DNA of 64,000 nucleotides, from positions 496,001-560,000 of the forward strand of contig NZ_SDPO01000003.1 of NCBI RefSeq assembly GCF_004134865.1, read 5' to 3'. Position 1 is the first letter of the stretch; every line of letters starts with the position of its first letter. This document shows, one piece after another, positions 1 through 64,000 of the stretch. The position numbers and the translations under genes were made by a program. The notes under the pieces are model-generated. The model had not been told where the DNA came from, searched no databases, and was given only the letters and a program-made list of their open reading frames with translations. Origin of the DNA: Agromyces fucosus. GTDB taxonomy: Bacteria; Actinomycetota; Actinomycetes; Actinomycetales; Microbacteriaceae.

Positions 1-456
1 CAGCATGAACACCCGCACCTGCTGCCGGGCCGAGGCCTGCAGCTGGGCGAATCGCTGGCGCACGGCATCCGCACCGAGCACGACGTCGACGACATCGGGC
101 GTCTCCCGCTGGGCCGCACCGCGCCGGTAGATCTCGCTCAGCTCGACGAGCGCCTCGTGCGCCTGGGTGAGGCGTCGTTCGCGGTCGAGGAGCATCGGCT
201 GCAGCGCGAGCGACGGAGGCGAGGCGACGACCCGGTCGGGCGCGGACGCCTGTCGCGCGAGCAGTCCGAGCCGCTCGAGTTCGGCGACGATCCCGCGCAC
301 TTCGGCGGGCGATCCCGCCACGGATGCCGCGAGCTCGTCGATGCTCGCCGACGGCGACTGCAGGATGAGCCGGTAGAGCGCGGTGTGCTCGTCGTCCAGT
401 CCGATCGCTTCGAGCACGAAGGCCTTCCGTTCCGCGTCATGCCGACCCGCCGTCAT
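1..456 (-). CDS. TrmB-like winged-helix regulator, N-terminal part (cut by window edge)
   Basis: The reverse strand reads without a stop from an ATG at 456 to the window edge, giving 152 residues. They begin MTAGRHDAERKAFVLEAIGL, followed by a segment resembling a winged helix (LDDEHTALYRLIL, then SIDELAASV and VRGIVAELERLGLLAR), and later a helical stretch ending in VRVFML. This layout fits TrmB-like regulators, which in actinobacteria often end in a LuxR-type HTH; that C-terminal half would lie outside the window. No strong ribosome binding site precedes the ATG. The gene diverges from the subtilase at 556, so it may control it; that is inference. Other frames across this stretch are shadows. 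Confidence 0.75.
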   Translation of the reverse strand, partial: MTAGRHDAERKAFVLEAIGLDDEHTALYRLILQSPSASIDELAASVAGSPAEVRGIVAELERLGLLARQASAPDRVVASPPSLALQPMLLDRERRLTQAHEALVELSEIYRRGAAQRETPDVVDVVLGADAVRQRFAQLQASARQQVRVFML

Positions 457-504
457 GGCGGATCGAAGCCATGGCATCTCTCCGCCACCACACTAGCCAC
501 CGCC

Positions 505-548
505 GCGTGAGAGGTTGCTTGGCAAGTCACTCCGAACGCGTGAGAGGT
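505..548. repeat. 11-bp direct repeat between regulator and subtilase
   Basis: GCGTGAGAGGT occurs at 505-515 and again at 538-548, 33 bp start to start, close to three helical turns. The second copy contains the probable Shine-Dalgarno (GAGAGG) of the subtilase gene. It could be a site for the neighbouring regulator, or chance. Confidence 0.45.
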
Positions 549-555
549 ATCCCTA

Positions 556-3500
556 ATGCCACGAAGCATCAGACCATCCGCACATCGTCGCCGATCGATC
601 GCCGCCGCCATCAGCGGCCTCGCGATCGGCGTCGCCGGGGTCGGCGCGGCCGCACTCCCGGCCACCGCCGACCCGACCGGAGGCGGCACGGCACCACCGG
701 CCGCCTCGCCCGCGACCCCGGCGTCCGCCGGCGGCACGCACACCGTCACCCTCATCACCGGCGACCGGGTCACCGTGACCGACCTCGCCGACGGCACGCA
801 CACGGTCGAGGTCGACCCCGTCGATCCGGGCGAGGGGTTCCAGACGCTCGACGTCGCGGGCGAACTGCACGTGCTGCCCCGCGGCGTGATGCCCTACCTC
901 GCGGCAGGCGTCGTCGACCGCGATCTCTTCAACGTCAGCCGCCTCATCGAGTACGGCTACGACGACGCCTCGGTCGACGCGACGCCGGTCATCCTCGAGC
1001 TCGACGGCGATGCAGCCGCCCGCCGCTCGGCGCCGGATCCCGTGCCGGGCGTCGCGCTCGGCACCCCGCTCGCGAGCATCGGCGGTGCCGCGGCGTCGGC
1101 CGATCACGCGAGCGCCGAATCGACCTGGGCAGCCTTGACGGATGCCGCGGCATCCGATGCCCGCAGCTTCGGCGCCGGCGAGCCCGAAGCGGTGAGCCTC
1201 GGCGGCGGCGTCGCGGCGATCCACCTCGACGGCAAGGTGCAGGCGACGCTCGACGAGAGCGTGCCGTACATCGGTGCGCCCGAGGCATGGACGGCCGGGT
1301 ACACCGGCGATGGCGTCACGGTCGCCGTGCTCGACACCGGCTACGACGACACCCACCCCGACCTCGCGGGCCGCGTGCTCGCCGAGTCGACGAGCTTCGT
1401 GCCCGACGAGGCCGTCTCCGACGACCCCAACGGGCACGGCACCCACGTCGCCTCGACCATCGCCGGCACCGGCGCCGCGAGCGGCGGCACCCACCGGGGC
1501 GTCGCCGACGGCGCGAACCTGCTCGTCGGCAAGGTGCTGAGCGCCGCCGGCGAGGGCCAGGACTCGTGGATCATCTCCGCCATGGAGTGGGCCGCCGACC
1601 GCGCCGACATCGTCTCGATGAGCCTCGGCACGCGGTACGGCGACGACGGCACCGACCTCATGTCGGTCGCACTGAACGAGATCTCGGCCGAGACCGACGC
1701 CCTCTTCATCGTCGCCGCGGGCAACTCGTCGGCACCCGAGACGGTCGGTTCGCCCGGCTCCGCCGCGAGCGCGCTCACCATCGGCTCGGTCGACGACCCG
1801 AGCGGCGAGCTGTCCTGGTTCTCGAGCCAGGGCCCACTCGTACGCTCCGGCGACATGAAGCCCAACCTCGCGGGTCCCGGCAACGACGTGACCGCCGCCC
1901 GCTCCGCAGACAGCGACGGTTCGGGGTCGTACGTCAGCATGAGCGGCACCTCGATGGCGACCCCGCACGTCGCGGGCGCCGCGGCGATCGTGAAGCAGCA
2001 GCACCCCGAGTACACGGCGGCACAGCTGCGAGCGGCGCTCACGAGCACGGCGACGGATGTCGGGCTCACGCCCTACCAGGTCGGCGCGGGCGTGGTCGAT
2101 GTCGCCGAGGCGATCGACGCCGACATCGTGGCCTCCGGCTCCGGAGACTTCGGCATGCTGTCGTGGGGCGAGGACGACGCGCTCGTGACCCGCACGATCG
2201 AGTACGCCAACCGCGGTGACGCAGAGGCGACGATCGAGCTGGCCGCGGCGCTCACCGACACCACGCCGGGCGCCGGCGGCGGTCTCGAACCCGGACGCGC
2301 GGCCGTCGAGGCATCCGAGGTGCTGACGATGGATGCGACCTCGCTCACGATCCCCGCCGGCGAGACACGCTCGGTCACCCTCACCGCCGACCCGTCGAAG
2401 GTGCCGGCCGGGGCGCAGCTCTCGGGCGCGCTCACGGCGGCGATCGGCGGCGACGCCGTCACCCGCACGGCGCTCGGCATCATCGCCGAGGCCGAACGCT
2501 ACGACCTCACCGTCACGGCGACCGACTTCGACGGCGAACCCCTCGCGACCTACGGATGGATCTGGAACGCCGAGACCGGCTGGTACACGTCGTTCGGCGT
2601 CGACGGCGAGACCACGCTGCGACTGCCCGCGGGCCTCTACTCGGTGATGTCGTTCATGGACGTCGCCCGGAACTCCGACACGCAGGCCATCGCGCTCGTC
2701 GGCGACCCCGACGTCGTGCTCGAGGGTGCGGCGACGGTCGCGTTCGACGCCCGTGCCACCGAGCCCGTGACCGTCGACGTCGGCGAGGACGACCTCGAGG
2801 CGACGGTGCGCCGCATGGACTACCAGGTCGACGGGTTCACGGGCAGCGCCCTCGCGCCCGTCTGGATCGACGAGCTCTACGCGCAGCCGATGGAGGCGCC
2901 CGAGGCCGAGAGCTTCGACTTCACGACGCGCTGGCGCCTGCAGCAGCCGACCCTGTCGCTGAATGCGGGCAAGGAGCGGCTCGACCTCATCGCGCAGGCG
3001 GGATCCACGCTGCTCGACGGCGCGATCCGCGCACGCGCCGTCGACGTGGGTCTCGGCAGCGCCGAGGAGTTCGCCGCGGTGGATGTCGCGGGCAAGGTCG
3101 CAGTCGTGACCCGTTCCGACGTCGTCTCCGCTCCCGAGCGGTCGGCGAACGCCGTCGCCGCCGGTGCTGCGCTGCTGCTCGTCGTGAACGACGCCGATGG
3201 AGAGCTCAGCGAGTGGGTGGGCTCCGCCGACTACGAGTCCGACACGCCCATCCCGGTCGCCGCGATCAGCGGCGTCCAGGGGCGGCAGGTGCTCGAGGAG
3301 ATCGCGCGGAAGAAGGTCACCGTCAGCGGCGAGGGCGTCGTCGATGCCGACGAGATCTGGGACATCGCGCGCTACAGCGACGGCGCGGTGCCCGACGACC
3401 TCGACTACCGGCCGCGGGACCTCGCGCGCATCGACACGACGTACTACGGAGACCCGGCCCTCGTCGCCGAGTTCCGATGGGATTTCGTGCCGGGCGTCGA

Positions 3501-4461
3501 GTACGGCAGCGGCTATCCGATGCGCACGACCCGCGGCCTCGAGCGCACGGAATGGGTGAACACCGACCAGGTCGAGTGGTACCAGGACGCCACGGTCGTC
3601 GACGCGGGCTGGCAGATCCGCGACGTCAAGCGCGGCTTCGAGCCGGGTCAGGAGCTCGAGTCGAGCTACTTCGGTGCGATCGTGCGACCTTTCGTCGGTC
3701 CCGGCTACTGGGCGCCGAACCGCAGCGGCGACTACGCGCAGGTCAACCTGCCGTCGTGGGCTGACGGGGCGAGCCCCGACCACACCGGCGCGTTCGACAC
3801 CTACTCGGGTGCCGACGACCGGTCGCAGCTCATCGAGGTCTACATCGACGGCGCGCTCGCCGAATCGTCGGACTACCAGGGAGCGACAGTCTGGGACATC
3901 CCCGACGGCGAGTCCGAATGGCGCGTCGTCGACACCGCCACGCACGACGGCACCTCGCTCGAATCGTCGACGTCGACTCGCACGGAGTGGACCTTCACGT
4001 CGTCCGGTTCGGCCGACGACCCCGCTCGGCAGTTGCTGCCGATGATGCAGGCGTACTACGACGTCGAGCTCGACGAATCGGGCACGGCCGGGGCCGGGCG
4101 CAAGCGCGGCGCCCCGGTGAAGCTCGAGCTCGAACTCGGGCATATCGCGGAGGCATCCGGCATCGCGGCCATCGCAGACGCGACGCTCGAGGTGCGGGTC
4201 GACGGGGGCGAGTGGCAGCCCATCGCGCTCGACGTCACCTCGGCCGACGACACGGTGGACGAGCCGTCGGAGGACGGCCCGCCGATGTTCTCCGAGGGTC
4301 GCGACGTCGTCACGGCGTACGCCGCGAAGATCCGCGTGCCCGACGCCGGTGCATGGGTCGACCTGCGAGTGACGGCGACGGATGCCGCGGGCTCGACCTT
4401 CAGCCAGGAGATCGAGCGGGCGTTCGAGGTCGCTGCGGTGAAGAAGGGCGGCCGGCACTGA
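556..4461 (+). CDS. secreted S8 family subtilisin-like serine protease
   Basis: A 1301-residue exported serine endopeptidase. The N-terminus has an Arg-rich region, a hydrophobic core (about residues 15-35) and an Ala-x-Ala type cleavage region near PATADP. A pro-region to about 240 precedes the S8 catalytic domain: Asp260 in VAVLDTGYD, His294 in GHGTHVA, oxyanion Asn390 in AAGNSS and Ser466 in SGTSMATPH. All four key positions are intact. A PA-like insert (AAGAALLLVVND, about residues 865-885) lies in the long C-terminal part, which is probably beta-rich and may mediate substrate or wall binding. No LPXTG anchor is seen. The start is preceded by GAGAGG. It ends at a strong bidirectional hairpin. 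Likely role: extracellular protein degradation. Confidence 0.93.
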   Translation: MPRSIRPSAHRRRSIAAAISGLAIGVAGVGAAALPATADPTGGGTAPPAASPATPASAGGTHTVTLITGDRVTVTDLADGTHTVEVDPVDPGEGFQTLDVAGELHVLPRGVMPYLAAGVVDRDLFNVSRLIEYGYDDASVDATPVILELDGDAAARRSAPDPVPGVALGTPLASIGGAAASADHASAESTWAALTDAAASDARSFGAGEPEAVSLGGGVAAIHLDGKVQATLDESVPYIGAPEAWTAGYTGDGVTVAVLDTGYDDTHPDLAGRVLAESTSFVPDEAVSDDPNGHGTHVASTIAGTGAASGGTHRGVADGANLLVGKVLSAAGEGQDSWIISAMEWAADRADIVSMSLGTRYGDDGTDLMSVALNEISAETDALFIVAAGNSSAPETVGSPGSAASALTIGSVDDPSGELSWFSSQGPLVRSGDMKPNLAGPGNDVTAARSADSDGSGSYVSMSGTSMATPHVAGAAAIVKQQHPEYTAAQLRAALTSTATDVGLTPYQVGAGVVDVAEAIDADIVASGSGDFGMLSWGEDDALVTRTIEYANRGDAEATIELAAALTDTTPGAGGGLEPGRAAVEASEVLTMDATSLTIPAGETRSVTLTADPSKVPAGAQLSGALTAAIGGDAVTRTALGIIAEAERYDLTVTATDFDGEPLATYGWIWNAETGWYTSFGVDGETTLRLPAGLYSVMSFMDVARNSDTQAIALVGDPDVVLEGAATVAFDARATEPVTVDVGEDDLEATVRRMDYQVDGFTGSALAPVWIDELYAQPMEAPEAESFDFTTRWRLQQPTLSLNAGKERLDLIAQAGSTLLDGAIRARAVDVGLGSAEEFAAVDVAGKVAVVTRSDVVSAPERSANAVAAGAALLLVVNDADGELSEWVGSADYESDTPIPVAAISGVQGRQVLEEIARKKVTVSGEGVVDADEIWDIARYSDGAVPDDLDYRPRDLARIDTTYYGDPALVAEFRWDFVPGVEYGSGYPMRTTRGLERTEWVNTDQVEWYQDATVVDAGWQIRDVKRGFEPGQELESSYFGAIVRPFVGPGYWAPNRSGDYAQVNLPSWADGASPDHTGAFDTYSGADDRSQLIEVYIDGALAESSDYQGATVWDIPDGESEWRVVDTATHDGTSLESSTSTRTEWTFTSSGSADDPARQLLPMMQAYYDVELDESGTAGAGRKRGAPVKLELELGHIAEASGIAAIADATLEVRVDGGEWQPIALDVTSADDTVDEPSEDGPPMFSEGRDVVTAYAAKIRVPDAGAWVDLRVTATDAAGSTFSQEIERAFEVAAVKKGGRH

Positions 4462-4500
4462 ATGCAGGGTGAACCTGTGAACCGGTGATCCGGTGACGAG

Positions 4501-4530
4501 CTGAGGCCCGAGCGAACGCTCGGGCCTCAG
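4501..4530. terminator. bidirectional terminator hairpin
   Basis: CTGAGGCCCGAGCG and CGCTCGGGCCTCAG form a perfect 14-bp stem around AA. It lies between convergent genes and its right arm contains the stop codon of the MFS gene (4527-4529), so that gene ends inside its own terminator. Confidence 0.85.
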
Positions 4531-5888
4531 TCGTGCCGGGGCGCGTCGCGCTCGTCGTGCGCGTCGCGTTTGCGCCGGCGGCGCGGCTCGTCGAGCCCGA
4601 GGTGCACCCGCGTGCGCTTGCGCTCGAAGACGATGAACCCCGCACCGAGCGCCCAGAGCGGCAGCTGGGTGAGGAAGGCCAGGCGGAACGCCTCGAGGCT
4701 GTAGGTGTCGGGCGTGCCCGCGCCGAGCGCGTCCATCGCGATGCCGATGAACAGGATCGCGAGGAGGGCCGCGAGGAACCCGCCGACGTTCACGATGCCC
4801 GTCGCCGTGCTGAGCCGGTGGCTCGGGTTGTGGGTGCGAGCGTGGTCGAACCCGATCATCGACGCCGGGCCGCCCGTGCTGAGGGCGAGGGCGAGTGCGA
4901 AGAGCAGCCAGAGCGGGGCGGGGCCGGGCCACAGGATCACGGCGAGCCACGCGACGACCTGGACGGCGATGATCGGCAGCACGAGCATGCGCGAACGCCG
5001 CATCGGGTGACGACTCGAGAGCGCCCCGATGACGGGCCCGATCACCATGCCGGCGACGACGTAGACGCTGAAGACGAGCGAGGCCATCGCGGGCGTGAGG
5101 CCCTCGCCGACCGTGAGGAACGGGAACCCCCAGAGGAGCACGAACGCGGTGCCCGAGAACGGCGTCGTGAAGTGCGACCAGAATGCGAGCCGCGTCGCGG
5201 GGTGCGCCCACGACTCCGTGAACCCCTGGCGAAGGTCGGCCGACGACGTGACCGCGCGGATGGCGCCGGTCTTCGTGTCGACGCTCACGTCGGCGTCGCG
5301 GCCCGGCGGGCGGTTGCGGATGACGGCGAACGTCAGCACGGTGAAGAGCACGCCGAGCCCGGCGAGGGTGCCGAAGGCGACGGTCCAACTCGTCGCGTGC
5401 AGCAGCGCCGCGATCGGCAGGATCGCGAGCAGCTGACCGGACTGCCCGACGATGCCCGTGAGCTGCACCATGAACGGCGCCTGCCGCGTGGGGAACCAGA
5501 CCGCGACGACGCGGAGCACGCTCGGGAAGATGGCCGCGTCGCCCGCGCCGAGCAGGATCCGGGCGACGATCGCCGTGCCGACGTCGGGGGCGAAGGCCAT
5601 CACGAGCTGGCCCGCCGCCATGAGGAACATGCCGATCGTGATGATCGGGCGCGCGCCGAACCGGTCGAGCAGCACGCCGACCGGGATCTGCATCGCGCCG
5701 TAGACGAAGAGCTGGATCACGGCGAACATCGACAGCGTCGAGGCATCCGCATCGAAGCGCACCGCGGCGTCGACGCCCACCGCGGAGAGCGAGGTGCGGT
5801 TGGTGACCGACAGCATGTAGGCCGCGACCCCGACACCCCACACCAGCCACAGCCGCCAGGGGCGAACTGGCGCGGGGTCGATCGTCAC
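4527..5888 (-). CDS. MFS transporter
   Basis: A 453-residue polytopic membrane protein with about 12 hydrophobic segments, starting at WRLWLVWGVGVAAYMLSV. The loop after the second segment carries the usual MFS charged motif (VGVLLDRFGARPI). The GTG at 5888 was chosen because it places VTIDPAPVRPW directly before the first membrane helix, with a GAAGG-like ribosome site upstream; the much longer reading frame upstream is low-complexity shadow. The C-terminus is strongly basic (RRRRKRDAHDERD). Substrate cannot be told from sequence. It is monocistronic, convergent with the subtilase and followed by the hairpin at 4501-4530. Confidence 0.88.
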   Translation of the reverse strand: MTIDPAPVRPWRLWLVWGVGVAAYMLSVTNRTSLSAVGVDAAVRFDADASTLSMFAVIQLFVYGAMQIPVGVLLDRFGARPIITIGMFLMAAGQLVMAFAPDVGTAIVARILLGAGDAAIFPSVLRVVAVWFPTRQAPFMVQLTGIVGQSGQLLAILPIAALLHATSWTVAFGTLAGLGVLFTVLTFAVIRNRPPGRDADVSVDTKTGAIRAVTSSADLRQGFTESWAHPATRLAFWSHFTTPFSGTAFVLLWGFPFLTVGEGLTPAMASLVFSVYVVAGMVIGPVIGALSSRHPMRRSRMLVLPIIAVQVVAWLAVILWPGPAPLWLLFALALALSTGGPASMIGFDHARTHNPSHRLSTATGIVNVGGFLAALLAILFIGIAMDALGAGTPDTYSLEAFRLAFLTQLPLWALGAGFIVFERKRTRVHLGLDEPRRRRKRDAHDERDAPRHD

Positions 5889-6001
5889 GGGGCCTTCACT
5901 TCGTCGGTTGCGACGACGAGGGGTGCGGGCCGTCCGTTCCAGCGTATCCCGACGAGCGGATGCCCCGTCGCTTGTGTCACGACGAGGCATCCGTTCGACC
6001 G

Positions 6002-9000
6002 TCAGTCGAGCAGGTGATCCAGCGCCCGGCCCATCCAGTCGGCTCGAGTGGCGGCATCGGCGATGCCCTCGAAGCCGAAGCCGGCCATCAGCGAACCCGG
6101 GGTGGCCACGACCGCGGCCTCGGGGAACCCTGCGGCCGTCGTGATGATGAAGTTGTTCGGGTTCGGGCCGCTGCCCGGAGGCGGTCCGGCGATCGACCAT
6201 CCGCCGGTGTCGCCGTTCTCGAACGACGTCGTGCCTTGGCCCGTCGAGACCTCGATGTCGTCCACGAAGACGCCGAGACCCTGAGTCGACCAGTCGCTGA
6301 TGTACGCGATCGACAGCTCGACGGAGCCGCCGGCGTACGCCGACAGGTCGACCGACCACTGCTGCCAGCCGCCCGAGTTGCCGGAGTCGGCCCACCACTC
6401 ACCGGTCGTGCCGGTCGAGGTGCACGTCGTCGCCGCGACGTCGAGCGTCTGGTAGTGGTCGAGCTGCGGGTGCAGGTCGCGCCATCCGGCCGGGCAGCTC
6501 TCCCCGGTGCTCTGGGTGGTGTTCCCGTTGACATCGGGCAGGGTCGTCCAGTCCTCCCCGCCGGCGGGGCGCGCCTCGACAGCGAGGTGGTCCCAGTCGG
6601 CCTCGGTGTCGTACGACGCCCAGAACGACATCGTGGCGCCACCGGCCGGGACGGTGAGCGTGTTCGTCAACCGCTTGTACGACACGTCGCCGATCTGCGA
6701 GTAGGCGTACGCGTCGCCGGTGTGCGGCTCGAACGGTCCACCCTCACGATCCCACCTGCCGGCGACCCAGCTCTCGAACTGCGGGTACACCGCCGGGTCG
6801 AGGATGCCGCTCGTCGTGATGAACGAGTTGCTGTGGTCCTGGTTGTCGGCACTGTCGGCGCCGTTGAAGCCCCACTCGAGGCCCGAGAACGGGGTGTCGA
6901 CACCGAGGACGTCGAGGAGACCGTCATCCGTGGTGCCGGCATCGTCGACGACGAGGTACGCGCCGAGCCAATACTGCATGGTGTCGTTCATCGAGTCGCC
7001 CGAACCGCCGAGTGGCCGGCACCGCTCGAGGATTCCCTCGCTCGTGCGGCACGGAGCATTCGCCGCCGTGGGGTCGTAGAGCTGGTTGCCCGTGACCCCC
7101 GCCGCCGCGTACTGGCTGCCGGCGTACTTGCCGGTGTACAGCACTTGGCCGCCCTCGTTGAGGAAATCGCGAACCTCGAGGGTGTTGTCCATCGCCAGCC
7201 GCGAGGCGTTGCCACCGGGCCAGCCGGCTTCGCGAGTGACGATGTCCTCGCCGGTGTACCAGATGACGGCGTCGTAGTGCGAGAGCACGCCAAGGGCGTC
7301 GGGTGCCGTCCGGTTGCGCGCGTCGACGTCGTAGACGTCGTATCCGGTGCCGTTGGCGTCGAGCGCGTCCTGGTAGTAGTCGAGGTAGTTCGGTCCGCCG
7401 GCCTGCGCCGGGGAGGCGCCCGTGTAATCCTCCGCCGCCATGATCAGCACGTCGTCGGTGGATTCCTCGACGGCCTTGTAGGTGAACGAGTCGCTCGACT
7501 CGCCCCCGCCTTCGAACCACACCTCGACGTCGTCGCCCGGAGTGGTCCCCGTGACGACGCCGCGCATGGTGTGGAAGTAGACGCCGGTCTTGCCGCCGTA
7601 GCGGTCACCGCCGGTCCATTCCTCGGTCGGGGCGGCGACGGCGGGGCCGTCGTTGATGGAGTACTTCAGCGTCACGTCGCCCAGGCTGCGCTTGGCGATG
7701 ACGCGCACCTCCTGCGGGTCGCCGTAGGAGTAGTCGAACGTCAGGTTCACCTGGGGCAGGCCGTCCTTGTACGTGTCGTCGCTCTGCAGGTAGAAGGGCT
7801 TCGTCTCGAGGCCCAGGTGCGACACCGGGTTGGCGGGGTCGGCCGCCGACTTCGCCACGTCGAGTGCGAAGGGCAGGGCGCGTTCGAACTCCGCCTGCAC
7901 CTGCGCCTCGTCGTCGGGGAACACGAACCCGCCGCCGGCCGGCAAGCCTTCGCCGAGTTCCGGTGTCCACGCCAGGGTTCCCTCCTGCGAGTGCGCGAAG
8001 TCGGTGGTCTCGCCGTTGGTCACGTACAGCACGTCCGACGACAGGCCCGGCTCGAAGTCGGGAATGGCCGGCTCGTCACGGTTGCCCGACAGCGCGTAGT
8101 AGATCGGGTCGTCCGCAGTGGGCGTGCCGGTCTGCCATCCCTCCGCGTACAGCAGCCACTGGCCGAAGGAGTGGTAGTTGACCTGGAACGAGAGGTCGGC
8201 CCGGTCGAAGAGCGACATCATCGCCTGCGTCTCGGGCTCGGAGCCGGCCGATGGTCCACGGTAGGTGTCGCTGCTGCTCTGCGACGACGAGCCCTCCTCG
8301 TCCCAGCCGAAGTGCTCGGGGTAGTTGCGGTTGGGGTCGACGCCGTCGGCCCGTGTGACCTGGCCGTCGTTGTCGTTGTCGCGCAGGTTCTTGCGCCACA
8401 GCCGCTCGGTGTCGAACGTGTACTGGTAGCCGTCGGGGTTGGCCACGAGCACGAACCACAGTTCGTTGTTCTTGAGGAGATCCTTGATCTCCTTGTCGTT
8501 CGTCCGCCAACCGTCGATGTAGTAGTTCAACAGTCGTCGGTTGACCTCGGTGGAGATCCACTCACGGGCGTGCTGCGTCGAGCTGTACAGCACGCCGGGG
8601 CGCGTCCCGTCCGCCTGGCCCCTGGCACCCTGGGTCAGCTTCAGTGCGATGATCTCGCGGCCCTCGTAGGTGTGGCCGAGCACCTCGAGTTTGACCAGCT
8701 GGGGGTTCTGCTTCGCGAGGCGGTAGAGCTCGTCGCGGATGCCTCCCGGCTCGTCCCAGGAGCGCCACACGGTGTAGCCCTCCGTGGCCTGCTCGTCGGC
8801 CAGTTGCCGAGCGGACTTGCCGTCCTTGTTCTTCTTGACCTTGACGTCGAGACCGTGGGCCTGGAGGCCCTTCGCCTCGTCGGCGGTGAGCACCAGGTCG
8901 ATGCTCACGCCCGAATCGGTGACCGTGCTCTGCGCGACGTCGAAGCCGGCGGCGGCGATCTCGGCCGCCTCTGCAGAGCTCACGTCGGCCGTGTACATGT

Positions 9001-9121
9001 CGAGCGCCCCGGTGTCGTCGTCGACGGCGCTCGCGCCGACGGGACCGAGCATCGAGAACGCCAGTGCAAGCGTGGCGACCCCGAAGATGAGGCGATTGGG
9101 AATGCGATGGGTTCCAGCCAT
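6002..9121 (-). CDS. secreted M14 family zinc carboxypeptidase
   Basis: A 1039-residue exported metallocarboxypeptidase. The ATG at 9121 (MAGTHRIPNRL) follows AAGGAG at good spacing and opens a signal peptide (hydrophobic about residues 10-30, then GASAVDD). The M14 domain spans roughly residues 110-420: zinc ligands His184 and Glu187 in STQHAREW, His317 in NYHSFG, and the general-base Glu388 in TLAWTPELGEG are all present. The C-terminal 600 residues include a probable beta-sandwich of the immune-inhibitor-A type (STGQGTTSFENGDTGGW) and end in WMGRALDHLLD. Likely role: removal of C-terminal residues from peptides outside the cell, complementing the nearby subtilase. It is alone in its transcription unit. 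Confidence 0.92.
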   Translation of the reverse strand: MAGTHRIPNRLIFGVATLALAFSMLGPVGASAVDDDTGALDMYTADVSSAEAAEIAAAGFDVAQSTVTDSGVSIDLVLTADEAKGLQAHGLDVKVKKNKDGKSARQLADEQATEGYTVWRSWDEPGGIRDELYRLAKQNPQLVKLEVLGHTYEGREIIALKLTQGARGQADGTRPGVLYSSTQHAREWISTEVNRRLLNYYIDGWRTNDKEIKDLLKNNELWFVLVANPDGYQYTFDTERLWRKNLRDNDNDGQVTRADGVDPNRNYPEHFGWDEEGSSSQSSSDTYRGPSAGSEPETQAMMSLFDRADLSFQVNYHSFGQWLLYAEGWQTGTPTADDPIYYALSGNRDEPAIPDFEPGLSSDVLYVTNGETTDFAHSQEGTLAWTPELGEGLPAGGGFVFPDDEAQVQAEFERALPFALDVAKSAADPANPVSHLGLETKPFYLQSDDTYKDGLPQVNLTFDYSYGDPQEVRVIAKRSLGDVTLKYSINDGPAVAAPTEEWTGGDRYGGKTGVYFHTMRGVVTGTTPGDDVEVWFEGGGESSDSFTYKAVEESTDDVLIMAAEDYTGASPAQAGGPNYLDYYQDALDANGTGYDVYDVDARNRTAPDALGVLSHYDAVIWYTGEDIVTREAGWPGGNASRLAMDNTLEVRDFLNEGGQVLYTGKYAGSQYAAAGVTGNQLYDPTAANAPCRTSEGILERCRPLGGSGDSMNDTMQYWLGAYLVVDDAGTTDDGLLDVLGVDTPFSGLEWGFNGADSADNQDHSNSFITTSGILDPAVYPQFESWVAGRWDREGGPFEPHTGDAYAYSQIGDVSYKRLTNTLTVPAGGATMSFWASYDTEADWDHLAVEARPAGGEDWTTLPDVNGNTTQSTGESCPAGWRDLHPQLDHYQTLDVAATTCTSTGTTGEWWADSGNSGGWQQWSVDLSAYAGGSVELSIAYISDWSTQGLGVFVDDIEVSTGQGTTSFENGDTGGWSIAGPPPGSGPNPNNFIITTAAGFPEAAVVATPGSLMAGFGFEGIADAATRADWMGRALDHLLD

Positions 9122-9224
9122 GACGACTCCTTCGGTCCGTCTTCGGCCAGAACGGGAGTGACGACGTCGTCTCGGGTGCCTGATGCTCGTCACAACTCTG
9201 TGCTCACTGCGGACCCTCAGGGGT

Positions 9225-9254
9225 TAGCCTCCTGCGACCCGCCGCGGCTGTCAA
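9225..9254 (-). promoter_or_regulatory. possible promoter of the carboxypeptidase gene
   Basis: On the reverse strand TTGACA (9254-9249) is followed 18 nt later by AGGCTA (9230-9225), about 105 nt before the start codon. The -35 is perfect but the -10 is weak. Confidence 0.35.
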
Positions 9255-9299
9255 GTCCCCCATGGGCTGACGACGTTCGCCGTGCCGGTCGCCCGCGGA

Positions 9300-9339
9300 G
9301 ACGACGATGCCCGCCGGCACCGAGGTGCGGGCGGGCATC
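9300..9339 (-). terminator. terminator hairpin of the ABC exporter operon
   Basis: Arms 9300-9318 (GACGATGCCCGCCGGCACC) and 9321-9339 pair with one mismatch. The hairpin lies 13 nt past the ABC stop codon. No T-tract follows. Confidence 0.7.
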
Positions 9340-9351
9340 GTCGTGCCGGTA

Positions 9352-11430
9352 CTAGACGATCGCGTCGTCGGTCTCGGTCTCGGTCTCGCCGGCCGACGAG
9401 TCCGCCTCGCCGCCCGGGGCCGTCGCCGCGTCCATCGCCTCGAGCTCGGCGTCGATGTCGGTCGCCGCCTGCTCGAACTGCGAGTTGTAGAGGCGGTAGT
9501 ACGCCCCCTTCGCAGCGATGAGCTCGTCGTGGTTGCCCTTCTCGACGATGTCGCCGTGCTCCATCACGAGGATGAGATCGGCATCGCGGATGGTGGACAG
9601 GCGGTGCGCGATCACGAACGACGTGCGTCCCTCGCGGAGCGCCGCCATCGCGTGCTGAAGCAGCAGCTCGGTGCGCGTGTCGACCGAGGAGGTCGCCTCA
9701 TCGAGGATGAGCACCGACGGCTGCGCCACGAACGCGCGAGCGATCGTGATGAGCTGCTTCTCGCCGGCCGACACGTTGGACGCGTCTTCGTCGAGCACGG
9801 TGTCGTACCCGTCGGGCAGCGAGTGCACGAAGCGGTCGACGTACGTCGCCTGCGCCGCGGCCAGCACCTCGTCGTCGGTCGCCGACTGGCGGCCGTAACG
9901 GATGTTGTCGCGAATCGTGCCCGCGAAGAGCCACGGGTCCTGCAGCACCATGCCCGTGCGTGCACGGACGTCGTGGCGCGTGAGGTCCGCGATGTCCTGG
10001 CCGTTCACGAGGATGCGGCCGGCGTCGAGCTCGTAGAACCGCAGGATGAGGTTCACGAGCGTCGTCTTGCCGGCACCGGTCGGGCCGACGATCGCGACCG
10101 TCTGCCCCGGCTCCACCTGGAACGACAGGTCGGTGATGAGCGGACGCTCGGGCGTGTACGAGAACGCGACGTGCTCGAACACGATCGTGCCGTCGCCATC
10201 GGCGGGCGCCGGGGCATCCGCTGCATCGGGCTCCTGCTCGTCGGCGTCGAGCAGTTCGAAGACGCGCTCGGCCGAGGCCGTGCCCGACTGCACCACTGCG
10301 GCCATGCCGCCCAGCTCCGACAGGGGCTGGGTGAACTGCTGCGAGTACTGGATGAAGGCCTGCACGTCGCCGAGCCGCAGCTGCCCGGTGGAGACCATGA
10401 GCCCGCCGAGGACCGCGATGCCGACGTAGGTCAGGTTTCCGATGAACATCATGCCGGGCATGATGATGCCCGACAGGAACTGCGCCTTGAAGGATGCCTC
10501 GTAGAGCTCCTGGTTTTCGGCCTTGAACTTCGCACGCGAGTCCTCTTCGCGGCCGAAGACCTTGACGAGGGCGTGACCCGAGAAGGACTCCTCGACACGG
10601 GCGTTCAGTCGACCGACCTTGCGCCACTGGATGCCGAAGGCCTTCTGCGACTTCGGGCCGATGATGCCGAAGATGACCGCCATGAGCGGCAACGAGACGA
10701 GCGCCACGAGTGCGAGCTGCCACGAGATCGTGAACATCATGATGAGCACGCCGACGACGGTGAGCACCGAGGTGACCACGGTCGAGAGGGACTGCTGCAT
10801 CGCCTGCGTGATGTTGTCGATGTCGTTGGTGACCCGCGAGATCAGCTCACCGCGCTGCACCTTGTCGAAGTAGCTCAGCGGCAGGCGGTTGATCTTCGCC
10901 TCGACCGACTCGCGCAGGCGCCACATGGTCTTCACCATGATGACGTTGATCACGTAGCCCTGCACCCAGGTGAGCACCGACGCGACCATGTACAGCGCGA
11001 GCACGAGGATGATGACCTGGCTCAGGCGCACGAAGTCGACGCCCTCGCCCGGCGTGACGCCAGCGGTCGCGACGACGTTCGCGAGGTCGTCTTGGCCCGA
11101 GGCCCTGAGCGCGTCGACGGCCTGCTCGGTCGTCGTGCCCGCGGGCAGCTGCTGGCCGATGACACCGGCGAAGATGATGTTCGTCGCCTCGCCGAGCACC
11201 TTCGGCGCCCACACCGTGAGCACGACGCCGATGGCGCCGAGGATCGACACCAGGGTGAATGCGAAGGCGTGCGGCTTCAGCAGTCCGATGAGACGGCCGA
11301 AGCTCTGCCCGAAGTTCTTCGCCTTGCCCGGAGCGACGGCGCCGCTCCAGTCGTCGGCGTTGATGCGCGCCTGTTCGCCGAGTTCGATCTCGATCTGCTC
11401 TTCTGCGGAGAGCGGGGTCTGTGCGGTCAT
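9352..11430 (-). CDS. ABC exporter subunit (membrane + ATPase), canonical Walker B, degenerate signature
   Basis: A 692-residue fused permease-ATPase half transporter. Six hydrophobic segments (about residues 55-350) form the exporter membrane domain, and the nucleotide-binding domain follows (about 400-650). Walker A is GPTGAGKTT and Walker B is LILDEATSSVD with the catalytic Glu. The signature is VSAGEKQ instead of LSGGQ. The C-terminus is acidic (GETETETDD). The start ATG overlaps the stop of the upstream half transporter by 4 nt (ATGA), so the two are translationally coupled and almost certainly form a heterodimer. Substrate is unknown; such pairs commonly export drugs or lipids. Confidence 0.93.
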   Translation of the reverse strand: MTAQTPLSAEEQIEIELGEQARINADDWSGAVAPGKAKNFGQSFGRLIGLLKPHAFAFTLVSILGAIGVVLTVWAPKVLGEATNIIFAGVIGQQLPAGTTTEQAVDALRASGQDDLANVVATAGVTPGEGVDFVRLSQVIILVLALYMVASVLTWVQGYVINVIMVKTMWRLRESVEAKINRLPLSYFDKVQRGELISRVTNDIDNITQAMQQSLSTVVTSVLTVVGVLIMMFTISWQLALVALVSLPLMAVIFGIIGPKSQKAFGIQWRKVGRLNARVEESFSGHALVKVFGREEDSRAKFKAENQELYEASFKAQFLSGIIMPGMMFIGNLTYVGIAVLGGLMVSTGQLRLGDVQAFIQYSQQFTQPLSELGGMAAVVQSGTASAERVFELLDADEQEPDAADAPAPADGDGTIVFEHVAFSYTPERPLITDLSFQVEPGQTVAIVGPTGAGKTTLVNLILRFYELDAGRILVNGQDIADLTRHDVRARTGMVLQDPWLFAGTIRDNIRYGRQSATDDEVLAAAQATYVDRFVHSLPDGYDTVLDEDASNVSAGEKQLITIARAFVAQPSVLILDEATSSVDTRTELLLQHAMAALREGRTSFVIAHRLSTIRDADLILVMEHGDIVEKGNHDELIAAKGAYYRLYNSQFEQAATDIDAELEAMDAATAPGGEADSSAGETETETDDAIV

Positions 11431-13160
11431 CGTGCGGCCTCCACTCCGAGCTGGGATTCGACGATCTCGCGGTAGGTCTGCGAGGTCTCGAGCAATTGTT
11501 CGTGCGTGCCGAGTCCGACCATGCCGCCGTCGTCGAGCACCACGATGCGGTCGGCATCGGTGATGGTCGAGACGCGCTGCGCGACGACGATCTTCGTCAC
11601 CTCGGGCAGCTCACGCCAGAGCGCCTGCCTGAGTCTCGCGTCGGTCGTGAGGTCGAGCGCCGAGAACGAATCGTCGAAGACGAGGATGTCGGGGCGGTGC
11701 ACGATCGCGCGGGCGATCGCGAGCCGCTGGCGCTGGCCACCCGAGACGTTCGTGCCGCCCTGGGAGATCTTCGCGTCGAGCTTGCCGTCCATCGCCTCGA
11801 CGAAGTCGCGGCCCTGGGCGATCTCGAGCGCGTGCCACAGCTCTTCGTCGGTGGCGTCTTCGCGCCCGTACCGGAGGTTCGAGCCGACCGTGCCGGTGAA
11901 GAGGAACGGACGCTGCGGCACGAGGCCGATCGACGACCAGAGGTGGTCGAGATCCGCTTCGCGCACGTCGACGCCGCCGACCTTCACGCTGCCGCCGGTC
12001 GCGTCGAAGAGACGCGGGATGAGCGAGATGAGCGTCGTCTTGCCGGCACCCGTCGATCCGACGATCGCGACCGTCTCACCGGGCGCTGCGCCGAACGTGA
12101 TGCCCGAGAGCACGGGGTGCTCGGCGCCGGGGTAGGTGAACGCGGCATCCGCGAACTCGACGGCACCCGGCGTCGGGAAGACCGTCACCGGGTTCTCGGG
12201 GCGGGCCAGCGTGGAGGTCGAGTCGAGCACCTCGCCGATGCGCTCGGCTGAGACGGCGGCGCGCGGGATCATGATCGTCATGAAGCTCGCCATGAGCACA
12301 CCGGTGAGGATGAGCATCACGTACTGCATGAAGGCGAACAGCGTGCCGATCTGCACCTCACCCGCGTCGACGGCGAACGCGCCGAACCAGACGACGCCGA
12401 CCACGGTGACGTTCAGCACGAGCATGAACAGCGGGAAGAGCAGCACGAAGAGCGAACCGACCTTGCGGCCGACGACCATGATGTCGGTGTTCGCGCCGCG
12501 GAAGCGCTCCTCTTCGATGGGCTCGCGCACGAAGGCGCGCACGACGCGGACGCCGGTGAGCTGCTCGCGCATGATGCGGTTCACGTTGTCGAGCTTGTGC
12601 TGGTAGCTGCGGAAGAGCGGCACCATGCGGCTGATGACGATCGTCGCGATGATCAGCAGCGTGGGCACCGCGACCGCGATGATCCAGCTCAGGCCGACGT
12701 CTTGCTGCAGCGCGAAGATGACGCCGCCGATCGCGAGGATCGGGGCGGTGACGAGCATCGTGGCGCCCATCATCGCGAGCATCTGCACCTGCTGCACGTC
12801 GTTCGTGTTGCGGGTGATGAGCGAGCCGGGGCCGAACCGCGACACCTCGCGCTCCGAGAACGCCGAGACGCGCTCGAAGACGTGGTCGCGGATGTCGCGG
12901 CCGGCGCCCATCGCGGCGCGTGCCGCGAAGTAGGTGGCGATGATCGATGCCGTGATCTGCCCGAGGGAGATCAGGAGCATCAACGAGCCGGTCGACCAGA
13001 TGTAGGCGGTGTCGCCCTTGCTGACGCCGTTGTCGATGATGTCGGCGTTGAGGCGGGGCAGGTAGAAGGTGGCGAGTGCCGAGATGAACTGGAAGATCAG
13101 TACACCCAGCAGGAGCCATTTGTAGGGCTTCAGGTAGCGGACAAGGATTTTTCCGAGCAT
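11427..13160 (-). CDS. ABC exporter subunit (membrane + ATPase), Asp in place of catalytic Glu
   Basis: A 577-residue half transporter, first gene of the exporter operon. The ATG at 13160 (MLGKILVRYLKPYKW) is preceded by GGAG; a longer in-frame extension lacks such a site. Six membrane segments precede the ATPase domain with Walker A GSTGAGKTT and a good signature VSGGQRQR. The residue after the Walker B Asp is Asp (LVFDDSFSALD), where active subunits have Glu. This is the pattern of heterodimeric exporters with one weak ATP site: this subunit would donate its signature to the partner's active site. Intergenic region 13161-13425 separates it from the divergent AidB-like gene. Confidence 0.92.
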   Translation of the reverse strand: MLGKILVRYLKPYKWLLLGVLIFQFISALATFYLPRLNADIIDNGVSKGDTAYIWSTGSLMLLISLGQITASIIATYFAARAAMGAGRDIRDHVFERVSAFSEREVSRFGPGSLITRNTNDVQQVQMLAMMGATMLVTAPILAIGGVIFALQQDVGLSWIIAVAVPTLLIIATIVISRMVPLFRSYQHKLDNVNRIMREQLTGVRVVRAFVREPIEEERFRGANTDIMVVGRKVGSLFVLLFPLFMLVLNVTVVGVVWFGAFAVDAGEVQIGTLFAFMQYVMLILTGVLMASFMTIMIPRAAVSAERIGEVLDSTSTLARPENPVTVFPTPGAVEFADAAFTYPGAEHPVLSGITFGAAPGETVAIVGSTGAGKTTLISLIPRLFDATGGSVKVGGVDVREADLDHLWSSIGLVPQRPFLFTGTVGSNLRYGREDATDEELWHALEIAQGRDFVEAMDGKLDAKISQGGTNVSGGQRQRLAIARAIVHRPDILVFDDSFSALDLTTDARLRQALWRELPEVTKIVVAQRVSTITDADRIVVLDDGGMVGLGTHEQLLETSQTYREIVESQLGVEAAR

Positions 13161-13425
13161 GGCGTCTCCATTGTGAGGAGTGATGAGTCGAGCGGACACC
13201 GCCTGCCGAGGCGCGTTCATGCGCGCACGGCATCAGCCAGGGCAGCCACACCCCTCGCTCGACCTGCAGCATCGCACCCCCGTACGACATTGCAGCGATA
13301 CAGCCTCACACGGTGGGCGGGGCGACGCAAGCGAGAGTGGGTCATCCGTCCCCGACGTTCACCGAGAGCGAAATTCGCGGCCATCAGCACATTGCAGAGG
13401 CGCGAGAATGGGCGCGGAGGTCGTG

Positions 13426-15153
13426 ATGATCAACACCCATGAGGTCGAGAACCAGGTGCCCGCCCGCGAGGGTGTCGACGAGTTCACATCGAACGTGCCG
13501 CTCGTCGAGGCGGTCGCGCGATGGGGTCGCGGCGGCGCCGAAGCATCCGCTCGCCCTGAGGCATCCGCTCAGGCCGAGGCATCCGCTCAGGAGCTCGCAC
13601 GCATCGGCGCGCTCGTCGGGTCTTCGGCCTTCCAGCGCGACGCCGAGCGCGCGAACACCCACCCGCCCGTGCTGCAGGCCTTCGATCGGTGGGGCCGCCG
13701 CATCGACGAGGTCGAGTACGACGACGCCTACCACCGGGTCATCGGGGCGGCCGTCGCCGCCGGAGCGCACACGAGTGCCGCTGCGGCGCCGGGTCCGGGT
13801 GCGAACGTCGACCGCGCGGCGGCGTTCCTGCTGTTCGCGCAGGTCGAGCCGGGGCACGCCTGCCCGGTGTCGATGACGCACGCGGCGGTGCCGACGCTCG
13901 AGCTCGCGGCATCCGGCCTGCGAGACGAATGGATGCCGCGGCTGCTGAGCCGAGCGTACGAGCCCCGGCTCGGCGGTGATGGCGGCGGTGGCGGCACGAC
14001 GAAGCAGTCGGCGCTCGTGGGCATGGCGATGACCGAGAAGCAGGGCGGTTCCGACGTGCGGGCGAACACGACGCGCGCCGAGCGGCGCGGCGGTTCCGGC
14101 TCGAGCAGCGGCGCGGCGTCGTGGGGCGCCGAGTACGGACTGACCGGGCACAAGTGGTTCTGCAGCGCGCCCATGAGCGACGCGTTCCTCGTGCTCGCGC
14201 AGGCGCAGCACGGGCTCAGCTGCTTCTTCGTGCCGCGCGTGCTGCCCGACGGCTCGCGGAACGTGTTCCGCATCCAGCGGCTGAAGGACAAGCTCGGCAA
14301 CCGGTCGAACGCCTCGAGCGAGATCGAGCTCGACGGCACGACCGGCTGGCTCATTGGCGAGGAGGGGCGGGGCGTCGCGACCATCGTGCAGATGGTGACG
14401 CGCACCCGGCTCGATTGCGTGATCGGCTCGGCGGCGGGCATGCGGCAGGCCGTCGCCGAGGCGGCGTGGCACGTGCGGCACCGCAGCGCATTCGGTGCGT
14501 TGCTCGTCGACCAGCCGGTGATGAGCGCGGTCGTCGCCGACCTGGCGCTCGAGTCCGAGGCCGCGACGCTGACCGCGATGCGGCTCGCGCGCTCGTACGA
14601 CGAGGATGCGGATGGCGCCGAGCAGGCGTTCCGCCGGCTGGCGACGGCCGTCTCGAAGTACTGGGTCTGCAAGCGCGGTGCCGGTCACGCCGCCGAAGCC
14701 CTCGAGTGCCTCGGCGGCAACGGGTACACCGAGGCGTTCCCGCTCGCCCGCCGCTATCGGGAGCAGCCGCTGCTCGCGATCTGGGAGGGCTCGGGCAACG
14801 TCATCGCGCTCGACGTGCTGCGCGTGCTGGCGCGGGAGCCCGAGGCGTTCGAGGCGTTCTTCGCCGAGGTCGGCGCGGCCGCGGGGGAGTCGCCCGTGTT
14901 CGATGCCGCGCTCGCCGCGGCACGATCGCTCGTGCGCGAGCTGTCGGCGACGGATGCCGCGAGCGCGGCGTTCCTCGCACGGGAACTCACCGAGCGCCTT
15001 GCCCTCGTGCTGCAGGGCTCGCTCATGCTGCGGTACTCGCCCGGCGGCGTCGCCGATGCGTTCGTGCGCACGCGCCTCGGCGACGAGGGCGGACGGCAGT
15101 ACGGGGTGCTGCCGCGCGGCGCGGATGTCGCGGGGATCCTCGCGCGGGCGTGA
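13426..15153 (+). CDS. aidB-like: AidB-like acyl-CoA dehydrogenase family flavoprotein
   Basis: A 575-residue member of the acyl-CoA dehydrogenase superfamily closest to AidB, the alkylation-stress flavoprotein of E. coli. Shared marks are GHKWFCSAPMSDAF, LSCFFVPRVLPDG, LKDKLGNRSNASSEIE, TRTRLDC and the C-terminal LGGNGYTEAFPLARRYRE and IWEGSGN. The ATG at 13426 follows GGAGG with 5-nt spacing and is preferred to an in-frame ATG at 13408. The N-terminal 30 residues include a triple EASA-type repeat (PEASAQAEASAQ), written with GCATCC each time. The active-site region is complete, so it should bind FAD. The role in alkylation damage is inferred from the family, not shown here. Confidence 0.9.
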   Translation: MINTHEVENQVPAREGVDEFTSNVPLVEAVARWGRGGAEASARPEASAQAEASAQELARIGALVGSSAFQRDAERANTHPPVLQAFDRWGRRIDEVEYDDAYHRVIGAAVAAGAHTSAAAAPGPGANVDRAAAFLLFAQVEPGHACPVSMTHAAVPTLELAASGLRDEWMPRLLSRAYEPRLGGDGGGGGTTKQSALVGMAMTEKQGGSDVRANTTRAERRGGSGSSSGAASWGAEYGLTGHKWFCSAPMSDAFLVLAQAQHGLSCFFVPRVLPDGSRNVFRIQRLKDKLGNRSNASSEIELDGTTGWLIGEEGRGVATIVQMVTRTRLDCVIGSAAGMRQAVAEAAWHVRHRSAFGALLVDQPVMSAVVADLALESEAATLTAMRLARSYDEDADGAEQAFRRLATAVSKYWVCKRGAGHAAEALECLGGNGYTEAFPLARRYREQPLLAIWEGSGNVIALDVLRVLAREPEAFEAFFAEVGAAAGESPVFDAALAAARSLVRELSATDAASAAFLARELTERLALVLQGSLMLRYSPGGVADAFVRTRLGDEGGRQYGVLPRGADVAGILARA

Positions 15154-15200
15154 GGGTGCTCGCCTGTGGATAAACCGTCGTCGGGCGCCGGATGCTCGCC

Positions 15201-15206
15201 TAGGGT
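15201..15206 (+). promoter_or_regulatory. -10 box for a leaderless lipoprotein mRNA
   Basis: TAGGGT lies 7 nt before the ATG at 15214, so transcription would begin at or next to the start codon. There is no Shine-Dalgarno. No -35 is visible. Confidence 0.45.
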
Positions 15207-15213
15207 GTTCGCC

Positions 15214-15801
15214 ATGTCCCTCTCCCGACCGATGCGGCGATCCCGACCGCGGGTCGCCGCCGCGCTCGCCGCAGCCGGTGCCCTCGCGCTCCTGCTGAGC
15301 GGTTGCGTGGGCGATGCACCGACGCCGTCGCCGAGCCCGTCGGCGGATGCCGCGGAGCCGATCTTCGCCTCGGATGAGGAGGCGCTCGCGGCGGCTGTTG
15401 AGGCGTATGAGCTGTACCAAGGTGCTTCGACGACGATCCTCGCTGAATCTGGTGCACACCCTGAACGCATTGATCCCTTCGTTACGCCGGCTCATTCCGA
15501 TCTGTTGGCTGAGGAGTTTGGCGCGTTCCTCGCAGCAGGAGCGCGAACGCAGGGCGCGAGTACGTTCGACACCACCTCATTGGTGGACAAGTCCGAGGCA
15601 GACGGGCTTGCGCAGGTTTCCATCTACCTTTGCCGCGACGTCTCTGATGTTCGAATAATTGGGCCCGACGGAAGCGACGTCACGCCTGTCGACCGAGACA
15701 ACCGAGTGCCGTCGCAGGCATTCCTTGTCTCCAATCCCGAAGTCCCGAGAACGCTTCTAATCGATCGGATCGACGAGTGGTCAGGCGACGACTTCTGCTG
15801 A
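15214..15801 (+). CDS. small lipoprotein of unknown function
   Basis: A 195-residue protein with a clear lipoprotein signal: Arg-rich start, hydrophobic core (VAAALAAAGALALLL) and lipobox LLSGC, with Cys about residue 30. A Pro/Ser linker (TPSPSPSADAAEP) follows. The mature domain contains VSIYLCRDVSDVRI and DRDNRVPSQAFLVS, which I do not recognise as a named family. From about base 15400 the DNA drops to about 59 percent GC (hand count over 15421-15780), unlike the signal-peptide part. Its 3' end overlaps the next gene by 25 nt, suggesting a co-translated exported pair. Confidence 0.78.
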   Translation: MSLSRPMRRSRPRVAAALAAAGALALLLSGCVGDAPTPSPSPSADAAEPIFASDEEALAAAVEAYELYQGASTTILAESGAHPERIDPFVTPAHSDLLAEEFGAFLAAGARTQGASTFDTTSLVDKSEADGLAQVSIYLCRDVSDVRIIGPDGSDVTPVDRDNRVPSQAFLVSNPEVPRTLLIDRIDEWSGDDFC

Positions 15802-16640
15802 GTGCGGCGATAGGCGCGCTGGTCCTCACGTCCATCATGACAAGTGGAGTGTTCCCGGCGACTGCAGACGACTCCGACGATGGGTGTTCAAGCGTGGCAG
15901 TGATACTCGGTTGCGATCTCGGATCCAGCCTCGGGCCGAATGAAGCAGTCCTGGAAGTCATAGGCAGTGGCGGCGACCCCATCGAATCAACCCATGGCGA
16001 GGAACCGCCCGATCGAGGCCCCGAAGACATCCGGTTCGAAGAGGAGTCCTCGACACAAGAACCCACAATGCCCGAGAACTGCAGCCCTCTGAACGCCCAG
16101 CTCTGCGCGGCTCCGACGACGACACCCCCAGACCCCACTGCGCCAGCCCCGCCCGTCGTCGTCACGCTCCGCGACATCGCGTCCTTCGTCCCCGCAAAGC
16201 CGGGCAACGAGATGGAGCCCGGCGGCTGGGCGGTCGAGGACCTTCCGGCGAACTTCGTGGCCGCGGCATCCGTGCAGGTCGTCTCGGGCACCCTGCTCGG
16301 CCAGCCCGCCGACGTGCGGTTCACGCCGGTCGGATACCGGTGGCGCCACAGCGACGGGGGTGTCCTCGAGAGCGGCGCGCCGGGCGCGACGTGGGCGATG
16401 CTCGGGCAACGCGAGTTCACGACGACGGGAACGAGCCACGTGTACGCCGATTCCGGCGAATACACCGTCGCGCTCGAGGTCGTGCTGCGTGCCGAGTACC
16501 GGTTCGCCGGTTCCGGCTGGCGCGCGATCGCCGGCACGCTGGCCGTCGCCGGCGATCCGCAGCGAGTGCTGGTCGGCGACTTCGACACCGTGCTCACCGA
16601 CGGCGACTGCAACGCGAACCCGTCCGGTCCTGGCTGCTGA
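15777..16640 (+). CDS. exported protein with PKD-like C-terminal domain
   Basis: A 287-residue protein starting at GTG 15777 inside the end of the lipoprotein gene. A signal peptide is clear (VRRRLLLSAAIGALVLTSIM, then FPATADDS). A Pro/Thr-rich linker (TTTPPDPTAPAPP) leads to a C-terminal domain (about residues 140-275) with GYRWRHSDGG and TSHVYADSGEYTVALEV, the usual ending of PKD-type beta sandwiches. It ends in a Cys-containing tail (DGDCNANPSGPGC). Its 5' third is lower in GC than the rest. Function unknown; it is probably surface exposed and acts with the lipoprotein. Confidence 0.78.
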   Translation: MVRRRLLLSAAIGALVLTSIMTSGVFPATADDSDDGCSSVAVILGCDLGSSLGPNEAVLEVIGSGGDPIESTHGEEPPDRGPEDIRFEEESSTQEPTMPENCSPLNAQLCAAPTTTPPDPTAPAPPVVVTLRDIASFVPAKPGNEMEPGGWAVEDLPANFVAAASVQVVSGTLLGQPADVRFTPVGYRWRHSDGGVLESGAPGATWAMLGQREFTTTGTSHVYADSGEYTVALEVVLRAEYRFAGSGWRAIAGTLAVAGDPQRVLVGDFDTVLTDGDCNANPSGPGC

Positions 16641-16815
16641 TCCGGCGCGCCGCGGCGGCGGTGGCGTAGGCCGGCACATTTTTCAGGACCAGAGCGTGCT
16701 TGGGCCCACATATGCACCGGTGAGACACGATGTCCGGCAAAATGCCGCCGACTCGGCGACGGGTGAGGCGACGTCATGCAGGCGGCGGATTTGTCGCGCC
16801 CGGCTGCCGCGCGCG

Positions 16816-17937
16816 TCATCCGGCAGCCGCGAATCTCTCTCCGTACAGCTTCCCCAGGCCCTGCACGCCGCCGGCGGCGAACGCCGTGCGCTGCCGGGCA
16901 GCGCCGGTGCCCTCGCGCAGCAGTCGTGCCATTCCCTCGCGTGCGAGCTCGAGGTCCCCTGCCGCCTCGAGCCCCGGCTGCAGCACGCGGATGCACCGCT
17001 CCAGCACCTCTGCAGCGGGAAGCAGCTCGGCGAGCACGGGGTCGAGCACCGTGCCGCTCAGTCCGGAGTGCGCCGAGTGCATGAGCGACGCGTTCAACAA
17101 CTCGGGGCCGGGAGCAGCCTCCGAGGTCGGCTTCACCGCGGCCTCGCTCTCCAGCGACTCGTCGACGACGCACGCGACGAGGGCGCGGAAGAGCGCCGCG
17201 AGCAGCACTGCGGACCATGCCTCGAGCTGCGCATCGGCGACGCGGATCTCGACCGTGGGCACGTGCGACGACAGGCGGGCGTTCCACATGATGATCGCCT
17301 GGTCCTTCATGCCGCCGACGCCGATCAGCCGTTCGAGGCGCCGATCGTAGTCGGCGCCGTCGCGGAAGATCGGAGGGCAGCCGGTGGTGGTCCAGCGCCG
17401 CTGGGCGACGTTGCGCCAGCTCTCGAACCCCGTGTCGTGTCCGCGCCAGATCGGCGAGTTGCCGGTCAGCGCCGAGAAGAGCGGAAGCCAGGTCCTCGTG
17501 GCGTTGAGGGCGCGGATCCCGTCATCGTGGTCGGCGACCCCCACGTGCACGTGGAGGCCCTGGATCTGATGGTCGGCGATGACGCCGCCCATGTCTTCGA
17601 CGATGCGGAGGTACCGCGGCAGGTCGGTGACCGTGGGGAAGCCGTACGCGTCGGGCGGCATGCCGACGCTCGCGATGACGACGCCGAGCCGCTCGGCCTC
17701 TGCTGCGAGTTCGCGACGGAAGCCCACGAGGGCGTTGTGCGCGGCATCCGTCGAGGTGAACACCGCCGAGGCGTGCTCGACCTGGGAGGCGAGGAACTCG
17801 CGGTGCGTGATGCGGGCCAGCTCCGGGCGCGCGTGGAGGTGGTCGAACGCACCCTCCGCGACATCCGCCGGGCGAAGCGTCTCGGGGTCGAGGAAGACGA
17901 ACTCCTCTTCGATGCCGAACGTGGAGACTACCGCCAC
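16816..17937 (-). CDS. ybdK: YbdK-type carboxylate-amine ligase (glutamate-cysteine ligase 2 family)
   Basis: A 373-residue ATP-grasp-related ligase. The N-terminus STFGIEEEFVFLDPETL is the family hallmark, followed by REFLASQVEHAS, IQGLHVHVGV and the C-terminal region VPTVEIRVADAQ. E. coli YbdK shows weak gamma-glutamyl-cysteine ligase activity; the real substrate in actinobacteria is not settled. The GTG at 17937 (VAVVSTFGIEEE) follows GGAGGGG and gives the usual family length near 370; the upstream extension in frame is low complexity. It is convergent with the PKD-like gene and divergent from the DGPF/sigma operon. Confidence 0.9.
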   Translation of the reverse strand: MAVVSTFGIEEEFVFLDPETLRPADVAEGAFDHLHARPELARITHREFLASQVEHASAVFTSTDAAHNALVGFRRELAAEAERLGVVIASVGMPPDAYGFPTVTDLPRYLRIVEDMGGVIADHQIQGLHVHVGVADHDDGIRALNATRTWLPLFSALTGNSPIWRGHDTGFESWRNVAQRRWTTTGCPPIFRDGADYDRRLERLIGVGGMKDQAIIMWNARLSSHVPTVEIRVADAQLEAWSAVLLAALFRALVACVVDESLESEAAVKPTSEAAPGPELLNASLMHSAHSGLSGTVLDPVLAELLPAAEVLERCIRVLQPGLEAAGDLELAREGMARLLREGTGAARQRTAFAAGGVQGLGKLYGERFAAAG

Positions 17938-18031
17938 CGCAGTCCCCTCCCCTGAGCACGATGCAGACGCTCGAACTCTCCTCAATCGTGAGAGCGGTGT
18001 CAACCCCCCCTTCCGGACGGAGGGAACATGC

Positions 18032-18060
18032 TGTCGAAATCCGTCACACAGCCTCGACAT
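18032..18060 (+). promoter_or_regulatory. ECF42-type promoter of the DGPF-sigma operon
   Basis: TGTCGA (18032-18037), 17 nt, then CGACAT (18055-18060), 47 nt before the DGPF gene start. Published ECF42 targets carry TGTCGA at -35 and CGA/TC-like bases at -10, so the sigma factor two genes on probably recognises this site. Confidence 0.65.
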
Positions 18061-18107
18061 ACTGGTGGGAGCGCGGTTCAGCCTCCCAGATCGAAGGAGC
18101 GATTCCG

Positions 18108-18482
18108 ATGAAGTACCTGATCCAGATCTACAGCAACCCCGAGTCGCGCGCCGTGTGGAATGCGTTCACGCCCGAAGAGCAGGCCGAGGGCTACGGGTTC
18201 TACGAGGCGATCAGCACCGAGCTCGCCTCGAGCGGCGAGGTCATCGCGGCAGAGGCGCTCGCCGACATCTCGCTCGCCAAGCGCGTCACGAACGGCGGCG
18301 ACGGCGCGGTCGCGAGCGACGGCCCGTTCGCCGAGACGAAGGAGCTGCTCGCCGGCTTCTACCTCGTCGACTGCGAGAGCGAGGCGCGAGCGGTCGAGAT
18401 CGCCGGCCGGTTCCCCGAGGCGCAGTTCGGTCTCGTCGAGGTGCGCCCGGTACTCGAGATGGCATCGGGCCCCGACGTGTGA
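18108..18482 (+). CDS. YCII-domain DGPF-motif protein
   Basis: A 124-residue protein with the YCII/DGPF fold: KYLIQIYSNPES at the N-terminus and the diagnostic ASDGPFAETKELLAGFYLVD in the middle. Such proteins are the constant genomic partners of ECF42 sigma factors, and the exact DGPF motif is present. Start ATG 18108 follows AAGGAG with 8-nt spacing. It is the first gene behind the ECF42-type promoter; the sigma gene begins 15 nt later. Biochemical role unknown; a small enzyme or sensor role is possible. Confidence 0.92.
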   Translation: MKYLIQIYSNPESRAVWNAFTPEEQAEGYGFYEAISTELASSGEVIAAEALADISLAKRVTNGGDGAVASDGPFAETKELLAGFYLVDCESEARAVEIAGRFPEAQFGLVEVRPVLEMASGPDV

Positions 18483-18497
18483 GAGTCGTGAACCCCG

Positions 18498-19727
18498 ATG
18501 CCTGACGCCGACGCCGTTCGGGCGCTGAGAGCCGCCGCACCATCCGCGCTCGCAGTGCTCGTGCGGCGGTACGGCGACTTCGCCGCGTGCGAAGACGCCA
18601 TGCAGGAGGCGCTCATCGCCGCCGCCGAGCAGTGGCCGACGGGCGGGGTGCCCGACAGCCCGCGCGCATGGCTCGTGCGCGTGGCGTCGCGGCGGTACAT
18701 CGACGAAGTGCGATCGGATGTCGCCCGTCGACGACGGGAGGCGCGCGCCGTCGAGCTCGAACCCGAGCCCGCGCACGTGACCGCCGTCGACGACACGCTC
18801 GCCCTGTTCCTGCTCTGCTGCCACCCGGCGCTCGACCGGCCGGCGCAGCTCGCCCTCACGCTCCGCGCCGTCGGCGGGCTCACGACCGCCGAGATCAGCC
18901 GTGCGCTCCTGCTGCCCCAGCCCACCGTCGCCCAGCGCATCTCGCGGGCGAAGGCGCGCATCAGGGCGAGCGACGAGGGCTTCCGGATGCCGCGGCCGCC
19001 GGAGCTCGAGGCGAGGCTCGCGGCGCTCCGCCAGGTGCTGTACCTCATCTTCACCGAAGGTCATACGGCGAGCTCCGGCGACGATCTCGCACGCCTGGAC
19101 CTCTCGGCCGAGGCCATCCGACTCGCCAGACAGTTGCGGGAAGCCGACGCCGATGCTTCGGGTGAGACGACCGGCCTCCTCGGCCTCATGCTGCTCACCG
19201 ATGCCCGCCGAGCGGCGCGGACCGACGCCGCGGGCGCCCTCGTGCCGCTCGACGAACAGGAGCGCTCCCGCTGGGACCGAGCCATGATCGACGAGGGCGT
19301 CGCCCTCGTGACCGAGGTGCTCGACCGGGCGCCGATCGGCCCGTACCAATTGCAGGCCGCGATCGCCGCCGTGCACGACGAGGCGCCCTCCACGGCCGGC
19401 ACTGACTGGATCGAGATCCTCGGTCTCTACGAGCTGCTCGGCCGGCTCAGCCCCGGGCCGATGGTCTCGCTCGGGCGGATCGTGGCGCTCGCCATGGTCG
19501 AGGGCCCGCAGGCGGGTCTCGCGGCGCTCGAGGCATCCGAGTCGTCGACCGACGGCGCACTTGCAGAACACCACCGCACGTGGGCGGTGCGCGGTCACCT
19601 CCTCGAGCTGTCAGGGGCGACGGATGCCGCATCGCTCGCGTTCACCGAAGCGGCACGCCGCACGCTGAACGGCCCGGAGCAGCGCTACCTCGCGGCGAAG
19701 AGCGAACGTCTACGCTGGAGCGGATGA
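18498..19727 (+). CDS. ECF42-group RNA polymerase sigma factor with C-terminal TPR-like extension
   Basis: A 409-residue ECF sigma factor, twice the usual ECF length. Region 2 covers about residues 10-90 (YGDFAACEDAMQEALIAAAE, SPRAWLVRVASRRYIDEVR). Region 4 covers about 110-165 (TAEISRALLLPQPTVAQRIS, a helix-turn-helix). The 240-residue extension is helical and TPR-like, as in ECF42, and is thought to govern activity because these sigmas lack a normal anti-sigma. No anti-sigma gene is nearby. It sits between its DGPF partner and a permease whose start overlaps its stop by 4 nt. Confidence 0.92.
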   Translation: MPDADAVRALRAAAPSALAVLVRRYGDFAACEDAMQEALIAAAEQWPTGGVPDSPRAWLVRVASRRYIDEVRSDVARRRREARAVELEPEPAHVTAVDDTLALFLLCCHPALDRPAQLALTLRAVGGLTTAEISRALLLPQPTVAQRISRAKARIRASDEGFRMPRPPELEARLAALRQVLYLIFTEGHTASSGDDLARLDLSAEAIRLARQLREADADASGETTGLLGLMLLTDARRAARTDAAGALVPLDEQERSRWDRAMIDEGVALVTEVLDRAPIGPYQLQAAIAAVHDEAPSTAGTDWIEILGLYELLGRLSPGPMVSLGRIVALAMVEGPQAGLAALEASESSTDGALAEHHRTWAVRGHLLELSGATDAASLAFTEAARRTLNGPEQRYLAAKSERLRWSG

Positions 19728-20801
19728 GTCGCCCCCAACTCCGTGACGCGCGCCGCGATCAGCGCTCGCCCGCACGACCGCACACGTCGGGGCGCCAGCA
19801 CCACCACGGTGCCATCGAGCGACCGCGGGGCCGCGCCGGCCTCGGTCTCGCGCTCGGCCTCGGCCTCGTGCTGTTCTTCGTCGGCATCCGGGTCTTCGCG
19901 CCCGAGGCACTCGGCGACCTGCTCTCGAACACCGTGCAGGACTTTTTCACGCTCTCGATCAGCGTCATCATCGAGAGCCTGCCGTTCGTCTTCCTCGGCA
20001 TCCTGCTCTCGATCGGCGTGCAGGTCTGGCTGCCCGACGGATTCCTGCTGCGCCATCTGCCGAAGAACGCCGTCGTGCGACGAGTGACGCTCTCGCTGCT
20101 CGGCGTGCTGCTGCCGGTCTGCGAGTGCGGCAACGTGCCCCTCACGCGCGGCCTGATCCTCCGCGGACTCACGGTGGGGGAGTCGATGACCTTCCTCCTC
20201 GCCGCCCCCATCCTGAACCCGGTCACGATCATCACGACGTACCAGGCGTTCGGCTGGTCCGACGGCATCCTCGTCTCGCGCATCCTCGGCGGCTTCGTCA
20301 TCGCGAACCTCATCGGCTGGATCTACAGCCGGCACCCGAGCCCCATGAGCCTGCTCACTCCGAAGTTCCAGGCGAGCTGCGCCCACGCCCACGATGAGGT
20401 GCCCGCCTCGCGCAGCCGGCGCAGCGTCGACATGTTCGCGAAGGAGACCGCGGCGATGATGCCGGCACTCTTCGTTGGATCTGCGATCGCCGGCCTCATC
20501 CAGGTGACGGTCTCCCGAGACGTGCTCCTGACGCTCGGCCAGAACCCGATCCTGTCGGTGTTCGCGCTCATGGCGCTCGCCTTCGTCGTCGCGATCTGCT
20601 CGAACGTCGACGCGTTCTTCATCCTCGCGTTCGGCTCGACGTTCATGCCGGGCGCGATCGTCGCCTTCCTCGTGTTCGGTCCGATGATCGACGTCAAGAT
20701 GCTCGCGCTCATGCGCACGACGTTCACGGCCAAGACGCTCGTGCAGGTCACCGTCGTGGTGGGGCTCGCGAGCGCTGCCCTCGGGTTGGCGGTGAACACC
20801 C

Positions 20802-20809
<8 letters not shown>
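19724..20809 (+). CDS. UPF0718/ArsP_1-type permease
   Basis: A 361-residue membrane protein with about 8 hydrophobic segments in two halves. The family mark is LLPVCECGNVPLTRGL with a CxC pair, echoed in the second half by AICSNVDAFF. The N-terminal 30 residues are basic and His-rich (TSGRQHHHG). A cytoplasmic loop holds CAHAHDEVPA. ATG 19724 overlaps the sigma stop as ATGA; a TACGCT box 7 nt before the ATG may also give a leaderless internal transcript. Relatives move metals, arsenicals or unknown solutes. It pairs with the TIGR03943 gene that follows. Confidence 0.88.
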
Positions 20810-21633
<824 letters not shown>

Positions 21634-21653
<20 letters not shown>

Positions 21654-23088
21654 CGAGTTGCTCCCCGCTGAGCCCGGTGCTGGATCCGGAGCGCGGGGCA
21701 CGAGCGCATTCGCCAGGCGGCTCGCCGGCAGCATCGCGGTGCTCGCGCTGGCGGTCGGATGGCTCGCGTTCGCGAACATCGCCCAGGGACCGCGGCTGAA
21801 CGACGCGCAACTCGACGTGCAGCGCACGACCGTGCTCGCAGGCCAGAAGCTGACCCTCGAGGTGAACCAGTCCGTCGCATCGCTCGATGAGGCCGGCATC
21901 GTGATCGAACCCGAGGCGGCCGTGACCGCCGAGATCGACGATCGCACGATCACGCTCACCTTCGACGCACCGCTCGCCCACGCGACCGACTACACCGTGC
22001 GCGTTCCCGGGGTCGTCGGTGCGGTGCAGCCCACGCCGGCGACGCTCGAATACGAGTTCACGACGCCGGGGACCGACCTGTACACGCTCATCCGCCGCAG
22101 CGACCGGGGCGAGCCCGACGTCGTGCAGCGCAAGCCGCTCGACGGCGGCGAACCCGAGACCGTGTTCGAAGCGCCGCGCATCCAGGAGTTCGCGCACTCC
22201 GGCGACCTGCTGCTCGCCGTGACCATCGAGGACGACGGATCGAACCTGCTCTTCGTCACCGACATGCGCCAGGGAGAGCCGCAGCAGTTCGGAATCCCCA
22301 GGGGCGCGTCGATCCGCGATCTCGCGGTCTCGACCACGAACCCGCTCGCCGCCCTGGTGCTCAGCTCGCCCGAGATCGACGGCGTGCGCGATTTCGACCG
22401 CGAGCTCATCGCGATCGACCTCTCGACGAACGGCGGCATGGAGCTGCTGCCGGTGCTCGGCCTCGACGGCGAGAAGTCGCACGTCTCGTCGTGGATGTTC
22501 GTTCCCGGCACGACCTCCGTCGTGGTGCAGGACTTCGAGCAGTCGGTCTTCGTCGTCGACGTCATCGCGAAGCAGCAGCCGTCGCCGCTCGGCGTGCACA
22601 CCGAGCTGCGCGGCTTCGTGCCGGGCACGACCCAGCTCATCGTCGCCGACCCCGATCGCGGCGTGCGCTTCGACCTGGCCGACGGAAGCTCCACGACGCT
22701 CGAGCTCGCCTCGGCCGACATCGCGGATCACGTCTACCCGGGCCCGATCACGATGCTCGATGGACGCTCGCGGTACCTCATCTCGCTCGTCGCGGCGACC
22801 GTGGAGGGCGATCGCAACGTGCGCAGCTCCGTCCTCGCCGAGGTCGACGACGACGGTGAGCTGCGAGAGGTGTTCGCGCCGGCCGATGAGGCGAGCCTGA
22901 TCCGCGAGTACTGCGTCTCGCCGAACGCCCAGTTCGTGGCCGTCGCCCAGTCTCCCCAGGCGGGAACGGTCGACGGGTACCGCGAGAATCCCGGCTTCAC
23001 CGAGATGATGACCACGGTGGTCGAGATCGCGACCGGCCGCACGGTGATGAGCGCGGTCGGCGGCTTCTCGGAGTGGTGCAGCGACTGA
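21634..23088 (+). CDS. membrane-anchored exported protein: Ig-like domain plus probable propeller
   Basis: About 484 residues from GTG 21634, which follows GAGGA by 5 nt; ATG 21643 is the alternative. Both overlap the upstream gene end. One membrane segment (SIAVLALAVGWLAFANIA, about residues 33-50) is followed by an SbsA/Big_5-like Ig domain to about residue 145 (RTITLTFDAPLAHATDYTVRV). The remaining 330 residues look like a beta propeller without repeats I can name. The tail ends in GGFSEWCSD. It is the last gene of the sigma-permease cluster, so it may act outside the membrane with the permease pair. I do not recognise a named family. Confidence 0.8.
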
Positions 23089-23089
23089 A

Positions 23090-23104
23090 CCCCGGAGCTC
23101 GGGG
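23090..23104. terminator. short hairpin between convergent genes
   Basis: CCCCG-GAGCT-CGGGG directly follows the stop at 23088. The stem is only 5 bp, extendable within GAGCTC. Weak terminator candidate. Confidence 0.35.
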
Positions 23105-23145
23105 AGACGACTGAAGCGGCTGGAGCTCGGGGCGAGCGAGGCCGG

Positions 23146-23976
23146 TCAGCGCACCAGCAGGCCCGCGATGTTCGCCACGAGGCTCGAGATCACCGACAGT
23201 GCGACGAGCCCGCCCGTCACGATCCACGCGGTGCGCTTGTGCTCGTGGTATCCCTCGAGCTCGCGACCCTCGCGGTCGCGCTGCGAACCGGTCAGCACGA
23301 GCAGCAGGTCGACGAGCACCCACACGCCGAGGCCGCCGAGCGTCAGGAGCTTCGCGATCGCGGTGCCGATCTTGCCGAGGTAGAAGCGGTCGGCTCCCCA
23401 GAAGCCGAGCAGCAGCGCGAACAGCCAGGTCGCGACGAAGGTGCGACCCGTGGTGCGGTACGGCTCGTACGAGAACTGCGGCCCGGGCGCCGCGGCGTAC
23501 CCGGGCGGGAGCGGCGCGGTCGTCTGCTCCTGCAGGGGGGCGTAGCCCGGAGGGGCGGGCAGCGTGTAGGACGGGAACTCCGACGGCGCGGCGGGCGGCG
23601 GCGGGAACGCACCCGGAGCGGCGATGGGATACGCAGGAGCGGTCGGAGGCGCAGCGGCTGCCGGCTGCTGCGGTGCCGGGGAGCCCATCGGCCGAGCCGT
23701 CGTCGACTCGTCGATGTCGTCGAAGGCGGGGGCCGCACCGAAAGCGGGGATCGGAGGCCCGGCGAGCGGGGTCGACGCGGTCGAGGGGGCGAACGGGGCA
23801 CCGGGTGCTGCGGGCGGCGTCAGGGGCGCGCCGGGCGAGGGCGGGGTCGCGGGCAAGGGGTTCGGCGCGGCATCCGCAGCTCTCGCGGCAGTGTGGGGAG
23901 TCCAGGCGGTGCCGTCCCAGTAGCGCAGCAGCGCGGTATCGGATTCGTCGTCGTACCAACCGGCTTCAAGCGACAC
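23146..23976 (-). CDS. DUF2510 and TM2 domain membrane protein
   Basis: A 276-residue protein. The N-terminus AGWYDDESDTALLRYWDGTAWT is a DUF2510 motif. A Pro/Ala-rich disordered stretch spans about residues 35-165, then a TM2 domain (FALLLGFWGADRFYLGKIG, LGGLGVWVLVDLLLVLTG) and a third membrane segment to the C-terminus (LVANIAGLLVR). GTG 23976 follows AAGGAGAGGAG. It overlaps the end of the TauE gene by 11 nt and is co-transcribed with it. TM2 proteins are small membrane proteins of unclear role in bacteria. Confidence 0.88.
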   Translation of the reverse strand: MSLEAGWYDDESDTALLRYWDGTAWTPHTAARAADAAPNPLPATPPSPGAPLTPPAAPGAPFAPSTASTPLAGPPIPAFGAAPAFDDIDESTTARPMGSPAPQQPAAAAPPTAPAYPIAAPGAFPPPPAAPSEFPSYTLPAPPGYAPLQEQTTAPLPPGYAAAPGPQFSYEPYRTTGRTFVATWLFALLLGFWGADRFYLGKIGTAIAKLLTLGGLGVWVLVDLLLVLTGSQRDREGRELEGYHEHKRTAWIVTGGLVALSVISSLVANIAGLLVR

Positions 23977-24793
23977 GTTCGCTCCTCTCCTTCTTCTGCT
24001 GTCGAATGGCGCGCACCGAGAGCTGCACCGCGGCGATCACGACGAGGGCCGCGAACAGCCAGGTCGACACTGCCGGCGACATCAGGTGCGCGAGGGCCAC
24101 GCCGCCGAACGACGCCGCCGTCGCCGCGACGCCGGCGATGATGCCCGCGCGCAGGTCGACGATGCCGCCGCGGGCGTTCGTGACGGTGCCGCTGATCGCG
24201 GTGGGGATCATCACGGCGAGCGACGTGCCCTTTGCGACGAGGTCGCTCATGCCGAAGAAGAGCATGAACGCGGGCACCATGACGAGACCGCCGCCGATGC
24301 CGAAGAGACCGGATGCCACGCCGATGACGAGTCCGATCGCGACCATGCCGATGATCGTGAGCGCGTCGAGCTCGAGCTGCATCGCGGCGCGCTCCGGCAC
24401 GAAGAGCAGCATGCGCACGGCGACGGCGACGAGGAGGGCGATGAACATCCAGCGCAGCCAGCCGAGCGGGAGGCGACGCAGCAGTCGCGCGCCGACCCAC
24501 GAGCCGATGATGCCGCCCGCGGCGACGAAGAGTGCGGGGATCAGGGCGACCTCGCCGTTGAGGAAGTAGGTGACGGCGCCCACGATCGCCGTCGGCACGA
24601 TCGCAGCGAGCGACGTGGCCGAGGCGCGGCGCTGGTCCATGCCGGCGAACATCACGAACAACGGAACCATGAGGATGCCGCCGCCGACGCCGAAGGCACC
24701 CGAGAGCAGGCCGCCGACCGCGCCGATGACGGCGAGACGCACCCATCCGGCGCGCCGATCGGTCTCGGCAGGAGTGGAGTCGGCGGAAGTCAC
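23966..24793 (-). CDS. TauE/SafE family membrane transporter
   Basis: A 275-residue protein with about 8 membrane segments in two repeats. Each half begins with the family motif: GLLSGAFGVGGGILMVPLF and GVASGLFGIGGGLVMVPAF. Relatives export sulfite, sulfoacetate or related organic anions; the substrate here is unknown. GTG 24793 lies 6 nt after TACAGT (24805-24800), so the mRNA is probably leaderless. It is first of a two-gene operon with the TM2 gene. Confidence 0.9.
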   Translation of the reverse strand: MTSADSTPAETDRRAGWVRLAVIGAVGGLLSGAFGVGGGILMVPLFVMFAGMDQRRASATSLAAIVPTAIVGAVTYFLNGEVALIPALFVAAGGIIGSWVGARLLRRLPLGWLRWMFIALLVAVAVRMLLFVPERAAMQLELDALTIIGMVAIGLVIGVASGLFGIGGGLVMVPAFMLFFGMSDLVAKGTSLAVMIPTAISGTVTNARGGIVDLRAGIIAGVAATAASFGGVALAHLMSPAVSTWLFAALVVIAAVQLSVRAIRQQKKERSERVA

Positions 24794-24835
24794 CCGCCTA
24801 CTGTACTGGCGCGACCGCGGCCGGTACCGGCGCGA

Positions 24836-25405
24836 CTACGCCGCGCGGTCGACCTGTGCCGCGGCGAGGGCGGGCTCGGGTGCGTGCGCGACGGGGTCGT
24901 GCCGGGCGACGACGGGCGCAGCGGCATCCGCTAAGCGTTCGGGGACGAGCTCGACCAGTCGTTCGGGGACGAGCTCGACCAGCGCCGCCGCGACGAGTCC
25001 GGCCCGCCGCACGCCGCGGGCGAGCACGACGACGAGCACGCCGAGCACCGCGCCGGCCGTGTTCATCACGAGGTCGCGAGGATCGGAGATGCGCGTGGGC
25101 TCCGGCACCTGCACGAGCTCGATGACGACGGTGAACGCGAAGCCCGCGAGCATCGCGAGCACCCAGCGGCGGCGGGGGATGAGGAGCGCCGCCAGCACGC
25201 CGACCGGGAGGAAGATCGCCACGTTGAAGGCGATCTCGGAGAGGTAGCCGGTGGTCCACGTGACGGGAGCCGTCCAGGCATCGGGATTCAGGATGCCGCC
25301 CTCGAGCTGATGCCCGGCCGTGCGCCACGGCGCGGGACCGATCGTCGCCCAGAGCACCGCTGCTGCGTACGCAGCAGCGACGAGACCGAGGGGGCGGCGG
25401 TTCAT
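24836..25405 (-). CDS. VanZ-family membrane protein
   Basis: A 189-residue protein starting MNRRPLGLVAAAYAAAVLW, with four membrane segments and the VanZ-type pattern (FNVAIFLPVGVLAALL, AFTVVIELVQ, PRDLVMNTAGAVLG). The ATG at 25405 was chosen because the hydrophobic domain begins there. The C-terminal tail includes a tandem copy of LVELVPER coded by a 24-bp direct duplication. VanZ of enterococci gives teicoplanin resistance, but most VanZ-like proteins have unknown roles. Confidence 0.82.
   Translation of the reverse strand: MNRRPLGLVAAAYAAAVLWATIGPAPWRTAGHQLEGGILNPDAWTAPVTWTTGYLSEIAFNVAIFLPVGVLAALLIPRRRWVLAMLAGFAFTVVIELVQVPEPTRISDPRDLVMNTAGAVLGVLVVVLARGVRRAGLVAAALVELVPERLVELVPERLADAAAPVVARHDPVAHAPEPALAAAQVDRAA
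24936..24983. repeat. tandem 24-bp duplication inside the VanZ-like gene
   Basis: Two 24-bp copies beginning CGTTCGGGGACGAGCTCGAC abut (24936-24959 and 24960-24983) with one mismatch at the last base. The duplication keeps the frame and adds eight residues. Confidence 0.9.
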
Positions 25406-25769
25406 GCCCCGATTCTCCACCCATTTGCTGCGAGCACTCTGACATCGCGCCGGGTTTCCTCGATGGCGATGAATTTCGGCACAAGGACTTCCCATGTCAC
25501 GATTCGGTCGCGTAGCCTGTGAACCTGAACGTCACCCGATAGGGTATGTTCACTGATTCCTCCATCAAGCGGGCACTCGCCCGTGCCTCCACCCGATTGC
25601 CCGGAGGCGGACCGATCCGCGTGGCATGACCCGATACGAGACGGCGGATGCCTGAGCGCACTCCCGCCCCTCGCCCCCCGCTCCGTCGGCAACCCGCCGC
25701 GCGGGGCAGCGATCGACCGTCGATCGCATCGGGCCGCACCAGCAGCCCATAGGACAGAAGGACAGCAGT
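25406..25769 (+). promoter_or_regulatory. long leader and promoter region of the first cold-shock gene
   Basis: No gene is supported here. A TATGTT box (25545-25550) could be a -10, giving a leader of about 210 nt, typical for cold-shock genes. Within it GCGATCGA (25709-25716) and TCGATCGC (25720-25727) form an 8-bp hairpin upstream of the AAGGA ribosome site. The -35 is unclear. Confidence 0.4.
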
Positions 25770-25973
25770 ATGGCAACCGGAACCGTCAAGTGGTTCAACG
25801 CCGAAAAGGGCTTCGGCTTCATCGCTCCCGACGACGGCTCGGCCGACGTCTTCGCGCACTTCAGCGCCATCTCGGGCAACGGCTACCGTTCGCTCGAAGA
25901 GGGCCAGAAGGTCGAATTCGAGGTCGCACAGGGCCCGAAGGGTCTGCAGGCCGAGAACATCCGCGGCCTCTAG
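25770..25973 (+). CDS. cold-shock protein, CspA family (copy 1)
   Basis: A 67-residue single cold-shock domain. The RNA-binding motifs KGFGFI and VFAHF are intact, with TVKWFN at the N-terminus. It binds single-stranded RNA/DNA and acts as an RNA chaperone. Its first 34 residues match the second copy at 27198 except Glu/Asp at one position. ATG follows AGAAGGA. A perfect terminator stem starts 18 nt after the stop, so it is monocistronic. Confidence 0.96.
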
Positions 25974-25990
25974 GCCGAGGCGCACCACTC

Positions 25991-26024
25991 GAACGCCCCC
26001 GCAGCGCAGGCTGCGGGGGCGTTC
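25991..26024 (+). terminator. terminator of cold-shock gene 1
   Basis: GAACGCCCCCGCAG (25991-26004) and CTGCGGGGGCGTTC (26011-26024) form a perfect 14-bp stem with a 6-nt loop. Confidence 0.88.
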
Positions 26025-26120
26025 GTCATGCCCGGCGCGCGTCGTGCCGGGTCCGGGCGCGGCGCGGCCCAGTGCGCAACCCCCTCGCCGCACACGCCGA
26101 GCGTGCGTACCGTGCTTCGC

Positions 26121-26780
26121 ATGGGCGCAGACGACATCGAGCGACCGGGTGCCGAGGAATGGGTGCCCGCCGAGGGCGGACTCGACGAACTCCGGGTCGC
26201 CGCAGCATCCTGTCGCGGCTGCGAGCTCTGGCGCGACGCCACGCAGGTCGTCTTCTCGCGCGGACGCGACACCGCGTCGATGATGCTCGTCGGTGAACAG
26301 CCGGGCGATCGGGAGGATGTCGAGGGCGAGCCCTTCGTCGGTCCGGCCGGACGGGTGCTCGCCGATGCCGTCGATGCTGCCGGCATCCCTCGTGATCGCG
26401 TGTACGTGACGAACGCCGTCAAGCACTTCCGGTTCGAGCGTCGCGGCAAGCGACGCATCCACGAGAAGCCGGCCGTCGCCCACATCGTCGCGTGCCATCC
26501 CTGGCTCGAAGCGGAGTTCGAGGCGGTGGACCCGGCCGTCGTCGTGGCGCTCGGCGCGACGGCCGCTCGAGCAGTGCTCGGCCGCACGGTGCGCATCGGG
26601 CAGGTGCGGGGCCGGGTGCTGCCGCCCGACCCCACAGCGCCGCCGACGGCGCTCCCCGCCCCGACCGTCGTCACGACGCACCCGTCGGCGCTGCTCCGCA
26701 TCGATGATGCCGCCGACCGCGAGGCGGCATTCGCACGCCTCGTCGAGGATCTCCGCACCGCGGCATCCGTGGCCTGGTGA
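26121..26780 (+). CDS. udgX: UdgX-family uracil-DNA binding/glycosylase protein
   Basis: A 219-residue family-4-like uracil-DNA glycosylase of the UdgX branch. GEQPGDREDVEGEPFVGPAG is the active-site motif, and RGKRRIHEKP is the UdgX-specific loop with His114, the residue that in mycobacterial UdgX bonds covalently to the uracil site. Cys31, Cys34 and Cys125 are visible Fe-S ligands; the fourth family-4 Cys position reads His102 (NAVKHF). HPSALLR is the C-terminal motif. TACCGT lies 7 nt before ATG 26121 with no Shine-Dalgarno, so it is probably leaderless. It stands alone between the two cold-shock genes. Confidence 0.93.
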   Translation: MGADDIERPGAEEWVPAEGGLDELRVAAASCRGCELWRDATQVVFSRGRDTASMMLVGEQPGDREDVEGEPFVGPAGRVLADAVDAAGIPRDRVYVTNAVKHFRFERRGKRRIHEKPAVAHIVACHPWLEAEFEAVDPAVVVALGATAARAVLGRTVRIGQVRGRVLPPDPTAPPTALPAPTVVTTHPSALLRIDDAADREAAFARLVEDLRTAASVAW

Positions 26781-27197
26781 AGCGGCTCGTCCCGCGGATC
26801 GGGGCACGACTTCGAACGCATCTGCAGATTTCCCAGCGCTTGCACATGAGAAGCGACTAGGCTGGAGTTATCTGCAGTGGGGTTCTCTCCCACGTGACAC
26901 GGCTGGGAAGCCGATGACCAGTCGGGACGAAGCAACATCTCTCACGCCGAAGCACTCGGTGCGATGACGGCGACGAAGCCCCGCACCGGTTCCTCCCGCA
27001 GGTCACTGATCGCGGCGTCTGGCATGCCGGGTTCTGGCACGCCGGGCCGTTTCATCTCGTACCCGGCCACCAACACCATGCGACTCGTTCGCACCACCAA
27101 CTTCCGGCGGCGGACGTCGCCGTCGGAACCCTGCACGGCCTGAGGCCGTGCACGTCGCAGCCGCTTCGGCGGCTCGGCTTTACAGAAGGAAAAGAAT
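26781..27197 (+). promoter_or_regulatory. structured leader of the second cold-shock gene
   Basis: No gene is supported. Two hairpins lie just before the ribosome site: TGCACGGCC-TGA-GGCCGTGCA (27132-27152) and AGCCGC-TTCG-GCGGCT (27159-27174), the second closed by a UUCG tetraloop. The AGAAGGA site follows at once. I see no convincing -35/-10 pair. Confidence 0.5.
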
Positions 27198-27404
27198 ATG
27201 GCTACCGGAACCGTCAAGTGGTTCAACGCCGACAAGGGCTTCGGCTTCATCGCTCCTGACGACGGCTCGGCCGACGTCTTCGCGCACTTCAGCGCGATCG
27301 CATCGGGCGGCTACCGCTCGCTCGAGGAGAACCAGAAGGTCGAATTCGAGACCGCCCGCGGCCCCAAGGGTCTGCAGGCTGAGAACATCACGGTCATTTC
27401 GTAA
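27198..27404 (+). CDS. cold-shock protein, CspA family (copy 2)
   Basis: A 68-residue cold-shock protein with intact KGFGFI and VFAHF motifs, nearly identical to copy 1 except in the last 30 residues ([19 protein letters not shown]). DNA similarity starts at the ribosome site. It differs from copy 1 in its long hairpin-bearing leader, so the two may respond to different conditions. Strong hairpins follow the stop. Confidence 0.96.
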
Positions 27405-27421
27405 GTTCTCGCATCCCTTTC

Positions 27422-27460
27422 GATCGGGTGCCGGTGCGCTGAGCGCGCTGGCACCCGATC
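27422..27460 (+). terminator. terminator of cold-shock gene 2
   Basis: GATCGGGTGCC (27422-27432) pairs perfectly with GGCACCCGATC (27450-27460); the loop contains a smaller GCGC stem. Confidence 0.8.
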
Positions 27461-27463
27461 CAC

Positions 27464-27518
27464 GAGCGGATGTCGCGGCAGCCGCCTCTTCGTGAGGCAG
27501 GCGCCGCGGCATCCGCTC
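27464..27518. repeat. nested inverted repeat built from the GGATGCCGCGG word
   Basis: GAGCGGATGTCGCGG (27464-27478) pairs with CCGCGGCATCCGCTC (27504-27518), one mismatch. Inside sits GCCTC-TTCGT-GAGGC. It may back up the preceding terminator. Confidence 0.7.
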
Positions 27519-27641
27519 TGTGCATTTCACGGGGTGTCGCTCTGTGCATTCACTGGGCTTCTTCAGAGCTTCGCTCCCTAGGCTCGAACTCGTCGAACAA
27601 CCCCGATCGATCCCGGTCGGCCCCGAAGAAGGAGCCCCCCA

Positions 27642-27980
27642 ATGCAGTGCCCCACCGACGGAACCGTGCTCGTGATGAGCGAACGCAGCGGCATCGAGAT
27701 CGACTACTGCCCGACGTGTCGCGGCGTGTGGCTCGACCGGGGCGAACTCGACAAGATCGTCGAGCGCGCGGCGCGCGAGTTCTCGGCTCCCACCCAGGCC
27801 GCACCTGCTCCGCCCGCTCCGCCGACGCAGCCGCAGGCGCCGGCCTACGGCCAGCCGTCGTACCAGCAGTCCGGGTACGACAACCGCGGTGACAACCGGG
27901 GGTACGACAACCGCGGGTACGGCGACCAGGGCTACCGGAAGAAGAAGAAGGAGAGCTGGCTCTCCGAGCTCTTCGACTGA
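27642..27980 (+). CDS. zf-TFIIB-type zinc-ribbon protein
   Basis: A 112-residue protein. The N-terminal 45 residues read CPTDGTVLVM and DYCPTCRGVWLDRGELDKIVE, the zf-TFIIB pattern; the first knuckle has a single Cys (Cys3) where relatives often have two, with Cys23 and Cys26 in the second. A Pro/Gln linker, then Gly/Tyr/Asn/Arg repeats (YDNRGDNRGYDNRGYGDQGY), a Lys cluster and a terminal SWLSELFD follow. The tail looks disordered and could bind RNA or promote condensation (inference). ATG follows AAGGAG. Function unknown. Confidence 0.87.
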   Translation: MQCPTDGTVLVMSERSGIEIDYCPTCRGVWLDRGELDKIVERAAREFSAPTQAAPAPPAPPTQPQAPAYGQPSYQQSGYDNRGDNRGYDNRGYGDQGYRKKKKESWLSELFD

Positions 27981-28043
27981 TCCCGGCGGACCGACTCGTC
28001 AACCCGGCTGTCGGCCGCGAACGGCCGGCATGAGCATCGCGCC

Positions 28044-28475
28044 ATGAACGCGCTCGACGCGGAGCTCCCGGAGCTCGACTCGCTCGACGAACTCGATGCG
28101 CTCGTCGGGCGGATGCCCGGACTCCACGTGCGGTATTCCGAGGGATTCGAGCATGATCGCGACGAGGCGAGCATCGACACCGAGAGCGGACTCGAGCTGC
28201 CAGGGCTCTCGGTGAATCCGCTCGACCCGCAGCCGTGGTGGACTCGCGAGCGCGCCGACTGGCTCGCGAGGCAGCTCTGCCAGTACAAGCACCTGCGTGA
28301 GCGGAACCCCGAGCGGTTCGCCTGGGTGCTGCGCGGGCGCATCGTCGGCAGGGGCCCGGACTCGGAGCCGCTGCTCGCCGACGTCGAGCCGGTCGTGCGA
28401 CTCTCCGGGGCCGTGCTCGACGAGGCGGAGGCGAGATATCGCACTCGGTTCGATGCGGGCCGGGGGCCGGAATAG
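28044..28475 (+). CDS. DUF6098-like conserved actinobacterial protein
   Basis: A 143-residue soluble acidic protein with RMPGLHVRYSEG, LPGLSVNPLDPQPWWTR and WLARQLCQYKHL, a pattern I associate with DUF6098. No catalytic motif or signal peptide is visible. WVLRGRIVGRGPDSEPLL near the C-terminus is also conserved in that group. No function is known. It lies 63 nt after the zinc-ribbon gene, perhaps in one transcript. Confidence 0.78.
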   Translation: MNALDAELPELDSLDELDALVGRMPGLHVRYSEGFEHDRDEASIDTESGLELPGLSVNPLDPQPWWTRERADWLARQLCQYKHLRERNPERFAWVLRGRIVGRGPDSEPLLADVEPVVRLSGAVLDEAEARYRTRFDAGRGPE

Positions 28476-28545
28476 GGCGCGCTGTTCGCGCGTGCTGGCG
28501 CGCGTGTTCGCGCCTCAATCGCGCCGGATTCGACTCGCGACAGTC

Positions 28546-28575
28546 TTGGCACTCTCACGTGGAGAGTGCTAATCT
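28546..28575 (+). promoter_or_regulatory. hsp20 promoter with embedded CIRCE operator
   Basis: TTGGCACTC-N9-GAGTGCTAA (28546-28572) matches the CIRCE consensus with one mismatch, so HrcA should bind. The same bases form a promoter: TTGGCA (28546-28551), 18 nt, TAATCT (28570-28575). Confidence 0.9.
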
Positions 28576-28582
28576 GGACGTA

Positions 28583-28603
28583 GTTGAGTCGAAGGGGCTC
28601 AAC
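28583..28603 (+). promoter_or_regulatory. HAIR-like (HspR) operator
   Basis: GTTGAGT-N7-GCTCAAC matches 11 of 14 positions of the HAIR consensus CTTGAGT-N7-ACTCAAG and overlaps the expected transcription start, 10 nt after the CIRCE element. Confidence 0.65.
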
Positions 28604-28644
28604 TCCAGAATCGGCCGCTTCGGCGGCGACAGGGAGGAGAAGTC

Positions 28645-29085
28645 ATGGCCATGATGTGGGACCCGTTCCGTGAGCTCGACCGCCTCGCTGCGGACATGCT
28701 CGATTCGCGACAGGGGCCGCGGGTGATGCCGATCGACCTGCACCGCGATGGCGACCACTACGTGCTCGCCGCAGACCTGCCGGGCGTCGACCCCGGCTCG
28801 GTCGACGTGGACGTCGACGGTCAGCTGCTCACGATCCGCGCCGAGCGCACGCTGCGCGCCAACGGCGAGGTCAAGTGGCTCGCGCACGAGCGACCGAGCG
28901 GTTCGTTCCTTCGCCAGATCACCCTCGGCGAGGGTATCGACACCGCCGGCATCAGCGCGCACTACGACAACGGGGTGCTGAGCGTGATCATCCCGATGAG
29001 CGAGCGCGCGAAGCCCCGCAAGGTCGAGGTGATGAGCTCGCCGAACTCCGAGCAGCAACAGGTGACCGCGGGCTCGTCGAGCTGA
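28645..29085 (+). CDS. hsp20: Hsp20 small heat-shock protein
   Basis: A 146-residue alpha-crystallin chaperone that holds unfolding proteins in an ATP-independent way. MWDPFRELDRLAADM is the usual N-terminus; the alpha-crystallin domain runs from about 30 to 125 (VLAADLPGVDPGSVDV, SGSFLRQITL, AHYDNGVLSVIIPM). The C-terminal tail is Ser/Gln rich, and the usual IXI motif is not obvious. ATG follows GGGAGGAG. CIRCE and HAIR-like sites upstream indicate heat-shock repression by HrcA and probably HspR. A shared terminator follows. Confidence 0.95.
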   Translation: MAMMWDPFRELDRLAADMLDSRQGPRVMPIDLHRDGDHYVLAADLPGVDPGSVDVDVDGQLLTIRAERTLRANGEVKWLAHERPSGSFLRQITLGEGIDTAGISAHYDNGVLSVIIPMSERAKPRKVEVMSSPNSEQQQVTAGSSS

Positions 29086-29114
29086 CGCTCGCGAGGAGCC
29101 GACACGGCACTACG

Positions 29115-29148
29115 GGAGGCCCGCTCGCCGAATGGCGGGCGGGCCTCC
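29115..29148. terminator. bidirectional terminator
   Basis: GGAGGCCCGCTCGCC (29115-29129) pairs with GGCGGGCGGGCCTCC (29134-29148), 15 bp with one wobble and a GAAT loop. It serves hsp20 and the convergent glycosyltransferase. Confidence 0.88.
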
Positions 29149-29164
29149 GTCGTGCGCGCCGGAT

Positions 29165-30232
29165 TCACGCCGTCCGGCGGATCGGTCGGTCGGCCGTGAG
29201 TGCGCCGGCCGTGGGCACGTCGGCCGTGAGCAGGTCGGCGAAGAGATCGAGATAGTCGCGGGCCATCCGCGCGTCGGTGAAGCGGGCCTGCGCCCGCGCC
29301 CGGCACACCGTCCGGTCGAGCGCGGCGGCGTCGACGAGTGCGGACGCGAGTTCGTCGATCCCGGGTCGGACGAAGCCGGTCGCGCCGTCGTCGACGAGTT
29401 CGGGAACCGAGCCGCGCGGCGTCGCCACCACGGGAGTGCCGGTGGCCAGCGATTCGATCATCACGAGGCCGAAGGGCTCGTCCCATTGGATCGGGTTGAC
29501 GAGCGCGCACGACTCGCCCATGAGCGCGCACGTCTCGGCGGTCGACAGCTCGCCGATGTACTCCGCGTTCCGGCCGAGCAGTGGGCGCACGGCCTCGGCG
29601 AAGTACGCCTGCTCGGCCGGCTCCCGCATCTTCGCGGCGATGCGGAGCGGAATGCCGGCGCGCTCCGCCACGCGGATCGCCTCGACGACGCCCTTGGTCG
29701 GGTTCATCCGGCCGACGAAGCAGGCGCTGCTGCCGCCCGGCCCCATCGGCACGTCGGTGACGCGGATGCCGTGATGGATGACGCGCGCGATGCGCACCGA
29801 CCCGGCCGTCGAAGCGTGGTGGTGGGAGATGGCGACGAACGCCATGTCGGGCGATGCGGCGCCGTACAGCTCCTGCACGAGCGGGATGAACGGTCCGTGC
29901 GCGATGGTGACGACCGGTGCCATGGCGGCCGTTCGGGCGAGGATCGGGCCCGCGAGCGTGTTGTCGACGATGACGTCGACGTCGTCGAACTGCGCGTACG
30001 CGCGAATGAGGTGCCGCATCTCGTGCGTCGTGAGGCCCATCGTGTCGGAGCCCGAGGGAGGGAAGCCGGGCAGCCGCTCGACCGGCGAGGTGCTGTCACC
30101 GGATGCCGCGAGCACGACGTCGTGGCCGGTGCGAACGATCGCCCGGGCCAGCGTGTCGATGAACGACTCGATGCCGCCGTACGCCGGTGGCGGCACGGGG
30201 ATCCACGGTGGGGCGATGATGCCGATTCGCAT
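29165..30232 (-). CDS. GT4-family glycosyltransferase
   Basis: A 355-residue GT-B glycosyltransferase. MRIGIIAPPWIPVPPPAYGG is the N-terminal donor/acceptor-domain start; the C-terminal half has CFVGRMNPTKGV, EYIGELSTAE, IQWDEPFGLVMIESLATGTP and VVATPRGSVPELV, the EX7E-type nucleotide-sugar site. ATG 30232 follows GGAGG. It is the second gene of an operon, 14 nt behind the debranching enzyme, so it probably acts on the same storage or osmolyte glycan. Donor and acceptor are not readable. Confidence 0.9.
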   Translation of the reverse strand: MRIGIIAPPWIPVPPPAYGGIESFIDTLARAIVRTGHDVVLAASGDSTSPVERLPGFPPSGSDTMGLTTHEMRHLIRAYAQFDDVDVIVDNTLAGPILARTAAMAPVVTIAHGPFIPLVQELYGAASPDMAFVAISHHHASTAGSVRIARVIHHGIRVTDVPMGPGGSSACFVGRMNPTKGVVEAIRVAERAGIPLRIAAKMREPAEQAYFAEAVRPLLGRNAEYIGELSTAETCALMGESCALVNPIQWDEPFGLVMIESLATGTPVVATPRGSVPELVDDGATGFVRPGIDELASALVDAAALDRTVCRARAQARFTDARMARDYLDLFADLLTADVPTAGALTADRPIRRTA

Positions 30233-30246
30233 GGGACACCTCCAGT

Positions 30247-32373
30247 TCAGGCGCGGGAGGGACCGCGCGGGGCCGTATGCAGGGTGATGTGGTCGGGCAG
30301 CCCCGTCACCGAGGTGTCGTCGCGGCCGAAATCGAGGGACACCCGTGTACCGGCGAACGGCACGTTCACGAGGTGGACGTCGCCGAACTCGGGCGGGATC
30401 GCCGGAGCGAGCCAGAGCTCGCCCGTGGGCACCGAGGGATCGAGCCGCAGCATGCTGCGCAGCAGGAGGAACGGCGCGGCGGCGGCCCACGCCTGCGGCG
30501 AGCACGACGCCGGGTAGACGACGGGCTCCGCGTACTGCCCGCGATCGAACCCGCAGAAGAGCTCGGGCAGTCGGCCGCCGAAGTGGGTCGCCGCGTCGAG
30601 CAGCCCGACGATGACGCGGTGCGCCTCCTCGACGAAGCCGTAGCGCATGAGGCCGGCGGCGACGATCGCGCTGTCGTGCGGCCAGACCGAGCCGTTGTGA
30701 TAGCTCGCGGGGTTGTAGGCGCCCATGTCGGAGGCGAGCGTGCGCACGCCCCAGCCGGTGAACATCGTGTCCGACAGCAGCAGCTCGGCCACCGCCGCGG
30801 CCTTGTCGTCGTCGACGATGCCGCTCCACAGGCAGTGGCCCATGTTCGAGGTGCAGGCGTCGACCGGTCGCTTGTCGCGGTCGAGCGCGACGGCGAAGCA
30901 CCGGCGTTCCGGGATCCAGAACCGCTCGTTGAAGCGCGCCTTCAGCTCGGTGGCCTTCGCGTTCCACCGGTCGATGCCGGCGTGGTCGCCACGCGCTGCG
31001 GCGATCGTCGCCCGGGCGCGGTAGGCGGCGTACACGTAGCCCTGCACCTCGCAGAGCGCGATCGGCGCCGTCGCGAGGGTGCCGTCGGCGAAGTTGATGC
31101 CGTCCCACGAGTCCTTCCAGCCCTGGTTGATCAGGCCGAAGTCGTTGTGCCGTGCGTACTCGACGAATCCGTCGCCGTCGCGATCGCCGTCACGTTCGAT
31201 CCACTCGAGGGCACGGTCGGCCGCCGCGATGAGTTCTTCGGTGGCGTCGTCGTCGGGCAGTGCGCCCCAGGCCGCGAGCTCGCCGAGCAGGAAGACGAAC
31301 AGCGGCGTGGCGTCGATCGAGCCGTAGTAGACCGATTCGCCGCCGAGGGCGAGGTTCGTGGTGGCGCCCAGGCGGACCTCGTGCAGGATCCGGCCGGGTT
31401 GCTCCTCGGACGCCGGGTCGGACTTCGAGCCCTGGAGCTCTGCGAGGGTCTGCAGCGTGCCGACGGCGAGCGTCGGGTCGAGGCCGAGCGTCATGTACGA
31501 GGCGAGCAGCGAGTCGCGCCCGAACAGCGCCATGAACCACGGCACGCCGGCGGCGACCACCGCCCGCTCGGGATGGCGGGGATCGAAGATCCGGAGGGAA
31601 CCGAGGTCTCGTTGACTCTGCAGCATGATGCGCTCGACGTCGTCGTCGCCGAACGTGGGCACCCACATCGAGGACTGCCACTGGGTGAGCCGGCGGGCCG
31701 GACTCGACTCGTGCAGGGGAGCCCCGACGGGGTCGAGTTCGACCTCTTCTCCGTGGAGCGTCGGCGTGATCGTGATGCGCTGGGTCCAGGATCCGTGCGG
31801 AGGCAGGCCGACCTCGAACACGAGTCGAGGGGCGTCGACGGATGCCTCGGCGGCGGTGACGACCACCCCGAGTCGATCGGGTGCGTTCGCCGACTCGGCG
31901 CGCAGCCGGCCGTCCGGGCCGGCGGCGAGCGGGTGGGCGGCGCCGCCGGCCCGTTCCTCCTTCACCTCGAAGATGTCGGCGAAGTCGGCCTCGAGGGCGA
32001 GTTCCACCCGGCAGGTCATCGGCACGCGCGAGTAGTTGCGGATGGTGATCTCCTCGCGGAGCCCGCAGTCGATCCGGCGGTCGCGCTCGACGGTGAGCGG
32101 GGTGTCGGCTCGACCGGGGAGGTGCCCGGCGCGTCCGACGACGAGCGCCCGGAAGGGCTCGGGCGTCATCGCCGAGAGGGGTTCGATGGGAGCGCCGTCG
32201 ATGAGGAGGGTCGAGCGCGACACGAGCCGGGTGTCGCGGAAGAACATCCCGTGCGGGAGTTCGGGAACGATGTCGCCGTTCGCGTGCGAGACGCAGAACG
32301 ACGAGCCCTCGACGATCGTGATGGCGCCGGCTCCCGCCGGCTGAGCAAGCGTGTCCGTGTTCCAGCCCGTCAT
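30247..32373 (-). CDS. glycogen-debranching-type glycoside hydrolase (GDE N and C domains)
   Basis: A 708-residue cytoplasmic enzyme without signal peptide. The N-terminal beta domain (about 15-220) shows FCVSHANGDI, HGMFFRDTRLVS and REEITIRNYS, as in GDE_N_bis proteins. The (alpha/alpha)6 domain follows with VPWFMALFGRDSLLASYMTL, LINQGWKDSWDGINFADG and ELFCGFDRGQYAEPVVYP, the amylo-alpha-1,6-glucosidase type core. ATG 32373 (MTGWNTDTLAQP) follows AAGGG. Predicted to cleave alpha-1,6 or related glucosidic links. Its partner is the GT4 gene. True substrate could be trehalose- or sucrose-like rather than glycogen. Confidence 0.88.
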   Translation of the reverse strand: MTGWNTDTLAQPAGAGAITIVEGSSFCVSHANGDIVPELPHGMFFRDTRLVSRSTLLIDGAPIEPLSAMTPEPFRALVVGRAGHLPGRADTPLTVERDRRIDCGLREEITIRNYSRVPMTCRVELALEADFADIFEVKEERAGGAAHPLAAGPDGRLRAESANAPDRLGVVVTAAEASVDAPRLVFEVGLPPHGSWTQRITITPTLHGEEVELDPVGAPLHESSPARRLTQWQSSMWVPTFGDDDVERIMLQSQRDLGSLRIFDPRHPERAVVAAGVPWFMALFGRDSLLASYMTLGLDPTLAVGTLQTLAELQGSKSDPASEEQPGRILHEVRLGATTNLALGGESVYYGSIDATPLFVFLLGELAAWGALPDDDATEELIAAADRALEWIERDGDRDGDGFVEYARHNDFGLINQGWKDSWDGINFADGTLATAPIALCEVQGYVYAAYRARATIAAARGDHAGIDRWNAKATELKARFNERFWIPERRCFAVALDRDKRPVDACTSNMGHCLWSGIVDDDKAAAVAELLLSDTMFTGWGVRTLASDMGAYNPASYHNGSVWPHDSAIVAAGLMRYGFVEEAHRVIVGLLDAATHFGGRLPELFCGFDRGQYAEPVVYPASCSPQAWAAAAPFLLLRSMLRLDPSVPTGELWLAPAIPPEFGDVHLVNVPFAGTRVSLDFGRDDTSVTGLPDHITLHTAPRGPSRA

Positions 32374-32509
32374 GAGACCGCCCTTCGGGTGAGCGACTGA
32401 CCGGCGCCATGCTCGCAACGGCGCCGGTCGCATGGATTCTCACCGTACGCACGGACGGACCCGGCCACGAGGGGATTGACAGCGGCGCCGTGATGCGTGA
32501 GCGCGCGAC

Positions 32510-32540
32510 GGCGGAGCGCGGTCGAGGACCACGCTCCGCC
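32510..32540 (-). terminator. hairpin downstream of the DJ-1/PfpI gene
   Basis: GGCGGAGCGCGGTC (32510-32523) pairs with GACCACGCTCCGCC (32527-32540) with one mismatch, about 32 nt past the reverse-strand stop at 32572. Confidence 0.6.
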
Positions 32541-32571
32541 GCTCCGTCCGGCGGATCAGCCCGTCAGTTGC

Positions 32572-33270
32572 TCAGGCGAGCGCCTCGATCACCTGCTGCG
32601 CCACCGATGCGCTCGACTGCGGGTTCTGCCCGCTGACCAGGTTGCCGTCGACGACCACGTGATCGCTCCAGGGCGCGGCCGAGTCGATGACGAGGCCCGC
32701 ATCGCGCAGCGCGGACTCGACCCACCAAGGCGTGTTCTCGCCGGTGCCGCCGGTTCGCTCCTCCTCGTCGGTGAAGACCGTGAGGCGCCGGCCCGCGAAC
32801 GCGTTCGAGCCGTCGGCGCGCTTCGCCGAGAGCAGGGCGGCGGGCCCGTGGCAGAACGGGGCGATGATGGTGCCCGCGTCGTTCGCAGCGACGAGCACGC
32901 GGCCGACGTTCGCGTCGAACGCGAGGTCGGTCATGGGGCCATGGCCGCCGGGCAGCACGATCGCGGCGTAGTCGGACGCATCGACGTCGGCGACGGGAAT
33001 CGCCGCCGCGAGGTCTGCGGCGATGGCGTCGAGGTAGGCCGAGAGTTCGGCGGCCTGGGCCTCGCCGCCGGTCTGCGCGGGGTCGAGGCTGCCGGCGTCG
33101 ACCGGTGGGGTGACGCCGCCCGGCGTGGCGATCGTGACCTCGTGGCCGGCGGCCACGAGGTCGCGATGGGCGGTCACGAGCTCTTCGGCCCAGAATCCGG
33201 TCGGATACTGCGTGCCGTCCTTCATCGTGAGCGAATTCGCGCCGGTGACGATCATGAGGATGCTGCTCAT
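32572..33270 (-). CDS. DJ-1/PfpI family protein (class I glutamine amidotransferase-like)
   Basis: A 232-residue DJ-1 superfamily protein of the Hsp31-like type: ILMIVTGANSLTMKDGTQYP at the N-terminus, GHEVTIATPGG, LPGGHGPMTDLA and the nucleophile elbow APFCHGPAALL with Cys140. Relatives act as glyoxalases (methylglyoxal to lactate) or protein deglycases. It lies downstream of an aldo/keto reductase and an MFS gene on the same strand with short gaps, which suggests a reactive-carbonyl detoxification cassette (inference). The start follows AAAGGG. Confidence 0.9.
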   Translation of the reverse strand: MSSILMIVTGANSLTMKDGTQYPTGFWAEELVTAHRDLVAAGHEVTIATPGGVTPPVDAGSLDPAQTGGEAQAAELSAYLDAIAADLAAAIPVADVDASDYAAIVLPGGHGPMTDLAFDANVGRVLVAANDAGTIIAPFCHGPAALLSAKRADGSNAFAGRRLTVFTDEEERTGGTGENTPWWVESALRDAGLVIDSAAPWSDHVVVDGNLVSGQNPQSSASVAQQVIEALA

Positions 33271-33285
33271 CGGGGGTTCCCTTTC

Positions 33286-33309
33286 GGTGCTGGTGCTGGT
33301 GCTGGTGCT
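33286..33309. repeat. four tandem GGTGCT hexamers in the leader of the DJ-1 gene
   Basis: GGTGCT is repeated four times, then decays. It lies in the 63-nt gap between the aldo/keto reductase stop (33334) and the DJ-1 start, 16 nt upstream of the start codon, so copy number could change translation. Confidence 0.75.
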
Positions 33310-33333
33310 TGTATTGGTGTTTGGTGCCGCGCC

Positions 33334-34176
33334 TCAGGCGGCGTGGAACTCGGCGGGGTGCGGGCCCGTGCGGCCGTCGCGCTCGAGCATGTCGATCACC
33401 GCGAGTTCGTCGGCCGCCAGCTCGAAGCCGAAGACGTCGAGGTTCTCGGCGATGCGGCTCGGCGTCACGGACTTCGGGATCACGACGCGCCCCTGCTGCA
33501 GATGCCAGCGCAGCACGACCTGCGCGGGCGTCACCCCGTGACGTGCGGCGACGTCGACGACGGATGCCTCGCCGAGCACGGCGCCCTGCGCGAGCGGGCT
33601 CCAGGCCTCGGTGACGATGCCGTGCCGCTCGTTCGCCGCGACCGTTGCCCGGTTCTGGAGTGCGGGATGCAGCTCGACCTGGTTCACCGCGGGCACGACG
33701 GTGCTCGAGGCGAGGAGGCGGTCGAGGTGCTCGGGTTCGAAGTTTGAGACGCCGATCGCCCGCACACGTCCGTCGGCGTAGAGCCGCTCGAGTGCTCGCC
33801 AGGTGTCGAGGTAGAGCCCGCGCTCCGGCGTCGGCCAGTGGATCAGCGAGAGGTCGAGCTGCTCGAGCCCGAGCTTCGCGAGGCTGTCGTCGAACGCGCG
33901 CAGCGCCCGGTCGTAGCCCTGGTCGGAGTTCCAGATCTTCGTCGTGATGAAGAGGTCGTCACGGGCGATGCCGGAATCGGCGATGGCCCGGCCGACGCCC
34001 GCCTCGTTGCCGTAGATCGCGGCAGTGTCGATGCTGCGGTATCCGGCGTCGAGCGCGGTGGCGACCGCGGACGTCGTCTCGTCGTCGGGCACCTGGTAGA
34101 CGCCGAAGCCGAGCTGCGGCATCCGCACGCCGTTGTTGAGGGTGATGGCGGGCACGGCGGTGGTGAGGTCGGTCAT
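33334..34176 (-). CDS. aldo/keto reductase (AKR, small type)
   Basis: A 280-residue NADPH-dependent reductase of the 2,5-diketogluconate reductase-like type. The catalytic tetrad is intact: Asp50, Tyr55 (DTAAIYGNE), Lys80 (TTKIW) and His113 (LIHWP). GVSNFEPEHL and the C-terminal IPKSVTPSRI cofactor loop are present. The usual substrates are aldehydes and ketones such as methylglyoxal. It lies 32 nt after the MFS gene and before the DJ-1 gene; all three are likely one operon opposite the MarR gene. Confidence 0.93.
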   Translation of the reverse strand: MTDLTTAVPAITLNNGVRMPQLGFGVYQVPDDETTSAVATALDAGYRSIDTAAIYGNEAGVGRAIADSGIARDDLFITTKIWNSDQGYDRALRAFDDSLAKLGLEQLDLSLIHWPTPERGLYLDTWRALERLYADGRVRAIGVSNFEPEHLDRLLASSTVVPAVNQVELHPALQNRATVAANERHGIVTEAWSPLAQGAVLGEASVVDVAARHGVTPAQVVLRWHLQQGRVVIPKSVTPSRIAENLDVFGFELAADELAVIDMLERDGRTGPHPAEFHAA

Positions 34177-34208
34177 GGTCTCGCTTTCGGTGTTCGGAGA
34201 GTGGGGGT

Positions 34209-35420
34209 TCAGGCCGCGGTTGCCGCGGTGGATCCGGTGTCGAGGAGCACGGGGCCCGAGGCATCCGCTCGGGGGAGTCGCCGCGCGGTCACGGCGGCGA
34301 CGACCATGACGGCGAGCGCCACGGCGGTGATGATCGCGCCCACCCAGATGGGCGAGGTGTAGCCGAGGCCTGCGGCGATCGTGAGTCCGCCGGTCCAGGC
34401 GCCGAGCGCGTTGCCGAGGTTGAAGGCGGCGATGTTCGCCCCCGATGCGAGCGTCGGAGCGCCCTCGGCGAAGCGCATCACGCGGCTCTGCAGGGCGGGC
34501 ACCGTGCCGAAACCGAAGCCGCCCATCGCGGTCAGGAGCACCACCGTGGCGACGGGGTTCGGAGCGAGCCAGGCGAAGAGCACGAGCACGACGAGCAGCG
34601 CCGAGATGAAGCCCAGCAGGGTGCCGTCGATCGAGCGATCGGCGAGGCGTCCGCCGATCCAGTTGCCGACGACGAGGCCGGCACCGAAGAGCACGAGGAG
34701 CCACGGCACGGCGCTCGAGGCGAATCCGCTCACCTCGGTGAGCGTGTACGCGATGTAGGTGAACGCGCCGAACATGCCGCCGAAACCGAGCACGGTCACG
34801 GCGAGCGAGAGCCACACTTGACCCGAGCGGAACGCCGTGAGTTCACGGCGGAGGCTCGGTGCCGGGCCGTCGGTGCGGAGGTTCGGCACGAGCGTCGCGA
34901 TGCCGATGAGCGCGATCACGCCGATGGCCGAGATCGCCCAGAAGGTCGATCGCCAGCCGAACTCCTGGCCGAGGAACGTGCCGAACGGCACGCCGAGCAC
35001 GTTGGCCGCGGTGAGGCCGGTGAACATGATCGCGATCGCGCCGGCCGCCTTCTCGGGGGCGACGAGGCCTGCGGCGACCACCGAACCGATGCCGAAGAAG
35101 GCGCCGTGGCAGAGCGCCGCGATGACGCGGCCGGTCATCATGAGTTCGTAGGTGGGCGCCATGGCCGAGATCGCGTTGCCCGCGATGAAGAGCACGAGGA
35201 GGCCCGCGAGCACCGGCTTGCGGGGGAGGCGGGTGGTGGCGGCCGTCAGGCCGAGGGCGCCGACCACGACTGCGAGCGCGTAGCCCGAGATCAGCCAGCC
35301 GGCGGCGGCCTCGGTGACGCCGAAGTCGGCTGCGACCTCGGGCAGCAGGCCCATGATCACGAACTCGGTGAGCCCGATGCCGAAGCCCCCGATGGCGAGG
35401 GCGATGAGACCGAGGGGCAT
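34209..35420 (-). CDS. MFS drug/sugar efflux transporter (AraJ/YdhP-like)
   Basis: A 403-residue protein with 12 membrane segments. The start MPLGLIALAIGGFGIGLTEF is typical of the AraJ/NepI/YdhP branch of DHA1 exporters; GRVIAALCHGAFFGIGSV matches the motif C-like region of antiporters. Substrate unknown. It is divergent from a MarR gene across 120 bp containing several TTGC/GCAA palindromes, and heads the MFS-AKR-DJ-1 cluster. Confidence 0.92.
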   Translation of the reverse strand: MPLGLIALAIGGFGIGLTEFVIMGLLPEVAADFGVTEAAAGWLISGYALAVVVGALGLTAATTRLPRKPVLAGLLVLFIAGNAISAMAPTYELMMTGRVIAALCHGAFFGIGSVVAAGLVAPEKAAGAIAIMFTGLTAANVLGVPFGTFLGQEFGWRSTFWAISAIGVIALIGIATLVPNLRTDGPAPSLRRELTAFRSGQVWLSLAVTVLGFGGMFGAFTYIAYTLTEVSGFASSAVPWLLVLFGAGLVVGNWIGGRLADRSIDGTLLGFISALLVVLVLFAWLAPNPVATVVLLTAMGGFGFGTVPALQSRVMRFAEGAPTLASGANIAAFNLGNALGAWTGGLTIAAGLGYTSPIWVGAIITAVALAVMVVAAVTARRLPRADASGPVLLDTGSTAATAA

Positions 35421-35448
35421 TGGTGGTTCTCCTGTTAGACTCGGACGA

Positions 35449-35522
35449 ATAGTTGCAGACGCGCTCTATTGCACGGCAGGGATTAATACTTGCACGCGCA
35501 ATTAGAAAGCGCAAGCAACTAT
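35449..35522. promoter_or_regulatory. divergent MFS/MarR operator region
   Basis: ATAGTTGC (35449-35456) and GCAACTAT (35515-35522) are exact inverted repeats flanking the region, with a central palindrome TTGC-ACGC-GCAA (35490-35501). The spacing suggests two or three MarR dimers controlling both directions. Confidence 0.6.
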
Positions 35523-35540
35523 CTGAGTCGAGGAGGAGAC

Positions 35541-35999
35541 ATGGGCATCGCCGACGACGCCGTCGAGGTGCGTGCGCAGGGCTGGCGCACGCTCGCCGCG
35601 CTGCACGGGCTCATCGAGGCCGAGCTCGAGCGTGCGCTCGCGGCATCCGTCGACCTCTCCGTCGTGGAGTACACCGTGCTCGACGCGCTCAACCGCCAAG
35701 ACGGCTGGCACATGCGCATGCAGCAGCTCGCCCGTGCCGCGGCGCTCAGCCCGAGCGCGACGACGCGGCTCGTGAACCGGCTCGAAGACCGGGCGCTGCT
35801 CACGCGCATCCTCTGCGCCGACGACCGGCGCGGCATCTACACCGAGCTCACCGCTGCGGGCCGCGCACTCTACGAGCGGGCGCGGCCGATCCACGACGAG
35901 ACGCTCGAGCGGGTGCTCGCCGAAGCGGGGGAGCAGCCCGAGCTCTCACCTGTCGTGGAGGCGCTGCACGGCGTGGCGCTGCCGGCTGTGCACTCCTGA
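35541..35999 (+). CDS. MarR family transcriptional regulator
   Basis: A 152-residue winged-helix regulator: VVEYTVLDALN, MRMQQLARAAALSPSATTRLVNRLE as the recognition helix region, and the wing LCADDRRGIYTELT. ATG 35541 sits behind AGGAGGAG; an upstream in-frame ATG at 35490 lies inside the operator region and lacks such a site. Divergent from the MFS gene, it most likely represses MFS-AKR-DJ-1 and itself, released by a small hydrophobic or electrophilic ligand (family knowledge). Confidence 0.92.
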   Translation: MGIADDAVEVRAQGWRTLAALHGLIEAELERALAASVDLSVVEYTVLDALNRQDGWHMRMQQLARAAALSPSATTRLVNRLEDRALLTRILCADDRRGIYTELTAAGRALYERARPIHDETLERVLAEAGEQPELSPVVEALHGVALPAVHS

Positions 36000-36008
36000 G
36001 CTGAGCGG

Positions 36009-36431
36009 TCAGGCTGCGTTCGCCGAGATGTTCACCAGCCAGGTCACGCCGTAGCCGTCGGTGCACATGCCGAATGCGTCGCCCCAGGGCGCCACCTCCA
36101 GCGGCACGATCTCACTGCCGCTCGCGAGCAGCTTCTCCCAGTAGCCGCGGAGCACGGCGTCGTCGTCGGGTCCGCCCGAGAGCGAGATCGAGATCGGCCC
36201 GCCGGTTCCGGGGTCGCCCATCGAGCTGGGCGTGTCGGCGCCCATCAGCACGATGCCGCCGTCGCCTTCGAGTTGGCCGTGCATGAGCTTGTCGGCGTCG
36301 GCCGGGTCGTCGGCCTGGCCGAACTCGGCGAAGGTGCTCGTCGTGAGCTCGCCGCCGAAGACCGAATGATAGAACTCCAGCGCTTGCCGCGCGTTGCCGG
36401 CGAAGTTGACGTACGGGTTGAGCGTGACCAT
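36009..36431 (-). CDS. PhnB-like VOC family protein
   Basis: A 140-residue protein of the PhnB/YjdN type: LNPYVNFAGNARQALEFYHSVFG at the N-terminus, LMHGQLEGDGG, SISLSGG and WGDAFGMCTDGYGVTWLVN at the end. Two VOC beta-alpha-beta-beta-beta units are implied. Function of this group is unknown. It is convergent with the MarR gene (9-nt gap) and divergent from the ArsR gene. Confidence 0.9.
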   Translation of the reverse strand: MVTLNPYVNFAGNARQALEFYHSVFGGELTTSTFAEFGQADDPADADKLMHGQLEGDGGIVLMGADTPSSMGDPGTGGPISISLSGGPDDDAVLRGYWEKLLASGSEIVPLEVAPWGDAFGMCTDGYGVTWLVNISANAA

Positions 36432-36580
36432 GATCCGAACCCTTTCGATCTGTGGAGGCTGTCGAAGCCGATACTGGTCGCTCGTGCGATCGACGGCAAC
36501 CCCTGCGGGTGGTGGGTGCAGGCACGCGACCGGCTGTGCTGCTCACGCCCCGGGCGCTGCGTCTTGGCCGCGGCGGGGTC

Positions 36581-36634
36581 TTGACAGTCGCTGCAGGGCG
36601 TCGTATCTTTTAATCAATCAAATGGTTGATCAAC
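36581..36634 (+). promoter_or_regulatory. ArsR gene promoter and palindromic operator
   Basis: TTGACA (36581-36586), 17 nt, TATCTT (36604-36609) is an excellent housekeeping promoter. Immediately downstream lie ATCAATC-AAAT-GGTTGAT (36613-36630) and the perfect palindrome GTTGATCAAC (36625-36634), placed where a repressor would block initiation. Confidence 0.75.
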
Positions 36635-36655
36635 GAATGAGTTGGAAATAGGCGA

Positions 36656-37093
36656 ATGATCATCGATCCGGGTGCAGACCATCGGCTCGACCGTGCCTTC
36701 ATGGCGCTGGCCGACCCGGTGCGCCGCGGCATCATCGCGCGCCTCAGCCGGGGGCCGGCCACGGTCAACGAGCTTGCCGAACCGTTCGCGATCACCAAGC
36801 AGGCCGTCTCGAAGCACATCCAGGTGCTCGAGCACGCGGGGCTCGTCACGCGAACGCGTGACGCGCAACGCCGCCCGGTGCACCTCGACCCGGCCCAGCT
36901 CGAAGCGCTCACCGCGTGGATCGACCGCTACCGGCTGATCCACGAGCAGCAGTTCCGCTCACTGGACGCGCTGCTCGCCCAAGACCCCGGCGCCCACGCC
37001 GAGGCATCCGTCGCCCCAGTTGCGCCGAGCGCGCATGACGGCGACTCCGCTGAGCCCGGAACGGCAGCCGGGCACGCCAGAGAAGAGAACTGA
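36656..37093 (+). CDS. ArsR-family HTH regulator
   Basis: A 145-residue regulator with the typical start LDRAFMALADPVRRGIIARL and recognition helix FAITKQAVSKHIQVLEHAGLV. No metal-binding Cys cluster is present. This is the ArsR/SdpR subtype that partners SRPBCC genes. The C-terminal 30 residues are Ala/Pro-rich. The SRPBCC gene starts 1 nt after its stop. The AT-rich palindromes at the promoter suggest autoregulation. Confidence 0.92.
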   Translation: MIIDPGADHRLDRAFMALADPVRRGIIARLSRGPATVNELAEPFAITKQAVSKHIQVLEHAGLVTRTRDAQRRPVHLDPAQLEALTAWIDRYRLIHEQQFRSLDALLAQDPGAHAEASVAPVAPSAHDGDSAEPGTAAGHAREEN

Positions 37094-37094
37094 A

Positions 37095-37568
37095 ATGACG
37101 AACCCCGTCACCATCACCGCGCCCGAAGGCCTGCCCTTCATCGAGATCGAGCGAGAGTTCGATGCCCCCGTCGCCGCCGTCTTCAACGCGCACCGCGACC
37201 CCGAGCTCGTCAAGCGTTGGCTCGGACCCAACGGCTACGACATGCAGGTCGAACGCTGGGACTTCGTGCCGCAGGGCGGATACCGCTACGTGCACGTCGA
37301 CGCCGACGGCGAGAAATACGCCTTCAACGGCACCTTCCACTCGGTGCGCGAGAACGAGTTCGCGGTGCAGACCTTCGAGTACGAGGGCTTCCCCGATGTC
37401 GTCGCCGTCGAGTCGATCGCGTTCGAAGACCTCGGCGGCGGGCGCACGCTGCTCCGCATCCACTCCACCTACCCGAGCCTCGAGGCCCGCGACGGCATGG
37501 TCCAGAGCAACATGGAGCTGGGTGTCCGCGAGGGCTACGAGCGCCTCGACGGTGTGCTCGCCGCCTGA
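37095..37568 (+). CDS. SRPBCC (AHSA1-like) domain protein
   Basis: A 157-residue START-like fold protein: FIEIEREFDAPVAAVFNAH, PELVKRWLGPNGYDM, GGYRYVHVDADGEKY and the C-terminal GVREGYERLDGVL. These proteins bind hydrophobic ligands in a deep pocket; the ArsR-SRPBCC pair is common in actinobacteria but its ligand is unknown. ATG 37095 is coupled to the ArsR stop. The VOC gene follows 51 nt later. Confidence 0.92.
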   Translation: MTNPVTITAPEGLPFIEIEREFDAPVAAVFNAHRDPELVKRWLGPNGYDMQVERWDFVPQGGYRYVHVDADGEKYAFNGTFHSVRENEFAVQTFEYEGFPDVVAVESIAFEDLGGGRTLLRIHSTYPSLEARDGMVQSNMELGVREGYERLDGVLAA

Positions 37569-37619
37569 CGGCCCCACCGACTCCGCCACCACGAACACCG
37601 CACCGAACGGAGCATCCTC

Positions 37620-38060
37620 ATGGACTGGACACTGGAAGTCGTCATCGTCCCGGTGAGCGACCTCGACCGCTCGATCGCGTTCTATCGCGACCAGGTCGGA
37701 TTCGACCTCGACCACGACACGCGCAACGGCGACATGCACATCGCGCAGCTGACGCCCCGCGGCTCGGGCTGCTCGATCGTGATCGGCTCGCTGCCCTCGC
37801 AGAACGCCATGGCGCCCGGATCGCTGCACGGCGTGCAGCTCGTCGTCGCCGACGCAGCGGCAGCTCGCGACGAGTTGATCTCGCGCGGCGTCGAGGCGAG
37901 TGAGATCACCGTCTTCGACGAGCGCGACGGCGGCACCTTCTTCGGCTTCGCCGACCCCGACGGCAACACCTGGGCGGTGCAGCAGATCAGGGCCCGCGGC
38001 GAGCAGCCGCTCATCCCGGTGGAGGCGCGCCAGCGCTTCGGCGCCGAGCAGGAGGCCTGA
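37620..38060 (+). CDS. VOC family protein (glyoxalase/bleomycin-resistance type)
   Basis: A 146-residue VOC protein: LEVVIVPVSDLDRSIAFYRDQ, FDLDHDTRNGDMHIAQLTP, HGVQLVVADAAAARDEL and FFGFADPDGNTWAVQQI. Candidate metal ligands include the His and the Asp/Glu at the usual VOC positions. The substrate is unknown; it could be a dioxygenase, glyoxalase-like enzyme or ligand-sequestering protein. It follows ArsR and SRPBCC on the same strand and ends before a strong terminator, so the three likely form one operon. Confidence 0.9.
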   Translation: MDWTLEVVIVPVSDLDRSIAFYRDQVGFDLDHDTRNGDMHIAQLTPRGSGCSIVIGSLPSQNAMAPGSLHGVQLVVADAAAARDELISRGVEASEITVFDERDGGTFFGFADPDGNTWAVQQIRARGEQPLIPVEARQRFGAEQEA

Positions 38061-38080
38061 GGCGGCGTGCATTCGTCGAT

Positions 38081-38129
38081 CGGATGCCGCGGGGCGGCCC
38101 TCATCGAGGGCGGCACCCCGCGGCATCCG
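38081..38129 (+). terminator. terminator hairpin built from the GGATGCCGCGG word
   Basis: CGGATGCCGCGGGG (38081-38094) pairs perfectly with CCCCGCGGCATCCG (38116-38129); an inner GCCCTC/GAGGGC stem fills the loop. Confidence 0.8.
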
Positions 38130-38133
38130 CATG

Positions 38134-38181
38134 CCTGACCCGCACTCGCGGTCAGGGGCCCGCAGCGTCCTGCGGGTCAGG
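38134..38181 (-). terminator. second inverted repeat between convergent genes
   Basis: CCTGACCCGCA (38134-38144) pairs with TGCGGGTCAGG (38171-38181). The right arm overlaps the end of the GyrI-like gene (stop at 38177), so it probably terminates that gene. Confidence 0.6.
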
Positions 38182-38794
38182 CCGGCGCAACCGGCTGTCT
38201 GAGGATCGTCCGCAGCTTCTCGGGGGCGGTTCGCCGGGGGTCGCCGAGATACACCTCGTGGTGGCGCCCGTTGAACCGCAGGCCCTCGCCGGGCATGAAC
38301 TCGTCGTGCAGGCGTGCGAGGGTCGGGCCCTCGTCGTCGTACGACCCGAGGTGCAGCGTCTGCACCGAGCGGCCCTCCGCGAGCCGCTCGAAGCGCACGA
38401 GCCTCGCAGCCGGTGCCTTGGCCGTCGCCTTCGAGATCGACTCGGCGACGAGCTCGGGGGTGAGCCAGTCGGGCTGCCAGATCATCATCGTCCACGACCA
38501 GGCCGACTTCTCGCGCGTGACGAAGGTCGCGGGGTCGTCGGCGCTCCAGAGTCCCTCGAGGGGTCCGACGACGTAGTCGCGATCGAGCTCTCGCTTGCTC
38601 TGGAACTTGGCGGAGTACGACACGGCGTACAGCGCCTCGACAGCGGCGACGTATTCGGGCGCGCTGTTCGGATCGCCGTGCCCGTCGACCATGCAGTACG
38701 CGAGCTCCGGCACGTCGATGACCTCGAATCGGCCGCGCGGAGCCGAGTAGCAGGGGAGTTCGCGCTTCACGTCGTACTTGCCGGTCTGAGCCAT
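38177..38794 (-). CDS. GyrI-like small-molecule-binding domain protein
   Basis: A 205-residue protein: PRGRFEVIDVPELAYCMVDG at the N-terminus, YAVSYSAKFQSKRE, PLEGLWSADD, WSWTMMIWQP and LRFNGRHHEVYLGDPRR, the pattern of GyrI-like proteins (ligand-binding half of AraC/BmrR regulators) occurring without a DNA-binding domain. Start ATG 38794 gives the standard length. Stand-alone members may bind or hydrolyse small molecules. It diverges from the aldo/keto reductase at 38975. Confidence 0.88.
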   Translation of the reverse strand: MAQTGKYDVKRELPCYSAPRGRFEVIDVPELAYCMVDGHGDPNSAPEYVAAVEALYAVSYSAKFQSKRELDRDYVVGPLEGLWSADDPATFVTREKSAWSWTMMIWQPDWLTPELVAESISKATAKAPAARLVRFERLAEGRSVQTLHLGSYDDEGPTLARLHDEFMPGEGLRFNGRHHEVYLGDPRRTAPEKLRTILRQPVAPA

Positions 38795-38974
38795 GCCGAC
38801 AGCCTCACGTGCACCACCGACATGGCGCCCGGGCGCCGCGTCGGGCCGAGCGGTGTCACCCGCAGCGCGTGCGGTGGGCGCGCGCTCATGACACGATCGA
38901 CGCAGACCAGCCGGCGTCAGCCCGCCCTCGGCGTCCGTCCTCGGCGATCGTCCCCCGACCAGCACTGGAGCATC

Positions 38975-39964
38975 ATGCAGACTCGCACCCTCGGCCGCAC
39001 CGCCCGAACGGTCTCGGTCATCGGCCTCGGCACCTGGCAGCTCGGCGCCGACTGGGGCGAGGTCGCCGAGGGCGACGCCTTCGCCGTGCTCGACGCGGCG
39101 CACGACGCCGGCGTCACGTTCTTCGACACGGCCGATGTCTACGGCGACGGGCGGAGCGAATCGCTCATCGGCGCTTGGCTCCGAGCGAATCCGGGCTCGG
39201 GCGTCACCGTCGCCACGAAGATGGGCCGGCGGATGCCGCAGGAGCACGCCAACTACTCGGCCGAGCACTTCCGGGGCTGGGTCGACCGCTCACGCGCGAA
39301 CCTCGGCGTCGAGACGCTCGACCTCGTGCAGCTGCACTGCCCGCCGACGACCGTCTACGACGACGACCGGGTCTTCGACGCCCTCGACGCCCTCGTCGAC
39401 GACGGCTCGATCGCCGCCTACGGCGTGAGCGTCGAACGCGTCGACGAGGCGCTCGCCGCGATCGCACGGCCGAATGTCGCGACCGTGCAGATCATCCTCA
39501 ACGCGTTCCGGCTGAAGCCGCTCGACGAGGTGCTGCCGGCCGCCGTCGCGGCGGGCGTGGGCATCATCGCCCGGGTACCGCTCGCGAGCGGGCTGCTCTC
39601 CGGCCGGTACACGAGCGACACGATCTTCGCCGCGAACGACCACCGCAGCTTCAACCGGCACGGCGAGGCCTTCGACGTCGGCGAGACCTTCTCGGGGGTC
39701 GACTACGAGACGGGCGTGCGCGCGGCATCCGAATTCACCGAGCTCGCTCGCGACGCCGCCCCGACCGCGACGCCCGCGCAGGTCGCCCTCGCCTGGATCG
39801 CGTCGCAGCCGGGCGTGAGCTCGGTGATCCCCGGTGCGCGCTCGCCGCAGCAGGCCCGCGCGAACGCAGAGGCCGGGTCGCTGCAGTTGCCGCCGTCGTT
39901 CGACGGGGCGGTGCGCGAGCTCTACGACCGCGAGATCCGGGCCGCCGTGCACGAGCGCTGGTAG
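38975..39964 (+). CDS. aldo/keto reductase (YajO/Tas-like type)
   Basis: A 329-residue AKR: LGRTARTVSVIGLGTWQLG at the start, tetrad Asp51, Tyr56 (DTADVYGDG), Lys82 (ATKMG) and His121 (VQLHCPP), GVSVERVDEAL, ASGLLSGRY and the C-terminal SVIPGARSPQQARANA. Substrates are probably carbonyl compounds; a physiological role is not readable. ATG 38975 sits 4 nt after GGAG. It is divergent from the GyrI-like gene and followed by 540 bp of repeat-bearing intergenic DNA. Confidence 0.92.
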   Translation: MQTRTLGRTARTVSVIGLGTWQLGADWGEVAEGDAFAVLDAAHDAGVTFFDTADVYGDGRSESLIGAWLRANPGSGVTVATKMGRRMPQEHANYSAEHFRGWVDRSRANLGVETLDLVQLHCPPTTVYDDDRVFDALDALVDDGSIAAYGVSVERVDEALAAIARPNVATVQIILNAFRLKPLDEVLPAAVAAGVGIIARVPLASGLLSGRYTSDTIFAANDHRSFNRHGEAFDVGETFSGVDYETGVRAASEFTELARDAAPTATPAQVALAWIASQPGVSSVIPGARSPQQARANAEAGSLQLPPSFDGAVRELYDREIRAAVHERW

Positions 39965-40507
39965 CGCCCCGGCGGCCCGTCACCCCGGCGCAGCCGCGCC
40001 GCCGCGCATCGACGCCGCTCCCGCCGCGCCTCGCCCTGGCGCAGCGGCGCCGCCGCGCCTCGCCGCCCCGCGCCATGGGCTGGGGATCACTCGTGTCGCA
40101 CGGGACCACTCGTATCGCACAGGACCCTGGATATCACGGGTCCCGTGCGACACGAGTGGTCCTGAGTTCTCCCGGCTGGGGCAGTTCCAACGCCAGCCGG
40201 CCCCAGCACAGCCCGTCAGCCCGTCAGCCCGTCACCCGGCCCGCCCCAGTCCACGCACCTGCCCGCCCGCCCGCTCCGCGACACCGCACCGAGAAATCGG
40301 CGGAAATGCCCCCATTTCGGGTCACAACGTCGATACGCTGCACAGGTGTGGTGTTAGCGGGGGGCTGACAGTGACGATTTCGGGTGCATCGCGCGGCGAC
40401 TCATCGCCGTGCCCTGCGAACAGGCCCGGCGTTGCCGCGAACCTCCTTCGACCCGTCGAGCAGACGGGCAGATCCGAACACTCGGTCCGTACGAAGGAAG
40501 GAATCGA
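39965..40507. other. 543-bp intergenic region with several repeats
   Basis: No gene is supported. It contains imperfect GCCGCGCC-rich direct repeats (39987-40075), the long inverted repeat at 40088-40158, three tandem CAGCCCGT units (40209-40232), a small GAAATG/CATTTC hairpin near 40302-40319 and a TACGCT box (40334-40339) that may be the -10 for the next gene. Confidence 0.6.
40088..40158. repeat. long inverted repeat, family A, copy 1
   Basis: CACTCGTGTCGCACGGGACC (40088-40107) is matched by its exact reverse complement at 40139-40158. Between them a degenerate direct copy ACTCGTATCGCACAGGACC (40108-40126) and a GGATATC spacer occur. A second copy of the same arms lies at 49226-49285. Confidence 0.9.
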
Positions 40508-41299
40508 ATGATCACCAAACGAGTCATGGCGTTCGAGCACAGCGGGGCCTCGGGCGGGCAGCTCGAGGCGGGCCGGGGCAGGTTCCGGGTCGACCGGATG
40601 CTCGGTCTCGCGCTCACCGGCCTGATCGTGGCCACGATCGGCATCGCCGGACAGGCGCAGAGCGCCGAGGCGGCCGCCGACCTCTCCCATTCGAAGCAAC
40701 TCGCGATCGCCGAGGTCGGCGGTCAGGTCGGCATCGGCGCGACGGGGCTCGATGTCACGGCCCTCCGGGGGGCCGCGGCAGCGCGTTCGGCGACTGAGGC
40801 GCTACGCGGTGCACAACCGCTCGTCGCCGAGGCGGGCGCCGAACTCGGCGCAGCGGGGGTCGCCGGGCTCGTGTCCTTGAGCACCGCCGTGATCGCCCAG
40901 CTCGGAGCCGGGAGTTCGGCTGCCGCGGTCGTGACGACCGCCGCCGAGCTCCGCGCCGAACAGGGCGCGGTGGGCGCAGCACTCGCGGCGCACCGGCAGG
41001 CGGTCGCCGCGCAGCTCGCCGCAGAGGCGGCGGCGGCCCAGGCGGCGGCCGACGCCGCGGCCCAGCAGGTCGCCGACGAGGGCGACGACTGGTCGGGCGG
41101 GTCGGATGCCGCGGCATCCGCTTCCGGTGAGGCGACGGGCGAGGCCGCTGCGGCCGCCCCCGCCGCGAACCCGTACACGTCCGAGTTCTACCCGGGCCTT
41201 CCGGCTGCACCTCGCGATGAGGACTGCGGGCCGTGCACCGGCAAGGAGATGGTGCCCGTGTACTACAACGGCAAGTACGTCTGGGGCTGCGACGCCTGA
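40508..41299 (+). CDS. membrane-anchored or secreted alanine-rich protein
   Basis: A 263-residue protein. A 35-residue basic N-terminus precedes a membrane/signal segment (LGLALTGLIVATIGIAGQ), then a long Ala-rich, mostly helical region (about 60-200) that could form a coiled coil or rod, a Ser/Ala/Glu linker and a C-terminal head PRDEDCGPCTGKEMVPVYY ending WGCDA with three Cys. ATG 40508 follows AAGGAAGGA. The rod-plus-head layout suggests a surface or septal protein; I do not recognise a named family. It is convergent with the phosphoketolase and followed by a terminator. Confidence 0.8.
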   Translation: MITKRVMAFEHSGASGGQLEAGRGRFRVDRMLGLALTGLIVATIGIAGQAQSAEAAADLSHSKQLAIAEVGGQVGIGATGLDVTALRGAAAARSATEALRGAQPLVAEAGAELGAAGVAGLVSLSTAVIAQLGAGSSAAAVVTTAAELRAEQGAVGAALAAHRQAVAAQLAAEAAAAQAAADAAAQQVADEGDDWSGGSDAAASASGEATGEAAAAAPAANPYTSEFYPGLPAAPRDEDCGPCTGKEMVPVYYNGKYVWGCDA

Positions 41300-41314
41300 C
41301 CCGACGGTATTCGC

Positions 41315-41344
41315 GGCGGGCGCTCGGGAGACCGGGCGCCCGCC
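41315..41344. terminator. bidirectional terminator
   Basis: GGCGGGCGCTCGG (41315-41327) pairs with CCGGGCGCCCGCC (41332-41344) with one mismatch and a GAGA loop, between convergent genes. Confidence 0.82.
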
Positions 41345-41366
41345 GTCGTCGTGAGACGGCGGATGG

Positions 41367-43874
41367 CTACGCCGGAGGAGACGGCGCGAAGCGCCAGCCC
41401 GTGATCCAGTCGGGATCCTCGCCGTGCTCGTACGCGTACTCTCGGGCGGCGCTTCGAGCCGCGTGCCATTCGTCGGCGATCTCCGCGATGCCGGTGGCGC
41501 CTTCGAGGCCGGGCACGCGGTGCAGCACGTCGAGCGCCAGCCGGTACCGGTCGAGGTCGTTCAGGTGCAGCATGTCGAACGGCGTGGTCGTGGTGCCGCG
41601 CTCGACGAACCCCCGTACGTGGATGTTCGCGTGGTTCGTGCGCCGGTAGGTGAGCTGGTGGATGAGCGACGGGTAGCCGTGGAACGCGAAGATCACGGGT
41701 GCCGAGCGGGTGAAGATTGCATCGAATCCGGCACCGGGCAGGCCGTGCGGATGGTGCTGCGGGTCCTGCAGGCGCATGAGGTCGACGACGTTCACGAGGC
41801 GCACGCGAAGGTCGGGCAGTCGATCGCGCAGGAGCAGCGCCGCCGCGATCGCCTCGGTCGTCGGCACGTCGCCGGCGCACGCGATCACGACGTCGGGCTC
41901 GGATGCCGCGGCATCCGCTCGGTCGAAGCCGGGCTCGTTGCCCGCCCACTCCCACACGCCGAGACCCGCCTCGACGTGCGCCGCGGCCTCGGCCGGATCG
42001 AGCCACTGCGGTTGCGGCTGCTTGCCGGCCACGACCACGTTGACCCGGTTCTGCGTGTCGAAGGCGTGCCGCATCACCTCGAGCAGCGTGTTCGCGTCGG
42101 GCGGCAGGTAGACGCGCACGGTGTCCGCCTGCTTGTTGACGACGACGTTCAGGAACCCCGGGTCCTGGTGGGAGAAGCCGTTGTGGTCCTGCCGCCACAC
42201 GTGGGAGGAGAGCAGGTAGGTGAGGCTCGCGACGTCGCCCCGCCAGGGCACCTGCTTCGCGGACTCGAGCCACTTCGCGTGCTGGTTGAACATCGAGTCG
42301 ACGATGTGGATGAACGCCTCGTAGCTCGTGATGAGCCCGTGCCGCCCCGTCAGCAGATACCCCTCGAGCATGCCCTGCATGAGGTGCTCGCTGAGCGCCT
42401 CGATGACGCGGCCCTCGCGCGCGAGGTGTTCGTCGAGCGGATGCATCGCCTCCGCCCAGACCCGATCGGTGACCTCGAACACCGCGCCGAGGCGGTTCGA
42501 AGCCACTTCGTCTGGGCCGAAGAGGCGGAAGTCGTCGGGGTTCACGCGCATCACCTCGGCGAGCCACTCGCCGAGCACGCGGGTGGCCTCGGCGGAGTCG
42601 CCGCGCTCGCCGGGGTCGACGGCGACGGCATGCCTGTCCAGCGGCGGGAGTGTGAGCGGGCGGGCGATGCCGCCGTTCACGTGAGCGCTGGTGTTCGCGC
42701 TCATGCGCAGCTCGCCGTCGGGACGCAGGGTGTCGAGGGCCTGCGCCGGGCGCCCCTCGCCGTCGAAGAGCTCCTCGGGGCGGTACGAGCGGAGCCACCC
42801 CTCGAGCATCGCGAGGTGCTCGGGATTCTCGCGCACGCCGGCGAGCGGCACCTGGTGCGCGTGGAACGTGCCCTCGACCTGCACGCCGTCGACGACGCCC
42901 GGGCCGGTCCAGCCCTTCGGGGTGCGCAGCACGATCGCGGGCCAGCGCGGCGCGGTCTCGGCGAACGCGCCGGCCGCGGCATCCGCCCGGATCGCGGCGA
43001 TGCGCTCGTAGGCGACGTCGATCGCGTCGGCCATGCGACCGTGCACGGCCATCGGGTCCTCGCCGTCGAACCCGCCCGTCACGAGCAGCGGCTCGTAGCC
43101 GTTGCCGCGGAAGAAGTCGACGAGCTCCGCCTCGGGGATGCGGGCCAGCAGCGTCGGGTTCGCGATCTTGAACCCGTTCAGGTGCAGGATCGGCAGCACC
43201 GCGCCATCCGTCACCGGGTTCAGGAATGAGTGGCAGCGCCAGCTCGCCGCGAGCGGACCGGTCTCGGCCTCGCCGTCGCCGATGACGCACGCGACCACGA
43301 GGCCCGGGTTGTCGAGTGCCGCGCCGTAGGCGTGCATGAGCGAGTAGCCGAGCTCGCCGCCCTCGTTGATCGAGCCGGGGGTCTCGGGTGCCGCGTGCGA
43401 CGGGATGCCGCCGGGGAACGAGAACTGGCGGAACAGCCGATGCATGCCGTCGCGGTCGGCGGTGACCGCCGGGAACAGCTCGGAGTAGGTGCCGTCGAGC
43501 CAGGTGTTCGCGACCATCGCCGGCCCGCCGTGACCGGGGCCGCAGACGTAGATCGTCGGCGTGCCGCGTTCGACGATCGCCCGATTGAGGTGGGCGTAGA
43601 CGAGGTTCAGTCCGGGGGAGGTGCCCCAGTGGCCGAGCAGGCGCGGCTTGATGTCGCCGGGCTCGAGCGGGCGGGCGAGCAGCGGGTTCGCCATCAGGTA
43701 GATCTGGCCGACGCTCAGGTAGTTCGCGGCGCGCCACCAGGCGTCGACGACCTCGAGCGGCACGGATGCCCCGCGCTGATGCCGTTCGCGTCCGCGCTCT
43801 CCCGGTTCGCGACCGGGTTCGTGTTCGCGCTGCCGGTGCTCCTGGTGCTCGTCGTGCTCGCCTTCCTCGGACAT
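41367..43874 (-). CDS. xfp: phosphoketolase (xylulose-5-P/fructose-6-P)
   Basis: An 835-residue thiamine-diphosphate enzyme that splits xylulose 5-phosphate or fructose 6-phosphate into acetyl phosphate and a shorter sugar phosphate. Motifs: [47 protein letters not shown] and [12 protein letters not shown] in the ThDP-binding half; [12 protein letters not shown] and [11 protein letters not shown] later. Length is near the family's usual 790-830, with about 35 extra N-terminal residues rich in His, Glu and Arg. A later start would remove that extension. No acetate kinase or phosphotransacetylase gene is adjacent. It diverges from the DUF1353 gene. Confidence 0.95.
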
Positions 43875-44078
43875 GGCTTCCCCTGTCGACTCGAGTGCAC
43901 TTCGAGCCTAGGTCGGTCGTGGTGCCGGCACCACCGAGAGTCTCGAGCGGCTCGGCTCGTGCGGTGCCGGCGCCGGCGCGCTTCGCGGCGGCGCTCCTGC
44001 TCGGCTGAGCCCCGACGGCGGTGGTCGGGAGCAGGATGGGCGGTGGGGGAGCGCCCGCCCGAAAGAAGGAGACCCGCG

Positions 44079-44801
44079 ATGCCATTCCTCACCGACGACG
44101 ATCGGCCGCTCGGCGAACTGCTGCTCGCCCAGCGCCCCGCCGACGGGCATCGCTTCCAGGTGCGCGCGCCGTTCGCCTACGTCGACCCGGTGAGCGGGCT
44201 GCGCTACGAGGTGCCGGTGCAGGATGCCGCGGGCGACGACTCCGACCTCGCGTCCGTGCCGAGCGTGCTCTGGGGGCTCGTCGCGAGCTACGGTCGCCAG
44301 TCGGCGCCGGCTCTGCTGCACGACCGCCAGTCGGTGCTCGCCGCACGGCTCGGCGATCGGCAGGCCGCCCTCGCGCAGCGCCGCGTCGACGACCGGGTGT
44401 TCCGCACGGCGCTGCGGGAGCAGCGGGTTCCGCTGCTCCGTGCCGCGGTGATGTGGGCGTGGGTCTCCGCGGATCGAGAGCGGCAGTTCGGCGGTGCCGC
44501 CGGCGCGGTGTTCGTCGGGCAGGCGGTGCTCGGCGGCATCGTCGTGGCCGGGGCATCCGTCGCCGCGTTCTGGAATCCGCTGTGGCTCGCGCTGCTCGTC
44601 GTCGTCGCCGTCGCCGCGTTCGCGTGGGGCCGGCTCGCGGCGCCGCAGCTCGTGCTGGCGTTCTCGATCGGGTGGCTCGGGCCGTTCGTGCTCGTGCAGG
44701 TCGCGGCGGTCGTGCCGTTCCGGCTCGTGGAGGCCGCGGTCGAACTCGTCACGGGCGGCGACCCCGCCGGTGTGTTCCGGCCGACGGTGCGCGGGCGCTG
44801 A
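44079..44801 (+). CDS. membrane protein with N-terminal DUF1353 domain
   Basis: A 240-residue protein. Residues 15-110 follow the DUF1353 pattern (DLASVPSVLWGLVASYGR, APALLHDRQ), a domain often found in phage or plasmid contexts. The C-terminal half has three hydrophobic segments (AVLGGIVVAGASVAAF, LALLVVVAVAAFAW, LAFSIGWLGPFVLVQVAAVV). ATG 44079 follows AAGGAG. No phage genes are near, so this appears to be a host-adapted, membrane-tethered version. Function unknown. Confidence 0.82.
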   Translation: MPFLTDDDRPLGELLLAQRPADGHRFQVRAPFAYVDPVSGLRYEVPVQDAAGDDSDLASVPSVLWGLVASYGRQSAPALLHDRQSVLAARLGDRQAALAQRRVDDRVFRTALREQRVPLLRAAVMWAWVSADRERQFGGAAGAVFVGQAVLGGIVVAGASVAAFWNPLWLALLVVVAVAAFAWGRLAAPQLVLAFSIGWLGPFVLVQVAAVVPFRLVEAAVELVTGGDPAGVFRPTVRGR

Positions 44802-44897
44802 GTCGCCGTACCCTCGCCCCCAAGCGTTCTGACGACGGTTTGCGCCACGGAGGACGGCGAGCGCGTGTCCTCCCACACGCAAGAGGTCGCGTGAGTC

Positions 44898-47099
44898 CTA
44901 CTCGGTGGTCGCGGTGCCCACGGCCTCGGCCGACTGCGGCCAGTGGTGGAACCATCCGGCCCAGATCTCCGCGCGCCGGCCCTTCGGGCGGAGGAGCGCT
45001 CGGCGCGCAGCGAGGTCCTTCGTGAACTCCTCGGTGGCGACCGCGTCGCGGAGCTTCATCGGCGTGGGAACTCGGGCCGCCGCCAGCGTGTTCGCTTCGG
45101 GGTTGTCGGTCCGCGCTGCCACGATCACGGGAACCGGCGCGTAGAGCGGCTCGACGAAGACGAAGATCGCGATGATCAGGAGCGCCACGGCACTCACCAG
45201 CAGCCATTCGAGCGGCGGCCGGCTCCACGCGGCGATCGCGAGCCACACGCAGGCGAAGGCGCCGAAGACGTAGGCCGCACGCGGGATCGAACTCAGCACG
45301 AGCCAGTGCCGGGGCTCGATCGGGCACCGGTCCCACTCGCGCGAGCGCCGAGTGACCGTCGAGAGGCGCTGGTTCAACCAGATGAGCACGGCGAGCGTGA
45401 AGCCCGAGGCGACGAGCCAGCTCCACGGGTTCAGGCCCTCGGGATCGGTCACGAACGAGGCCGCTGCGATCGTGGCGGGCACGGCCTCCGCGACATCCCG
45501 ACCGCCCGGGAAGATGCCGATCAGGAAGCCGATCGCACCGGCGATCCAGCTCGCGAGCGTCGCGAACGCGGCGTAGACGCCCGGCAGGCCGGGCAGGATC
45601 GCGGCGATCACGACGGCCGCGAGCATGTTGATGCCGAGCGACTTCTTGTCGATGACCGAGAGCAGGTTCTCGACCTGCGCGACCGCGACCGGGGCCTTCG
45701 GGAAGTCGGGTCCAAGCAGGTGCCGTGCGGTGGGCTCGACCACCTGGATCGTGTTCTGGAAGTAGACGGAGTGGTCGAGGAAGGGCTGGCTCGTGTTGTG
45801 CACGGCGTGCTCCTCGGGCCCCGTCGAGGTGGAGTCTCCGGGGAAGTAGGCGTTCCGCCACCGTTCGCGACGCCCCGGTGCGGTATCGGCGATGGGGCCC
45901 GCGGAGAACGGGTCCCAGATCGCCCAGTAGTTCGCCCAGTCCACCCTGCCGTCAGCGCCGGCGGCCCGGTTGCGAGCGAGCCAGTCCGACACCGGCGCGT
46001 ACTCGTCGGGGCGGCCGAGCCAACGGTCGCGCCCGAGCAGCACCACCGCGGCCCCGACGGTGGAGAGGCGGCTGACGTTGAAGTCGCTCGGGGTCAGCTC
46101 CTCGAAGAGCGCGAGCGTCGCGACCGCGGCGCCCTGCGAGTGCGCGAAGAGCTGCACGTCGCCGTCGTCGCCGACGAGTTCCTTGGCGCGGGCGAGGGCG
46201 TCGCGCACGACGAGCCGCATGGCCGAGGCGCGCACGGGACGCTCCTTCCACGCGGCGACATCCCCGATCGACTCGATAATGCCGTCGATGAATCCCTGGG
46301 CCACCTTCTTGAACCACGGGATGAGCAGGAGCGGGCTGATGAGCGGCAGGATCGGGGTCAGCACCGTGGCGAGCAGCACGAGGAACAGCCAGATGACGGC
46401 GAAGGCGATCGTGCAGACCACGAGACGCACGCTGTCGATCGCGAGATCGACGAGCTTCGGGAGCTTGCGGGACGCCCCCGGCGCCTTCTTCCAGTGCTGC
46501 ACGAGGGTGTACCAGGGGACGAGCACCATGGTGCCGACGAAGAGGTCGAGGATGCGCCAGATCATGCGCCACATGAAGACGACGGCCCACTGGAAGATCT
46601 GGCCGCGACTCATCGGCACGAAGGATTCCGACCAGCGAGCCTCGATGATGGCGATCCTCTGCACGACGTCGTCGGCCTCGCCGGCGGGTCTGCCCGATGC
46701 CTGAGCGAGTGGTCCGGGGGAGCGCACCGTCGCCGTGATGATCGGCAGGTCGCCCGAGAGGTCGGACTCGAGGATCGCGACGCCGTGCCGCTCGTCGGCG
46801 CCGATCACCCGGTCGCGGGCCAGCCAGTCCATGCGGGCGAGCAGCGGCTCGGCCCACTCGAGCAGGATCTGGCTTCGATACGCGTTGCCCATGCCGTGCA
46901 CGACGACGAGCGCGCGGTCGAAGGCAACGGCTCCGGATGGCGCGGCACGGCGTCCGGCCGTCGAATCGGCGGTGCCGGGCGCTCGGTCGGGGGTGCCGTC
47001 GGCGCTGGCGTCGTCAGCGTCGTCGACGGCGTCGAGGTCGGCGTCCGTCGGCGGCGGGGCTGCTGACTCGTCGGGCGTGGGGCTGGGTGCGATCCGCAT
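44898..47099 (-). CDS. large membrane protein with alpha/beta-hydrolase (lipase-like) motifs
   Basis: A 733-residue protein. A disordered acidic N-terminus (about 1-60) is followed by RALVVVHGMGNAYRSQ, a beta-strand/HGxG-like oxyanion region. Hydrophobic segments (about 165-275: QWAVVFMWRMIWRI, MVLVPWYTLV, LVVCTIAFAVIWLFLVLL, LISPLLLIPWF) come next, then LFAHSQGAAVATLALF, a HSQG nucleophile elbow. A third membrane-rich region lies near 480-640. Thus a hydrolase fold appears interrupted by membrane helices. Start follows GAGGAG. It could be a membrane lipase/esterase; the acid and His of the triad cannot be assigned safely. Convergent with DUF1353. Confidence 0.8.
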   Translation of the reverse strand: MRIAPSPTPDESAAPPPTDADLDAVDDADDASADGTPDRAPGTADSTAGRRAAPSGAVAFDRALVVVHGMGNAYRSQILLEWAEPLLARMDWLARDRVIGADERHGVAILESDLSGDLPIITATVRSPGPLAQASGRPAGEADDVVQRIAIIEARWSESFVPMSRGQIFQWAVVFMWRMIWRILDLFVGTMVLVPWYTLVQHWKKAPGASRKLPKLVDLAIDSVRLVVCTIAFAVIWLFLVLLATVLTPILPLISPLLLIPWFKKVAQGFIDGIIESIGDVAAWKERPVRASAMRLVVRDALARAKELVGDDGDVQLFAHSQGAAVATLALFEELTPSDFNVSRLSTVGAAVVLLGRDRWLGRPDEYAPVSDWLARNRAAGADGRVDWANYWAIWDPFSAGPIADTAPGRRERWRNAYFPGDSTSTGPEEHAVHNTSQPFLDHSVYFQNTIQVVEPTARHLLGPDFPKAPVAVAQVENLLSVIDKKSLGINMLAAVVIAAILPGLPGVYAAFATLASWIAGAIGFLIGIFPGGRDVAEAVPATIAAASFVTDPEGLNPWSWLVASGFTLAVLIWLNQRLSTVTRRSREWDRCPIEPRHWLVLSSIPRAAYVFGAFACVWLAIAAWSRPPLEWLLVSAVALLIIAIFVFVEPLYAPVPVIVAARTDNPEANTLAAARVPTPMKLRDAVATEEFTKDLAARRALLRPKGRRAEIWAGWFHHWPQSAEAVGTATTE

Positions 47100-47183
47100 G
47101 GATTCTCCTCGAGCGAGTGCGTCTCAGCGAACGCTAGCGGCTCGACCGGCCCCGTGTCGCCTGTGCCGTCGCGGAGGTGCAGG

Positions 47184-47513
47184 TCAGTGCGGGCCCTGAG
47201 CCTCCTGCGTCTCCCGGGCTGCCAGTACCTGCACACGGCGCCGGCGCATCGCGGCGTAGACGCCGAGCAAGCGCGGCACCACGACGTATACGGCGAGCGG
47301 CACGACCACCAGGGTCAGTGCGAAGGCGCGGAGCACGGGATGCCACGACTCGGAGACCGGTCCGATGAGGATCATGCCGATGGCGACGAGGGGGAAGATC
47401 GCGAGCCAGGTGATGACGGCGCGCACGTGGATCGACGGCGGGGCGAGGGGAACGGCCGGGGCCGATGCGGTCGTGACGGGACTGGGGGCGCTGCTGCCGA
47501 CGCTGTTGCTCAT
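47184..47513 (-). CDS. small membrane protein divergent from TetR
   Basis: A 109-residue protein with a Ser/Ala/Pro N-terminus and two membrane segments (VITWLAIFPLVAIGMILIG and FALTLVVVPLAVYVVVPRL), ending in a basic cytoplasmic tail (YAAMRRRRVQ). ATG 47513 follows GGAGGAA. It resembles DUF2798-like two-helix membrane proteins that often sit beside TetR genes; assignment is tentative. The operator-rich gap to the TetR gene implies TetR control. Confidence 0.82.
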   Translation of the reverse strand: MSNSVGSSAPSPVTTASAPAVPLAPPSIHVRAVITWLAIFPLVAIGMILIGPVSESWHPVLRAFALTLVVVPLAVYVVVPRLLGVYAAMRRRRVQVLAARETQEAQGPH

Positions 47514-47528
47514 GGTGATTCCTCCGTG

Positions 47529-47592
47529 TTTCCAACTGAATGGTTGCAATTGAACCACACGAGATCAGTATCCACAACTGTTCAGTTGGAAA
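47529..47592. promoter_or_regulatory. operator cluster between membrane protein and TetR genes
   Basis: TTTCCAACTGAA (47529-47540) and TTCAGTTGGAAA (47581-47592) are exact inverted repeats. Within them are CAACTGAATGGTTG (47533-47546), TGGTT-N7-AACCA (47541-47557) and the perfect palindrome CAACTG-TT-CAGTTG (47575-47588). These are good TetR sites. Confidence 0.72.
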
Positions 47593-47597
47593 TTTGC

Positions 47598-47603
47598 TAG
47601 AGT
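47598..47603 (+). promoter_or_regulatory. -10 box for a leaderless TetR mRNA
   Basis: TAGAGT ends 6 nt before the TetR ATG, with no Shine-Dalgarno. The palindrome at 47575-47588 would cover the -35, giving autorepression. Confidence 0.5.
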
Positions 47604-47609
47604 GGCAAC

Positions 47610-48203
47610 ATGGCCTGGGACGTCGAGCGCACGAAACGGCTCCTGCTCGACGCCGCGACCGCGGAGTTCAGCGAGCACGGGTTCGCCGGTGCCCGCATCG
47701 ATCGCATCGCGGCGAACGCCGGCGTCAACAAGGAGCGCATCTACCAGTACTTCGGCAAGAAGCACGAGCTCTTCGCCACCGTGCTCGCCACGCAGTTGCG
47801 CAGCACGATGGACGCCGTCCCGATGACCGGCGAGGGCCCGGCCGCGGCGGGCGACTACGCGGGGCGGCTCTTCGATCACCACGTCGCCGAGGCGACGATC
47901 CCGCGCCTGGTCTTCTGGGAGGGTCTCGAGCGCGGCGAGAGCGCGGCCGTCGATGCCGCACGCGCCGAGTACCACCGCGTGAAGGTCGAGGGGTTCCAGC
48001 GGCTCCTGCCCGGCCTCGATCGGACCCAGGCGGCCGAGCTCCTCCTCACGATCGTCACGCTCGTGAACGCCTGGCCCGTGCTCGGCCACCTCGACGAGCT
48101 GCTCGTCGGAACCGGCGAGGCATCGGCGGCCCGACGCGCGGCGCGCCGCGCCTCGATCGTGCAGACGGTCGAACTCCTCGCCGAGGCGGCGCAGCGGGCG
48201 TAG
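47610..48203 (+). CDS. TetR family transcriptional regulator
   Basis: A 197-residue repressor. The N-terminal HTH is clear: RLLLDAATAEFSEHGFAGARIDRIAANAGVNKERIYQYFGKKHELF. The C-terminal ligand domain includes a TetR_C-like region (FWEGLERGESAAVD, LLLTIVTLVNAWPVLGHL). It probably represses the divergent membrane protein and itself through the CAACTG-type palindromes. Ligand unknown. Confidence 0.93.
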   Translation: MAWDVERTKRLLLDAATAEFSEHGFAGARIDRIAANAGVNKERIYQYFGKKHELFATVLATQLRSTMDAVPMTGEGPAAAGDYAGRLFDHHVAEATIPRLVFWEGLERGESAAVDAARAEYHRVKVEGFQRLLPGLDRTQAAELLLTIVTLVNAWPVLGHLDELLVGTGEASAARRAARRASIVQTVELLAEAAQRA

Positions 48204-48449
48204 ACCGTGCGGGCACGGGCCGCCGAGATCAGGGCGGAGTTCAGGGATAACCCTGATCCGCGGCATCCGGTGCCGCTCGTACTGTGAGTAGCGATCGCCG
48301 CTCCGCGAACCGCAGGGGGAACTGTCACCGCGGAGTGGTCGATCGGATAGCCGGTCAGCACCGAGTCCCGAACACGACGTGCAGGCCGGCTTCCCCCGTT
48401 TCGGGGCACGGGCGGGTTGCGAAGGCAGCCGGCAGAGAAGGGCAGGGCG
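48204..48449 (+). other. structured GC-rich leader before the LGFP gene
   Basis: No gene is supported. The stretch holds a CCCCG-TTT-CGGGG hairpin (48394-48406), paired CCGG segments near 48346 and 48384, and a GAAGGG ribosome site. Structured leaders in front of cell-wall genes in actinobacteria are sometimes c-di-AMP riboswitches; I cannot fit the consensus here. Confidence 0.3.
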
Positions 48450-49193
48450 ATGACCGAACGGATGATGCACCTCAGCCGGCATCGCGACGCCGCACCCGCG
48501 CGGGGCGAGGTGCGCTCCGCGCACGTCGACCGTGCGCGGAGCTGGAGCGACTTCCGCACCGCGGTGCGCTACGACCCCGCGAACCAGCTCCTCCTCGCCG
48601 TGCCGGCGATCAGCGCGAAGCGCGCCGAGCACGCCTGGCTCGGCGAGGCGACGGCGCCGCACACGCGCCTCGGCGAGGGCGAGATGTACCGACGCGAGTT
48701 CGAGCGCGGCTCCGTCTACTGGTCGGCGCGAACCGGCGCCCACGAGGTGCACGGGCCGATCGCCGAGCACTGGCAGGGCGTGGGCGGCGAGACGTCGTTC
48801 CTCGGCTTCCCGACGACCGACGAACAGCCGCTCGCCGCCTCGGAGTTCGGCGGACGACTCCCCGGCGGGTTCGCGCACTTCGAGGGCGGGTCGATCTACT
48901 GGACCCCGGCCCACGGGCCCGCGATCGTGTTCGGCATGGTGCGCGACATCTGGGCACTGCTCGGGTGGGAGCGTTCGGCGCTCGGCCTGCCCGTGCAGGA
49001 CGTCGACCTCGTGCCCGCGACCGGCGTGCTCCGCGGCGTCTTCGAGCACGGCACGGTGGAGTGGTCGTCGTCGACCGGCCCCGTCGTGGTCATCGATCCG
49101 TCGGGCGACGATCCCGATGCGGTCGGCGCACTCGACGCCGTCGATGAGGACACGCTCGACCGGCTCCGCTCGGACTTCGCGCCCGAGGCCTGA
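48450..49193 (+). CDS. LGFP-repeat protein
   Basis: A 247-residue protein with several LGFP-type repeats: AWLGEATAP (about 62-70), TSFLGFPTTDEQ (116-125) and ALGLPVQDV (177-185), each followed by an aromatic/Gly segment such as FEGGSIYWTP or FERGSVYWSA. LGFP modules in actinobacterial enzymes and S-layer proteins are thought to bind cell-wall components. No signal peptide is seen at ATG 48450 (MTERMMHLSRHRD), which is odd for this domain; an in-frame start at 48417 does not add one. C-terminus acidic. Function uncertain. Confidence 0.82.
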   Translation: MTERMMHLSRHRDAAPARGEVRSAHVDRARSWSDFRTAVRYDPANQLLLAVPAISAKRAEHAWLGEATAPHTRLGEGEMYRREFERGSVYWSARTGAHEVHGPIAEHWQGVGGETSFLGFPTTDEQPLAASEFGGRLPGGFAHFEGGSIYWTPAHGPAIVFGMVRDIWALLGWERSALGLPVQDVDLVPATGVLRGVFEHGTVEWSSSTGPVVVIDPSGDDPDAVGALDAVDEDTLDRLRSDFAPEA

Positions 49194-49225
49194 CCGCCCG
49201 AGGCCCGGCAGGGCGCGGCATCCGC

Positions 49226-49285
49226 GGACCACTCGTGTCGCACGGGACCATGGATATCCGGGGTCCCGTGCGACACGAAGGGTCC
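49226..49285. repeat. long inverted repeat, family A, copy 2
   Basis: TCGTGTCGCACGGGACC (49233-49249) pairs exactly with GGTCCCGTGCGACACGA (49262-49278); outer GGACC/GGTCC extend it. The centre holds the palindrome GGATATCC (49252-49259). The arms match the repeat at 40088-40158. Confidence 0.9.
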
Positions 49286-49331
49286 CGACCGGCCCACGGG
49301 TGCGTGCTCGGCGACGTGACAGACTCGACGG

Positions 49332-51866
49332 GTGACCCCGACCCTGCCTGAGCTCGCGCCGAGCCCGTACGACGCCGACGAGATGTACCTCGCCTTCGTC
49401 GACTGGGCAGAGGGCCGGGACCTCTCGCTCTATCCCGCGCAGGACGAGGCGATCGTCGAGATCGTCTCCGGAGCGAACGTCATCCTCTCCACCCCCACGG
49501 GCACCGGCAAGTCGCTCGTGGCCGTCGCGGCCCACGCGGCATCCCTCGCCCGCGGCGGGCGCAGCTACTACACGGCGCCCATCAAGGCCCTCGTCTCCGA
49601 GAAGTTCTTCCAGCTCGTCGAGGTCTTCGGCGCGATGAACGTCGGCATGGTGACCGGCGACAGCTCGGTCAACCCGGATGCCCCGATCATCTGCTGCACC
49701 GCCGAGATCCTCGCGAACCTGGCACTGCGGCACGGGCCCGACGCCGACGTCGACCAGGTCGTCATGGACGAGTTCCACTACTACGGCGACCCCGACCGCG
49801 GCTGGGCCTGGCAGGTGCCGCTGCTCACGCTGCACCGGGCGCAGTTCGTGCTCATGTCGGCGACGCTCGGCGACGTCACCGCGATCGCCGTCGACCTGAA
49901 ACGGCGCACGGGCCGTGAGACCGCACTCGTCACCGGCGTCGACCGCCCGGTGCCCCTGCACTTCTCGTACGCGAAGACCCCTGTGCAGGAGACGGTCGAG
50001 GAGCTCATCGAGACGCGCCAGGCCCCCGTCTACATCGTGCACTTTTCGCAGGCCGCGGCGATGGAGCGGGCGCAGGCTCTCTCGTCGATCCGCGTGGTCA
50101 CGCGCGAGCAGCGCGACGAGATCGCCGAGGCGCTCGGCGGGTTCCGCTTCAACACCGCCTTCGGCAAGACCCTCTCGCGACTCGTGCGCGCGGGTATCGG
50201 CGTGCACCACGCCGGCATGCTGCCGCGGTACCGGCGGCTCGTCGAGACGCTCGCGCAGCGTGGGCTGCTGCGCGTCATCTGCGGCACCGACACGCTCGGC
50301 GTCGGCATCAACGTGCCGATCCGCACGGTGCTCATCACCGCGCTCGCCAAGTTCGACGGACAGCGGATGCGCCAGCTCACGGCGCGCGAATTCCACCAGG
50401 TCGCGGGGCGGGCGGGGCGGGCCGGCTACGACACCGCCGGCACGGTCGTCGTGCTCGCGCCCGAGCACGAGATCGAGAACGAGGCATCCGTCCGCAAGGC
50501 GGGCGACGACCCGAAGAAGCTCAAGAAGATCGTGCGCAAGAAGGCGCCGGCGGGTCAGATCACGTGGGGCGAGGCCTCGTACGAGCGACTCGTCGCGGCG
50601 GAGCCCGAGCCGCTCGTGCCGCAACTGAAGCTCACCGCGGCGATGCTGATCAACGTGATCGCCCGCGGGGGAGATGTGATCGGCGACATCCGCTCGCTCG
50701 TCTTCGACAACCACGAACCGCGTGCGCGGAAGTTCGAGCTCGCGCGCCGCGCGCTCGAGATCTTCCGCACCCTGCGTGACGCCGGCGTCGCCGAGCTGCT
50801 GCCGCCGTCGGGTGGGGGACTGCCGATCGTGCGACTCACGGTCGACCTGCAGCCGAACTTCGCGCTGAATCAGCCGCTGTCGCCGTTCGCGCTCGCCGCG
50901 ATCGAGCTGCTCGATCCCGAGGCCACTGCAGAGAACGGCGTCGGCACCGGCCACTACGCGCTCGACGTCGTGAGCGTCATCGAGTCGACCCTCGACGACC
51001 CGCGCCCGATCCTCTCCCAGCAGCAGTTCAAGGCGCGCGGCGAGGCGATCGGCCGCATGAAGCAGGACGGCATCGAGTACGACGAGCGCATGGAGCTCGT
51101 CGAGCTCGTCACCTGGCCGAAGCCGCTCGACGAACTGCTCGCCCAGTCGTTCGAGGTCTTCGCGTCCAGCCAGCCGTGGGTGCGCGATTTCGAGCTCTCG
51201 CCGAAGTCGGTCGTGCGCGACATGTTCGAACGCAGCATGTCGTTCGGAGAATACGTCGGCTTCTACCAGCTCGCGCGTAGCGAGGGCCTCGTGCTGCGCT
51301 ACCTCTCCGACGCATTCAGGGCGATCCGCCAGACGGTGCCGACCGAGGCGAAGAACGAGGAGCTGCTCGACATCATCGAGTGGCTCGGCGAACTCGTGCG
51401 CCAGGTCGACTCGAGCCTCGTCGACGAGTGGAACGAGCTCATCGACCCCACCGCGCACCTCCCTGAAGACGAGGTCGCGGTCGTGCCGCCGGCCCCGCCG
51501 TCGGTCGTGACCAATCGCCGCGCCTTCACCGTGCTCGTGCGCAACGAGCTCTTCCGCCGCGTGCAGCTCGCGGCCCTCGAGCGCGACGACGACCTCGCCG
51601 AGCTCGACCCCGAGGCGGGCTGGGCCGACGCCCTCGACCGGTACTACGCCGAGCACGACGAGATCGGCACCGGGCCCGCGGCCCGATCGCCGCGACTGGT
51701 CGCGATCGACGAGTCGGATGCCGCGGGCGGCACGTGGCGCGTCGAGCAGACGATCGACGACCCCGCGGGCGACCACGACTGGCGCATCCGTGCCGAGGTC
51801 GACCTCGACGCCTCGGCCGAAGAGGGCGCGGCGGTCGTGCGCGTCACCGAGGTCGTGCGACTATAG
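49332..51866 (+). CDS. Ski2-like DEAD/DEAH-box helicase with DUF3516 region
   Basis: An 844-residue superfamily-2 helicase. Walker A TPTGTGKS with Lys60, motif II DEFH (146-149), motif III SAT, and C-terminal motifs GVHHAGMLPRYRR, GTDTLGVGINVPIRTV and QVAGRAGRAGYD. The remaining 400 residues match the DUF3516-type helical region (DEWNELIDPTAHLPEDE). Mtr4/Ski2 relatives unwind RNA for decay; the bacterial enzyme's substrate is not established. GTG 49332 lies 6 nt after CAGACT with no Shine-Dalgarno, so it may be leaderless. It stands alone. Confidence 0.92.
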   Translation: MTPTLPELAPSPYDADEMYLAFVDWAEGRDLSLYPAQDEAIVEIVSGANVILSTPTGTGKSLVAVAAHAASLARGGRSYYTAPIKALVSEKFFQLVEVFGAMNVGMVTGDSSVNPDAPIICCTAEILANLALRHGPDADVDQVVMDEFHYYGDPDRGWAWQVPLLTLHRAQFVLMSATLGDVTAIAVDLKRRTGRETALVTGVDRPVPLHFSYAKTPVQETVEELIETRQAPVYIVHFSQAAAMERAQALSSIRVVTREQRDEIAEALGGFRFNTAFGKTLSRLVRAGIGVHHAGMLPRYRRLVETLAQRGLLRVICGTDTLGVGINVPIRTVLITALAKFDGQRMRQLTAREFHQVAGRAGRAGYDTAGTVVVLAPEHEIENEASVRKAGDDPKKLKKIVRKKAPAGQITWGEASYERLVAAEPEPLVPQLKLTAAMLINVIARGGDVIGDIRSLVFDNHEPRARKFELARRALEIFRTLRDAGVAELLPPSGGGLPIVRLTVDLQPNFALNQPLSPFALAAIELLDPEATAENGVGTGHYALDVVSVIESTLDDPRPILSQQQFKARGEAIGRMKQDGIEYDERMELVELVTWPKPLDELLAQSFEVFASSQPWVRDFELSPKSVVRDMFERSMSFGEYVGFYQLARSEGLVLRYLSDAFRAIRQTVPTEAKNEELLDIIEWLGELVRQVDSSLVDEWNELIDPTAHLPEDEVAVVPPAPPSVVTNRRAFTVLVRNELFRRVQLAALERDDDLAELDPEAGWADALDRYYAEHDEIGTGPAARSPRLVAIDESDAAGGTWRVEQTIDDPAGDHDWRIRAEVDLDASAEEGAAVVRVTEVVRL

Positions 51867-51906
51867 CGGCGCGTCGTCCTCCGGCGGGTCACGCTCCGCC
51901 GCCGCG

Positions 51907-52851
51907 TCACGCGACCGCGAGCATGGCCGCCGAGGCCAGCGCGAGCACGAGCCCGGCCCACTGCACCGGTGCGATGCGCTCCTTCAGCACGATCGCCGCG
52001 AGCAGGATCGTGCCGGCCGGGTACATCGCGCCGAGCACGGCGGCGATCGCGAGCTCGCCGGCGCGGATGCCGAAGAGGATGAGGGCGTTCGCGGCCGCGT
52101 TCACGAGTCCGCCGACGACGGCGAGACGGATGCCGCGTGCCCGGTCCCGAGCGACGATGGCGGTGTCCGCCGGTTCGTCGGCCCGCGGCATCCGGGGCCG
52201 CTTCGCCCGCATGCGGAGTGCCAGCCCGCCGACCAGGGCGAACATGACGGCCGCGGTGACGGCGCTGTTGACCGCGAGGGGCGCGAGGCCGCTCTCATCG
52301 GAGGTCCGGTCGATGAGGATGAAGAACGCGCCGATCGCAGTGCCGGATCCGAGACCCATGACGATGCCCGTGATGCTCGGCCTGACGGCGCCGCGCTCGG
52401 GCACGAAGCCGACGAGCACGACCGCGACGAGCGCGAGCCCGAGCGCCCACGGCGCGAGCGGACCGAGCCGCGCGCCGGTCGCGAGCCCCCAGAGCATCGG
52501 CACGATCGCGGAGACCACGGCGGTGAGCGGCGACAGGATCGACATCGGGCCGATCGCGAGGCAGGCGTAGAGCAGGCCGATGGCGACCGCCCCCGCGACA
52601 CCGGCCGCAGCGCCCCACCAGAGGTCGGCGACGGTCCACGCCCCACCCGACAGCGGGGTCGCGACGGCAAGGCCGATGAATCCGGCGAGCGCGGCGACCG
52701 CGGTGGCGAACACGGCGCCGATGCGTTTCGCGGCGATCCCGCCGAGGAAGTCCGCCGCCCCGAACACGAATGCTCCGGTGAGCGAGAGGACGGCGGTGAG
52801 CATGGTGCTGCCCAGCGTATCCGGCATGAGCGGGAGGCCCGATCTGCTCAT
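51907..52851 (-). CDS. EamA/DMT family transporter
   Basis: A 314-residue membrane protein with about ten hydrophobic segments in two EamA halves (TGAFVFGAADFLGGIAAKRIG; LVGGLVNAAANALILFGIRAG), and the C-terminal motif GAMYPAGTILLAAIVLKERI typical of EamA. The central loop is Arg-rich. Start is uncertain: ATG 52851, 52827 or 52803, none with a clear ribosome site. Substrate unknown; many such proteins export amino acids or metabolites. It diverges from the nuclease gene. Confidence 0.88.
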   Translation of the reverse strand: MSRSGLPLMPDTLGSTMLTAVLSLTGAFVFGAADFLGGIAAKRIGAVFATAVAALAGFIGLAVATPLSGGAWTVADLWWGAAAGVAGAVAIGLLYACLAIGPMSILSPLTAVVSAIVPMLWGLATGARLGPLAPWALGLALVAVVLVGFVPERGAVRPSITGIVMGLGSGTAIGAFFILIDRTSDESGLAPLAVNSAVTAAVMFALVGGLALRMRAKRPRMPRADEPADTAIVARDRARGIRLAVVGGLVNAAANALILFGIRAGELAIAAVLGAMYPAGTILLAAIVLKERIAPVQWAGLVLALASAAMLAVA

Positions 52852-52939
52852 GCGTGCGACTGCCGTCCGGTGATCTGCTCATTTGAGCAGCGCGTGTGAA
52901 TTCCGCGTGAAATCAGGGCGAGCGGGTGAGGTGAACCCC

Positions 52940-52968
52940 TTGGCAGCGGCACCGCACAGTCTTATGCT
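52940..52968 (+). promoter_or_regulatory. promoter of the secreted nuclease/nucleotidase gene
   Basis: TTGGCA (52940-52945), 17 nt, TATGCT (52963-52968), about 80 nt before the start. A good housekeeping-type promoter. Confidence 0.7.
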
Positions 52969-53049
52969 TCGGAACAATCGTCCCGCCGCCGGCGTGCTCG
53001 CAGCAGCGTCGAATCCGAGGTGGGGTGTGGTCGTTCGATGAGGAGAGTC

Positions 53050-56000
53050 ATGCAACGTCGCACCAGAAACTGCTTGTCCGGGGTGGCGCTCGCCGCCGCA
53101 GGCACGCTCGTCGCCGGGTTCCTCGGCGCCGTGCCCGCGTTCGCCGCGGTCGACGCCTCGGGCGTCGTGATCAACGAGGTCTACGCCCGCGGAGGCAGCG
53201 CGAACCAGCCGTTCCAGAACAAGTTCGTCGAGCTCTACAACCCGACGAACGCCGACGTCTCCCTCGCGGGCTGGTCGATCCAGTACCGCTCGGCAACGAG
53301 CACAGCCCCCGCGAGCGGCGTCGGCGCGTTGAGCGGCACGATCAAGTCGGGCGGTTACTACCTCATCGGCCTCAACAGCAACGGCGGCAACGGTGCGGCG
53401 CTGCCGACCGCCGACGCCTCCTTCTCCGTGGCGCCGAGCGGCACGAACGGCTCGCTGTTCCTCGCCAAGGTGCCCGGTGCGATCAACCCGGGCAACGGAT
53501 CGGTCGTCAACAACCCGCAGGTGGCCGACTACGTCGGCTACGGAACGTCGACGAACTTCGAGACCGCGGCCGCCGCGTACCCGGGCGACAACGCCGTGCC
53601 CGGCAGCATCGTGCGCACCGGATTCAAGGACACCGACGACAACTCGAAGGACTTCACGTTCGTCTCGGCGCCGACCCCGCAGAACTCGGGCAGCGCCGGC
53701 GGACCGGTCCTGCCGATCGCCAAGACGATCGCGCAGATCCAGGGCACCGACGTCGCCGCGAGCCCGCTCGTCGGCCAGACGGTCGTCACCGAGGGCATCG
53801 TCACGGCCGACCACCGCATCGGTGGCTACGACGGCATCTACATCCAGACAGCCGGTTCGGGTGGGGCGACGGATGCCACGCCCAAGGCGTCCGACGGCGT
53901 CTTCGTGTACCTCCACGGCGAGAACCCCGCCGTCTCGATCGGCGACAAGGTGCGCGTCACAGGCCTCGTCGAGGAATTCAATGGTCTGACCCAGCTCCGC
54001 CCCGAGAAGGCCGCCAACGTCGAGCTCGTGCAGTCGGCGGCGGGACTGCCCGCGCTGACGCCGCTGCCCGCCGCTGCCGTGGGCAACGCGGCCCGCGAGG
54101 CGTTCGAGGGCATGCTCGTGGCGCCGAGCGGCACGTACAAGGTCGTCTCGAGCCACAACCTCAACCGCTTCGGCGAGCTCTGGCTGAACGCCGGTGCCGC
54201 GATGCCGGTGAAGTCGACCGAGACGCAGCTGCCCGGCACCAAGGCGGCGAGCGACATCGCGGCCGCGAACAAGGCGAGCCGCATCCTGCTCGACGACGGG
54301 TACAGCATCGCCGTCCGCAACTCGAACGGCACCGACAACCCCGCCCACCCGGGTGACCAGCCCTACTTCACGAAGGCCACGGTCGTCCGCAACGGCGACG
54401 TCGCGGCGTTCCCGGCCTCGGGCTACGTGCTCGGCTTCGGATTCAACGAGTGGCGCCTGCAGCCGTCTCAGCCGATCAACGACGCGAGCCCCGCTTCGGT
54501 GAAGCCGACGTTCGCGAGCCTTGACGCCGCAGGCAAGGTCATCGGCAACCCGCGCCCGACGGCGGCGCCGACGGTCGGCGGCGACATCAAGGTCGCGGCG
54601 TTCAACGTGCTCAACTACTTCACGACCTTCTCCGACGACAACCCCGACGCCCGTGGCGCCGCGAACGCCGAGGAGTTCGCGATCCAGAAGTCGAAGATCG
54701 TCACGGCCATCAACGCGCTCGGTGCCGATGTCGTTGCGCTCCAGGAGATCGAGAACTCGGTCAAGCTCGGCGAGGCACCCGACGAGGCGCTCGCCGATCT
54801 CGTCGCGGGGCTCAACGCCGTAGCCGGGTCGAAGGTCTGGAACTACGTCCGCACCCCCGAGGCGCTCCACGACGCCGCGATCACCGACTTCATCTCGAAC
54901 GCGATCATCTACAAGACCGCGTCGGTCAAGCCCGTCGGCGAGGCCCAGACGATCGTCGACGAGACCGTGTGGGACATCGCTCGCGAGCCGATCGCGCAGA
55001 CGTTCAAGTTCGACAAGCAGTTCGTGACCGTCGTCGCGAACCACTTGAAGTCCAAGAGCGGCACCGACCCGTCGCCGCAGCCCGGTCAGGACGCCTTCAA
55101 CGACGAGCGCACCGCGCAGGCGCAGTCGCTGCTCAGCTTCGCCAACGGCCTCTCCGAAGGACGCAAGACCGACATCTACCTCGTCGGCGACTTCAACTCC
55201 TACGCCAAGGAGGATCCGATCAAGGTCTTCACCGACGCGGGTTGGACCGACATCGTCCCCAAGAAGGCTGCTGGGCAGTACACCTACACCTTCGACGGTG
55301 AGCTCGGATCGCTCGATCACGTGATCGCCTCGAAGTCGGCGACCGACAAGGTCACCGCGGCCGGCGTCTGGGCGATCAACTCGCCCGAGTGGTCGGCACG
55401 GGAGTACTGGGGCAACGCCGCTGAGGCAGGCACCCCGTTCCGCTCGAGCGACCACGACCCGATCGTGGTCGGAGTCGGCGTGGAGTCCGCGCCCGCGACC
55501 GTCGAGATCGACGTGGTCACGGTGAACGACTTCCACGGCCGCATCGAGCAGTCGGCGCCGTCGGGCGGCATCGCAGCCCTGTCGACCGCGGTGAAGGAGA
55601 TCCGCGCCGAGAACCCGAACACCGTCTTCGCCGCAGCCGGAGACATGATCGGAGCCTCGACATTCACCTCGTTCATCCAGCAGGACAAGCCGACCATCGA
55701 CGCGCTGAACGCCGCAGGACTCGACGTGAGCTCCGTCGGCAACCACGAGTTCGACCAGGGCTTCGCCGACCTGACCGATCGCGTCATGCCGCTTGCGCTC
55801 TGGGACTACCTCGGTGCGAACGTCTACGACAAGGTCACCGGTGAGCCGGCTCTGCCGGAGTACTTCATCCAGGAGTTCGACGGTGTGCGCATCGGCTTCA
55901 TCGGTGCGGTCACGGATGAGCTTCCGTCGCTCGTCAGCCCCGGCGGCATCGCCGACATCACCGTCGGAGACCCGACCGAGGCGGCCAACCGCGTCGCGGC

Positions 56001-57324
56001 CCAGCTGAGCGACGGCAACAAGAAGAACGGCGAGGCCGACATCCTCATCCTGCTCGTGCACGAAGGCGCTGCGACCACCAAGATCGAGTCGGCCACCGAC
56101 CCGAACTCGAGGTTCGGCAAGATCGTGCTCGGCACGAGCGACGAGGTCGATGCGATCGTCTCCGGGCACACGCACCTCGCGTACAACCACGTGATCGACG
56201 GACGCCCCGTCATCTCGAGCGGCCAGTACGGCGAGAAGTTCGGGAAGATGGAGATCCAGTACGACCGGAAGACCAAGTCGATCTCGAAGATCACGAACGA
56301 GGTCTACGACCTGATGAGCGGCACCACGCCGAACTACGCCGACGACCCCGCAGTCAAGTCGATCGTCGACGCGGCGAAGGTCGTCGCCGACGAACTCGGC
56401 AACGTGGAGCTCGGTCAGGCGGCCGGCGACTTCAACCGTGCGGCGTTCGCGCCGATCGCGGGGGCGACCACCTACCCCGAGAACCGCGGAGGAGAGTCGA
56501 CGCTCGGCAACTTCGTCGCCGACGTGCAGCTCTGGTCGCTGAACGAAGACGGCACGCGCGACGTCGACATCGCCTTCATGAACCCGGGCGGTCTCCGGGC
56601 CAACATCGAGAGCGGTCCGGTGACCTACCGCGAGGCGGCCGCCGTGCAGCCGTTCGCCAACACGCTCGTGACGATGAACCTCAGTGGTGCTCAGGTCAAG
56701 TCGGTGCTCGAAGAGCAGTGGCAGCCGGCCGGTGCATCGCGTCCGTTCCTGAAGCTCGGCGTGAACGCTGGACTCGAGTACACCTACGACCCGGCTGCGG
56801 CGAAGGGCTCCCACATCACGGAGATCCTGCTGAACGGCGTGCCGATCGATCCGGCGGCGACGTACTCGGTCGGCGTGAACTCGTTCCTCTCCACCGGAGG
56901 TGACAACTTCACGACGCTCAACGCGGGCACGGCGAAGGCCGACAGCGGCAAGGTCGACCTCGAGTCGATGGTCGACTGGTTCACCGCGCACGGCACGGCG
57001 ACGGCCGACTTCGCACAGCGCGCAGTGGGCGTCTCCGTCTCGAACGACGGGAACGGCTACGACGTCGGCGACCAGGTCACGGTGAAGCTGTCGTCGCTCG
57101 ACTTCAGCACCACCGAGCCGGCCGCGGGCACCGTCTCGATCTCGTTCGGCGGGGTCGAGCTCGGCAACGCCGCGGTCAACCGCGCCTTCACCCCGACGGT
57201 GGACGAGATCGGAACCGCGACGGTCGTCATCACGATCCCGGCCGGAGCATCGGGCGCGACTCGATTCGACATCGGGGTGCCGAGCACCGGCACGACGAGT
57301 TCGTTCGTGCTTCCGGTCGACTGA
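53050..57324 (+). CDS. secreted ExeM/NucH endonuclease fused to a 5'-nucleotidase
   Basis: A 1424-residue exported protein. A signal peptide (ALAAAGTLVAGFLGAVPAFA) is followed by a lamin-tail domain (about 33-165; INEVYARGG, FVELYNPTN), an OB-type domain with TEGIVTADHRI, and an endonuclease/exonuclease/phosphatase domain (about 515-810; FNVLNYFTTF, ALQEIENS, VANHLKSKSG, LVGDFNSY, SSDHDPIVVG). Next come a metallophosphatase domain (about 820-1060; VNDFHGR, GNHEFDQG, SGHTHL) and a 5'-nucleotidase C domain (GGESTLGNFVADVQL). The C-terminal Ig-like segment lacks a sortase motif. ATG 53050 follows AGGAG. It should cut nucleic acids to nucleotides and release phosphate and nucleosides in one polypeptide. 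Confidence 0.94.
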   Translation: MQRRTRNCLSGVALAAAGTLVAGFLGAVPAFAAVDASGVVINEVYARGGSANQPFQNKFVELYNPTNADVSLAGWSIQYRSATSTAPASGVGALSGTIKSGGYYLIGLNSNGGNGAALPTADASFSVAPSGTNGSLFLAKVPGAINPGNGSVVNNPQVADYVGYGTSTNFETAAAAYPGDNAVPGSIVRTGFKDTDDNSKDFTFVSAPTPQNSGSAGGPVLPIAKTIAQIQGTDVAASPLVGQTVVTEGIVTADHRIGGYDGIYIQTAGSGGATDATPKASDGVFVYLHGENPAVSIGDKVRVTGLVEEFNGLTQLRPEKAANVELVQSAAGLPALTPLPAAAVGNAAREAFEGMLVAPSGTYKVVSSHNLNRFGELWLNAGAAMPVKSTETQLPGTKAASDIAAANKASRILLDDGYSIAVRNSNGTDNPAHPGDQPYFTKATVVRNGDVAAFPASGYVLGFGFNEWRLQPSQPINDASPASVKPTFASLDAAGKVIGNPRPTAAPTVGGDIKVAAFNVLNYFTTFSDDNPDARGAANAEEFAIQKSKIVTAINALGADVVALQEIENSVKLGEAPDEALADLVAGLNAVAGSKVWNYVRTPEALHDAAITDFISNAIIYKTASVKPVGEAQTIVDETVWDIAREPIAQTFKFDKQFVTVVANHLKSKSGTDPSPQPGQDAFNDERTAQAQSLLSFANGLSEGRKTDIYLVGDFNSYAKEDPIKVFTDAGWTDIVPKKAAGQYTYTFDGELGSLDHVIASKSATDKVTAAGVWAINSPEWSAREYWGNAAEAGTPFRSSDHDPIVVGVGVESAPATVEIDVVTVNDFHGRIEQSAPSGGIAALSTAVKEIRAENPNTVFAAAGDMIGASTFTSFIQQDKPTIDALNAAGLDVSSVGNHEFDQGFADLTDRVMPLALWDYLGANVYDKVTGEPALPEYFIQEFDGVRIGFIGAVTDELPSLVSPGGIADITVGDPTEAANRVAAQLSDGNKKNGEADILILLVHEGAATTKIESATDPNSRFGKIVLGTSDEVDAIVSGHTHLAYNHVIDGRPVISSGQYGEKFGKMEIQYDRKTKSISKITNEVYDLMSGTTPNYADDPAVKSIVDAAKVVADELGNVELGQAAGDFNRAAFAPIAGATTYPENRGGESTLGNFVADVQLWSLNEDGTRDVDIAFMNPGGLRANIESGPVTYREAAAVQPFANTLVTMNLSGAQVKSVLEEQWQPAGASRPFLKLGVNAGLEYTYDPAAAKGSHITEILLNGVPIDPAATYSVGVNSFLSTGGDNFTTLNAGTAKADSGKVDLESMVDWFTAHGTATADFAQRAVGVSVSNDGNGYDVGDQVTVKLSSLDFSTTEPAAGTVSISFGGVELGNAAVNRAFTPTVDEIGTATVVITIPAGASGATRFDIGVPSTGTTSSFVLPVD

Positions 57325-57345
57325 CCGGTAGCCGCGACGGCGACG

Positions 57346-57376
57346 GGGGCGAGCGGATGCGACATCCGCTCGCCCC
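57346..57376 (+). terminator. terminator of the nuclease/nucleotidase gene
   Basis: GGGGCGAGCGGATG (57346-57359) and CATCCGCTCGCCCC (57363-57376) form a perfect 14-bp stem with a CGA loop, followed by TTCTCGTT. Confidence 0.9.
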
Positions 57377-57463
57377 TTCTCGTTCCCTCGTGCACTCCTC
57401 CTCACCAGCCTCGACGTCCGCACTCCCGTTCCCCGCCCGACGGAGTGAGTGGGCGGCGCTCGT

Positions 57464-57469
57464 TAGACT
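57464..57469 (+). promoter_or_regulatory. -10 box for a leaderless RecQ mRNA
   Basis: TAGACT ends 6 nt before ATG 57476. The following bases CGACGG are the same as those before the DUF3516 helicase start. Confidence 0.5.
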
Positions 57470-57475
57470 CGACGG

Positions 57476-59518
57476 ATGAGCTGGAACGCGGAACCCGCCT
57501 GGACCGACGAGGTCCCGTGGGACCCCGACGAGCTCGCCCCGCCGCCCGACGACGAGGAGTGGATTCCGCCCGTCGACGACGCGCGATCCGGTGCCGGGCG
57601 AGGGGCTGCTCCGCACGGCGCGACGGGTGGAGCCGGCGCATCGGCCGGCCGACCCGCGAGCGCCGCCGCCGGCCGACGTGCTGCCGCGCCCGCCCGCTTC
57701 GCCTCGGCGGCCGAAGCGCTCCACACCGTGTTCGGGTACGACAGCTTCCGCGGCGAGCAGGCCGAGATCATCGCGCAGGTGGCGGGCGGCGGCGACGCGG
57801 TCGTGCTCATGCCGACCGGTGGCGGCAAGAGCCTCTGCTACCAGATCCCGTCGCTCCTTCGAGAGGGCACGGGCATCGTGGTCTCGCCCCTCATCGCCCT
57901 CATGCACGACCAGGTCGACGCGCTCGTGCGCAACGGCGTTCGCGCCGCCTACCTGAACTCGAGCCAGCAGTCGCACGAGCGGGCCGAGGTCGAACGGGCC
58001 TACCTCGCCGGAGAGCTCGACCTGCTCTACGTCGCTCCCGAGCGGCTCGGCAATGAGGCGACCAAGCGCTTCCTCGAGCAGGGCACGATCGCGCTCTTCG
58101 CGATCGACGAGGCCCACTGCGTCGCGCAGTGGGGGCACGACTTCCGGCCCGACTACCTCGCCCTCTCCGAGCTCGCCGAGCGCTGGCCCGAGGTGCCGCG
58201 CATCGCCCTCACCGCGACGGCGACCGAGGCGACCCACCGCGAGATCACCGAGCGCCTCAGCCTCGGGGGAGCCGAGCACTTCGTCTCGAGCTTCGACCGG
58301 CCGAACATCCAGTACCGCATCGACGGCAAGCTCGAGGTGCGCAAGCAGCTGCTGGAGTTCATCCGCAGCGAGGGTCGCGACGCCGCCGGCAACCCCGTTG
58401 CGGGCATCGTCTATGCGCTCTCGCGGGCGAGCACCGAGAAGATCGCCGCGTACCTCGCCGAGCACGGCGTCAACGCGATGCCGTATCACGCGGGTCTCGA
58501 CGCTGGCGTGCGCCGTCGCACGCAGGAGCGCTTCCTTCGCGAAGAGGGCGTCGTCGTCGTCGCGACGATCGCGTTCGGCATGGGCATCGACAAGCCCGAC
58601 GTGCGCTTCGTCGCCCACGTCGACCTGCCGAAGTCGGTCGAGGGCTACTACCAGGAGACCGGTCGTGCCGGGCGCGACGGTGCGCCGGCCACCGCGTGGC
58701 TCGCCTACGGGCTGCAAGACGTCGTGCAGCAGCGCCGCATGATCGACGAGAGCCCGGGCGACCTCGCCCACCGGCGCCGTCTCGCCCAGCACCTCGACGC
58801 GATGCTCGCGCTCTGCGAGACGGTGCAGTGCCGACGTCAGAACCTGCTCGGCTACTTCGGCCAGCCCAGCGAGCCGTGCGGCAACTGCGACACCTGCCTC
58901 GAGCCGCCCGCCTCGTGGGACGGCACGGTGCCGGCGCAGAAGCTCATGTCGACGATCGTCCGCCTGCAACGCGAGCGCCGGCAGAAGTTCGGCGCCGGCC
59001 ACCTCGTCGACATCCTGCGCGGAAAGGAGACGCCGCGCGTGCGCCAGTACGGCCACGACGCGCTCGCCACCTGGAGCATCGGCCAAGACCTCAGCGACCA
59101 GCAGTGGCGCGGCGTCGTACGGCAGCTGCTCGCTCAGGGACTCCTCGCCACGCACGGCGAGTACGGCACGCTGACGGTGACGGATGCCGCGGCCGACGTG
59201 CTCTCGGGCAAGCGGGTCGTGAAGCTCCGCACCGAAGTCGATCGCCCATCGCGCTCACGCAGCACACGGGCGACCACTGCTGCGGCCGACCTCGAGCCGG
59301 CGCAGGCCGAGCTCTTCGAACAACTCCGAGCTTGGCGCGCCGGTGAGGCGAAAGAACAGGGGGTGCCCGCGTACATCGTCTTCGGCGATGCGACCCTCCG
59401 TGCCGTGGCGGTCGCGAAGCCCGCGAGCCTCACCGACCTCGACGGCATCACGGGCATCGGTGCCAAGAAGCGCGAGGCCTACGGCGAGGCGCTGCTCGAG
59501 GTCGTCGCCTCGGCCTGA
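57476..59518 (+). CDS. recQ: RecQ-family ATP-dependent DNA helicase
   Basis: A 680-residue 3'-5' DNA helicase. Walker [13 protein letters not shown] with Lys118, DEAH in [20 protein letters not shown], motif IV-VI region [23 protein letters not shown] and [12 protein letters not shown], then the zinc-binding RQC part ([24 protein letters not shown]), winged helix and an HRDC domain at the C-terminus ([19 protein letters not shown]). An unusual 75-residue N-terminal extension is acidic ([11 protein letters not shown]) then Gly/Ala-rich. Role: replication restart and recombination repair. The mRNA is probably leaderless. Confidence 0.95.
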
Positions 59519-59631
59519 GCCGCCGTTCCTGTCTCCGAGGCGCGTCACGCCGTCACGCCGTGACGTCGTCACGGTCTCACGCCGTCACGCCCTCACGCCC
59601 TCACGCCTTGCGTGTCGCCTGTCGCGTTCAC

Positions 59632-59695
59632 GAGGAGATCTGCGATTCCGAGGAGGGAACTCGCGAAATCCCTCCTCGGAATCGCAGATGTCCTC
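59632..59695. repeat. long inverted repeat, family B
   Basis: A 27-nt arm beginning GAGGAGATCTGCGATTCC (59632-59658) pairs with 59669-59695 with one mismatch; the loop is ACTCGCGAAA. It looks like an exceptionally stable hairpin, different in sequence from family A. Confidence 0.9.
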
Positions 59696-59823
59696 TCGAT
59701 CTGAACGAGCGCGGCTCTGCGAGCACGTACCTCCCGGCCTCGACGAGCGCGCCGGTCTCGGCCTCCACAGCACGCGCCTCCCGGCCTCGACGAGCACGCG
59801 CGCCGCAGCGGCATCCCAAGCCC

Positions 59824-59863
59824 TTGACGTCCGCCCACTCGCGATATACTCTGAACAAAGTAT
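59824..59863 (+). promoter_or_regulatory. PadR promoter with overlapping operator
   Basis: TTGACG (59824-59829), 15 nt, TATACT (59845-59850). The inverted repeat ATACT-N8-AGTAT (59846-59863) overlaps the -10, as in PadR-type operators, so autorepression is likely. Confidence 0.65.
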
Positions 59864-59875
59864 TTGGAGGTGAGT

Positions 59876-60553
59876 ATGTCGCGTCGACCGGTGAGCAACC
59901 CGCTCGCACTCGCAGTGCTGGCGAGCCTGTGGGAGCGCCCGATGTACCCCTACGAGATCACCACGACCCTGCGCGAGCGCGGCAAGGAAGACAGCATCAA
60001 GCTGAACTTCGGCTCGCTCTACGCGATCATCAAGTCGCTCGAGAAGCACGGCCTCATCGAAGAGGCACGCGTCGAGCGCGAGGGCAATCGCCCCGAGCGC
60101 ATCGTGTACGCGATCACCGATGCCGGCCGCGCCGAGGCGCACGACTGGATGCGCGAGCTGATCGCGGTGCCGGTCAAGGAGTACCCGGCGTTCGAGTCGG
60201 GCCTCTCGCTCATCGCACTGCTCGCGCCCGACGAGGCAATCGAGCTCCTGCGCGAGCGGCTCGGCCGGCTCGACGCCGAGCTGGCGTCGCGAGCGCAGCT
60301 CGCCGAGCAATCCGATGACCTCGGCCTGCCCGAGCTGTTCCTCGTCGAGTTCCACTACCGCGTCGCCATGACCCGTGCCGAGCGCGAGTTCGTCGCGGGC
60401 ATGCTCGAGCGCCTCGAGGCGGGCGAGCTCGGCGGACTCGACGCGTGGAGGACCATGCACGAGCTGATCGAGTCAGGCGCGAGCGCCGGGGAGCTCGAGG
60501 CGAAGCTCGCGCAGTACCTGGCGGAAGGAGCCGCAGACCAGCAGCAGCACTGA
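59876..60553 (+). CDS. PadR family transcriptional regulator
   Basis: A 225-residue regulator: NPLALAVLASLWERPMYPYEI, DSIKLNFGSLYAIIKSLEKHGLI and the wing REGNRPERIVYAITDAGR form the PadR winged helix; the helical C-terminal half is Glu/Ala/Leu-rich and should dimerise. ATG 59876 follows GGAGGTGA. It precedes a DrrAB-like exporter on the same strand by 163 nt, the classic arrangement in which PadR represses the exporter until a toxic ligand binds. Confidence 0.93.
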   Translation: MSRRPVSNPLALAVLASLWERPMYPYEITTTLRERGKEDSIKLNFGSLYAIIKSLEKHGLIEEARVEREGNRPERIVYAITDAGRAEAHDWMRELIAVPVKEYPAFESGLSLIALLAPDEAIELLRERLGRLDAELASRAQLAEQSDDLGLPELFLVEFHYRVAMTRAEREFVAGMLERLEAGELGGLDAWRTMHELIESGASAGELEAKLAQYLAEGAADQQQH

Positions 60554-60716
60554 CCAGCAGCATCGAACAGTACACAGATCGATGGCCCGGATGCGGCAAC
60601 ACCCGAGCCATCTCGCAACCGAGTCGTTCAACGTGAATCGAATCCACCCCAGTGCGTGCCGCCATTCTACCGGCGCGCCATCACGACCGAACGGCTCCCC
60701 ACCGAAGGAGAGCCTC

Positions 60717-61748
60717 ATGGCTGCATCACCCGACGGGATGGCCCTCGTGGCCGCCGATCTCGTCAAGACCTATTCGCAGGGGCGCGGCAAGCCCCCGCTC
60801 CGAGCCCTCGACGGGCTCACGTTCCAGACCGAGGAGGGCACGGTCTTCGGCCTGCTGGGGCCGAACGGCGCCGGAAAGTCGACGACCGTCAAGATCCTCT
60901 CGACCCTCTCGCGCGCCGACTCCGGCATCGCGACCGTCGCCGGCATCGACGTGGCGAAGCACCCCGGCCGTGCACGCAGCGCGATCGGCTTCGTCGACCA
61001 GAAACAGGTCTCCGACCCCATGGACACGGGCGTCGAGAACCTCGTGCTGGCCGGCCAGCTGCACGGCATGTCGACCCGCGCCGCACGGAGCCGAGCGGGC
61101 GAGCTGCTCGAACGGTTCGCGCTCGCGGGCGCGGCCCGGCGTCAGGTGAAGACCTACTCCGGCGGCATGGCTCGCAAGCTCGACGTCGCGATCGGCCTCA
61201 TGCACCGCCCGCAGGTGCTGTTCCTCGACGAGCCGACGACCGGTCTCGACCCCGAGGCGCGTGCCGAGATGTGGGCCGAGATCGAGCGGATGTCGCGTGA
61301 GGAGCGCATGACCGTGCTGCTGACCACGCACTACCTCGAGGAGGCCGATCGGCTCGCGAGCCGGCTGGCCATCGTCGATGCGGGGCGCGTCGTGACCGAG
61401 GGCACGCCCGAGCAGCTGAAGAGCGAGCTGCGCGGCGATGCCGTGGTGATCGAGCTGCACGAGGCATCCGTCATCGCACAGGTGCTCGAATCGCTCGACC
61501 GTCTCGGCGGGTTCCGGGAGGTGGTGGCCGAGGGCCGTGCCGTGCGGGCCCGCGTCGACGGCGGCGGCGCTGCGCTGCCTCTCGTGCTCGCGGCGCTCGA
61601 CGCCGAGGGCGTCTCCGTGGCATCGGCGACCGTGTCGCGGCCGAGCCTCGACGACGTCTACCTGGCCCACACCGGGCATTCCTTCGCCGCGGTGCACGCC
61701 GGTTCGTCGGCCGATGCCCGCACCGATCTCGAGGAGGCGGCAGCATGA
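60717..61748 (+). CDS. DrrA-like ABC transporter ATPase
   Basis: A 343-residue ATP-binding subunit: Walker A GPNGAGKST, signature YSGGMARKLDVAIGL, Walker B LFLDEPTTGLDPEAR and H-loop LLTTHYLEEADRL. The last 100 residues are the DUF4162-type domain of daunorubicin-resistance ATPases (SRPSLDDVYLAHTGHSF). ATG 60717 follows GAAGGAG. Its stop overlaps the permease start by 4 nt. Likely role: energising export of a hydrophobic compound. Confidence 0.94.
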   Translation: MAASPDGMALVAADLVKTYSQGRGKPPLRALDGLTFQTEEGTVFGLLGPNGAGKSTTVKILSTLSRADSGIATVAGIDVAKHPGRARSAIGFVDQKQVSDPMDTGVENLVLAGQLHGMSTRAARSRAGELLERFALAGAARRQVKTYSGGMARKLDVAIGLMHRPQVLFLDEPTTGLDPEARAEMWAEIERMSREERMTVLLTTHYLEEADRLASRLAIVDAGRVVTEGTPEQLKSELRGDAVVIELHEASVIAQVLESLDRLGGFREVVAEGRAVRARVDGGGAALPLVLAALDAEGVSVASATVSRPSLDDVYLAHTGHSFAAVHAGSSADARTDLEEAAA

Positions 61749-62575
61749 CCGCGCTCACGAACCGGCCCACGGTCGCAGCGGCTCCCGCGTACGCGCGCCC
61801 GAGCTTCTTCCGGCACACCGCCTACCTGACGCTCCGGCAACTGCGCGCGGTGGTGCGCATTCCGGCGTTCATCGTCATGAACGTCGTGCAGCCGCTCATC
61901 TGGTTGCTGCTGTTCGGCCAGCTCTTCACCTCGGTCGTCGACATCCCCGGCTTCACGGGCGGCGACAACTACCTGGAGTTCCTGACGCCCGGCATCGTCA
62001 TGATGATGGCGCTGTTCGGCAGCGCCTGGGCGGGCACGAGCTACATCCAGGACATGGATCGCGGCGTCATGGACCGCTTCCTCACCTCGCCGACCAGTCG
62101 CGGAGCCATGATGGCGGCGACGCTGGTCTACCAAGCGCTGCTGACGCTCGTGCAGTCGCTCATCGTGCTCGGCGTCGCCTGGCTCGGAGGCGCGCGGTTC
62201 GACGGCGGGCTCGGCGGCATCCTGATCCTGCTGCTCGCGGCCATGCTGCTCACGGCGTCGTTCTCGGCGCTGTCGAACGCGGCGGCGCTGCTCGCCCGCA
62301 ACCAGAACGTGCTGATCGGCATCTCGCAGCTCATCACGATTCCGCTCATGTTCCTGAGCTCCGCGCTCATGGACACGAGCCTGTCGGCCGACTGGGTCGC
62401 CGAGGTCGCCCGCTTCAATCCGTTCGAGTGGGCCGTCGTGGCGGGCCGCGAGGCGCTCGGCGCGAGCCCTGACTGGGCGAGCGTGTGGGGGCACCTCGGG
62501 CTGCTCGCCGTGTTCACCGCGGTGCTCGCGTGGGTGGCGACGCGCGCCTTCCGCGTCTACCAGCGGAGCGCGTAG
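61745..62575 (+). CDS. DrrB-like ABC-2 type permease
   Basis: A 276-residue permease with six membrane segments. QPLIWLLLFGQLF is near the first helix, and the ABC-2 signature region reads LTSPTSRGAMMAATLVYQALL, followed by ISQLITIPLMFLSSALMDTSLSADWVAEVARFNPFEWAVVAGREAL. Translation is coupled to the ATPase gene (ATGA). Together with PadR this is a self-contained efflux cassette; the substrate is unknown. Confidence 0.94.
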   Translation: MTALTNRPTVAAAPAYARPSFFRHTAYLTLRQLRAVVRIPAFIVMNVVQPLIWLLLFGQLFTSVVDIPGFTGGDNYLEFLTPGIVMMMALFGSAWAGTSYIQDMDRGVMDRFLTSPTSRGAMMAATLVYQALLTLVQSLIVLGVAWLGGARFDGGLGGILILLLAAMLLTASFSALSNAAALLARNQNVLIGISQLITIPLMFLSSALMDTSLSADWVAEVARFNPFEWAVVAGREALGASPDWASVWGHLGLLAVFTAVLAWVATRAFRVYQRSA

Positions 62576-62588
62576 CCGGCCGCTCGCC

Positions 62589-62666
62589 GGTCGAGTAGCG
62601 CCTGACGCGGTGCGTATCGGGACCCGTCGCGGGATCTCGATACGCGCCGCGGGCGGTGCTCCTCGA
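62589..62666. repeat. palindromic intergenic element, family C
   Basis: GCGTATCG (62612-62619) and CGATACGC (62638-62645) form the core, with flanking GTCGAGTAGCGCC (62590-62602) and GGTGCTCCTCGA (62655-62666) partly complementary. Elements pairing CGATACGC with CTACTCGAC are, from memory, common in Microbacteriaceae intergenic DNA. Confidence 0.6.
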
Positions 62667-62730
62667 TGGGCAGCGGGGCGGACCTCGAAGCTGTGCGTTT
62701 CCGTCGCGGGCTCGAAAACCAAGCGACATT

Positions 62731-62747
62731 CGGTTTATGATGAACCG
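62731..62747. promoter_or_regulatory. operator-like palindrome over the GH3 promoter
   Basis: CGGTT-N7-AACCG overlaps TATGAT (62736-62741), a likely -10 about 50 nt before the start. A sugar-responsive repressor could bind here. Confidence 0.45.
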
Positions 62748-62791
62748 GATGCCGCGAAGCGGCCGATCCCGAAGCATGAAGGAGTGCTGGC

Positions 62792-64000
62792 ATGACCGAT
62801 CAGCTGAACCACGAGACGGATGCCGCGGCAGTCGTCGACACCGCCGGTGAACTCGACCTGCGCTACCGCGACGCGAGCCTGCCCGTCGCCGAGCGCGTCG
62901 AGATCCTCCTGTCGCAGATGACGCTCGAAGAGAAGGCGGGCCTCTTCTTCCAGACGATGATCGCCGCCGGAGCCGACGGCACGCTCTCGCAGGGCGACGA
63001 CATGTTCGGCCTGCCGGCCACCGACGACTACGTCGGGCGCCGCCTCATGAACCACTTCAACGTGCTGCAGACCCCGCCCACCGCCGAGCTCATCGCCGAG
63101 TGGCACAACCGCCTCCAGGAGGCCGCGGCGGCGACCCGCCTCGGCATTCCCGTCACGGTCTCGACCGACCCGCGGCACTCGTACACCGACAATCCGCTCT
63201 CGGGCATGCTCACCGGGTCGTTCTCGGTCTGGCCCGAGACCATGGGCCTCGCGGCCGTCGGCGACGAGGCGCTCGTCGAGCAGTTCGGCGACATCGCCCG
63301 TCAGGAGTACACGGCGGTCGGCATCCGCGTGGCGCTGCACCCGCAGATCGACCTCGCCACCGAGCCGCGCTGGTCGCGTGCCCTCCAGACGTTCGGCGAA
63401 GATCCCGAACTCGCCGGTCGCATGGGCGCCGCCTACATCCGCGGCTTCCAGGGCACCGAGCTCGGCCCCGACTCGGTCGCGACGATGACGAAGCACTTCC
63501 CGGGCGGCGGCCCCCAGAAGGACGGCGAAGACCCGCACTTCGCGCACGGGCGCGAGCAGGTCTACCCCGGTGGTGAGTTCGAGACGCACCTGAGGCCCTT
63601 CGAGGCCGCGTTCGAGGCGGGCACGAGCCAGATCATGCCGTACTACGGCATGCCCGTCGGCACCGAGTACGAAGAGGTCGGCTTCGGCTTCAACAAGTCC
63701 GTCATCACCGGGCTGCTCCGCGAACGCTACGGCTTCGACGGCATCGTCTGCACCGACTGGGGACTCATCAACGACTCCTCGATCTTCGGCGAGCCCTTCC
63801 CGGCCCGTGCGTGGGGCGTCGAGCACCTCACCCCGCGCGAGCGCATGAAGAAGGTCATCGACGCGGGCGTCGACCAGTTCGGCGGCGAGGCCGACCCCGA
63901 GATGCTCGTCGACCTCGTGAACTCGGGCGAGATCACCGAGGATCGCCTCGATGTCTCGGCGCGGCGCCTCCTGCGCGAGAAGTTCGTGCTCGGCCTCTTC
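62792..64000 (+). CDS. GH3 family beta-glycosidase, N-terminal part (cut by window edge)
   Basis: 403 residues are visible from ATG 62792 (MTDQLNHETDAAAV), which follows AAGGAG; the gene runs off the window. LRYRDASLPVAERVEILLSQ and MTLEEKAGLFFQTM open the GH3 barrel; TMTKHFPGGGPQKDGEDPH is the conserved KHF region, and YGFDGIVCTDWGL contains the nucleophile Asp322. No signal peptide, so it probably acts in the cytoplasm on imported oligosaccharides (beta-glucosides or xylosides). The second GH3 domain would lie beyond 64000. Confidence 0.93.
   Translation, partial: MTDQLNHETDAAAVVDTAGELDLRYRDASLPVAERVEILLSQMTLEEKAGLFFQTMIAAGADGTLSQGDDMFGLPATDDYVGRRLMNHFNVLQTPPTAELIAEWHNRLQEAAAATRLGIPVTVSTDPRHSYTDNPLSGMLTGSFSVWPETMGLAAVGDEALVEQFGDIARQEYTAVGIRVALHPQIDLATEPRWSRALQTFGEDPELAGRMGAAYIRGFQGTELGPDSVATMTKHFPGGGPQKDGEDPHFAHGREQVYPGGEFETHLRPFEAAFEAGTSQIMPYYGMPVGTEYEEVGFGFNKSVITGLLRERYGFDGIVCTDWGLINDSSIFGEPFPARAWGVEHLTPRERMKKVIDAGVDQFGGEADPEMLVDLVNSGEITEDRLDVSARRLLREKFVLGLF

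Follow-up and report, generated by a model that had tools for sequence, protein, structure and literature searches.

Dispersed palindromes of Agromyces as candidate sites of an AbiEi-like protein with nuclease-type residues

The palindromes in the window

We analysed a 64,000-nucleotide stretch of the genome of the soil bacterium Agromyces fucosus (the window), in which two copies of a 62-bp palindrome lie among the following features.

38975..39964, + strand: gene preceding copy 1 (home-made gene call), by our own reading of the sequence presumably an aldo/keto reductase
40089..40107, + strand: additional direct unit of 19 bp, lying outside the copy 1 palindrome (exact 19-mer match)
40102..40163, no strand: copy 1, 62-bp palindrome with four half-sites, outer and inner GGACC, inverted (model match)
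40508..41299, + strand: gene following copy 1, without a Pfam match (home-made gene call)
48450..49193, + strand: gene preceding copy 2, LGFP-repeat protein (home-made gene call)
49225..49286, no strand: copy 2, a second 62-bp palindrome of this family (model match)
49332..51866, + strand: gene following copy 2, which we take from our own reading to be a helicase

A 19-mer search placed ACTCGTGTCGCACGGGACC exactly at 40089-40107 (+), 40139-40157 (-) and 49231-49249 (+), and with two mismatches at 40108-40126 (+) and 49262-49280 (-); at up to three mismatches the five matches compare with 0.19 expected, and none of 100 shuffles reached five. The preliminary description had reported exact inverted pairs at both sites. 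This stands for copy 1, where the extra unit pairs with the right arm, and is slightly too strong for copy 2, because its right arm carries two mismatches. The GGATATC-containing centre described there was recovered as GATATC at the axis of both palindromes (40130-40135 and 49253-49258), and the extra direct unit of copy 1 as one further 19-bp unit outside the palindrome, with a 19-bp step that recurs in the L013 array. The copy 2 site has orthologous copies in genomes G009 and G045, and is found without a copy in G014, G034 and G057. The orthologue of the gene preceding copy 1 also adjoins a palindrome copy in G009 and G057, and the N-terminal 200 aa of the gene product following copy 2 are matched in 57 of 60 genus genomes.

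A constrained family of extragenic palindromes

The palindrome has 12 copies in the A. fucosus genome (G000), including the two in the window, and 36 in five of 60 genus genomes, mostly at orthologous intergenic sites; with 24 copies in the four other Agromyces, the case that would have refuted the preliminary description, two copies alone and none in relatives, does not hold. Members of this G000-type family are extragenic, multicopy inverted doublets, a few overlapping a 3′ gene end, and have the ends GGGACC...GGTCCC; neither a GTAG nor a CGTC tag was found at these ends. The first pattern tried on genome contigs gave 0 matches, and no relative was found in the viral contigs searched. We judged model matches in G088 (L072) and G015 (L111) to be ordinary hairpins and a single arm match in G025 (L028) to be chance. 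Single-gene cassettes bracketed by palindromes were considered and dropped; the pair at L014 encloses two genes, which we take by our own reading to be ordinary ones.

Identity across 21 orthologous pairs was 0.87 for the outer half-sites, 0.92 for the inner, 0.87 for the centre, 0.48 for the spacer and 0.41/0.34 for the flanks (L059, with a one-base deletion, was left out of these identities and of row set A1, from which L110, found later, is also absent). Half-sites are thus kept at orthologous sites while spacers drift.

Among the readings first offered for these elements, an RNA structure is not favoured. Pairing and covariation exceeded all 500 shuffles, with 88.9% of cells in pairs and two-sided changes in 11 of 25 pairs; despite this, columns 15/52, 22/45 and 28/39 were often unpaired (13, 20 and 18 of 34), conservation tracks the half-sites, which was counted against an RNA, and Rfam gave 0 matches at window positions 36000-62000. 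The suggested RAYT was not there: Y1 transposase (PF01797) was found in 0 of 60 genus genomes, with the control positive in 5 of 14, which excludes a RAYT-REP system. The REP-like and protein-binding-site readings both come close, in that the palindromes are dispersed outside genes, have dyad symmetry and show a constraint like that of binding sites, but the RAYT partner of the former is absent.

An AbiEi-like gene between palindromes

An AbiEi-like gene (G000:C2:400777-401712), outside the window, lies between two copies of the palindrome, and the gene in G009 likewise has one on both sides. Palindromes also occur without a close homologue of this gene (best 34%) in G045 (five copies), G057 (four) and G034 (one), while in G046 the six palindromes represent a sister sequence, without a match in the flanks of the two AbiEi-like loci read there (L121, L152). 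The palindromes of these four genomes may be relics or may have another partner.

The protein has an N-terminal part that matches AbiEi profiles, presumably a winged-helix antitoxin or regulator, followed by a C-terminus with conserved PD-(D/E)XK/Vsr-like residues. AbiEi_4 (PF13338) was found in 51 of 84 proteins; a PADLOC AbiEi profile matched residues 9-182 of the A. fucosus protein, and 35 of 37 proteins had such a match. In the C-terminal pattern, E...D...E-x-D-G...KY...EK-x-R, residues E248, D250, G251, Y255, E273 and R276 are kept in 84/84 proteins and E205, D237, K254 and K274 in 83/84; we take E205, D237, E248, D250 and K254 to be the PD-(D/E)XK or Vsr-like motif, in the expected order. 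Searching 18 C-termini against Pfam at E<=1 gave weak matches to DUF559 (2), REase_MTES_1575 (2), DUF6400 (2), RAP (1) and SnoaL (1), and profile searches against solved structures gave none that convinced (no match in one, only E>=0.55 in another). The residue pattern and weak profile matches suggest that the C-terminus may have a PD-(D/E)XK fold. Of 16 downstream neighbours on the strand of the gene, the 10 closest were scanned, and no AbiEii toxin (DUF1814) was found among them; at 80 of 96 loci no ORF of that strand (>=110 aa, high GC3) starts in the first 150 bp downstream.

We scored the best palindrome within 350 bp of the gene out of 27, with controls at least 700 bp away. At 70 Agromyces loci a score of at least 20 was reached upstream in 28 and downstream in 39, vs 1 of 183 control windows; at 19 or more the counts were 43 and 46 vs 8 of 183, with both sides scoring at 32 loci, one side at 25 and neither at 13. 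For 27 loci of other actinobacterial genera, the counts at 19 or more were 11 and 8 vs 0 of 65 controls, and several of these loci have no flanking palindrome. A test free of palindromy compared 14-mers (<=1 mismatch) shared by upstream and downstream flanks, L180 left out: at least five were shared at 72% of 94 loci vs 4% of 600 cross-locus pairs and 5% of 123 control pairs, and at least one at 84% vs 19% and 33%.

The flanking palindromes have one architecture, half-sites 19 bp apart and then inverted, with sequence varying between loci. Within the arms of 89 palindromes (score >=19) the direct repeat at lag 19 has identity 0.55 vs 0.29 shuffled; identity of at least 0.7 was reached by 72 of 178 arms at lag 19, 13 at lag 20 and at most 3 at other lags from 12 to 23. 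Across 62 of 70 loci, arm similarity tracks protein similarity only weakly (Mantel r=0.21, 0/1000 permutations), chiefly where identity exceeds 60%. That many of the genes have different, matching palindromes of their own suggests a protein-and-DNA-site system.

Dispersal and copying

Three further patterns were counted across genomes; the counts include a few arms at the genes themselves, and reversed-pattern controls gave 0 in all three sets. An arm from the G022 flank matched 23 times in G022, 13 in G010, 10 in G027, one or two times in three others and in none of the remaining 54 of 60; G047 and G016, with one or two matches, had no GTTTCC-type flank among those read, and G053 had no match although its gene has such a flank. 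An arm from the G005 flank matched 34 times in G005, one or two times in six others and not in 53. The flank pattern of a distant family gave 109 matches in G568, 105 in G544, 51 in G453, 8 each in G371 and G552, 2-4 in two others and none in 11 of 18 genomes. Of the copies that lie away from the gene, 45 were read in G005, G022 and G027; all are two-armed (palindrome scores 15-26), and 4 lie inside predicted genes. Elements across families are 62-95 bp long, with four half-sites at 19-bp spacing.

Twenty G568 copies are on average 95% identical, with flanks at 45%; together with the 109 arms, they look like amplification. Recent copying was not seen in Agromyces because spacers differ between copies. 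No clear target duplication was found among 12 copies of G000, 15 of G022 and 24 of G005 (largest excess 0.10) or 20 of G568 (none above 0.12), and no insertion event was caught among the copies compared.

Ordinary MITEs or solo IS ends, with the transposase elsewhere or lost and the AbiEi-like gene a passenger, would share the terminal symmetry, sharp ends and many copies. We find this barely plausible: target duplication is missing, half-sites outlast spacers, and many unrelated palindrome families, all of one architecture, flank genes of a single family. Moreover, every arm match at up to two mismatches in G000 and G009 sits in a palindrome or an adjoining unit array, so no IS end was seen there.

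Alternatively, an AbiEi-like transcription regulator could use the palindromes as operators, with autoregulation through the upstream copy and a regulon made up of the scattered ones. The constrained half-sites fit this, as does the position of the best upstream palindromes, mostly 100-200 bp before the gene (axis to estimated start); AbiEi antitoxins recognise their own promoter at 23-bp inverted repeats, of which Rv2827c binds four (PMC7319586). A regulator is nevertheless unlikely, as downstream copies are no rarer than upstream ones, only 1 of 35 G000-type copies lies between divergent genes (though 9 of 45 in G005, G022 and G027 do), the G568 copies are amplification-like and the AbiEii toxin is absent from the neighbours scanned.

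Clustering around dnaA

For the origin test, copies near the gene or within 10 kb of another were left out, as was G046 from the pool. In four one-contig Agromyces genomes the copies cluster around dnaA (pooled KS p=5e-9), the 45 sites lying at a mean of 0.25 of the half-chromosome from it and 39 of them within 0.5. In G046, a fifth genome, without a matching gene, the origin bias is not significant (n=6, p=0.15). In G009, with the gene 0.51 Mb from dnaA, it is dnaA (p=0.018) rather than the gene (p=0.45) around which the copies are centred, and spread graded by distance from the gene is not supported there; the genes of G005, G022 and G027 lie 20-24 kb from dnaA, where the two distances cannot be told apart.

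Chromosome-organising sites are known near the origin (parS) and near the terminus (matS), and the palindromes might be of this kind, bound by a protein that condenses or positions the origin region. The dnaA clustering, its independence of the gene in G009 and the constraint in situ all speak for such a role. Even so we consider it very unlikely: gene and sites are absent from close relatives, arm sequence differs between species, nuclease-type residues are kept and G046 lacks a significant bias; the pattern could also arise if old copies survived better in the origin half.

Proposed explanation

The palindromes are probably dispersed cognate DNA sites of the AbiEi-like protein, making up a REPIN-like system in which an AbiEi-like nuclease would be the partner. 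The four half-sites of an element, two direct and 19 bp apart in each inverted arm, would be bound through the winged helix, and the nuclease region may nick or cut there. Occasional copying of the element might then follow from repair or recombination, which would be favoured near the replication origin. The sequences themselves establish the family, its association with the gene flanks, its architecture, dispersal and constraint, the origin bias in four genomes and the conserved residues, from which we infer the fold, binding, cutting, copying and any benefit to the host. The enzyme gene would be largely vertically inherited and flanked by its own repeats, as in REPIN-RAYT, and repeats once copied into intergenic sites would persist. 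More tentatively, and with rather less than even confidence, AbiEi-headed PD-(D/E)XK nucleases across actinobacteria may recognise and propagate their own four-half-site palindromes around the replication origin, as REPIN-like mobile DNA whose enzyme is unrelated to RAYT, with a protein-site code for each lineage and possibly some host use at the origin.

If true, this would be a second, unrelated pairing across Actinomycetes, and persistent intragenomic sequence populations would have evolved more than once. It would give proteins annotated 'AbiEi antitoxin' a likely role, make many natural protein-site pairs available for reading a recognition code, and raise the testable question of why sites gather around the origin.

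Comparison with known systems

In the literature as far as consulted, dispersed bacterial palindromes that have an enzyme of their own are linked to HUH tyrosine transposases, and others have no known enzyme; no report of such a palindrome-AbiEi-like system was found among the titles and opening abstract lines of open-access papers other than preprints. Like parS/ParB and matS/MatP, the sites are palindromic and dispersed in one chromosome region, but no relation to those proteins was seen, and close species differ by gain and loss of both the sites and the gene.

REPIN/RAYT (REPtrons) and TIR/TIRYT are extragenic inverted doublets whose partner gene has its own flanking repeats, are vertically inherited and become less numerous where the partner is missing (PMC8049555, PMC3733652); the Agromyces palindromes resemble them in all these respects. 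Unlike REPIN-RAYT, the system proposed here has no Y1/HUH transposase (0/60 genus genomes) and an AbiEi-like partner with a PD-(D/E)XK-type residue set, and its elements are 62-95 bp long, of four half-sites at 19-bp spacing, and origin-centred in four genomes.

The AbiEi_4 and PADLOC matches recall AbiE type IV toxin-antitoxin systems such as Rv2827c, whose AbiEi binds inverted repeats (PMC7319586), as would the protein here. In contrast to AbiE, no AbiEii was found among the 10 neighbours scanned, a C-terminal region with nuclease-type residues is added, and the sites both flank the gene on its two sides and occur dispersed. That region is like Vsr-like, DUF559 and MTES_1575 nuclease domains (MTES_1575 is described as a Vsr REase in PMC3710099) in residue pattern and weak Pfam matches, but here it follows an AbiEi-type head and has palindromes of its own as partners.

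Palindromes in the window

The 62-bp palindrome (consensus from the scan, GGGACCACTCGTGTCGCACGGGACCnnnGATATCnnnGGTCCCGTGCGACACGAGTGGTCCC) occurs in the window as two members of one element:

40102-40163: copy 1, preceded by a 19-bp direct unit
49225-49286: copy 2

There are 5 arm matches in the window, against a chance expectation of 0.19. Element copies are sharply bounded at their ends, with no clear case of target duplication among those examined. A direct repeat was found at 19 bp inside the arms of 89 palindromes (score, as paired positions out of 27, at least 19), so the element consists of two direct half-sites opposite two inverted ones.

A further near-perfect palindrome (59631-59696; 25/27 pairs) is unlike copies 1 and 2 in sequence and, by eye, repeats internally at the same 19 bp (GAGGAG...). 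A search of the window for an AbiEi-like gene gave none, so this palindrome is perhaps the site of a different partner. Other palindromic sequences, of GTCTCGATACGC and GACAGGCTCAGGGA types, lie at about 62595-62661 and, in two other stretches read, at L009:425 and L121:3295-3361; the GTCTCGATACGC type is present in the window and in L121.

Copies and sites across Agromyces

The preliminary description had proposed an inverted-repeat family, and searching the genome and its relatives for the arm bore this out, with 12 copies in A. fucosus itself (G000) and 24 in four other Agromyces genomes (G009 14, G045 5, G057 4, G034 1; 36 copies in five genomes by model search). The arm search covered all 60 genomes of the genus set, of which 19 gave at least one match; a laxer model search covered 24 genomes, including all 19. 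With stricter model filters, 299 genomes of the taxonomic family yielded matches in G000, G057 and G088 only, and that in G088 (E 1.3e-4) was rejected as an ordinary hairpin.

Twenty-five of the 36 copies stand at nine sites common to more than one species, recognized through one or both neighbor genes. The copy-2 site holds the element in G000, G045 and G009, and none in G014, G034 and G057; in the tree of the following gene, which we read as a helicase, G014 and G034 are sisters of G000, making loss likely. Neighbors of 35 copies of the G000-type family, predicted with a home-made gene caller, are co-directional in 25 cases, convergent in 9 and divergent in 1; the bias is weaker in other palindrome families (n = 45: 19, 13 and 9, with 4 inside a gene). 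Six palindromes of sister sequence in G046 (L104-L109; GGGACGGTTC...GAACCGTCCC) have a similar plan and a different outer arm, and no matching AbiEi-like gene was found among two loci read there.

The proposed AbiEi-like partner gene

A gene encoding an AbiEi_4 head (G000:C2:400777-401712, in L013) has palindrome copies on both sides, as does its 77% identical homolog in G009 (L050). Homologs of the protein (E<=1e-20) were found in 46 of the 60 Agromyces genomes at 81 places. Two of these places are the second fragment of a gene, which leaves 79 loci; we read 70 of them. The best palindrome within 350 bp of the gene scores at least 20/27 upstream at 28 of these 70, downstream at 39 and on both sides at 19 (controls 1/183), figures that become 43, 46 and 32 at a score of at least 19 (controls 8/183). 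The flanking palindromes vary from locus to locus and agree within a locus: at least five 14-mers are shared between flanks at 72% of 94 loci, versus 4% and 5% in two controls.

Beyond the genus, homologs (E<=1e-15) occur in 86 of 246 genomes of the class, and 27 further loci outside Agromyces have palindromes scoring at least 19 upstream in 11 and downstream in 8 (controls 0/65). A weak example is the Tsukamurella tyrosinosolvens plasmid gene WP_074851054.1, with palindrome-like sequences on both sides that score 17/27 in a stretch where other places score 17-18 as well; its flanks share a 19-bp repeat, judged by eye.

Downstream of the A. fucosus gene (L013:8792-9300; G000:C2 ~400.3-400.8 kb) lies an array of many degenerate units, often at 19-bp spacing, as though built up one unit at a time. 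AbiEi-like genes (L122, L127, L130, L131 and others) seem to sit at a few recurrent chromosomal positions, with palindromes differing by species; one such position is ~20-24 kb from dnaA in G005, G022 and G027.

Among 84 homologs E248, D250, G251, Y255, E273 and R276 are invariant, and E205, D237, K254 and K274 are kept in 83, a C-terminal set that we take to be the pattern of PD-(D/E)XK/Vsr-like nucleases. Pfam matches to 18 C-termini were weak: DUF559 2 (best 7e-6), REase_MTES_1575 2 (0.0013), DUF6400 2, RAP 1 and SnoaL 1. Ten neighbors scanned included no AbiEii toxin.

In 21 orthologous pairs from the nine sites, identity is 87-92% in half-sites, 87% in the center, 48% in spacers and, ungapped, 34-41% in flanks. 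In these alignments, spared half-sites with free spacers are the pattern of protein-binding sites. A dead transposon in neutral decay would not keep its half-sites and let its spacers drift. The scattered palindromes could be sites of a regulator, which we consider improbable; from the sequence comparisons we take them as putative binding sites of the AbiEi-like protein.

Dispersal and position

Three patterns from gene flanks elsewhere were searched: those of the G022 and G005 families, each in 60 genomes, and, in 18 genomes of a distant actinobacterial family, a consensus drawn from several of that family's genes. All three, in counts that take in the few arms at the partner genes, are dispersed where such flanks occur and almost missing elsewhere; reversed patterns gave 0 in every search. 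Exceptions to the G022-family search are G053 (GTTTCC-variant flank, no match) and G047 and G016 (1-2 matches, no such flank read). Twenty copies read in G568, of ~95 bp, have a mean identity of 95% and dissimilar flanks, which points to recent amplification. Many contigs of this genome start ~100-200 bases from a copy, so the repeats probably break assemblies.

We located dnaA in ten genomes, dropped sites <5 kb from the partner gene and merged those <10 kb apart. Pooled over four genomes, not fully independent in that G022 and G027 have one palindrome family in common, 45 sites lie at a mean distance from dnaA of 0.25 of the half-chromosome (one-sided KS p=5e-9); singly, p was 0.0002 in G005 (19 sites), 0.004 in G022 (12), 0.003 in G027 (5) and 0.018 in G009 (9). 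G046, where closeness to dnaA gave p=0.15 (n = 6), was left out of the pool for having no matching gene, and G000, in six contigs, was excluded from the test. The sites might arrange the origin region, in the manner of parS and matS, a reading to which we give very little credence beside that of sites bound by the AbiEi-like protein.

Comparison with known systems

By analogy, we take the whole system as REPIN-like in behavior with an unrelated enzyme; the AbiEi-like protein would cut and copy its own sites. Judged from the literature consulted and general knowledge, every known kind of system compared with it lacks some defining trait. Within the seven-species clade around the copy-2 site (helicase tree), the gene is present in the genomes with 12 and 14 copies (G000, G009), and those with 5, 4 and 1 (G045, G057, G034) have no close homolog; the arm pattern has 0 matches in G014, which is not in the laxer model search, and a single match in G025, judged chance. 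This relation of gene to copy number is like that of REPINs, which according to PMC8049555 reach higher numbers in those E. coli genomes that carry a RAYT.
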